This document shows, in pieces, positions 1 through 33,012 of a stretch of 33,012 nucleotides of DNA (the stretch's first letter is position 1; each line of letters starts with the position of its first letter). The notes under the pieces are model-generated. The model searched no databases, was not told where the DNA came from, and worked only from the letters and a program-made list of their open reading frames with translations. This DNA comes from Bacteroidia bacterium (GTDB lineage Bacteria; Bacteroidota; Bacteroidia; JANWJV01). The stretch is taken from NCBI GenBank assembly GCA_025451785.1, contig JANWJV010000093.1, positions 1 to 33,012 on the forward strand, read 5' to 3'. A program made the translations under genes and the position numbers.

Positions 1-29
1 TAGTGCGTTCGTTTATTTAAAAGAAGTAT

Positions 30-1322
30 ATGAATATCTTATTGTTAGGTTCAGGCGGGAGAGAGCATGCGCTGGCATGGAAGATGGCGCAGAGCAAGAA
101 GCTTACGAAACTTTTTATTGCGCCTGGCAACGCGGGAACTTCTTCCTGCGGAACGAATGTGAACATTTCTGCTACCGACTTTGATGCGGTTAAGAAATTC
201 GTGCTCGAGAACAAGATCAGCATGGTAGTGGTAGGACCGGAAGATCCTCTGGTGAAAGGCATTCACGATTTCTTTCTGGCCGACAGTTCTCTGAAAGATA
301 TTCCAGTGATAGGACCGGTGAAGGCCGGCGCCATGCTGGAGGGCAGCAAGGATTTTTCGAAGGCATTTATGTTCCGGCATGCTATTCCAACAGCACGTTA
401 TCAAACGTTTACAAAGGATACACTCGAGCAAGGCTATGCTTTTCTCGAGCAGTTGAGCCCGCCCTACGTGCTGAAGGCCGACGGGCTTGCGGCGGGGAAA
501 GGAGTAGTAATCCCGAACACACTAGAAGAAGCGAAGAAAGAGCTTTCCGAAATGCTGGCGCATGCCAAGTTCGGCAATGCCTCGGCAAGAGTGGTCATCG
601 AAGAATTTCTTCCGGGAATCGAGCTCTCGGTGTTCGTACTGAGCGACGGCAATTCCTACAAGATACTTCCTGAAGCAAAAGATTACAAGCGTATTGGCGA
701 AGGCGATACAGGCCTCAACACCGGAGGCATGGGAGCCGTTTCGCCTGTTCCATTCGCGGGAGAAGCGTTCATGAAGAAAGTAGAAGAACGTGTGGTGATC
801 CCTACTGTGAATGGTTTGAAAAAGGAAGGCATTTTGTACAAGGGCTTTATTTTTATCGGGCTCATGAACGTGAAGGGCGAACCCTTTGTGATCGAATACA
901 ATTGCCGCATGGGTGACCCGGAAACAGAAGTGGTGATCCCTCGCATCAAGACCGACCTGGTGGAGCTGTTCGAACATGTAGCAGCCGGTAAGCTAAACAG
1001 CATACAGCTGGAGACGGATGATCGCGTGGCGACAACAGTGATGTTGGTAGCGGGCGGTTATCCCGACGATTATGAAAAAGGAAAAGTAATGACCGGCTTT
1101 GAAAAGGTGAAGGACTGCATAGCGTTCCACGCGGGCACGAAACAGGAAGGGGACAAGGTGGTAACGAACGGGGGCAGGGTGATCGCGTTGACCGCTTATG
1201 GAAATACGATGGAAGAAGCGCTCAAAAGATCATTCGCGGCCGCTGAAACGATCGCGTACGAAAAGAAGTATTACAGGAAGGATATTGGAAAAGACCTTCT
1301 GAAAGAAAAGGAATTATTTTAA
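30..1322 (+). CDS. purD: Phosphoribosylamine--glycine ligase (GARS)
   Basis: This enzyme catalyses the second step of de novo purine synthesis: 5-phosphoribosylamine + glycine + ATP to GAR, in the cytosol. The 430-residue product has the usual family length. It opens with the N-domain motif [14 protein letters not shown] (residues 4-17). It carries the ATP-grasp segment [16 protein letters not shown] (about 147-162) and the metal/ATP-binding segment [17 protein letters not shown] near residue 290. The C-terminal PurD domain shows [15 protein letters not shown]. The ATG at 30 places the nucleotide-binding motif directly at the N-terminus, as in homologues. Only 29 nt of upstream sequence is present, so its promoter or operon partner lies outside. 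Its stop overlaps the 3' end of an antiparallel small gene. Assignment is by motif recognition and is near certain. Confidence 0.97.
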
Positions 1323-1502
1323 GGTGCCTTGTTCTTTGGCTTTCTTGTTGTAGTCGCCTTGCATTTTCAGCCAAACAGCGGTAGCCACGAAGCCGATAAT
1401 GATGAGAACAATATTAAAGTGATGCGTGCCCAGCCATTTCAGGAACTTGAAGCAGTATTGAAAAGCATCACCACACCAGTAAACGAAATCTGTAAAGGTC
1501 AT
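1314..1502 (-). CDS. Small membrane protein, DUF6341-like
   Basis: The 62-residue product starts [17 protein letters not shown], continues with a short amphipathic stretch (FKFLKWLG), and has one strong membrane segment ([17 protein letters not shown], about residues 30-46). It ends in a charged tail. The pattern of short helix, LKWL motif, one TM and soluble tail resembles the DUF6341 family that I recall sitting between purD and a DUF6427 gene in Bacteroidota. Longer starts exist at 1556 and 1526. A perfect -7 element (TACATTTG on the minus strand, 1528-1535) overlaps or abuts those, so the ATG at 1502 is preferred. It is convergent with purD (9-nt overlap at the stops) and divergent from the next gene. 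Function is unknown; the family call is from memory of the pattern. Confidence 0.7.
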
Positions 1503-1527
1503 AACAAGGGTCTTTGCGGGTTTCATG

Positions 1528-1535
1528 CAAATGTA
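1528..1535 (-). promoter_or_regulatory. Candidate -7 promoter element for the DUF6341-like gene
   Basis: Read on the minus strand this is TACATTTG, an exact match to the Bacteroidota primary-sigma -7 consensus TAnnTTTG. No clear TTTG is present 19-20 nt upstream. The predicted transcript start lies about 5-8 nt downstream, between the element and the ATG at 1502, which decides the start codon of that gene. Confidence 0.5.
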
Positions 1536-1576
1536 AAAATAAAATTGAAAAACCATATTTTTAACCGGGGCTGGAA

Positions 1577-2557
1577 ATGATCATCCGTTTCTTTAAATCC
1601 GATCAGCCTGCTTCTCTCGTTTTACTGCCCCTGGCGGCTATTCCCGCCTGGATATTCACCTTTTCGAAGGATACCAGCCTCTATACCGCTCATGTGATGC
1701 CCTTTTTTGAGCCCATCGGGCGGCTGGGCTCCGAGTACCCAACGGCGGCCCTTATTATGGCGCTGGCAGCGCTCATCGCGGGGGCCTTCCTTATCAATTT
1801 CCTTGTGCTCCGCCATGAGCTTACCAGCCGTCCGGGCTACCTGCCGGCACTGCTGTACCTGGTATTTATGTCGGCGGGTCCCGGGCTTACCTGCCTGCAC
1901 CCCCTGCTGTTCGCTAATCTCTTTATCATCATCGCCCTTCATAAGGTGCTTAACACCTACCGGAAAGACAGGGCCTTTAGCGAGGCTTTCGACGCGGGAT
2001 TTTATATTTCCATTGCCTCCCTCTTTTATTTTCCCGCAATACTCCTCATACTGCTGGTAGGGATCAGCTTCCTGGTCATAAGGCCATTCATCTGGCGTGA
2101 GTGGGTCATTGCCGCCATGGGCCTTACGGTGCCTTACCTCTTTGCCGGCACTTATTATTATTGTTTCGATATTTCGGAATACCTCTGGTACGATAAGATC
2201 ATCTATCCCATTTCGGTGAGCAGTTTTAAGATGCAGGAGACCGCCGCCGGACTGCTGCCTTACGCGGTCATCCTGGGCATTGTATTCCTTTCCTTCCTGG
2301 GGCTGTTTCTTTCACAAGGTGTGCGAAAGCATAAAACAAAGAATGTTTACAGCGTGCTGGCCTGGATGCTGGTGGTGTCGGTGCTTACTCTGGTGGCTGC
2401 GCCTGGCATACGCTGGCCTTTCTTCAGCTTTGCGATCATCCCCTTCGCGGTGTTCGCCTCCAATTATTTTATCACGGTAAAGCGTGCCTGGTGGCCCGAA
2501 ACACTTTTCATTCTGCTGCTGGCTGCAATTATTTACAGTCACCTGCGGGCTATTTGA
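1577..2557 (+). CDS. Multi-pass membrane protein, DUF6427-like
   Basis: The 326-residue product is almost entirely hydrophobic, with roughly eight to nine predicted membrane segments separated by short loops. The N-terminus MIIRFFKSDQPASLVLLPLA matches the opening I recall for DUF6427 proteins of Bacteroidota (M-I-x-x-F-F-K-S followed at once by a TM helix). Those genes are commonly found beside purD and a DUF6341 gene, as here. No catalytic motif or signal peptide is visible. It lies 74 nt from the divergent small gene and 23 nt before purQ, so it may be cotranscribed with purQ. Function is unknown. The linkage suggests a housekeeping membrane role, but nothing in the sequence ties it to purine metabolism. 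Confidence 0.75.
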   Translation: MIIRFFKSDQPASLVLLPLAAIPAWIFTFSKDTSLYTAHVMPFFEPIGRLGSEYPTAALIMALAALIAGAFLINFLVLRHELTSRPGYLPALLYLVFMSAGPGLTCLHPLLFANLFIIIALHKVLNTYRKDRAFSEAFDAGFYISIASLFYFPAILLILLVGISFLVIRPFIWREWVIAAMGLTVPYLFAGTYYYCFDISEYLWYDKIIYPISVSSFKMQETAAGLLPYAVILGIVFLSFLGLFLSQGVRKHKTKNVYSVLAWMLVVSVLTLVAAPGIRWPFFSFAIIPFAVFASNYFITVKRAWWPETLFILLLAAIIYSHLRAI

Positions 2558-2580
2558 TTTCATTTAATTAATTTTACTGC

Positions 2581-3273
2581 ATGAAATTCGGCGTTGTCAT
2601 ATTCCCAGGCTCTAATTGCGATCAGGATATGATCTATGTTCTCCGCAACATCATGGGCCAGGAAGTAGTAGAGCTTTGGCACAAAAGCACCGACCTTAAG
2701 AATTGTGATTTCATTGTACTGCCCGGAGGTTTCTCCTACGGTGACTATCTTCGCTCCGGCGCCATCGCGCGTTTCTCGCCTATAATGGAAAAGGTGATCG
2801 CCTTTGCCGCGAAGGGCGGTTATGTGTTTGGTGTATGCAATGGTTTCCAGGTGCTTTGCGAAGCAGGCCTGGTGCCCGGCGCGCTCCTACATAATACGGA
2901 GAGGAAGTTCATCTGCCGCAATGTGCATATCAAAGCGCAGAACAGCGATACGCCTGTTACCGCGGCTGTCCCTAAGAACAAAGCACTCAAGATACCCATC
3001 GCTCATGGCGAAGGAAACTATTATGCCGATGCCGCTACGCTCAAAAAGCTGAACGACAATGGCCAGGTGATCTTCCGCTATTGCGATGAGGAAGGTAATA
3101 TTACCCCGGAGTCGAATCCCAATGGTTCGCTCGAGAACATTGCCGGTGTTTGCAATGCCGGCAAGAACGTGTTCGGCATGATGCCCCACCCCGAAAGGGC
3201 TTCTGATACCGAGCTCGGCAATACCGATGGCAAATTGATATTCGAGTCCATCCTAAGTCTCGTTACAAGTTAG
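2581..3273 (+). CDS. purQ: Phosphoribosylformylglycinamidine synthase, glutaminase subunit
   Basis: PurQ supplies ammonia from glutamine to FGAM synthase (step four of purine synthesis), normally in complex with PurL and PurS. The 230-residue product is a class I glutamine amidotransferase. It has FPGSNCDQD at 8-16, [17 protein letters not shown] at 48-64 (oxyanion region), the nucleophile Cys86 in GVCNGFQ, and the His203/Glu205 pair in MPHPERASD. All three catalytic residues are present, and the length is that of a stand-alone PurQ rather than the fused large PurL. purL and purS are not in the window, so the gene is separated from its partners here. The start ATG at 2581 gives the canonical [15 protein letters not shown]-terminus. 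Confidence 0.96.
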
Positions 3274-3280
3274 ACACTCT

Positions 3281-3305
3281 TGTCACCCTGAGCTTGCCGA
3301 AGGGC
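3281..3305. repeat. Degenerate dispersed palindromic repeat, copy A
   Basis: Located just after the purQ stop. It has 4-bp arms CCCT (3286-3289) and AGGG (3301-3304) around GAGCTTGCCGA, preceded by TGTCA. The same frame (TGTCA, arm, GAGC...CGA, arm) recurs at 4131-4157 and, inverted and longer, at 9380-9428. It is intergenic in all cases. Confidence 0.55.
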
Positions 3306-3359
3306 TGAGCCTGGTAACCAGCTGCCCCCCCTAGCCCACCTTTAATTTAGTCGGATTTA

Positions 3360-3391
3360 TTTGCTTTTCTGTCGAGCGTTACCTATTTTTG
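3360..3391 (+). promoter_or_regulatory. Bacteroidota-type promoter of the T9SS cargo gene at 3432
   Basis: An exact -33 element TTTG (3360-3363) and an exact -7 element TATTTTTG (3384-3391, consensus TAnnTTTG) are separated by 20 nt. This is the published Bacteroides sigma consensus geometry. It predicts a transcript start near 3397 and a leader of about 35 nt that is A-rich and has no Shine-Dalgarno sequence. Confidence 0.75.
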
Positions 3392-3431
3392 GTCGACAAT
3401 AAACAAATGTTAAACCCTAAAAACTATCCGC

Positions 3432-4049
3432 ATGAAAAAACAACTACTTGCAATTCTACTGCTTACTTTTTCTGTTTTCACCGCTTCAGCGGCCATCACC
3501 GTTACCTATCCCAACGGTGGTGAGACCCTCCTGGTAGGTCAAACCTACAAGATCACCTGGACAGGCGGTGGTAACGGACTGGCAGCGGTTGCGTACTCCT
3601 ACGACGGAGGTACCAACTGGAACGTTATCGGAACCACTTCTTCTTTTAACGGTTTTTACAACTGGCTTGTGCCCAACACTCCTTCTACTAAGTGCCTGGT
3701 GAGGGTTGCTGAAGGTTCGACCAGCATGGACCAGAGCGACAACATGTTCACCATTTTTGGCACCAGTACCGGTATCGGTAATGTGGCCGATGTATCGGGC
3801 AAAAGCCTGGTGGTGTATCCTAATCCCGCTTCGGCCAATCTCAACATCGTGGTAGCCGGTTCGCAGAACGTAGCATCTGTAAAGATCTACAATATGCTCG
3901 GCAGCCTGGTGAAAGAGATCCGTTTCGAAGACGGTAACCAGCTCCCCTACGTGAGCATTTCAGTGGCTGAGCTTTCCGAAGGCCAGTACTTCGCGGAAGT
4001 GAAGACCAATGTGGGCGTAGCTACCGAGAAAATTACGGTAGTGAAGTAA
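3432..4049 (+). CDS. Secreted T9SS (type A) protein with Kre9/KNH-like domain
   Basis: This 205-residue exported protein has a signal peptide (residues 1-20, MKKQLLAILL...TASA). A compact beta domain follows at about 22-110, beginning ITVTYPNGGETLLVGQTYKI and containing YSYDGGTNW and YNWLVPNTPSTKCLVRV. This resembles the Ser/Thr-rich GPI-anchored membrane (Kre9/KNH, PF10342) fold found in many bacterial secreted proteins. The C-terminus (about 125-205) is a T9SS type A sorting domain: VVYPNPASANLNI, then KIYNMLGSLV, then LSEGQYFAEV. It should therefore cross the outer membrane by T9SS and be anchored or released. It has its own promoter and a strong terminator, so it is probably monocistronic. 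The specific ligand is unknown. The domain is unusually minimal: one carbohydrate- or adhesion-type module plus the sorting tail. Confidence 0.85.
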   Translation: MKKQLLAILLLTFSVFTASAAITVTYPNGGETLLVGQTYKITWTGGGNGLAAVAYSYDGGTNWNVIGTTSSFNGFYNWLVPNTPSTKCLVRVAEGSTSMDQSDNMFTIFGTSTGIGNVADVSGKSLVVYPNPASANLNIVVAGSQNVASVKIYNMLGSLVKEIRFEDGNQLPYVSISVAELSEGQYFAEVKTNVGVATEKITVVK

Positions 4050-4054
4050 ATTAG

Positions 4055-4074
4055 CCACGGCCTTCAGGCCGTGG
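4055..4074 (+). terminator. Perfect 8-bp hairpin downstream of the T9SS gene
   Basis: The inverted repeat CCACGGCC / GGCCGTGG encloses a TTCA loop, six bases after the stop codon. No T-tract follows. It is probably an mRNA 3'-end or pausing structure ahead of the stronger terminator at 4092. Confidence 0.55.
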
Positions 4075-4091
4075 TATATATAATATAGTAC

Positions 4092-4123
4092 AGCGTCCCG
4101 GCCTTGCCGGGGCGCTTTTTTTT
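4092..4123 (+). terminator. Rho-independent terminator
   Basis: A ten-base-pair stem (4092-4101 with 4107-4116, one G-U pair) with a five-base loop is followed at once by eight consecutive T (4116-4123). It ends transcription of the T9SS gene and isolates the A2M gene downstream. Confidence 0.88.
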
Positions 4124-4130
4124 GCTGTTT

Positions 4131-4157
4131 CGTCAGGCTGAGCGGAGTCGAAGCCCT
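4131..4157. repeat. Degenerate dispersed palindromic repeat, copy B
   Basis: It has arms GGCT (4136-4139) and AGCC (4152-4155) around GAGCGGAGTCGA, preceded by CGTCA. Relative to copy A the arms carry compensating C/G changes that keep the pairing, which argues for a structured element. The rest of the gap, 4158-4252, holds only an A-rich leader in which I find no convincing promoter. Confidence 0.5.
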
Positions 4158-4252
4158 AAATAATCATCCCGCTTTGTGGAATTGGTATGTGTTCCGGCAT
4201 CTTCTATTCGAATTAATCAAAAACACCGAAAAACAACTAAAACATCAATAAA

Positions 4253-7200
4253 ATGAAAACACAGACGAAAAAGATGCTTGGAACAACCGTGGTAAGTATG
4301 GCGGTGCTGGGCATGATCGGATGGATGAGCCCGAGCAATGTCTACCAGTTAGCGGTAGAGAATGACTTCATAAAGTCACTGAAAAGCAAGCTCACCGAGT
4401 ACAACAAAGCGATGCCCGAAGACCGGGTGTATGTGCATTTTGACAAACCCTTTTATAAACCCGGCGAAACCATTTGGCTGGGAGCTTATGTAAGGAATGG
4501 CGCCGACCTCAAGCCTTCGCAGAAAAGCGATATCGTGCATGTGGAGCTTATCGGCCCCAAAGGAAACGTGGAGCGTACCATTAACCTGGTAGCGAAGAAC
4601 GGCAAAGCTGCCGGCGATTTCGCGCTCGACAAATACGCGGTAGGCGGTATGTATAAAGTACGTGCCTATACCAATTGGATGAAGAACGACCGGGCTGACA
4701 ACTGCTTTGAAAAAGAGCTGCAGGTGCAGGACATCGTACTTCCTAACCTTAAGATGAAGCTCGATTTTGAGCGTAAGGCTTTTGGCGCTGGTGACGAAGT
4801 GGTTGCCAAGCTGGAGCTTAACACCAACGAGAACAAAGCACTTACGAATTACAATTTCCGCTTTGTTGCCAATCTGAAAGGAGAGAAACTTCTTGAAAAG
4901 AACGCCGTTACCGATGAGAGCGGCGTTGCTTATGTAAGGTTCAGCCTTCCTTCGAAGCTTAGCTCTTCTGACGGACTGCTCAACGTGATGATCGACTATC
5001 AGGGCAGCACCGAAAGTGTTTCCCGTTCTATTCCAATTGTATTGAACAAAGTTAAACTGCAGCTCTTCCCCGAAGGCGGCGACCTGGTGAACGGCCTCGA
5101 AAGCAAAGTGGCTTTCCGTGCCCTCAACGAGTTCGACAAGCCTGCTGATGTGGAAGGTGTGGTGATGACCGCCAAAGGCAGCGTTGTTGAAACCTTCAGC
5201 AGCTACCACCAGGGTATGGGAGCATTCAGCTTCAAACCCCAGAAAGGCGAAGTATATACGGTGAAGATCACCAAACCCGAAGGTATTACAGAAGCGTACA
5301 CGCTTCCCGAAGCGCTTCCCAGGGGTTATGTGATGAGTGTTGACAACGGCAAGGACAACGAGTTGGGACTTAACATCAGCACTTCTGAAACAGAAGAGCT
5401 CTCCGTAGTTGCGCAAGTGCGCGGCAAGATCTATTACGCTTCCGCCTTCAACGCGGTGAACGGCTTCAACAAATTGGTGATCCCCACCGACAAGTTCCCC
5501 GCCGGTGTTGCGCAGGTAACCCTGTTCGACAGCAAAGGAGTGGAGCGTGCCGAGCGTCTTGCTTTCGTGAACCGCGACAAGCAGCTCAGCATTTCTATTG
5601 AGACCGACAAAGAAAAATACCTTCCCAGGGAAAAAGTAAGGATGACCGTTTCGGTAAAAGACGAACGCGGACTTCCGATGCCTGCCAACCTTTCGCTGGC
5701 AGTTACCAACGACCAGTTATTGGCTTTCGCCGATGACAAATCAGGCAACCTGCTTTCGCAGTTCCTGCTCCAGCAGGACCTTAACAGCAAAGTAGAAGAA
5801 CCCGCTTTCTATTTCAATAAAAAAGAGGCGAAATCAGAAAAAGCGCTTGACTACCTGCTGATGACCTCCGGATGGAGAAGGTTCACTTGGGAAAAGATCA
5901 TGAGCGAAGAGATGCCGCAAGTGGCTTATCAGCCCGAGATGGCGCTGATCTCCGGAACTCTTCTCGATGCTTCTACCAGGAAACCCCTGAAGGACGCTAC
6001 CGTGAAAGTGAACAACAGCGGCCAGACCATCACCACCAATTCCGAAGGCAAGTTCAGCTTCCGCGGTGTTGACCTGAGCTCGCCTGTTTACCTGAATCTT
6101 AGTGCGAATGGGTATACCAACCAAAATCAGTACGTATACAGTTACGGACAAGGTTATACTTACTACCTCTATAACCAGGATTACTATAATCGCAACTACG
6201 GTTATAATAACTACAAAGGATCGGGCACTCATACCCGTGCTAAGTTTGGAGGTGCTGCCGGTGCCGGTGCTGGTGTTCGCGTGAACAACGCTCCCGCTGC
6301 CGCACGTCCTGTTCAAAGGGAAGAATTTGCTGATGTAGGCATGGATGCAGCAATGCCCATGGTGCAGGAAGCAGAGATGGAGCGCGACGAGATCGCCGCG
6401 GTGAAACCTGTTGAAGACAGGAAGATGGTAGCAGAAAAGCAGCAGATGAACGCTCTTAAGAAAGATGAAGCGAAGAAGGCGGCGATAGCCAACAAAGGTC
6501 CGAAGGATATGGACCTTGACAAGAAGGCTAAAGAACCTGATGTTCGTGATGACAGGGCCGCTGCTTTCGGAAAAGTTGCCAGCGTTAACGGCGAGGCCTT
6601 TAACCGTCCCGCTAACAATAACGTGTACTACCGCGCCAGGCAGTTTGCCGCGCCGGTATACGACCAGGCACAAGCTGTGGAGGTAAGGACCGATTTCCGT
6701 TCTACCATTTACTGGAACCCGAACGTGGAAGTGGACCGCACCGGTAAGAAGACCGTTGAGTTCTATAACTCTGACGATATCACTTCGTTCCGCGCAACCG
6801 CTGAAGGTATCAGCAGCGACGGAATGGCCGGCAGGGCAGAGAAGACCTATTTCACCCAGCTGCCTTTCGCCCTCAGCACCAAGGTGCCTGTGGAAGTTGC
6901 TACTACCGACATCGTTTCTATTCCTTTGACATTAAAGAACAATACCGACAAGCCCCTGGGCGGAGCGCTTACCATTATTGCTCCCGACGGACTGCTTGCT
7001 CTGAACAAGATCGACATGGCGCAAACCATCATGCCCGGCAAGGCCAGGACCATTTACCTGGACTACAAAGTGCTTGACAAGATGGGCGAAGGCGAGTTCA
7101 CTCTCTCTTTCAAAGCCTGCGGCTTGAGCGATGCGTTCACACAAAAGATCAAAATGGTTGCTAAAGGTTTTCCTGTAACCGCTTCTTACTCGGCACAGGA

Positions 7201-8761
7201 ACTTGACAAAACCTACCATGTAGAGATGACCAATGTAGTGGACGGTTCTTTGAAAGCTACGCTTAACGTTTATCCCAGCGTAGTGAGCGACCTCATGAAA
7301 GGCATCGAAGGTATTCTTCGCGAACCGTACGGCTGCTTTGAGCAAACTTCTATGAGCAGCTATCCCAACGCGATGATCCTCGATTACCTGAAGACCACCG
7401 ACAGCAAAGACGAGAAGCTGCTTGCTTCTGCCGAAGGTCTGTTGGACCGCGGCTACAAGCGCCTCACTACTTTCGAAACAAAAGAAAAAGGTTACGAGTG
7501 GTTTGGTTCTAACCCCGGCCACGAAGCCTTGACCGCTTATGGTTTGATGCAGTTCTATGATATGAAAAAGGCCGGCGGCAAAGTGGATCAGAAAATGATC
7601 GACCGTACCGCGCAGTGGCTCATGGACCGCAGGGACAAGAAAGGCGGCTTTGAACAGAATAGCCGTGCGCTTGACAACTTCGGAAGGGCCAACAAAGACA
7701 TCGCTGACGCTTACATTGTGTATGCGCTCGCGGAAGCCGGCTTTGCTGACATCAAAGAAGAGTTCAATGCTTCTTACAAAAAAGCAATGGACACCAAAGA
7801 TCCTTACATGCTTGGCCTGATGGCGAACGCCGCGTACAAAATGGGCGAAACGCAGAAGGCTGACAACGCCATGAAGGCGCTGTACAGCAAACAAGCTGAG
7901 AACGGCAGCTGGACAGGTGCTTCGCACTCTATCACGTATTCAACCGGACAATCGCTTACCATCGAGACCACTTCACTGGCCATCATGGGCATGCTGAAAT
8001 CTGCCGGTCGTGATGTAGGCGCGCTTACCAAGTCGGTACAATGGCTGGTAGGTTCACGCGGAGGTTACGGAGCTTTCGGTAACACACAAGGTACTGTACT
8101 TGCTCTTAAGGCACTTACTGAATATGCTAAGTTCAGCAAGAAGACCAGCGAAGACGGCAGCGTAGAATTCTACGTTGACGGCAAGAAGATCGCTGAGCGT
8201 GCCTGGAAGAAAGGTGACAAAGAAGCCATCGTTCTCGACGGCCTCGAAAAACAGATCAAGCCCGGCAAGCACGACCTTAAAGTGAAATATGTTGGTGTTA
8301 GCGATCCCATGCCTTACTCGCTCGCGGTAAGCTGGAACACTACGCTTCCTGCCAGCAGCAAGGAGTGCACCGTTGACCTGAGGACCAAACTTTCGGCGAA
8401 GTCGGTGACTGTAGGTGAGACCGTACGTCTTACTACTACTGTTGCCAACACCAAGAACGAAGGTATCCCCAGCACCATGGCTATCATCGGCATCCCTGCG
8501 GGATTGACTGCGCAGCCCTGGCAGCTGAAGGAGTTGCAGGAGAAGAAGGTGTTCGACTACTACGAGATCATCGGCAACAACATCGCGGTATACTACCGTT
8601 GCATGGCGCCAGGTGAGAAGAGGGAGATCAACCTCGACCTTAAGGCCGAGATCCCCGGTGAGTACGACGCACCCGCTTCATCAGGTTACCTGTACTATAC
8701 TAACGAATACAAATGCTGGAGCGCAGCTGATAGGATCACTGTGAAAAAACCGCAGCTCTAA
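4253..8761 (+). CDS. Bacterial alpha-2-macroglobulin (protease-trap family)
   Basis: This 1502-residue exported protein has an N-terminal signal or anchor helix (residues 9-25; no lipobox Cys). Macroglobulin domains start at about 55 (RVYVHFDKPFYKPGETIWLG). A carboxypeptidase-regulatory-like domain lies at about 565-635 (SGTLLDASTRKPLKDATVKV). A Y/N-rich tract (about 622-660) and a very charged K/E/D/A tract (about 690-780) follow. The A2M core domain begins near 815 (TIYWNPNVEVDRTGKK). The thioester motif is PYGCFEQ with Cys1028 and Gln1031. An alpha-helical thioester domain runs to about 1295, and a C-terminal receptor-binding-like domain ends in PQL. The CxEQ motif is intact, so covalent protease trapping is plausible, as in enterobacterial A2M. 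There is no pbpC partner nearby, and no T9SS tail, so it is likely periplasmic or membrane-anchored. The family call is firm; the trapping role is inferred. Confidence 0.93.
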   Translation: MKTQTKKMLGTTVVSMAVLGMIGWMSPSNVYQLAVENDFIKSLKSKLTEYNKAMPEDRVYVHFDKPFYKPGETIWLGAYVRNGADLKPSQKSDIVHVELIGPKGNVERTINLVAKNGKAAGDFALDKYAVGGMYKVRAYTNWMKNDRADNCFEKELQVQDIVLPNLKMKLDFERKAFGAGDEVVAKLELNTNENKALTNYNFRFVANLKGEKLLEKNAVTDESGVAYVRFSLPSKLSSSDGLLNVMIDYQGSTESVSRSIPIVLNKVKLQLFPEGGDLVNGLESKVAFRALNEFDKPADVEGVVMTAKGSVVETFSSYHQGMGAFSFKPQKGEVYTVKITKPEGITEAYTLPEALPRGYVMSVDNGKDNELGLNISTSETEELSVVAQVRGKIYYASAFNAVNGFNKLVIPTDKFPAGVAQVTLFDSKGVERAERLAFVNRDKQLSISIETDKEKYLPREKVRMTVSVKDERGLPMPANLSLAVTNDQLLAFADDKSGNLLSQFLLQQDLNSKVEEPAFYFNKKEAKSEKALDYLLMTSGWRRFTWEKIMSEEMPQVAYQPEMALISGTLLDASTRKPLKDATVKVNNSGQTITTNSEGKFSFRGVDLSSPVYLNLSANGYTNQNQYVYSYGQGYTYYLYNQDYYNRNYGYNNYKGSGTHTRAKFGGAAGAGAGVRVNNAPAAARPVQREEFADVGMDAAMPMVQEAEMERDEIAAVKPVEDRKMVAEKQQMNALKKDEAKKAAIANKGPKDMDLDKKAKEPDVRDDRAAAFGKVASVNGEAFNRPANNNVYYRARQFAAPVYDQAQAVEVRTDFRSTIYWNPNVEVDRTGKKTVEFYNSDDITSFRATAEGISSDGMAGRAEKTYFTQLPFALSTKVPVEVATTDIVSIPLTLKNNTDKPLGGALTIIAPDGLLALNKIDMAQTIMPGKARTIYLDYKVLDKMGEGEFTLSFKACGLSDAFTQKIKMVAKGFPVTASYSAQELDKTYHVEMTNVVDGSLKATLNVYPSVVSDLMKGIEGILREPYGCFEQTSMSSYPNAMILDYLKTTDSKDEKLLASAEGLLDRGYKRLTTFETKEKGYEWFGSNPGHEALTAYGLMQFYDMKKAGGKVDQKMIDRTAQWLMDRRDKKGGFEQNSRALDNFGRANKDIADAYIVYALAEAGFADIKEEFNASYKKAMDTKDPYMLGLMANAAYKMGETQKADNAMKALYSKQAENGSWTGASHSITYSTGQSLTIETTSLAIMGMLKSAGRDVGALTKSVQWLVGSRGGYGAFGNTQGTVLALKALTEYAKFSKKTSEDGSVEFYVDGKKIAERAWKKGDKEAIVLDGLEKQIKPGKHDLKVKYVGVSDPMPYSLAVSWNTTLPASSKECTVDLRTKLSAKSVTVGETVRLTTTVANTKNEGIPSTMAIIGIPAGLTAQPWQLKELQEKKVFDYYEIIGNNIAVYYRCMAPGEKREINLDLKAEIPGEYDAPASSGYLYYTNEYKCWSAADRITVKKPQL

Positions 8762-8769
8762 GATGAATT

Positions 8770-8831
8770 CATCCACCCCCATCTCCTCACCTCTCATGGC
8801 TGAAAGGTATCAGGAGGTGGGGGCCCGGATG
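8770..8831 (+). terminator. Large stem-loop between A2M and the next gene
   Basis: A twelve-base-pair stem (8776-8787 with 8812-8823, one G-U) is extended below a small bulge by CATCC (8770-8774) pairing with GGATG (8827-8831), around a 24-nt loop. No T-tract follows. It begins nine bases after the A2M stop and ends 14 bases before the next ATG, so it may be a partial terminator, an mRNA stabiliser or a translation control element. Confidence 0.6.
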
Positions 8832-8844
8832 AAATAAAAACACA

Positions 8845-9345
8845 ATGAAAACTTTCGCGGCACATACACTCGCTCTCCTACTGACACTCACACTGTCACT
8901 TGCAGGCTTCGCCCAGATCGACACTACCAAAGGCGACCCGCGTAAGGTCTATCCCCTGAGCGACCCGCGTAACCCTGATTGTCCTTGTCATAAATTGCAG
9001 GAGCAGGCAGATAAAGAATACGCGAAGCTGCAGGAGAAGGAGAAGAAGAACAATGAAAGGAATAAGGATAAGAACAACGATAAGAATGTTGTTGTTTTAA
9101 AAGACAAGGAGAACGACAAAGTGCCAGATCAACAGGTGAAGATCGCTCCGGATACTACTACTAAAGTCAATACTGTTAAGACCACGGTTACTTCTACCGG
9201 CGGAGGAAGCTCTGTAACGATCGATAAAGCAAATAAGAAAAAACACCGTCGCCGTTTCGCCAAATGGTGGAATAAAAAATGCGATGATTGGTTCCCCCGC
9301 CGCGACCGCTGGAAACTGAGGCAGGTGGATTGTTTTGATTGGTGA
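8845..9345 (+). CDS. Small secreted charged protein, unknown function
   Basis: I do not recognise this 166-residue protein. It has a clear signal peptide (residues 1-23, ending LAGFA before Q24). A Cys-Pro-Cys motif follows (Cys46, Cys48, in NPDCPCHKLQEQAD). A helical, extremely charged K/N/E/D tract spans about 52-95. A Thr/Val/Gly/Ser linker spans about 102-128. The C-terminal 35 residues are strongly basic and aromatic (KKKHRRRFAKWWNKKC, then DWFPRRDRWKLR) with Cys146 and Cys163. No T9SS tail or membrane helix is present, so the mature protein is probably periplasmic or outer-surface. The four cysteines could form disulfides or bind metal. It follows the A2M gene by 83 nt across a stem-loop, so the two could be partly cotranscribed. 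A link to A2M is conjecture. Confidence 0.75.
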   Translation: MKTFAAHTLALLLTLTLSLAGFAQIDTTKGDPRKVYPLSDPRNPDCPCHKLQEQADKEYAKLQEKEKKNNERNKDKNNDKNVVVLKDKENDKVPDQQVKIAPDTTTKVNTVKTTVTSTGGGSSVTIDKANKKKHRRRFAKWWNKKCDDWFPRRDRWKLRQVDCFDW

Positions 9346-9379
9346 GGGTGCTTTAATTTGGGGTTCTGCGCTTTTTTTC

Positions 9380-9428
9380 GCCCTTCGGCGGAGCTTGTAC
9401 TGAGCGAAGCGAAGTGCTCAGGGTGACA
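9380..9428. repeat. Dispersed palindromic repeat, copy C (long, inverted)
   Basis: In reverse orientation it begins TGTCACCCTGAG and ends GCCGAAGGGC, matching both ends of copy A. The middle is expanded with GAGC/CGAAG units (9393-9417). The CCCT (9381-9384) and AGGG (9420-9423) arms are retained. It fills most of the gap after the small secreted protein, upstream of the promoter at 9430. Confidence 0.55.
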
Positions 9429-9429
9429 A

Positions 9430-9460
9430 TCTGTTTAAACGGGCTCTTGGTTTAATTTTG
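9430..9460 (+). promoter_or_regulatory. Bacteroidota-type promoter of the propeller protein gene
   Basis: The -33 element is TCTG (9430-9433, one mismatch to TTTG). After a 19-nt spacer comes an exact -7 element TAATTTTG (9453-9460). The predicted start is near 9466, giving a leader of about 44 nt. The -33 element abuts repeat copy C. Confidence 0.65.
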
Positions 9461-9509
9461 TATTCTCCTCCTTTTTTCGGATTATTACAAATAATTAGAA
9501 AGGCGCCCC

Positions 9510-12341
9510 ATGAGAAAAACCTTACCTCTTTCCATTTTCCTGTTTTTTATTTGTACTACCCTGGCGGCGCAGTCGCAGGACTGGGTATCGAAAATGCAGG
9601 ACCCCGATGCTAATTTCTATGAGGTTCAGAAAGCCTTTAACGATCATCTGAAGGCCAATCCTTCTATGGCCACGCAAAAAGGCAGCGGCTATAAAGTGTA
9701 TAAGCGTTGGGAAGCTTTTGTGGGCCCTCGTGTTTATCCCAGCGGCGATCGCTCCCAAATGGCGCAGGCCATGGAAGAACAAAAAAGCTTTTTGCTGAAT
9801 GGCAAAAGCGCCATGAAGAACGGTTCTCAAACAGTACAGGCCGGTAACTGGGCATTTCTTGGTCCGGCGGTAGTTCCTCAAAATACCGGTGGCGCAGGTC
9901 GCGCTAACTTTATAAGATTCCAACCCGGAAATAATAGCATCGTTTATACAGGCTCGCCCTCCGGCGGTCTCTGGAAGACCATTAACGGCGGCGGTTCCTG
10001 GGCCACCACTACCGATAACCTTGCCGTGATCGGCTGCACCGATGTGGCGATCGATCCTACCAATACCAATATCATGTACCTGGCCACGGGCGATGGCGAG
10101 GCCAGCGACAATTACAGCATCGGTGTGCTCAAGTCCACTGACGCAGGCGCCACCTGGGCGGTTAGCGGTCTTTCGTGGACGATCACACAAACACGCACCA
10201 TTAGCAAGCTGTTGATCAATCCAACTACAACAACTACTATTCTCGCCGCCACGAGCAATGGCGTATACCGTAGTACCAACAGCGGAACCAGCTGGACACA
10301 GGTGCTTGTTGCCAACGCAAAAGACATTGAGTTCAAACCCGGTGACGCGAATACGGTTTACGCTACCAGCGCGGGACCTCCTTCCAGTTTTTACCGCTCG
10401 CTCGACGGCGGTGCTACCTGGGGTGCGATCACATCGGGTCTTCCTTCTTCAGGCAGCTCCTGCAGGATGGCGATCGCTGTAACTCCCGCAGATCCCAATT
10501 ATGTTTATGTGGTATCGAGCCTTGCGGGCAATTATAAGTACCAGGGCGTTTATCTTTCCATCAATAGCGGCACCAGCTTCACCACGCAAAGCACTACACC
10601 CGATATTCTGAGCGTGACTACCACCAGCACTACAGGACAAGGATGGTACGACCTCGCCATCGCCGCTTCTCCCACAGTGAAGACAGAGATCATGGTGGCG
10701 GGCGTTAATATTTGGAAGTCAACCAACTCAGGCGGCACCTGGGGACTGGTGGGCCACTGGCAGGGCTTCGGCGCTGCGTATGTACATGCCGATGTTCATG
10801 CCCTTGAGTATATGCCAGGGAGCGGCACTGTTACTTGGGCAGGTTGTGATGGCGGATTATTTCGTACTTCGGATGGCGGTGTGAGCTGGAACGATTACTG
10901 CACCAATATGGCCATCGCGCAGATCTATCGCATCGGCCTTTCGAAATTCAATACCAGTACTTTCCTTACAGGCTGGCAGGACAACGGTACGTCACTTTAT
11001 AACGGAAGCTGGACCCGCGTATTTGGCGGCGATGGTATGGAATGCATCATGGACCATAGCAATCCTGTGAACGTGTATGCTTCACTGCAATATGGCGGCA
11101 TTTATAAATCGGTGGACGGCGGCGCTACCTTCAATCCAACACCTATTGTTGACAATACCGGTTCAGGCGTTAACGGGCAGGGCGACTGGACAACACCGTA
11201 TGTGATGGACTTCAATAACAATCTTAGTCTTTTGGTAGGCAAGGGACAAGTATACAGAACTACCAATGGCGGAAGCACCTGGGCGCAGGTGGGACTTATC
11301 ACGGGCGGCTCGGGCCCTTGCGTGGCACTGGCCATCGCACCTTCTAACAGCAATTATATTTACGCGGCGAGGTACAACAGGATGTTCGTTTCTACCGACG
11401 GCACCACGTTCGTTGACCGCACAGGAACACTTCCCGTAGCAAGCGCGGCCATCACCTTCATCGCGATATCTTATACGAATCCTTCTAAAGCATGGGTTAC
11501 TTTCTCCGGTTATTCAGGAGCAAATAAAGTAATGGCTACTACCGACGCAGGTGTTACCTGGACGAACATATCTACCGGTCTTCCCAATTTGCCGGTGAAC
11601 TGCATCGTGTACCAGAACGGCTCCAACGACGGTATTTATGTTGGCACCGATGTGGGCATTTACTGGAAAGACAATTCCAATGCCTGGACGAGCTACAGCA
11701 CCAACCTGCCCAACGTGGTAGTAAACGACATGGAGATACAGTACACAGTAGGCAAGCTTCGCGCTGCTACTTACGGAAGAGGAGTATGGGAAAGCAATAC
11801 GCAGCCCGCGCCTCCTGTTCCGCTCTTTACAGCTAACTCTACCACCATCTGTCAGCAGAAGACCGTGACCTTTACCGATCAAAGTACCGGCGGCGCCAAT
11901 ACCTGGAGCTGGACATTCGCGGGAGGAACGCCGGGTACTTCTACCTCACAGAATCCTACGATCACTTATAATACTCCAGGCACTTATAACGTAACGCTTG
12001 TAGCCGGCAACAGCAATGGCACCAATACACTGGTGAAGAACAGTTACATTACTGTGAACACCTGTGTAGGCATTGAAGAAGCGGTTGTGGAAGGTTCCTT
12101 TAAAGTATACCCCAACCCCAGCAACGGTCATTTCACGGTCACATTTAATTCGCTCACGAAAGACAATTATACCATCGAGGTCAGCAACGCGCTTGGGCAG
12201 GTAGTTTACACTAAGTCGCTGAAAGAGCACAGCGGGGAGTATTCAGCCCCCATCGATCTGAGCGCTCATGCAAAGGGAGCCTACCGCTTGACCATTAACG
12301 GTTCGGGGGGCACTATCGCCAGGAAAGTGCTGATATACTAG
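9510..12341 (+). CDS. Secreted Asp-box beta-propeller protein with PKD and T9SS type A domains
   Basis: This 943-residue exported protein has a signal peptide (residues 1-20, ending TLAAQ). About eleven Asp-box/BNR-like motifs of the form S-x-D-x-G-x-T-W follow, between residues about 155 and 680 (for example STDAGATW, SLDGGATW, TSDGGVSW, SVDGGATF, TTNGGSTW, TTDAGVTW). This predicts one or two sortilin/VPS10-like or sialidase-like propellers. A PKD domain follows at about 775-855 (VTFTDQSTGG, then WSWTFAGGTPGTSTSQNP). The T9SS type A sorting domain is at about 865-943 (FKVYPNPSNGHFTV, then GAYRLTI). No catalytic residues of sialidases are evident, so adhesion or glycan binding is as likely as enzymatic activity. 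It has its own promoter. Confidence 0.9.
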   Translation: MRKTLPLSIFLFFICTTLAAQSQDWVSKMQDPDANFYEVQKAFNDHLKANPSMATQKGSGYKVYKRWEAFVGPRVYPSGDRSQMAQAMEEQKSFLLNGKSAMKNGSQTVQAGNWAFLGPAVVPQNTGGAGRANFIRFQPGNNSIVYTGSPSGGLWKTINGGGSWATTTDNLAVIGCTDVAIDPTNTNIMYLATGDGEASDNYSIGVLKSTDAGATWAVSGLSWTITQTRTISKLLINPTTTTTILAATSNGVYRSTNSGTSWTQVLVANAKDIEFKPGDANTVYATSAGPPSSFYRSLDGGATWGAITSGLPSSGSSCRMAIAVTPADPNYVYVVSSLAGNYKYQGVYLSINSGTSFTTQSTTPDILSVTTTSTTGQGWYDLAIAASPTVKTEIMVAGVNIWKSTNSGGTWGLVGHWQGFGAAYVHADVHALEYMPGSGTVTWAGCDGGLFRTSDGGVSWNDYCTNMAIAQIYRIGLSKFNTSTFLTGWQDNGTSLYNGSWTRVFGGDGMECIMDHSNPVNVYASLQYGGIYKSVDGGATFNPTPIVDNTGSGVNGQGDWTTPYVMDFNNNLSLLVGKGQVYRTTNGGSTWAQVGLITGGSGPCVALAIAPSNSNYIYAARYNRMFVSTDGTTFVDRTGTLPVASAAITFIAISYTNPSKAWVTFSGYSGANKVMATTDAGVTWTNISTGLPNLPVNCIVYQNGSNDGIYVGTDVGIYWKDNSNAWTSYSTNLPNVVVNDMEIQYTVGKLRAATYGRGVWESNTQPAPPVPLFTANSTTICQQKTVTFTDQSTGGANTWSWTFAGGTPGTSTSQNPTITYNTPGTYNVTLVAGNSNGTNTLVKNSYITVNTCVGIEEAVVEGSFKVYPNPSNGHFTVTFNSLTKDNYTIEVSNALGQVVYTKSLKEHSGEYSAPIDLSAHAKGAYRLTINGSGGTIARKVLIY

Positions 12342-12397
12342 GATTGGGGGTTTAATATTCGACCCATCTTTAGCTTCTTTTTCTTTTAAGGCCGGGG

Positions 12398-12405
12398 TAC
12401 TTTTG
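12398..12405 (+). promoter_or_regulatory. Candidate -7 promoter element of the C10 peptidase gene
   Basis: TACTTTTG matches TAnnTTTG exactly. A clear -33 TTTG is not seen. It sits over the alternative TTG start at 12403, so that start would lie upstream of the transcript and the ATG at 12427 is the usable one. Confidence 0.5.
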
Positions 12406-12426
12406 AGCTATCAAAAGACCAAGGCC

Positions 12427-13818
12427 ATGAAAAAGAACATTTACACCCTCCTCGCATCTCTCTTACTAACAGCACCTCTTTTTGCCAAAGAAGTGAGCCT
12501 GCAGCAAGTGGAGCAAGCCGCTCGCAAGATCTACGCGGAGCGCTTCCTTATCTATAGTGGCAGCACTACAGGGCCGGTTGTTTTTTCTGAGGCACTTACG
12601 CTATCCCGCAACAACGTTCCACTGATCCATGTATTTAATGTGGCTGGCGAGAAAGGCTTTGTGATGATGGCGGCGCAGGACAATGTGCAGCCCCTGCTGG
12701 CTTATACTTTTGAAGGAGCCTATAATAAGAACAACGAGCAGCCTGCTTTTACTGATTGGGTAGAGAATTATATGGACCAGGTGGCCTATTGTGTGGAGAA
12801 GGCACTTCCTTCTACCGCAGGTATCGATAAGGCCTGGAACATGTTCCTGGGTAAGAATGTGGTGACAGCAACTTCCTCCGCTAACGTTGGCCCTTTGATG
12901 AGCACCAAATGGAACCAGGGTTGTTATTATAATGAGCAGTGTCCTACCATCTCCACCGGCGGACAATGCAGCAGGGCCTGGACAGGCTGCGGCGCTACGG
13001 CCATGGCGCAGATGATGAAGTATCACAATCATCCGTCAACGGGTACAGGATCTAATTCTTATACCTGGATGGGCAATACCCTCAGCGCCAACTTCGCTGC
13101 CAGCACGTATAATTTCAGCAGCATGCCCAACAGCGCTTCTTCTTCTAACACACAACTGGCGCAATTGATGTCGCATGCAGGCATCGCGCTCAACATGAAC
13201 TACGGGAGTTCAAGCTCTACTTGTTTTTTCGACATGGGAACCATACTGCCTAAGTACTTCAAGTACGCGCCCATCGCTCAGAACTGGTCGAAGCTTTTCA
13301 TCACCAACGATACTGTTTACCAGAACCGCATTGCCGCGGAACTCGACTCACTGCGCCCCGTGTTCTACAAGGGCGGCGGACACTTCTATCTCATCGACGG
13401 TTACCAGAACGCATATCCCTATTACTTCCATGTGAACTGGGGATGGGGAGGACTGTATGATGGCTATTATTATTGCAGCGCGCTCAATCCCGGCTCGTAC
13501 AATTTCACTTCCGGACAGGGCGCCATCATCCGCATAATGCCTCAAAGCATTACCACCGGAGTGGAGGAGGAGCATGTTTCGGGAGAACTGCATCTGTATC
13601 CCAATCCTGCTAACGAAGTGCTGAACATTGAATGGGATGAGCCTGTGGATAACATCACCATCATTAACAGCCTTGGACAAATTGTCCTCACAAATCAACA
13701 ATCAGCAATCAACGATCAACAATCGATGGATATCAGATCACTCCCCACCGGTCTTTATTTCGTGGAAGTTTATTCGGGGAGCATACAAAAGACCTCCCGC
13801 CTGGTGATTTCCCGCTAA
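12427..13818 (+). CDS. Secreted C10-family (streptopain-like) cysteine peptidase with T9SS tail
   Basis: From the ATG at 12427 the product is 463 residues. It has a signal peptide (MKKNIYTLLASLLLTAPLFA), a propeptide (about 21-150, EVSLQQVEQAARKIYAERF onward) that in this family inhibits the zymogen, then the catalytic domain. The nucleophile is Cys188 in TGCGATAMAQMMKYH and the catalytic His319 is in GGGHFYLIDGY. The family signature VNWGWGG follows. The Cys-His spacing is close to that of streptopain. A T9SS type A sorting domain ends the protein (LHLYPNPANEVLNIEW, then LPTGLYFVEV). A TTG start at 12403 would add eight residues ahead of the signal peptide and is rejected because the -7 element overlaps it. 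A short heptamer repeat lies inside the sorting domain. It is expected to be an extracellular protease. Confidence 0.93.
   Translation: MKKNIYTLLASLLLTAPLFAKEVSLQQVEQAARKIYAERFLIYSGSTTGPVVFSEALTLSRNNVPLIHVFNVAGEKGFVMMAAQDNVQPLLAYTFEGAYNKNNEQPAFTDWVENYMDQVAYCVEKALPSTAGIDKAWNMFLGKNVVTATSSANVGPLMSTKWNQGCYYNEQCPTISTGGQCSRAWTGCGATAMAQMMKYHNHPSTGTGSNSYTWMGNTLSANFAASTYNFSSMPNSASSSNTQLAQLMSHAGIALNMNYGSSSSTCFFDMGTILPKYFKYAPIAQNWSKLFITNDTVYQNRIAAELDSLRPVFYKGGGHFYLIDGYQNAYPYYFHVNWGWGGLYDGYYYCSALNPGSYNFTSGQGAIIRIMPQSITTGVEEEHVSGELHLYPNPANEVLNIEWDEPVDNITIINSLGQIVLTNQQSAINDQQSMDIRSLPTGLYFVEVYSGSIQKTSRLVISR
13694..13721 (+). repeat. Four tandem heptamers inside the C10 peptidase gene
   Basis: The units ATCAACA, ATCAGCA, ATCAACG and ATCAACA are contiguous. 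They lie in the coding sequence between two beta strands of the T9SS sorting domain and encode a Q/N/S-rich loop. Since 7 is not a multiple of 3, a change in unit number would shift the frame. Confidence 0.8.
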
Positions 13819-13888
13819 ACCCGTGCAACCTATGAATACCTTAATGCCTCTCTTATAAATACATGTTAAACCTTAAAAACCAAACCGC

Positions 13889-14647
13889 ATGAAAAAAATC
13901 TACTTTACCCTTTGCATCATTGCCTTTGCTTTCAGCGCCAGAGCTCAAAACCAAATGTGTTTCGCACAGGTGGTTTGCAACTCCACCCAAAACCTTTGTT
14001 TTGGCGACTGTAAAGGCACCGCCAATTGTTATCCTGGCGGCTCCGGCTCATACAAGTTCAGCTGGTCAAACGGGGCAACCACCCAAAACATCAGCGCCCT
14101 TTGCGCGGGCGGCTACACAGTAACTGTTACCGATCTTAACGATGGAAGCACCTGTACCGGGCAATGCACGGTTACCACTCCCACACAGATGAATGTCTCT
14201 GTCATCCCTTCGGGAAACAATGCTAGTGCAGTGGTATCGGGGGGCTCACCGGGCTATACCTATTCATGGACACCCAGCGGACAAACAGGCGCCAATGCTA
14301 CCGGCCTTTCGAATGGCGTTCACACCGTTACTGTAACAGACAAGAACGGATGCAAGCAAAGCGCCGTTGTGACCATTACCGGTACCGGTATCTGGTCGAT
14401 GGACGCTGCGCATTCTGCCACCGTGTATCCTAACCCTTCTACCGGTGTTCTGAACATTGAGCTTCCGCTCCTTAGCGCGGCTAAACTCGAAGTGCTTAAC
14501 ATACTTGGAGAGCAAGTGTACACAGAAGCATGGCCTGCAGGCAAGCAAAAAGGAATGCTTGACCTTACCAATCTCCCCGCAGGCGCCTATATCATCAGCA
14601 TAAAGCACGATGAAGGCGTACTGAGCGCGAGGATCGTGAAGAATTAG
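13889..14647 (+). CDS. Secreted SprB-repeat protein with T9SS type A domain
   Basis: This 252-residue exported protein has a signal peptide (residues 1-19, MKKIYFTLCI...SARA). Two SprB-type repeats follow: residues about 37-96 (NLCFGDCKGT, then YKFSWSNGATTQNIS, then GGYTVTVTD) and about 100-164 (a weaker copy, GGSPGYTYSW, then GVHTVTVTDKNGC). The T9SS type A sorting domain spans about 173-252 (ATVYPNPSTGVLNIEL, then LPAGAYIISI). SprB repeats occur in the gliding adhesin SprB and in many Bacteroidota surface proteins. This one is tiny by comparison, so it is more likely a small adhesin or released protein than a motility adhesin. Cys residues are frequent in the first repeat (37, 41, 47, 72, 89, 93), suggesting disulfides. 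Its leader is closely related to that of the cargo gene at 3432. It ends in a terminator. Confidence 0.87.
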   Translation: MKKIYFTLCIIAFAFSARAQNQMCFAQVVCNSTQNLCFGDCKGTANCYPGGSGSYKFSWSNGATTQNISALCAGGYTVTVTDLNDGSTCTGQCTVTTPTQMNVSVIPSGNNASAVVSGGSPGYTYSWTPSGQTGANATGLSNGVHTVTVTDKNGCKQSAVVTITGTGIWSMDAAHSATVYPNPSTGVLNIELPLLSAAKLEVLNILGEQVYTEAWPAGKQKGMLDLTNLPAGAYIISIKHDEGVLSARIVKN

Positions 14648-14667
14648 TTCTTAAGAGAATAATACCG

Positions 14668-14698
14668 GCCCCGTTTGCGAAAGCAGGCGGGGCTTTTT
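14668..14698 (+). terminator. Rho-independent terminator between convergent genes
   Basis: An eleven-base-pair stem (14668-14678 with 14683-14693, two G-U pairs) has a GAAA tetraloop and is followed by five T. It serves the SprB-repeat gene. The T-tract overlaps the stop codon of the convergent patatin gene at 14697-14699. Confidence 0.85.
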
Positions 14699-15704
14699 AT
14701 TTGGCGCCGGTGTATTTCTTTACACTTTGCCGTCCGCTGCTGATCAGCACTTCCTTTTGCGCCTTGCTCAGCTTTTTCACCTTGGGGCCGATGCCCATAG
14801 AGTTGACGGAGAGCGTGCGCTTCCAGTCCTCTTCCGTTAGCTCGCTGCGGTTAAGGTTCTCGAGCACGAAAACATAAAAGGCTTCCATGTAATCGCGGAT
14901 GTTGTGGATCTCGCTGGGAGCAAGTCCGCCGCGCTTTATATCATAAGCGATCTGCTCCTCGGTGTCGATGCGGATACCGAGCGTCTTTGGGTTGGGGTAG
15001 CGGGTAGTTACGCCATTAACTATTACTGTACTGTCGAAGATCTGGATCGGGAAATTGCCGATGATGCCGCCATCCACCAGCACATCCAGTCTCCGCATGT
15101 CCTTTGCCTTGGTCATGATCTTGCCGGTACTGTCGATGCTAACGGCCTGGTAGTAAAGAGGAATTGACATGGTGATGCGCATGGCATCTTTCACTTTCAT
15201 CTTTGGATAGTTCTCATACGAAAGTACCACCAGCTTTTGTTGGCTAAGATTAGTAGCCGTTACATAAAGGTCGCGGTATCCTGCCTTGTGCAGCTCAGCG
15301 AAAGTGATGTCGGCATTGCCGGTCTTCTGTTTGATGAGGCCTTCGATCCAGCGCGTGTACTTTTTGCCCCTGTACCAGCCGTATTTTTTTCGTGTTCGTG
15401 AAATGCCTCCGAAGAAAATATACCGTCCGTCGTTGAACTTCTGGAACTTGGTGTCGTAGATGATCTTGGTGATCTCTTCGCCTTTATAACCAAGCGATAC
15501 CAGCAATGCAGTGATGGCGCCGGCGGAAGTGCCGCCCACTTTCTTTACCTTGCCCATCATGCCTTGCTTCTCCATCTCCTGGATCACGCCTCCGTAGGCG
15601 ATGCCCTTTATGCCAGCCCCTTCGAATACCAGGTTCTTCGGCTGGGCAAAGGCCATGGCTGGAGCAATGAAAAGAAAAAGAAGGATGGAGTTCCTGATTC
15701 TCAT
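14697..15704 (-). CDS. Exported patatin-like phospholipase
   Basis: This 335-residue protein has a signal peptide (residues 1-20, ending APAMAFA before Q21). The patatin fold follows immediately: the oxyanion-hole glycine motif GAGIKG at 29-34, the nucleophile Ser60 in GGTSAG (G-x-S-x-G), and the dyad Asp211 in DGGIIGNFP. All catalytic elements are intact, so lipid acyl hydrolase activity is likely, in the periplasm or at the outer membrane. There is no POTRA or barrel extension (unlike PlpD-type lipases) and no T9SS tail. It starts 36 nt after the stop of the upstream minus-strand gene, with no terminator between, so the two probably form an operon. The physiological substrate is unknown. 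Confidence 0.92.
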   Translation of the reverse strand: MRIRNSILLFLFIAPAMAFAQPKNLVFEGAGIKGIAYGGVIQEMEKQGMMGKVKKVGGTSAGAITALLVSLGYKGEEITKIIYDTKFQKFNDGRYIFFGGISRTRKKYGWYRGKKYTRWIEGLIKQKTGNADITFAELHKAGYRDLYVTATNLSQQKLVVLSYENYPKMKVKDAMRITMSIPLYYQAVSIDSTGKIMTKAKDMRRLDVLVDGGIIGNFPIQIFDSTVIVNGVTTRYPNPKTLGIRIDTEEQIAYDIKRGGLAPSEIHNIRDYMEAFYVFVLENLNRSELTEEDWKRTLSVNSMGIGPKVKKLSKAQKEVLISSGRQSVKKYTGAK

Positions 15705-15740
15705 ACTAAATGTTTCACCAAGGTAGTTAAAACGAAGGTC

Positions 15741-17309
15741 TTATAAAAGTACCAGGTCCATTTGAGCCCAGTCGCCCGGATTGCGTTCCCGCAGCACTTC
15801 ATTAAAGCTCTTGCCTTTCAGCTTGCTCTCCAACCAGGTGCTGATCTCCTGCAATCCTGTTTGCCGTTTTTCGAAACGGTTCTTCAGGATCAGCTGCAAC
15901 TCCTTGTGCGATCGCTCCAGCAATTGGTTGAGGTCCTTGCGTGAACGTACTTTCGGAAGGTCGTTCTTGATCAGTTTCAGCAAGAGCTTATCGAAGCGGC
16001 TTAGCTTGCCTTTCTTAAGAAGATACCGATAAGTGGAATGCAGGTAATATCCAAGCATGTCATCGTTTCCTAATTCAAAATGGATAACAAGGAAAAGCAT
16101 TCTTGCGGCGAAACGGAAGTCGGCATTGATCACCGAGGTCTCATCCTTCATGATCTCCAGTAAATACTTCAACGCGTTCTTGTTCTCGCCCTGCGAGAAA
16201 TACATCACCGCCAATTGGTACTGGAGCTCCGCCTTCTTTCGTTCACTGATGATAGCCTCGTGTTTCTTCATCACTTGCAGGATGCCCTCTGCCTTTTCCA
16301 GGTTCTTTTCGGAGTAGCCTGTCTCGTTCAGCAAGGTAACTTGCGATAGACAGAGATAAAAGCTCAGCGTGGCTTCGAGCGATCGCGTGCTGCTAAGTCC
16401 ATAACGCTCCCTGCAGGAAATGAGCTTTCTGCGCGCTTCCAAAAAAATGCCCAGTTCCCGCTGCGCGATAGCTCCTGCCATCAGGTTATCGGTGATCGAC
16501 ACATAGTACAAGGGGTTGTGACGGATGCGGTGCGGCCATTCCTCTACGTAGTTCACCAGTTGTTCCGAATAACGAAGCAGTTGCTTGTAATCGTTGTTGA
16601 GGAAGTGATAGAACTGCATGATCTGCAGGTAACTGCTCCTCGAGATATAGGTAGTGGCCTGCTTCGGGTCTTTCATCAGCGGATGGCTGATGATGGGGCG
16701 GAAGCGCGCTATTTCTTTTTCATTTGCCGGCGTTCCGTAAATGTCGGTCCAGCTGCTGATCTTCGCCAGCAGGTCGCGGTAAATGGTCTCGCAGCGGATC
16801 TTCTCCAATACCTCCAGCCGCACCTCGCGCAGCTTTTCCGATTGCTTTACCGACAGAAGATCGTTGTGGAAAAGCAGCAATCTCCATTCATAAATATTAA
16901 AGAGATACTGATAACTGTGGTTCAGCTCTGCCAGGCGCTGCGCCTTCTTCAGCAGTTTGCTGCAATGCTTGTAAAGCCCTTTGTTGTAAAGCAGGCGTAC
17001 CTGCTGGAGCAGATTGCTCAGCACAAACTCATGCGAGCTCTCTGAATTATAGGCTTGCAGGGCGGCAAGGAGTTGATGATAGAGGTAATTCTTGCTTTTA
17101 GAAAAGTAAGTTATGTTTGAGCGTTTGGAAAAACGCCCTTTGATCTTCTCCTCGTTGAACCCAGACGCCTTCTCATAAGCCCTGAACAGGTTCAGGTATT
17201 CTTTTTCATTATGATTATGATGGAAGGCAGAGAACAGCTTGAAATACCTCTTTTCTGACTTGCTCAGTACCCTGATAAGGTCGTATAGTTCGCTGGAGCT
17301 GGTTTTCAT
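15741..17309 (-). CDS. Large helical repeat-like cytoplasmic protein, unknown function
   Basis: I cannot assign a characterised family to this 522-residue product. It begins MKTSSSELYDLIRVLSKSEK, has no signal peptide or membrane segment, and is composed throughout of amphipathic helices rich in Leu, Tyr, Lys and Arg. Helix pairs such as LYNKGLYKHCSKLLKKAQRL and YFSQGENKNALKYLLEIM are typical of degenerate TPR repeats (about residues 108-450). The N-terminal 100 residues (SKSEKRYFKLFSAF, then KNYLYHQLLAAL) form a separate conserved-looking helical module that I recall from Bacteroidota hypothetical proteins. It precedes the exported patatin in a likely operon and is divergent from a T9SS type B gene, with 71 nt between. 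A scaffolding or regulatory role is possible, but nothing shows it. Confidence 0.85.
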   Translation of the reverse strand: MKTSSSELYDLIRVLSKSEKRYFKLFSAFHHNHNEKEYLNLFRAYEKASGFNEEKIKGRFSKRSNITYFSKSKNYLYHQLLAALQAYNSESSHEFVLSNLLQQVRLLYNKGLYKHCSKLLKKAQRLAELNHSYQYLFNIYEWRLLLFHNDLLSVKQSEKLREVRLEVLEKIRCETIYRDLLAKISSWTDIYGTPANEKEIARFRPIISHPLMKDPKQATTYISRSSYLQIMQFYHFLNNDYKQLLRYSEQLVNYVEEWPHRIRHNPLYYVSITDNLMAGAIAQRELGIFLEARRKLISCRERYGLSSTRSLEATLSFYLCLSQVTLLNETGYSEKNLEKAEGILQVMKKHEAIISERKKAELQYQLAVMYFSQGENKNALKYLLEIMKDETSVINADFRFAARMLFLVIHFELGNDDMLGYYLHSTYRYLLKKGKLSRFDKLLLKLIKNDLPKVRSRKDLNQLLERSHKELQLILKNRFEKRQTGLQEISTWLESKLKGKSFNEVLRERNPGDWAQMDLVLL

Positions 17310-17367
17310 GCTATTTAGAAAGGTAAAATTAAAAATAATTTGAATTCCGAAAAACAGGCCTCTTCAG

Positions 17368-17375
17368 CACTTTTG
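17368..17375 (+). promoter_or_regulatory. Weak candidate -7 element for the T9SS type B gene
   Basis: CACTTTTG differs from TAnnTTTG at one position. It lies only five bases before the ATG, so the transcript would be nearly leaderless. No TTTG occurs at the right distance upstream. Confidence 0.25.
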
Positions 17376-17380
17376 TTTTC

Positions 17381-19408
17381 ATGAAAAAGCTGGTACTCAT
17401 CCTTCTGCTTCTCTCCTGGATCCTCGGCTCCTTTGCCCAGAACATCGCCTGGCAAAGGCACGAAGGGGCACGCATCAAAAGCAAGAACTGGTACGGCTAT
17501 AACGATTCCAGTCACGACCTGTGCGTTGACAACCAGGGCTATGTATATGTAACAGGACATTACCTCAACAAGTTCAACGATACCACTAACCAGAGCATTA
17601 CCCCCTATGTATATTTTGGGAACGACTCCTTTATAGTGGATCCCAACAATACCGCATCGGGTGGCTTCATAGTGAAATACGATGCCATTGGCAATCCTGT
17701 TTGGTCGTTGAACATAAAACCAGAGCCCGGAGCTGCCACCATCATTCCCAGCGCCATTTGTGCCGATCAGCTCGGAAATATCTATATCACCGGGTGGTTC
17801 CGGGGTAAGTATAAGTTTGGCGTTGCTACTTCCCTAACAAGCACCAGCAATACCTCCGAAGATATTTTCGTCGCCAAATACGATGCTGCAACAAGCCAGC
17901 TGTTATGGGTCAAGAATTACGGAACAGGTAGCCAGTGGGCCAACTCGAATACCGGCAGCGATATTAAGGCCGATGCGGCAGGGAATATTTATGTATCGGG
18001 CCGTTACCGTGGTATCGTGAATTTCGGAACCGGCAACCTGTTGAGTGGCGGCCAGGGCTCCTGGACAGTGGAGGCTTTCCTGGTGAAGTACAACCCTGCC
18101 GGTACGGCTCTCTGGGCGAAGACAACGCTTACAAGCAACGGCAGTATTTATGTGCACGGGATGACCCTCGATCAGCAGGGGAATATTTACCTGGGCGGCG
18201 ATTTCTTCAGCCAGAACTGCTCTTTCGGGAACAACATAAATATTGTTGCCGTGATCAACCCGCAAACCAACCTTTCTTCAGTTGACATGTGGCTTGCCAA
18301 ATATGACAATAACGGCAATGTACTTTGGGCAAAAGGCATGGGCACCGACAGCGAAGATGATCACATAGGCGATGTGTCTTCAGACCAGGCAGGCAATGTT
18401 TATCTCACCGGTTCCTTTGCCGGCGTAACCAACCTCAGCGGGATACAATTGGTCTCCAGCACCACCGAATGTTTCGTGGTTAAGTACACCCCGGGTGGTG
18501 TTTCGCTATGGGCGCAGAAGCTGGGTATGAGCAGCGGGGGCAAAGGGATCGCCACCGATGCCAATGGAATTTCCTATGTGCAGGGGATCTCCTACGGAAC
18601 TTCCGCCACCTATAATATTACTGTGAACGAAACCCATGACTTCGTCGCGCGCTTTGACCTCAACGGGACCGTTAGCTGGATGAAGCCCTTGATCTATCGC
18701 GGCGATAATTCCACGCTGTACGGATGGTTCAATCCCATTGCGCTTGGTCCCGATTGCCAGGTATATATCTCGGGTGGTTTCGGGGATACCAATCCCGTGA
18801 ACGGCAATGGCTCTTTTACTCCCATCATCAGCCGTGATATTTATGTGATGCGGGTAAATGATAGTTTAAAAAGCTGCTGCATCCCGCCCACGGTCAGCAT
18901 TTCTAACGACACTACTATTAACGCCGGCGGCATAGCGGTGCTCAGCGCCGGAGGCGGTGCCACCTATTCATGGCAACCGGCCACAGGCCTTACCTGCACC
19001 AATTGCGCTTCTCCCACCGCGACGCCTTCGGTTACCACCACCTATACTGTAACCGTAACCGGCCAAAATGGTTGTCCCCAAACCGCGGAGGTCACTATTT
19101 CCGTACTTACCAGGCCCGACCGTTGTTCCGATGGCTCGGAGATATTCGTGGCCAATGCCTTTTCGCCCAATGGCGACGGGCATAACGACCGAATAGCGGT
19201 GCAGGGCAATAACATGCGCAGCGTGTATTGGGCCATTTACGATCGCTGGGGCGAAAAAGTGTTTGAAACGGAAGATGTCTCCATGGGCTGGGATGGGACT
19301 TTCAGAGGGAAGGACATGACCACAGCGGTATTTGTTTATTACCTGAACTATACCTGTTCTGACGGGAACAGTTACACACGAAAAGGAAATATAAGCTTAC
19401 TGAGATGA
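17381..19408 (+). CDS. Secreted SBBP-repeat protein with T9SS type B (CHU_C) domain
   Basis: This 675-residue exported protein has a signal peptide (residues 1-19, MKKLVLILLLLSWILGSFA). At least seven SBBP/beta-propeller-type repeats follow, at about 45-490, each with a G-N-x-Y-x-x-G core (GYVYVTGHY, GNIYITGWF, GNIYVSGRY, GNIYLGGDF, GNVYLTGSF) and interspersed FVVKYTPGG / LAKYDNNGNVLWAKG segments. A short Ig-like or PKD-like domain lies at about 505-580 (GATYSWQPATGLTCTNCASP). The C-terminal 85 residues are the gliding-motility-associated CHU_C domain (FSPNGDGHND, then YDRWGEKVFET, then GWDGTFRGKDM). That makes it a T9SS type B cargo, a class often secreted with help from PorP/SprF-like proteins; none is nearby. 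The function of the propeller is unknown. Confidence 0.91.
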   Translation: MKKLVLILLLLSWILGSFAQNIAWQRHEGARIKSKNWYGYNDSSHDLCVDNQGYVYVTGHYLNKFNDTTNQSITPYVYFGNDSFIVDPNNTASGGFIVKYDAIGNPVWSLNIKPEPGAATIIPSAICADQLGNIYITGWFRGKYKFGVATSLTSTSNTSEDIFVAKYDAATSQLLWVKNYGTGSQWANSNTGSDIKADAAGNIYVSGRYRGIVNFGTGNLLSGGQGSWTVEAFLVKYNPAGTALWAKTTLTSNGSIYVHGMTLDQQGNIYLGGDFFSQNCSFGNNINIVAVINPQTNLSSVDMWLAKYDNNGNVLWAKGMGTDSEDDHIGDVSSDQAGNVYLTGSFAGVTNLSGIQLVSSTTECFVVKYTPGGVSLWAQKLGMSSGGKGIATDANGISYVQGISYGTSATYNITVNETHDFVARFDLNGTVSWMKPLIYRGDNSTLYGWFNPIALGPDCQVYISGGFGDTNPVNGNGSFTPIISRDIYVMRVNDSLKSCCIPPTVSISNDTTINAGGIAVLSAGGGATYSWQPATGLTCTNCASPTATPSVTTTYTVTVTGQNGCPQTAEVTISVLTRPDRCSDGSEIFVANAFSPNGDGHNDRIAVQGNNMRSVYWAIYDRWGEKVFETEDVSMGWDGTFRGKDMTTAVFVYYLNYTCSDGNSYTRKGNISLLR

Positions 19409-19494
19409 AGAAGAACGAACTCATTTTGTCGAACGGTTTCGCCTCCCTGGCGATGCTTACAGCGCTCCTGCTGATCCGGCTCCTGCTCTCCTGA
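19405..19494 (+). CDS. Possible 29-residue hydrophobic peptide
   Basis: An ATG overlaps the stop of the T9SS type B gene in an ATGA arrangement. It opens a 29-codon frame encoding a short polar head (MKKNELILSNG) and one membrane-like segment (FASLAMLTALLLIRLLLS) ending in TGA. The overlap would allow translational coupling. It is short enough to arise by chance, and I recognise no family. Confidence 0.3.
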   Translation: MKKNELILSNGFASLAMLTALLLIRLLLS

Positions 19495-19548
19495 TTTTCG
19501 GCCCATTTTTTTCGCCGAAATTCTTGATCGCTGTCTGGAAAATTTAGC

Positions 19549-19556
19549 TAAACTTG
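19549..19556 (+). promoter_or_regulatory. Weak candidate -7 element of the nuo operon
   Basis: TAAACTTG differs from TAnnTTTG at one position and lies 18 nt before nuoA. A CTTG at 19523-19526 is the nearest -33-like element, but with a 22-nt spacer it is slightly too far. Confidence 0.28.
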
Positions 19557-19574
19557 TAGCTCAAACGCTACTTT

Positions 19575-19955
19575 ATGCAGGCAGGCGCAGCAGCAGGTTC
19601 AGCAATTGATTACATCCCCATCGCTTTAATGTTCATTGTGGCTGTTGGCTTTGTGGCCGGTACTATGTACGTTACCCATATCCTTGGCCCGAAAAGGCAA
19701 ACGAGGATCAAGCAGGAAAGCTTTGAGTGCGGCATTGAAGTACAGGGCAACGCCCGCACACCCTTCTCCGTAAAATATTTCCTTATCGCGATCCTGTTCG
19801 TGCTCTTCGACGTGGAGGTGATCTTCATGTATCCCTGGGCCGTTAACTTCAAGCAGCTGGGTGTTGTTGGGTTTGTGGAGATGATGACCTTCCTGGCCTT
19901 CTTCCTTGTAGGATTTTATTACATCATTAAGAAAGGAGCACTGAAATGGGAATAG
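19575..19955 (+). CDS. nuoA: NADH-quinone oxidoreductase subunit A
   Basis: NuoA is a membrane subunit of complex I at the junction of the hydrophilic and membrane arms. The 126-residue product has three membrane helices (about 12-34, 72-94, 98-118). Between TM1 and TM2 is the diagnostic loop ESFECGIEVQGNARTPFSVK, with the conserved Cys and the following FDVEVIFMYPWAV. Start ATG 19575 gives a short N-terminal tail (MQAGAAAGSAIDYIP). It is first in a 14-gene operon and overlaps nuoB by 10 nt, implying coupled translation. Confidence 0.95.
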   Translation: MQAGAAAGSAIDYIPIALMFIVAVGFVAGTMYVTHILGPKRQTRIKQESFECGIEVQGNARTPFSVKYFLIAILFVLFDVEVIFMYPWAVNFKQLGVVGFVEMMTFLAFFLVGFYYIIKKGALKWE

Positions 19956-20506
19956 AAGTGAAAAAGTCGAAGATCGAGGTGGTCTCTGCTCCTACAGGGC
20001 ATGAAGGCCCTGGTTTTTTCGCCACTTCATTGGACAAGGCAGTGGGCATGGCCCGTAAAAATTCGCTCTGGCCTCTTCCTTTTGCTACTTCGTGCTGCGG
20101 CATCGAGTTCATGGCTACCATGGCCTCGCATTATGACCTTGGCCGCTTCGGTGCTGAGCGTCTTAGCTTCTCTCCCAGGCAAGCCGACCTTTTAATGGTG
20201 ATGGGCACCATTGCCAAAAAGATGGGACCCGTGCTGCGCCAGGTATATGAACAAATGGCCGAGCCCAAATGGGTATTGAGCATGGGCGCCTGCGCCTCCA
20301 GCGGCGGAATATTCGATACCTACAGCGTGCTGCAGGGCATCGACAGGATCATTCCCGTGGATGTGTACATTCCCGGTTGTCCGCCCAGGCCTGAGCAGGT
20401 GCTCGATGGCATTTTACAGATACAAAAGCTGGCGGCCAGCGAATCGATACGAAGAAGAGATACTCCTGAATACAAAGAGATGCTCGCGAAATACGGATTG
20501 GAATAG
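19946..20506 (+). CDS. nuoB: NADH-quinone oxidoreductase subunit B
   Basis: NuoB holds the terminal [4Fe-4S] cluster N2, which passes electrons to quinone. The 186-residue product has all four ligands: tandem Cys50-Cys51 (SCCGIEF), Cys116 (MGACASSGG) and Cys145 (YIPGCPPRPEQ). The quinone-site helix SFSPRQADLLMVMGT is intact. The N-terminal 25 residues are variable, as is usual. It begins inside nuoA and ends 5 nt before nuoC. Confidence 0.97.
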   Translation: MGIEVKKSKIEVVSAPTGHEGPGFFATSLDKAVGMARKNSLWPLPFATSCCGIEFMATMASHYDLGRFGAERLSFSPRQADLLMVMGTIAKKMGPVLRQVYEQMAEPKWVLSMGACASSGGIFDTYSVLQGIDRIIPVDVYIPGCPPRPEQVLDGILQIQKLAASESIRRRDTPEYKEMLAKYGLE

Positions 20507-20511
20507 TTCCT

Positions 20512-21018
20512 ATGGAAAATACCCTTTTAGATAGTATTCACAACAGGTTGAAGGAGAAGTTCGGGGCGGGAATACTTGCTGCGGAACAGCAAAGGGATTT
20601 CCCGGTGTTTACTGTTGGAAGAGATGTTATTCATGATGTGCTGAAATTTTTGCGCGATGATAACGACCTCGCGTTCGGTTTCCTTACAACAATGTGCGGC
20701 TTGAACTATCCTGATAACAAAGGAAAAGAACTGGGCGTGATGTATCAATTGCACAACCTGCACAAGAACGAGCGTGTAAGGCTCAAAACATTTTTCCCTG
20801 TTAACGATCCTAAAGTTCCTACCGCTACCGACCTTTATGCTTCGGCCAACTGGATGGAAAGGCAGGAATACGATTTCTTCGGGATCATCTTTACAGGACA
20901 CCCTAATTTGAAGCGCATCCTTAACATGGACGAGATGACCTATCATCCCATGCGCAAGGAATACCCGCTCGAGGATGGAACAAGAGAAGACAAGGACAAT
21001 ACCATGTTCGGAAGGTAA
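20512..21018 (+). CDS. nuoC: NADH-quinone oxidoreductase subunit C
   Basis: NuoC is the 30-kDa-type peripheral subunit that packs against NuoD in the hydrophilic arm and carries no cofactor. The 168-residue product has the family signature at about 118-145: [20 protein letters not shown] followed by YPLED. It is an independent gene, not fused to nuoD as in enterobacteria. Its TAA stop shares one base with the nuoD ATG. Confidence 0.95.
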
Positions 21019-22229
21019 TGGCAGAACTGAAGGACATAAAAGAAGGAACCGAAGAGAAGGAATACCAGACCCTTAACCTGGGGCCTACGCATCCTGCCAC
21101 GCACGGAATTTTCCAGAACGTGCTGAAGATGGACGGGGAGATCATTGTGGAGGCAGAGTCGACCATCGGATACATTCACCGTGCTTTTGAGAAGATCGCG
21201 GAGCGCAGGCCGTATTACCAGATCACCACGCTCACCGACAGAATGAACTACTGCTCGTCACCCATCAACAACATGGGATGGCACATGACAGTGGAAAAAC
21301 TGCTGGATGTGAAACTGCCCAAGCGTGTGGAATACATGCGCGTGATCATCATGGAGCTTTCGCGCATCGCCGACCATGTGATCTGCAACAGCGTGATCGG
21401 CGTTGACACCGGCGCGATGACGGGCTTCCTTTATATCTTCCAGCAACGCGAACTTATTTACGAAATATTCGAAGCTATCTGCGGAGCGCGCCTCACTACC
21501 AATATCGGCCGTATCGGCGGTTTTGAAAGAGATTTCTCCCCTGAAGTATGGGAGAAGATCAACCGTTTCATCGATGGCTTCCCAAAAGCGTTAAAAGAAT
21601 TTGAGAACCTGTTGGTTCGCAACCGTATCTTCATGGACCGCACCATTAACTGCGGGCCCATCACTGCCGAAAAAGCACTGAGCTACGGCTTCACCGGTCC
21701 TAACCTGCGTGCCGCCGGTGTTGATTACGATGTGCGCGTGATGAACCCTTATTCTTCTTATGAAGATTTTGAGTTCACTATTCCGCTGGGAACTCAAGGC
21801 GATACGTACGACCGCTTCATGGTTCGTGAAGAAGAGATGTGGCAGAGCATCAGTATCATCCGCCAGGCGCTCGATAAATTAAAGAAAGAACCCAAGGATG
21901 TTTACCATGCGGAGGTTCCTGAGTTTTACCTCCCTCCCAAAGAGGATGTGTACAATAATATGGAAGCACTCATCTATCACTTCAAGATCGTGATGGGAGA
22001 GAGCGATGTGCCTGTTGGTGAAGTGTACCACGCGGTGGAAGGCGGCAATGGAGAGTTGGGATTTTACCTGATCAGCGACGGAGGGCGCGCGCCTTTCCGC
22101 TTGCATTTCCGCAGGCCCTGCTTCATCTATTACCAGGCGTACACCGAAATGATCAAAGGCGCATTTTTGAGCGACGCCATCCTTACAATGAGCTCGATGA
22201 ACGTAATTGCCGGAGAACTGGACGCGTAA
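21018..22229 (+). CDS. nuoD: NADH-quinone oxidoreductase subunit D
   Basis: NuoD is the 49-kDa-type subunit that, with NuoB, forms the quinone-reduction pocket. The 403-residue product has the N-terminal [15 protein letters not shown] with the quinone-contacting His, then [12 protein letters not shown], then [20 protein letters not shown], and a C-terminal region ending [13 protein letters not shown]. Length and motif order fit the family. The C-terminus ends in Asp-Ala rather than the common Asp-Arg. Translation is coupled to nuoC (1-nt overlap), and its stop directly abuts the nuoE ATG. Confidence 0.97.
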
Positions 22230-22790
22230 ATGAGCACAAGCAAGAACATACAATTTTCACCTGAGGCACTGGAGCTTTGCCAGAAGATCATGCGCCGTTA
22301 TCCCCAGGGAAAACACAAGTCGGCGATCCTTCCCATCCTGCACATCGCGCAGGCGGAGTCGAACGGATGGCTGAGTCCCGAAGTAATGGATTATGTAGCG
22401 GGCATCCTTAGGATACAGCCCATCGAAGTATACGAAGTAGCGTCGTTCTATTCCATGTTCAACCTCAAACCAGTTGGCAAATGTGTGATAGAAGTTTGCC
22501 GTACAGGCCCCTGCTGGTTATTGGGCGCTGAAGACCTTGTTCGCTTCATCGAAAAGAAATTAGGGATCAAAGAAGGACAAACAACTCCCGACGGCATGTT
22601 CACCTTGAAGACAGTGGAATGTCTTGCTTCCTGCGGCACAGCGCCCATGATGCAAATAGGGGAGACCTATCACGAGAATCTCACTTTTGACAAATGCGGA
22701 AAGATACTGGACGAATACAAAGGCAAAGGTGAACTGGTGACGCACTGGAAGAAAGAAAAAGTAAAGAACCATTCGGATATCAAACAATAA
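22230..22790 (+). CDS. nuoE: NADH-quinone oxidoreductase subunit E
   Basis: NuoE is the thioredoxin-fold [2Fe-2S] subunit (cluster N1a) of the NADH dehydrogenase module. The 186-residue product has the four ligands in the expected C-x4-C and C-x3-C pairs: Cys90/Cys95 (VCRTGPC) and Cys131/Cys135 (ECLASC). The N-terminal helical domain includes YEVASFYSMF. A Lys-rich tail of about 25 residues extends the C-terminus. It sits between nuoD and nuoF with zero spacing on both sides. Confidence 0.96.
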   Translation: MSTSKNIQFSPEALELCQKIMRRYPQGKHKSAILPILHIAQAESNGWLSPEVMDYVAGILRIQPIEVYEVASFYSMFNLKPVGKCVIEVCRTGPCWLLGAEDLVRFIEKKLGIKEGQTTPDGMFTLKTVECLASCGTAPMMQIGETYHENLTFDKCGKILDEYKGKGELVTHWKKEKVKNHSDIKQ

Positions 22791-24131
22791 ATGGGAAGGC
22801 AGCTGCTCATAAACGATCTTGACAAGCCAGGCATTCAAACCCTGGAAGGTTATAAGGCCTGCGGCGGTTATACGGCGCTCGACAAAGCTTTGAAGATGAA
22901 GCCCGAAGAGATCGTGGAAGAAGTGAAGAAGAGCGGATTGCGTGGCCGTGGCGGCGCGGGCTTTCCCACAGGAATGAAGTGGAGCTTCATCGCGAAGCCT
23001 CCCGGCGTTCCACGCTACCTTGTTTGCAATGCCGATGAATCGGAACCGGGTACCTTCAAGGACCGTTTCCTGATGGAAAAAAAGCCGCACATCCTTATTG
23101 AGGGCATGATCATCTCCAGCTTCGCGCTGGGAGCCAACGTGTCCTACATATATATAAGGGGTGAGATGATGTATGTGTTCCATATCCTTGAGAAAGCGAT
23201 ACAGGAAGCGTATGACGCGGGTCTGCTCGGCAAGAACATTATGGGCAGCGGCTTTGATCACGACCTTTACGTGCACTGTGGTGCCGGTGCCTATATCTGC
23301 GGTGAAGAAACCGCGCTCATCGAATCGCTCGAAGGCAAACGCGGCAACCCCCGCATCAAACCTCCTTTCCCCGCGGTGAAAGGCGTATGGGATTGTCCTA
23401 CGGTGGTGAACAACGTGGAGACGATAGCGGCGGTAGTGCCGATCACCACCATGGGCGGCGACGAGTATGCCAAGATCGGCATTGGAAAATCAACCGGCAC
23501 AAAACTTATTTCGGCCAGTGGCCATATCAACAAGCCCGGCGTTTACGAAATTGAATTAGGTGTTCCTGTAGAGGAATTCATTTACTCTGACAAATATTGC
23601 GGCGGCATTCGCAACGGCAAAAAGATGAAAGCGGTAGTGGCGGGAGGTTCTTCCGTTCCTGTTCTTCCTACCGATCTCATTCTGAAAACAGCCAAAGGCG
23701 AGCCCCGCCTCATGACCTACGAATCACTTGCCGACGGCGGTTTCCAGACCGGCACCATGCTCGGCTCGGGAGGGTTCATCGTGATGGATGAAGACACCAG
23801 CATCGTGAAGAACCTCTGGAACTTCACGCGCTTCTATCACCATGAGAGCTGCGGACAATGTTCGCCTTGCCGCGAGGGAACAGGCTGGATGGAAAAGATA
23901 CTGCACAAGTTCCTCGATGGCCACGCAAGCATGAGCGACATCGATCTGCTTTGGGATATACAGGGCAAGATAGAAGGCAAGACCATTTGTCCGCTGGGCG
24001 AAGCGGCGGCATGGCCGGTGGCAGCAGCCATTCGCCATTTCCGTTCCGAGTTCGAGGAATATGTGAAGAGCGGAAAGAACATGAAAGATGTTAAACATTA
24101 TTACAGGTTGAACAACCTGGAAACAGCATAA
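22791..24131 (+). CDS. nuoF: NADH-quinone oxidoreductase subunit F (NADH-binding)
   Basis: NuoF oxidises NADH and carries FMN and [4Fe-4S] cluster N3. The 446-residue product shows the NADH-binding glycine-rich segment GRGGAGFPTG (52-61), FMN-site residues in CNADESEPGTFKDR (79-92), GAGAYICGEETALIESLEGK (164-183), and the N3 ligands Cys354, Cys357, Cys360 (ESCGQCSPCREGTGW) and Cys400 (TICPLGEAAAWP). All ligands are present, so the complex should accept electrons from NADH. Its stop overlaps the nuoG start by one base. Confidence 0.97.
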   Translation: MGRQLLINDLDKPGIQTLEGYKACGGYTALDKALKMKPEEIVEEVKKSGLRGRGGAGFPTGMKWSFIAKPPGVPRYLVCNADESEPGTFKDRFLMEKKPHILIEGMIISSFALGANVSYIYIRGEMMYVFHILEKAIQEAYDAGLLGKNIMGSGFDHDLYVHCGAGAYICGEETALIESLEGKRGNPRIKPPFPAVKGVWDCPTVVNNVETIAAVVPITTMGGDEYAKIGIGKSTGTKLISASGHINKPGVYEIELGVPVEEFIYSDKYCGGIRNGKKMKAVVAGGSSVPVLPTDLILKTAKGEPRLMTYESLADGGFQTGTMLGSGGFIVMDEDTSIVKNLWNFTRFYHHESCGQCSPCREGTGWMEKILHKFLDGHASMSDIDLLWDIQGKIEGKTICPLGEAAAWPVAAAIRHFRSEFEEYVKSGKNMKDVKHYYRLNNLETA

Positions 24132-25159
24132 TGGCGAAAGTAACCATCGACGGACATACCATCGAAGTTCCTGACGGGACCACGATCCTGAATGCCGCGC
24201 GCAGCATCGGGGGAAAGATCGTTCCGCCCGCGATGTGTTATTATTCCAAGCTCAAGACCAGCGGCGGTTATTGCCGCACCTGTTTGGTGAAGGTGAGCAA
24301 AGGCTCTGAAAAAGATCCGCGCCCCATGCCCAAGCCGGTGGCCAGCTGCCGGACCAATGTGATGGATGGCATGGTGGTGGAGAACATCACTTCGCCGGAA
24401 ATTTTAGAAGCACGCGCCGGTGTAGTAGAATTTCTTTTGATCAACCACCCGCTCGATTGCCCCATTTGCGACCAGGCGGGCGAATGTCATTTACAAGATC
24501 TGGGATACGAGCATGGCAAGGCCAAAACACGTTATGAATTCGCGCGCCGGACATTTGTGAAGATCGATATCGGTGAATACATCAAGCTGCACATGACACG
24601 CTGCATCCTTTGTTACCGCTGCGTGAAAGTGGCCGAGCAGCTTTGTCCGGGCCGTGTACACGGCGTGATCAACCGCGGCGATGTTGCGGAGATATCTACC
24701 TATATACAGCAGGCCGTTGACAATGAGATGTCGGGCAATATGATCGACGTTTGCCCAGTGGGCGCCTTGACCGACAAGACCTTCCGCTTTAAGAGCCGAG
24801 TGTGGTTCACCAAGCCGGTGGACGCGCACCGCAAATGCGATAAGTGCTGCGGCAAAGTAAGGCTGTGGTTCAAAGGCAGCGAAGTGCTGCGCGTTACAGC
24901 CAGGAAAGATGAGTGGGGTGAGGTAGAAGATGTGGCGGAAGGCAAAGCGGGGTGGATATGTAACGATTGCCGCTTTCATAAAAAAGAAGTGAATGACTGG
25001 GTGATCGAAGGCCCGAGCCACATCAACAGGCACTCGGTGATCTCGGCCAACCATTACGAATTGTCGAAACTGAAATTAGATACAGAACAACACTTGAAAC
25101 AATTGGAGGGTAAAAAGGTGGACCTTGGAGAAGGCGCCTTGAATCCTAACAACCAATAA
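24131..25159 (+). CDS. nuoG: NADH-quinone oxidoreductase subunit G, short form
   Basis: NuoG carries the electron wire between NuoF and NuoI. The 342-residue product has [2Fe-2S] N1b ligands Cys36, Cys48, Cys51 and Cys73; N5 ligands His106, Cys110, Cys113 and Cys119 (HPLDCPICDQAGEC); and N4 ligands Cys158, Cys161, Cys164 and Cys208. A remnant of the molybdopterin-type Fe-S domain follows, with Cys236, Cys239, Cys240, Cys277 and Cys280. The large C-terminal molybdopterin-oxidoreductase-like domain of canonical NuoG (700-900 residues) is absent. The frame ends cleanly one base into nuoH, so this is not a frameshift remnant. I recall similar short forms in other Bacteroidota. All clusters essential for electron transfer are retained. 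Confidence 0.92.
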   Translation: MAKVTIDGHTIEVPDGTTILNAARSIGGKIVPPAMCYYSKLKTSGGYCRTCLVKVSKGSEKDPRPMPKPVASCRTNVMDGMVVENITSPEILEARAGVVEFLLINHPLDCPICDQAGECHLQDLGYEHGKAKTRYEFARRTFVKIDIGEYIKLHMTRCILCYRCVKVAEQLCPGRVHGVINRGDVAEISTYIQQAVDNEMSGNMIDVCPVGALTDKTFRFKSRVWFTKPVDAHRKCDKCCGKVRLWFKGSEVLRVTARKDEWGEVEDVAEGKAGWICNDCRFHKKEVNDWVIEGPSHINRHSVISANHYELSKLKLDTEQHLKQLEGKKVDLGEGALNPNNQ

Positions 25160-26193
25160 TGGAGTGGGGAGACATCATATATAAAAGCATACTCGTGGTA
25201 TGCGTGTTCAGCGTGTCGCTGTTGGTGGCCATGTATTCCACTTACGCGGAGCGCAAGATCGCGGCGTTCCTGCAGGACAGGCTCGGCCCCAACCGTGCGG
25301 GACCTTTCGGCATCCTGCAGCCGGTGGCCGATGGCGTGAAGATGTTCATGAAGGAAGAGATCATTCCTGATGTTTCCAATAAGGCGCTGTTCATTATCGG
25401 TCCTTCGGTGGCCATGTTCACAGCCTGCATGACAGGCGTTGTCATTCCTTGGGGAACAGAACTGGTAATAGGAGGGAAGCATTATCCTTTGCAGGTTACC
25501 GACGTTAACATCGGCATACTTTATTTGTTTGGTGTGGTATCGATCGGTGTTTACGGCATCATGATCGGCGGTTGGGCATCCAACAATAAATATTCGCTGC
25601 TTGGCGCCATCCGCGCTTCATCGCAGATGATCAGTTACGAATTGGCGATGGGCCTTTCCATTGTGGCGCTCATTATGATGACCGGCACCTTGAGCGTTCG
25701 CGAGATCGCAGCCCAGCAGGTGGGCTGGCACTGGAACGTATTGTATCAGCCTTTCGGATGCCTGCTCTTTATGATCTGCGCTTTCGCGGAGACCAACCGG
25801 GCGCCTTTCGATCTTCCTGAATGTGAAACGGAACTGGTGGGCGGCTATCATACCGAGTACAGCTCGATGAAACTGGGTTTCTATCTCTTTGCGGAATACA
25901 TCAATATGTTCATCTCTTCGGCGGTGATCGCCACACTTTATTTCGGAGGTTACAACATGCCTTTCATCGGCCGCTGGGTGCACGATCCCAACTGGATGGC
26001 CATCCTGGGCACGGTGTTCTTCTTCTGCAAGATATTCTTCTTCATCTTCCTGTTCATGTGGGTGCGCTGGACACTGCCGCGCTTCCGCTATGATCAGCTG
26101 ATGAACCTGGGCTGGAAAATATTGATACCCCTGGCGCTGCTGCATGTGGCGGCTACAGGTGTGGTAATGTGGTTAACAGGACAAATCCATTAA
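25159..26193 (+). CDS. nuoH: NADH-quinone oxidoreductase subunit H
   Basis: NuoH is the membrane subunit that forms the quinone channel and joins the two arms. The 344-residue product has about eight membrane helices. It carries the diagnostic loops QDRLGPNRAGPFGILQPVAD with VKMFMKEEIIPD (about 38-73), and the acidic loop ETNRAPFDLPECETELVGGY (about 212-231), which contributes to the quinone site. Length is normal. It overlaps nuoG by one base, and nuoI follows after one base. Confidence 0.97.
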   Translation: MEWGDIIYKSILVVCVFSVSLLVAMYSTYAERKIAAFLQDRLGPNRAGPFGILQPVADGVKMFMKEEIIPDVSNKALFIIGPSVAMFTACMTGVVIPWGTELVIGGKHYPLQVTDVNIGILYLFGVVSIGVYGIMIGGWASNNKYSLLGAIRASSQMISYELAMGLSIVALIMMTGTLSVREIAAQQVGWHWNVLYQPFGCLLFMICAFAETNRAPFDLPECETELVGGYHTEYSSMKLGFYLFAEYINMFISSAVIATLYFGGYNMPFIGRWVHDPNWMAILGTVFFFCKIFFFIFLFMWVRWTLPRFRYDQLMNLGWKILIPLALLHVAATGVVMWLTGQIH

Positions 26194-26194
26194 G

Positions 26195-26794
26195 ATGCAG
26201 GCGCTCACCAAACGATCGAAAGTAGTCTCCAATAAGCGAATGAGCTTTATGGAAAAGATCTATTTGCCTGCCATCATCAAGGGGATGATGATCACCCTTA
26301 GCCACTTCTTCAAGAAGAAAGTAACGGTCAATTATCCTGAAGTAAAACGCCCCATCGCTCCTGTTTACCGCGGTCAGCATGTGCTGAAGCGCGACGAGAA
26401 CGGCGCGGAGCGCTGTACCGCCTGCGGACTTTGCGCGGTGGCTTGCCCCGCCGAAGCCATTACGATGGTGGCCGAAGAGCGCAAGGCCGGAGAAGAGGGC
26501 TTGTACCGCGAAGAGAAATACGCGTCCACCTACGAGATCAATATGCTCCGCTGCATCTTTTGCGGACTGTGTGAAGAAGCGTGTCCGAAGGAAGCCATCT
26601 TCCTTACTGACCGCATCGTGCCTTCCACTTTCGAGCGCCATGAGTTCGTGTACGGAAAGGACAAGCTGGTGGAGCCCACAGCGAAAGACGAACGCGTGGA
26701 TATTACCGAACGCCAGAACGTGGATACCGTTGAGTTCAAGAAACACAAAGAATACGCGCACAATATCCTCTATACCAAAAACACCCTGAAGTAG
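26195..26794 (+). CDS. nuoI: NADH-quinone oxidoreductase subunit I
   Basis: NuoI carries [4Fe-4S] clusters N6a and N6b, which lead to N2. The 199-residue product has two ferredoxin motifs: Cys74/77/80/84 (RCTACGLCAVACPAEAI) and Cys120/123/126/130 (RCIFCGLCEEACPKEAI). The N-terminal amphipathic region (about 20-45, YLPAIIKGMMITLSHFFKK) lies along the membrane in known structures. The C-terminal 45 residues are longer and more charged than in enterobacterial NuoI. Spacing to nuoJ is 4 nt. Confidence 0.97.
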   Translation: MQALTKRSKVVSNKRMSFMEKIYLPAIIKGMMITLSHFFKKKVTVNYPEVKRPIAPVYRGQHVLKRDENGAERCTACGLCAVACPAEAITMVAEERKAGEEGLYREEKYASTYEINMLRCIFCGLCEEACPKEAIFLTDRIVPSTFERHEFVYGKDKLVEPTAKDERVDITERQNVDTVEFKKHKEYAHNILYTKNTLK

Positions 26795-26798
26795 CTGT

Positions 26799-27299
26799 AT
26801 GACCGTTTACCTTTTCTATTTACTTTCTTTCATCGCTATCCTCAGTGCTTTAATGGTGGTGTTTTCGCGTAACCCGGTGTACAGCGTACTTTATCTGATC
26901 GTCACCTTCTTCGCCATCGCCGGCCATTATGTTCTTCTCAACGCGCAGTTCCTCGCCGCGGTGCACGTGATCGTGTATGCCGGTGCCATCATGGTGCTGT
27001 TCCTTTATGTGATCATGATGCTGAACCTCAACACGTATAACGAGATGCAAAAGGCCAACTGGCTTAGGTTCGGCGCAGTGGTCTCCGGCTGTTTGCTGAT
27101 GGTGGTGCTGGTAGGCTCGCTCAAAGGCGCTGAAACCATGCAGCCTGGCGCTGTGCACGATGCCAACATCGGCCTGGTGAGCAATCTCGGCAACGTACTA
27201 TTCAAAGAATTCCTTCTTCCCTTCGAAGTATCATCTCTTCTCTTCCTCGCGGCAATGACAGGGGCGGTGATGCTCGGTAAGAAAAGCATAAGGTCATGA
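26799..27299 (+). CDS. nuoJ: NADH-quinone oxidoreductase subunit J
   Basis: NuoJ is a small proton-channel membrane subunit. The 166-residue product has five predicted helices. The conserved TM3 segment (about 53-72) reads [19 protein letters not shown], containing the pi-bulge region linked to coupling in known complex I structures. It overlaps nuoK by 4 nt (ATGA), implying coupled translation. Confidence 0.95.
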
Positions 27300-27613
27300 G
27301 CTCTATACAGGTCATACCCGTTCATATGTACGTGCTGCTGAGCGCGGTGCTCTTCTCCATCGGTGTGATGGGGGTGATCTTCCGCCGCAACGCCATCATC
27401 GTGTTCATGTGCGTGGAGCTGATGCTCAACGCGGTGAACTTATTGCTCGTTGCCTTCTCCAGCTATTTGTCTGACGGAGCAGGACAGGTATTCGTGTTCT
27501 TTATCATGGCGGTGGCTGCAGCTGAAGTAGCGGTGGGCCTCGCCATCCTTAGCATGGTCTATCGCAATACAAAGAGCGTTGACATTGACACATTAAGTAA
27601 ATTGAAAGAGTGA
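27296..27613 (+). CDS. nuoK: NADH-quinone oxidoreductase subunit K
   Basis: NuoK is a three-helix membrane subunit related to MrpC. The 105-residue product carries both conserved membrane glutamates, in [19 protein letters not shown] (TM2) and [14 protein letters not shown] (TM3); these are required for proton pumping in characterised enzymes. The chosen start at 27296 adds a ten-residue head before [13 protein letters not shown], as in homologues. An internal ATG at 27326 is possible but less likely. Confidence 0.96.
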
Positions 27614-27617
27614 ACCT

Positions 27618-29519
27618 ATGAAGGACCTGGTAGGACTTATTCCCTTGCTGCCTCTCCTCGGCTGGTTCATCACCGGCCTTTTTGGAAAGAAACTTTCCAG
27701 GACAGCCGCCGGCCTTATCGCCTGCTCAACGGTGCTGGGCTCCTTTGCCATTTCGCTGGGCCTCTTCTTCGAAGTAGAGCACCTGGAGACGCACAGGTTC
27801 ACGGTGGACTTCTTCAGCTGGATCAGTGCCGGAACACTCCAGGTTCCTTTCTCCTTCCTCATCGACCCGCTTTCTTGTTTATTCCTGTTGATCATCACAG
27901 GCATCGGCTTCCTTATCCATGTGTATTCTTTCGGATACATGCACGACGACGATGGCTTCGCGCGCTTCTTCTCTTACCTCAACCTCTTTGTGTTCTTCAT
28001 GTTGCTGCTCGTGCTGGGCTCCAATTACCTTATCATGTTCGTGGGCTGGGAAGGTGTAGGACTTTGTTCTTATCTCCTGATCGGCTTCTGGTTCAAGAAC
28101 ACTGCTTACAACAAGGCCGCCAACAAGGCCTTTATCATGAACCGCATCGGTGACTTGGGCTTTTTGCTGGGCATCATCCTTATCTTCTTAACCTTCGATG
28201 GCAACATTGGTTACGCCGAGGTTTTCGATAAAGCGAAATACATGAGCAGCGGGGATGGTACCATCACTGCCATCACGCTCCTTCTCTTCATCGGCGCTAT
28301 GGGTAAGAGCGCGCAGATACCGCTTTACACCTGGCTGCCCGACGCGATGGCCGGACCTACGCCAGTATCGGCGCTGATCCATGCCGCTACCATGGTGACA
28401 GCAGGTATTTATATGGTGGCCCGCTCCAATATCCTTTATGCACTCTCTCCTGTAGCAATGGAGGTGGTGGCGATCACAGGAATTGTAACGGCATTGTTTG
28501 CCGCCAGCATCGGCCTGTTGCAAAATGATATTAAGAAAGTACTGGCGTATTCTACCGTTAGTCAGTTGGGTTACATGTTCCTGGGCCTTGGTGTTGGCGC
28601 TTTTACCGGCGCGGTATTCCATGTTATGACGCATGCCTTTTTTAAAGCACTTCTCTTCCTCGGCGCCGGCAGCGTGATCCACGCCATGAGCGGAGAACAA
28701 GACATCCGTAAGATGGGCGGCCTTAAAAAAGCATTGCCCATTACCTACATGACATTCCTTATTGGTACGCTCGCTATCGCTGGCTTTCCTTTGTTCTCCG
28801 GCTTCTTCTCGAAGGACGAGATCCTGGCGCATGCGTTTGATCACAATAAAGTACTGTGGTTCCTGGGCATGCTGGGAGCAGTAATGACCACCTTTTATAT
28901 GTTCCGTTTGTTCTTTGTCACCTTCTGGGGCAAGTTCAACGGAACGAAAGAACAACAATATCACTTGCATGAATCACCCAAGTCGATGACCATACCCCTG
29001 ATGGTGCTTGCGGTACTTTCGCTTGTTGGCGGATTTGTAGGATTGCCCGAGATCATTGGCACTCACCGCCTCGAAGAGTTCCTCGCTCCTGTATTCGCCG
29101 ATTCAAAAATGAAATTGTTCCACGCGCCTTTATCGCATGATACCGAGTGGACCCTGCTCATCACGGCCAGCATTGTTTGTGTAGTGGTGATCGCCTTCGC
29201 GTACCAGTATTTTGTGGTGAAAGGCCGCCGCCCTGCCGAAGAAGGGGAGGAGATATCGCCATTGGCGAAAACTGTTTCTAACAAGTATTATATCGACGAG
29301 CTGTATGAGGCGCTTTTCACCAAGCCGCTCAACTGGCTCTCCGATAAGTTCTATAAGATATTCGAACTGCAGGTGGTGGATGGCATTGTGAACGAGACCG
29401 GCAAACTGGTGAACACCCTGAGCGGGGTATTGCGCCTGCTGCAGACCGGCCGCATCGGGTTTTATTTGTTCGCGATGGTGCTGAGCATCATCCTCATTTT
29501 ATTTGTAACGACCTTCTAA
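27618..29519 (+). CDS. nuoL: NADH-quinone oxidoreductase subunit L
   Basis: NuoL is the distal antiporter-like proton-pumping subunit. The 633-residue product has the usual 14-plus membrane helices. Diagnostic segments are FVGWEGVGLCSYLLIGFW (the TM5 glutamate), MGKSAQIPLYTWLPDAMAGP with the TM7 lysine, and SALIHAATMVTAGIYMVAR. The C-terminal part includes the long lateral-helix region and a final TM (GFYLFAMVLSIILILFVTTF). A soluble loop at about 530-590 is charged. The stop directly abuts the nuoM ATG. Confidence 0.97.
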   Translation: MKDLVGLIPLLPLLGWFITGLFGKKLSRTAAGLIACSTVLGSFAISLGLFFEVEHLETHRFTVDFFSWISAGTLQVPFSFLIDPLSCLFLLIITGIGFLIHVYSFGYMHDDDGFARFFSYLNLFVFFMLLLVLGSNYLIMFVGWEGVGLCSYLLIGFWFKNTAYNKAANKAFIMNRIGDLGFLLGIILIFLTFDGNIGYAEVFDKAKYMSSGDGTITAITLLLFIGAMGKSAQIPLYTWLPDAMAGPTPVSALIHAATMVTAGIYMVARSNILYALSPVAMEVVAITGIVTALFAASIGLLQNDIKKVLAYSTVSQLGYMFLGLGVGAFTGAVFHVMTHAFFKALLFLGAGSVIHAMSGEQDIRKMGGLKKALPITYMTFLIGTLAIAGFPLFSGFFSKDEILAHAFDHNKVLWFLGMLGAVMTTFYMFRLFFVTFWGKFNGTKEQQYHLHESPKSMTIPLMVLAVLSLVGGFVGLPEIIGTHRLEEFLAPVFADSKMKLFHAPLSHDTEWTLLITASIVCVVVIAFAYQYFVVKGRRPAEEGEEISPLAKTVSNKYYIDELYEALFTKPLNWLSDKFYKIFELQVVDGIVNETGKLVNTLSGVLRLLQTGRIGFYLFAMVLSIILILFVTTF

Positions 29520-30980
29520 ATGATTACCGCGCTTCTCATAGGATGGCCTCTTGTTGCAGCACTGCTGGTGCTGATGACCAAAGGCGCCGCGGCTAAAAAG
29601 CTGGCCCTGGTTGCTTCGGTGATCGAGCTGGGCATCGCTGTGGCGGCTTATGTGCAGTTCAGGCATAATCCTGCAAGCGCGTTCTTCACCATGGATCACT
29701 ATTGGGTGAGCTCGATGGGGATCAAGTTCAAGATCGCGATGGATGGGATCAGCTTGTTATTGGTATTGCTTACAACACTGCTGGTTCCCTTTATTATTCT
29801 TTCCTCCTTTAAGAACGAATACAAGAACGCGCCCGCTTTCTATTCGCTTATTCTCTTTATGCAAATGGCCCTGGTGGGTGTGTTCGTGGCGATGGACGGC
29901 TTCCTTTTCTATGTCTTCTGGGAGCTGGCGCTCATTCCTATCTATTTCATCTGCCTGCTGTGGGGAGGCGAGAACCGTGGAAAGATCACCTTCAAGTTCT
30001 TTGTGTATACGTTGCTGGGCAGCCTCTTCATGTTAGTGGCGCTCATTTATCTCTACCAGCATACCGCTGGCAAACACACCTTCGAGATCAGCGCGCTTTA
30101 TGAAGCGGGCCGTTCGATGGATGCCGCGCACCAGGCCTGGATATTCTGGGCCATGTTCCTGGCCTTCGCCATTAAGATGCCGGTATTCCCCCTGCATACC
30201 TGGCAGCCCGATACCTATACTACCGCGCCTACCGCCGGCACCATGCTGCTCTCGGGTATCATGCTCAAGATGGGCACTTACGGATTGATCCGCTGGCTGC
30301 TCCCGTTGGCTCCGCTCGGCGTTGCCGAATGGGGACATACCGTCGTAGCGCTTTCCGTGATCAGCGTGATCTACGCTTCCTGCATGGCCATCGCGCAAAA
30401 AGATTTCAAACGATTGATCGCTTATTCTTCCATCGCGCACGTGGGACTTATCTCCGCAGGCATCTTCACTTACAACATCCAGGGCTTGCAAGGTGGTTTG
30501 ATCCAGATGTTCAGTCACGGCATTAACGTGGTGGGCCTCTTCTTCATCGCAGAGATCATCTCCGGCGGAACCGGCACGCGCGAGATCGCGAAGCTAGGCG
30601 GCATTCGTAATGTGGCTCCCCGGTTTGCTGTATTGTTCCTTGTGGTATTGTTAGGAAGTGTGGCGCTGCCGCTTACGAATGGTTTTGTGGGGGAGTTTCT
30701 GTTGATCAACGGTCTCTATCAATACAATGCCTGGTTCGCCGCCTTCGCTGGACTGAGCGTGATACTTGGCGCGGTATATATGTTACGAAGTTACCAGGGT
30801 GTGATGCTGGGTGAAACAAATTCGCTCACCGCCTCATTCAAAGAAATTGGTTTTGCAGAAAAAGCTGTTCTTGTTCCGATCGTCATCCTCATCGTGGTAT
30901 TGGGCGTTTATCCCAAGCCGCTGCTGGAGCTGACCGAGCCGGCGGTAAAAGCATTGATAGAAACATATCCATTGAAATAA
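29520..30980 (+). CDS. nuoM: NADH-quinone oxidoreductase subunit M
   Basis: NuoM is the middle antiporter-like proton-pumping subunit. The 486-residue product has the conserved TM5 glutamate in FYVFWELALIPIYFICLLWG, the lysine-bearing segment AFAIKMPVFPLHTWQPD, and TMLLSGIMLKMGTYGLIRW. The second lysine motif is AQKDFKRLIAYSSIAHVG. Length and order of motifs are normal. nuoN follows after 4 nt. Confidence 0.97.
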   Translation: MITALLIGWPLVAALLVLMTKGAAAKKLALVASVIELGIAVAAYVQFRHNPASAFFTMDHYWVSSMGIKFKIAMDGISLLLVLLTTLLVPFIILSSFKNEYKNAPAFYSLILFMQMALVGVFVAMDGFLFYVFWELALIPIYFICLLWGGENRGKITFKFFVYTLLGSLFMLVALIYLYQHTAGKHTFEISALYEAGRSMDAAHQAWIFWAMFLAFAIKMPVFPLHTWQPDTYTTAPTAGTMLLSGIMLKMGTYGLIRWLLPLAPLGVAEWGHTVVALSVISVIYASCMAIAQKDFKRLIAYSSIAHVGLISAGIFTYNIQGLQGGLIQMFSHGINVVGLFFIAEIISGGTGTREIAKLGGIRNVAPRFAVLFLVVLLGSVALPLTNGFVGEFLLINGLYQYNAWFAAFAGLSVILGAVYMLRSYQGVMLGETNSLTASFKEIGFAEKAVLVPIVILIVVLGVYPKPLLELTEPAVKALIETYPLK

Positions 30981-30984
30981 GCAG

Positions 30985-32370
30985 GTGAAGTCATTAATGG
31001 TCATAGCGGGTTTGGGAGTGATAGCGATGCTGTCGGAGATATTCAGTTTTAAAAAACTGTTGTATCCCCTGGTGCTGCTCGGTCTTCTAGCCGCCGCGGT
31101 GCTTGCCGGCCTCGACTGGAACCACGACACGCGCATTCCGCTTTTCGGGAACATGATCATGTTCGATAATTTTTCTGCGGCCTTCACCATTGTACTTTCC
31201 TTCACCGGCTTCCTTTGGTTCATTATGGCCCGCGACAGTTTCAACGAGGAAAGCAGCCTTACCGATCATTACGCATTAGCATTGTTCTCGCTGGCCGGCG
31301 CCGTGGTAATGGTTTCCTTCGGAAACATGACCATGCTATTTTTAGGCATCGAGATACTTTCCATTCCCTTGTATGTATTGGCCGGCAGCCGTAAAACAGA
31401 CGTTCATTCTAACGAAGCTGCCTTCAAGTATTTCCTCATGGGCGCTTTCGCCTCCGGCTTCCTGCTCTTCGGCATCGCGCTGGTGTATGGCGCCACCGGT
31501 TCATTCGACATTCCGAAGATATCGCTCTATGTAGCGGAGCACGCCACCAACCTTCCCGGATTCTTTTATGCCGGTGTGCTTATGATGCTGGCAGGAATGG
31601 CCTTCAAAGTTTCCGCGGTACCCTTCCACTTCTGGGCGCCCGATGTTTACCAGGGATCACCTACTACCATTACCGCTTTCATGGCTACCATCGTGAAGAC
31701 CGCCGCTTTCGCCGCGCTCTTCCGCCTGTTCAGCAATTGCTTTATTCCCGCTGCCACTACATGGTCGGGCGTGGTATGGACCCTCGCGGCGCTTACACTA
31801 CTTACAGGCAACATCACCGCCGTGTACCAGCAATCGGCCAAACGTATGCTCGCCTATTCAAGCATCGCGCATGCCGGCTATATGATGCTCGCCATCCTGG
31901 CCATGAACAAATTCTCCGCTACAGCGGTTCTTTATTACACCGCTTCTTATTCGGTATCCACCATTGTTTCCTTCACCGTACTGCAGCTGGTAGCTGCGCA
32001 TAAGGGCAGCGATCTTTTGGAAAGCTTCAACGGCCTGGCAAAGAAGAACAGCTTTGTAGCGGTGGTGATGACCATCGCGATCCTTTCGCTCGCCGGTATT
32101 CCTGTTACGGCCGGTTTCTTCGCCAAGTACTACATCTTCACCTCGGCCATCGACAGCGGCTTTACCGCCCTGGTGATCATCGCGGTGATCGCTTCTCTCA
32201 TTGGCGTGTACTATTATTTTATGATCATCATCAATATGTTCTTTAAGGAGAGCACTGATGACAGCCCCTTCGTGATCGGTGCCGCGCATAGGTTCCTCCT
32301 TATCGTTTGCACGCTCCTCATCCTGGCGCTGGGTCTCTTCCCCGATATCATCCTTCGCTTTTGGATATAA
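30985..32370 (+). CDS. nuoN: NADH-quinone oxidoreductase subunit N
   Basis: NuoN is the third antiporter-like subunit, the one nearest the hydrophilic arm. The 461-residue product has GIEILSIPLYVLAGSRK (TM5 glutamate), AFKVSAVPFHFWAPDVYQG (lysine segment) and YQQSAKRMLAYSSIAHAGYM. The start is a GTG at 30985, giving MKSLMVIAGLGVIAMLSEIF, which fits the N-terminal length of homologues; the in-frame ATG at 30997 would remove four residues. It is the last nuo gene. The symporter gene starts 29 nt later. Confidence 0.95.
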   Translation: MKSLMVIAGLGVIAMLSEIFSFKKLLYPLVLLGLLAAAVLAGLDWNHDTRIPLFGNMIMFDNFSAAFTIVLSFTGFLWFIMARDSFNEESSLTDHYALALFSLAGAVVMVSFGNMTMLFLGIEILSIPLYVLAGSRKTDVHSNEAAFKYFLMGAFASGFLLFGIALVYGATGSFDIPKISLYVAEHATNLPGFFYAGVLMMLAGMAFKVSAVPFHFWAPDVYQGSPTTITAFMATIVKTAAFAALFRLFSNCFIPAATTWSGVVWTLAALTLLTGNITAVYQQSAKRMLAYSSIAHAGYMMLAILAMNKFSATAVLYYTASYSVSTIVSFTVLQLVAAHKGSDLLESFNGLAKKNSFVAVVMTIAILSLAGIPVTAGFFAKYYIFTSAIDSGFTALVIIAVIASLIGVYYYFMIIINMFFKESTDDSPFVIGAAHRFLLIVCTLLILALGLFPDIILRFWI

Positions 32371-32375
32371 AGCAT

Positions 32376-32383
32376 TAGATTTG
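32376..32383 (+). promoter_or_regulatory. Candidate -7 promoter element of the symporter gene
   Basis: TAGATTTG matches TAnnTTTG exactly and lies 16 nt before the symporter ATG, in the only gap of any size after nuoN. A TTTG occurs upstream but just 12 nt away, so the -33 element is missing or atypical. Confidence 0.4.
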
Positions 32384-32399
32384 CCTTCTGCTGAAGGTC

Positions 32400-33012
32400 A
32401 TGTCATCGTCCAATAAACTTACGCTTGCTATTTTCATTGCCCTGGTCCTCGGGATCTTCGCAGGCTATTTTCTTAACACGTCCTATCCTGCTCCACCAAG
32501 AAAAACGGTAGAAGAGGCGATGAAGGCCGTGAACGAGGTGATCGAATCTTCGCGCGAGCAAACACCTTTCAACATAAAGCTGCGTATGGTGCTGAGCGAC
32601 AGCGCCGCTAACGAAAAGAAAAAACTGGAGGAGATCACGAAGCTGATTCAAGCCGAGAAAGCTTCTTCTTCACTGGTACAGAAAATAGAAAAGGCCAGCC
32701 GCCGCGATGAGCAGATCAGCGCCGACCTTTCGAGCCTGCTGGATTACATCACTATCTTCACCGATATTTTCCTTCGTTTGATTAAAATGATCATCGCGCC
32801 GCTGGTGTTCTCCACATTAGTGGTGGGTGTGGCAAAATTGGGGGACATAAGATCCGTAGGCCGCATTGGCGGCAAGACATTATTGTGGTTCATCACCGCT
32901 TCCTTTGTCTCCCTTTTATTGGGATGCCTGCTTGTGAACCTCTTCCAACCGGGCCTCATGATGAACCTGGAGCTGCCCTTCGCGGGCGCCGATACCGGCA
33001 TCGACAAGGCCA
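32400..33012 (+). CDS. Dicarboxylate/amino-acid:cation symporter (DAACS family), 5' part
   Basis: The frame runs from the ATG at 32400 to the window edge without a stop (204 complete codons). It is the N-terminal portion of a GltP/DctA-type sodium or proton-coupled carboxylate transporter in the inner membrane. TM1 is at about 7-26 (LTLAIFIALVLGIFAGYFL). TM2 is introduced by the family signature IFLRLIKMIIAPLVFSTLVVG (about 123-143), then VAKLGDIRSVGRIGGKT, and TM3 is at about 160-181. Between TM1 and TM2, residues about 30-115 form a long charged helical insertion (KLEEITKLIQAEKASSSLVQ) where the family usually has a short loop. The substrate cannot be told from this part. It may be cotranscribed with nuo or use the -7 element at 32376. 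Confidence 0.88.
   Translation, partial: MSSSNKLTLAIFIALVLGIFAGYFLNTSYPAPPRKTVEEAMKAVNEVIESSREQTPFNIKLRMVLSDSAANEKKKLEEITKLIQAEKASSSLVQKIEKASRRDEQISADLSSLLDYITIFTDIFLRLIKMIIAPLVFSTLVVGVAKLGDIRSVGRIGGKTLLWFITASFVSLLLGCLLVNLFQPGLMMNLELPFAGADTGIDKA

What the first reader, a model, noticed from the sequence alone, without database searches (positions are those of the whole stretch)
6118..6595. Y/N-rich then highly charged low-complexity insert in the A2M protein, placed like a bait region
Residues about 622-660 are dominated by Tyr, Asn, Gly and Gln, and about 690-780 by Lys, Glu, Asp, Ala and Met with many Lys/Arg sites. The insert lies after a carboxypeptidase-regulatory domain and just before the A2M core, upstream of the thioester Cys1028. 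In eukaryotic A2M the protease-cleaved bait region is at the corresponding place. A disordered, protease-sensitive tract here could be the bait of a Bacteroidota-specific trap, and the Y/N-rich part may self-associate.
Basis: partly seen in the sequence, partly recalled or inferred. Interest (0 to 1): 0.6.

Follow-up and report, generated by a model that had tools for sequence, protein, structure and literature searches.

The report
Bait-like tract in bacterial alpha-2-macroglobulin
The odd low-complexity stretch sits exactly where animal alpha-2-macroglobulins carry the bait that proteases cut to spring the trap; it looks disordered and changes very fast between species, and some relatives carry a transporter's plug domain in the same slot.

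Summary
In detail: residues 622-660 are Y/N/G/Q-rich (0.72) and 690-780 K/R/E/D/A/M-rich (0.68), each more extreme than elsewhere in the 1502-aa protein and than 2000 shuffles.

The bait reading is well supported by position and evolution, but untested biochemically. The tract (647-790, after a SusC-type carboxypeptidase-regulatory domain) lies just before R812/F815, counterparts of human A2M R732/F735, whose release from a channel is the trigger. The thioester is kept in 83/83 relatives; R812, F815 and D960 in 78/83 each. The tract is 16% identical between orthologues whose flanks are about 60% identical, varies in length, and is predicted disordered. In relatives lacking the thioester domain the same slot is as conserved as the rest.

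The Y/N-rich part is mostly the end of the regulatory domain; self-association is not supported.

Unexpected: in relatives the slot holds a TonB-receptor plug (6 proteins, one more degenerate) or a TonB C-terminal domain (4). Five plug-bearing A2M genes directly follow a SusC-like barrel gene lacking its plug, suggesting a transporter split between two genes. Some plugless linkers keep a TonB-box-like motif. The window's own tract has neither.

The parts
4253..8761 (+). A2M-family protein, 1502 aa, N-terminal signal-like segment, no lipobox
   Evidence: ORF; Pfam MG2/A2M/TED; profile matches human A2M, CD109, TEP1; lipobox check
4424..4699 (+). MG2 domain (residues 58-149)
   Evidence: PF01835 E 2.6e-17
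4736..4753 (+). VLPNLK (residues 162-167), counterpart of the human MG2-MG3 linker (VLPKFE) that roofs the channel
   Evidence: alignment to human A2M; position; channel role from PMC9352918
5711..5905 (+). helical stretch 487-551 ending GWRRFTW, judged the LNK equivalent just before the slot (judgement; no direct alignment to human LNK obtained)
   Evidence: helices in AF2 model; conserved in orthologues
5939..6196 (+). CarboxypepD_reg-like domain (563-648), SusC N-terminal type; absent in L121 and L157
   Evidence: PF13715 E 9.2e-9; folded in AF2; best PDB match SusC homolog 9hfj E 0.014; no match in L121/L157
6116..6232 (+). Y/N/G/Q-rich run 622-660: end of the regulatory domain plus a lineage-specific extension
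   Evidence: composition; alignment; AF2
6191..6622 (+). hypervariable K/E/D/A/M-rich linker 647-790 = proposed bait (25 K/R, 22 D/E, no Cys)
   Evidence: pLDDT 25-34; 16% identity, 40% gapped positions; composition
6623..6685 (+). conserved segment 791-811 (VYYRARQFAAPVYDQAQAVEV) between linker and alpha'NT core; F798 (F or Y) in 83/83, R794 in 68/83
6686..6715 (+). alpha'NT core RTDFRSTIYW (812-821); R812 = human R732, F815 = human F735
   Evidence: alignments; conserved 78/83 each
6704..6961 (+). A2M domain PF00207 (818-903)
   Evidence: E 1.6e-10
7130..7132 (+). D960, counterpart of human D897 that pairs with R732 after cleavage
   Evidence: alignment; 78/83; role from PMC9352918
7277..8125 (+). 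thioester domain (1009-1291)
   Evidence: PF07678
7331..7345 (+). thioester motif GCFEQ (1027-1031)
   Evidence: C1028 and Q1031 in 83/83
8845..9345 (+). conserved downstream gene: 166 aa, signal peptide-like start, DPRNPxCPCH motif, basic low-complexity middle, C-terminal CFDW
   Evidence: C-terminal CxxW/F at +1 in 34 of 41 linker-type loci that have a same-strand +1 ORF vs 2 of 269 control ORFs

Best explanation
The tract is the bait region of a thioester A2M of animal-like architecture made by Bacteroidota. The slot between the LNK-like helices and the alpha'NT segment (R812-F815) is filled by a SusC-type carboxypeptidase-regulatory domain followed by a roughly 145-residue disordered linker rich in Lys, Glu, Asp, Ala and Met. 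A protease that cuts anywhere in the linker breaks the chain upstream of alpha'NT. Alpha'NT is then pulled out of the MG2-MG3 channel and R812 docks on D960 of MG7. The molecule collapses and the C1028-Q1031 thioester is exposed and couples to a lysine of the protease. Shown here: position, predicted disorder, hypervariability, and conservation of trigger residues and thioester. Inferred: cleavage in the linker, the conformational change, thioester reactivity, and which proteases are trapped.
For: Position: profile alignment puts window 'VEVRTDFRSTIYW' on human A2M 'TETVRKYFPETW', so the linker lies where human bait 690-728 lies (PMC8267569). Trigger parts: R812, F815, D960 each in 78/83 relatives, C1028 and Q1031 in 83/83; their roles are from PMC9352918. 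Disorder: AF2 pLDDT 25-34 and no secondary structure at 647-817 while most neighbouring blocks score 70-94. Variability: linker 16% identical with 40% gapped positions, flanks 59-61% with none; dN/dS 0.15-0.35 in the linker vs 0.04-0.08 in the core for the five closest pairs, so it is coding but loosely constrained. Composition is kept although sequence is not: K/R 7-21%, D/E 9-25%, hydrophobics 11-29%. Link to the thioester: in five relatives without a thioester domain the same slot is 58% identical with 2% gaps, like their core. A linker persists where the regulatory domain is absent (L121, L157). Fold: best PDB matches are A2ML1, A2Moo, CD109 and A2M. A bait needs no particular sequence, since a Gly-Ser bait allows native folding and works once a cleavage site is added (PMC8267569).
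Against: No biochemistry. The linker (about 145 aa) is far longer than human bait (39 aa), and lengthening human bait predisposes A2M to collapse (PMC9352918). K/R density is only modestly above the rest of the protein (0.18 vs 0.13). Low pLDDT partly reflects unalignable columns; a charge-hydropathy index calls the window's linker borderline. dN/dS below 1 in the closest pairs gives no sign of positive selection. Some thioester-bearing relatives carry a folded-domain family (plug) in the slot, so a disordered bait is not universal in the wider family.
Confidence: 0.66

Rival explanations
1. The linker is a passive spacer left after loss of a TonB-box and plug module; it tethers the regulatory domain and has no bait role.
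For: Relatives carry TonB box + plug in the same slot; 9 of 67 linkers keep a TonB-box-like [LIVM]xE[VI]x[VIL] motif at a similar place, against a shuffled mean of 0.5, maximum 4; plug and TonB_C lineages branch outside or near the base of the linker clade on a midpoint-rooted tree.
Against: Thioester and trigger residues remain under strong constraint, so activation must still come from somewhere; linker length is held at 85-133 aa in 26 orthologues instead of decaying; a linker persists where the regulatory domain is gone. A plug ancestry does not exclude a bait function.
Confidence: 0.14
2. The linker is a docking site, for the conserved downstream small Cys/basic protein or for TonB, and its signal is binding rather than cleavage.
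For: A downstream gene ending in CxxW/F accompanies 34 of 41 linker-type loci with a same-strand +1 ORF; TonB-box-like motif in some linkers.
Against: No conserved motif in the linker that a partner could read; the window's own linker has no TonB-box-like motif; the partner was not recognised at +1 in 20 of 54 linker loci.
Confidence: 0.12
3. The real scissile site is the conserved YYRARxF segment (792-798), a processing site like complement convertase sites, and the upstream linker is only slack.
For: R794 in 68/83 and F798 (or Tyr) in 83/83, directly upstream of alpha'NT.
Against: Conservation of F and flanking residues fits packing in the channel just as well; the plug-bearing relatives lack R794 but keep F798.
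Confidence: 0.06
4. The Y/N-rich run is a prion-like self-associating or adhesive element.
For: Composition.
Against: More than half lies in the folded regulatory domain; homologues have a short conserved VYLYxxxYY there with no Y/N expansion.
Confidence: 0.02

Closest known systems
Animal alpha-2-macroglobulin, A2ML1, CD109, TEP1 (thioester A2M superfamily)
   Same: MG2, A2M and TED domains, CxEQ thioester, alpha'NT R/F and MG7 Asp, unstructured poorly conserved segment before alpha'NT; profile E about 1e-45 and fold E about 1e-40
   Different: About 250-residue insert (regulatory domain + linker) in place of the 39-residue bait; GCFEQ in place of GCGEQ; bacterial; little sequence before the MG2 domain
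Bacterial type I A2M (E. coli YfhM/ECAM, Salmonella)
   Same: Bacterial thioester A2M with an MG-TED core; fold match
   Different: Those carry bMG-type domains and are lipoproteins; ordinary Bacteroidota A2Ms are about 1850 aa. The window's protein has none of the bMG models, no lipobox and no PBP1C-type neighbour. The same genome holds such an ordinary A2M separately (L078).
Complement C3/C4/C5
   Same: The slot before alpha'NT is cut by proteases to trigger thioester exposure
   Different: Their slot holds a conserved folded anaphylatoxin domain (PMC8267569); here a hypervariable linker. Plug-bearing relatives resemble complement more, in having a domain family in the slot.
SusC/RagA TonB-dependent transporters
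   Same: The regulatory domain in the slot is of the SusC N-terminal type; relatives also hold the TonB box and plug
   Different: No barrel and, in the window protein, no plug or TonB box

Membership tests
A2M superfamily (thioester type) | CxEQ thioester in a TED domain | tested here: met
   GCFEQ at 1027-1031, PF07678 E 2.2e-34; 83/83 relatives. Extraction required CFEQ, but all 65 fetched loci had it.
A2M superfamily (thioester type) | MG domains and PF00207 A2M domain upstream of TED | tested here: met
   fold match to A2ML1 and A2M
A2M superfamily (thioester type) | alpha'NT Arg/Phe and acidic partner on MG7 | tested here: met
   R812, F815, D960 by alignment and conserved; channel threading itself not seen
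A2M superfamily (thioester type) | Unstructured, poorly conserved bait before alpha'NT | tested here: met
   (prediction and comparison only)
A2M superfamily (thioester type) | Bait cleavage causes collapse and covalent protease trapping | not testable with these tools
   needs protein
Bacterial type I A2M (YfhM/ECAM-like) | bMG3/bMG5/bMG6/bMG10 domains | tested here: not met
   none, whereas the own paralogue L078 has them
Bacterial type I A2M (YfhM/ECAM-like) | Lipoprotein anchor and PBP1C neighbour | tested here: not met
   no lipobox; neighbours are PurD-like, DUF6427, amidotransferase and T9SS-tail proteins
Plug-bearing A2M (subgroup seen here) | PF07715 plug in the slot and plugless SusC barrel gene directly upstream | tested here: not met
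   window protein has no plug; own genome (84.6% complete) has no match to the plugless-barrel profile at E <= 1e-60

The most novel reading that the evidence does not exclude
The A2M bait slot of this Bacteroidota family is an exchange site for TonB-system modules. In five plug-bearing members (L033, L074, L076, L077, L164) the plug of a SusC-type transporter has moved into the A2M and the neighbouring barrel is plugless, so the A2M would close the barrel in trans, and TonB or a protease could spring the trap by acting on the plug. The window's disordered bait descends from such a module by loss of plug and TonB box.
Probability: 0.4. Interest if true: 0.88.

Novelty: new variant of a known kind. 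Interest (0 to 1): 0.62.

Why it matters
It extends the animal-type bait-trigger design to a broad group of Bacteroidota: 63 of 395 sampled genomes of the window's class carry the family. The slot holds a disordered linker in most members and a TonB plug or a TonB C-terminal domain in others, which makes the open question of what may sit in the slot, and what triggers the collapse, directly testable. If the plug-in-A2M and plugless-barrel pairs form one assembly, they would be a transporter whose gate is part of a protease trap; I found no counterpart in the papers I could search.

Tried and rejected
Genus, family and order searches returned only the own genome, so comparison used class and phylum. 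AF2 of the plug-bearing slot was too poor to use (mean pLDDT 44.5, six sequences); the plug claim rests on Pfam, NCBIfam and HMM matches instead, and no fold search was run on it. A charge-hydropathy test of disorder was inconclusive for the window's linker. Positive selection on the tract was looked for and not found (dN/dS below 1 in the closest pairs). A profile with the tract included did not align this region to human A2M, and removing the insert extended the alignment only to human residue 720, so LNK equivalence is a judgement from secondary structure. Tandem-repeat origin: TRF reports one short match in the tract (6256-6275, period 6, score 33), too small to explain it. Literature searches for Bacteroidetes A2M with bait region or with TonB-dependent receptors returned no papers holding all terms; wider searches gave nothing on plug-bearing A2Ms.

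Full report
What is there. The finding lies in one 1502-aa ORF, 4253-8761 on the + strand. Pfam finds MG2 58-149, a CarboxypepD_reg-like domain 566-629, the A2M domain 818-903 and TED 1009-1291. The thioester motif is GCFEQ with Cys 1028. The composition claims are right: 622-660 is 0.72 Y/N/G/Q (at most 0.33 in any other window) and 690-780 is 0.68 K/R/E/D/A/M (at most 0.56), with 0 of 2000 shuffles reaching either.

What family it belongs to. Against solved structures, a profile of the window protein and its orthologues matches CD109, human A2M and TEP1 at about 1e-46 to 4e-44 and the E. coli and Salmonella A2Ms only at about 1e-16 to 5e-14. The AF2 model of 351-1502 matches A2ML1, A2Moo and CD109 best. 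It has none of the bMG domains of ordinary bacterial A2M. The same genome has one ordinary bacterial A2M as well (L078, GCVEQ). Of 297 genomes of the phylum 94 carry a TED match; most lie in frames of about 1800-1900 aa, and five genomes (G000, G226, G133, G021, G210) were recognised as carrying the roughly 1500-aa type. In the window's class the type is in 63 of 395 genomes.

The slot. Orthologues at 49-61% identity show one region of collapse: 661-790 has mean identity 0.12 to the window protein, while 451-560 before the slot and 791-905 after it have 0.63-0.70. Pairwise over the family, 647-790 is 16% identical with 40% gapped positions; the flanks are 59% and 61% with no gaps. AF2 gives pLDDT 25-34 and no secondary structure for 647-817, against 70-94 for most neighbouring blocks. 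The linker keeps its composition. In the five closest pairs its dN/dS is 0.15-0.35 against 0.04-0.08 in the core, so it is a real, loosely constrained coding segment. The carboxypeptidase-regulatory domain in front of it is of the SusC N-terminal kind (best PDB match 9hfj, E 0.014) and is absent in L121 and L157, which keep a linker.

Why bait. Harwood and colleagues give human bait as residues 690-728, unstructured and poorly conserved, and show that a Gly-Ser bait folds natively and works once a cleavage site is added (PMC8267569). They show that the segment after it, alpha'NT with R732 and F735, threads a channel made by MG2, MG3 and LNK, and that its release on cleavage is the trigger, with R732 then pairing with D897 of MG7 (PMC9352918). 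In the alignments R812, F815 and D960 take these places, and each is kept in 78 of 83 relatives, with C1028 and Q1031 in all 83. So the linker ends just before a conserved trigger segment. A control supports the link to the trap: five relatives without a thioester domain (L036-L040) have in the same slot an insert as conserved (58%) as their core (54-61%) with 2% gaps. That control is small.

The Y/N-rich part. Homologues have a short VYLYxxxYY at this place, AF2 places the first half in a strand of the regulatory domain, and the long Y/N extension is peculiar to the window protein among the 30 aligned. There is no support for self-association.

What relatives put in the slot. L033, L074, L076, L077, L162 and L164 have a TonB-receptor plug there (Pfam Plug E 3e-19 to 7e-13 in the four scanned; a plug HMM built here finds all six). 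L156 has a weaker plug match; L154, L165, L166 and L167 have a TonB C-terminal domain, and L166 has both. On a FastTree of 83 core sequences, five of the six plug-bearing members group with L168/L169 outside the clade that holds all linker types, and the remaining plug, degenerate-plug and TonB_C members branch near the base of that clade. The root is by midpoint and several branches are long, so direction is inference. Nine of 67 linkers keep a TonB-box-like motif against a shuffled mean of 0.5 and maximum of 4.

The barrel next door. In L074, L076, L077, L164 and L033 the gene directly upstream, same strand, gives no Plug match. A profile of these five matches SusC-family structure 5fq6 only from residue 162 to the end, i.e. 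the barrel (E 1.6e-45). Searching 396 genomes, the only matches from profile position 3-4 to the end are the three beside plug-bearing A2Ms (frames 923-958 aa); the rest start at 143 or later and nearly all have frames above 1000 aa. As a control the plug HMM finds 8 of 8 ordinary SusC relatives tested (1e-30 or better) and neither of the two A2M-linked barrels in that test. NCBIfam's SusC/RagA model matches both halves of the L074 pair, the barrel gene and the A2M, and the A2M passes the cut-off of the SusC plug signature TIGR04057. The reading is a transporter split over two genes, with the plug in the A2M. Nothing shows that the two proteins touch.

The gene after the window's A2M. The 166-aa product (8845-9345) belongs to a BLAST cluster found at +1 in 24 loci and at +2 in one, the window included. 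34 of 41 linker-type loci with a same-strand +1 ORF have a product ending in CxxW/F, against 2 of 269 other short ORFs. Its role is unknown; a small partner of the A2M is the simplest guess.

Mechanism and certainty. Best account: the linker is bait, cleavage releases alpha'NT, the molecule collapses and the thioester couples to the protease. Position, predicted disorder, variability and conserved trigger residues are shown; cleavage, collapse and trapping are inferred from the family. Target proteases are unknown. A C10-type protease with its own inhibitor domain and a T9SS tail is encoded nearby (12403-13818), but it is not a conserved neighbour.

Limits. Most sequences come from metagenome assemblies. 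Low pLDDT partly reflects unalignable columns. The LNK equivalence is not shown by alignment. The library of papers is incomplete, so 'not described' means not found there.

Noticed in passing
window 8845-9345: Downstream small secreted basic protein with DPRNPxCPCH and C-terminal CFDW; a C-terminal CxxW/F product sits at +1 in 34 of 41 linker-type A2M loci with a same-strand +1 ORF, against 2 of 269 control ORFs.
   Followed up: partly
L074, L076, L077, L164, L033: Thioester A2M with a TonB box and plug in the bait slot, directly after a SusC-like barrel gene that lacks its plug: apparent split transporter.
   Followed up: partly
L154, L165, L166, L167 (slot region): TonB C-terminal domain (PF03544) inserted in the A2M bait slot; L166 has plug and TonB_C together.
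   Followed up: partly
L036-L040: Bacteroidota MG2 proteins of about 800-845 aa without TED that keep the slot with a conserved insert (with a plug-like LLDGVPV stretch) and the DFRxxLYW flank.
   Followed up: partly
L078 (G000:C55): Own genome's second, ordinary bacterial A2M (GCVEQ, bMG domains), running to the contig end.
   Followed up: no
window 12403-13818: C10 (streptopain-like) peptidase with Spi inhibitor prodomain and T9SS sorting tail, three genes downstream; possible self protease near the trap.
   Followed up: no
window 9510-12341: Sortilin-Vps10-like plus PKD protein with T9SS tail.
   Followed up: no
window 5834-6673 (-): 279-aa antisense open frame over the tract; no homology test made, probably a by-product of codon composition.
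   Followed up: no
L168, L169: Deep-branching members of about 1415-1425 aa with CFEQ thioester but a different, unrecognised insert and no RxDFR motif.
   Followed up: no
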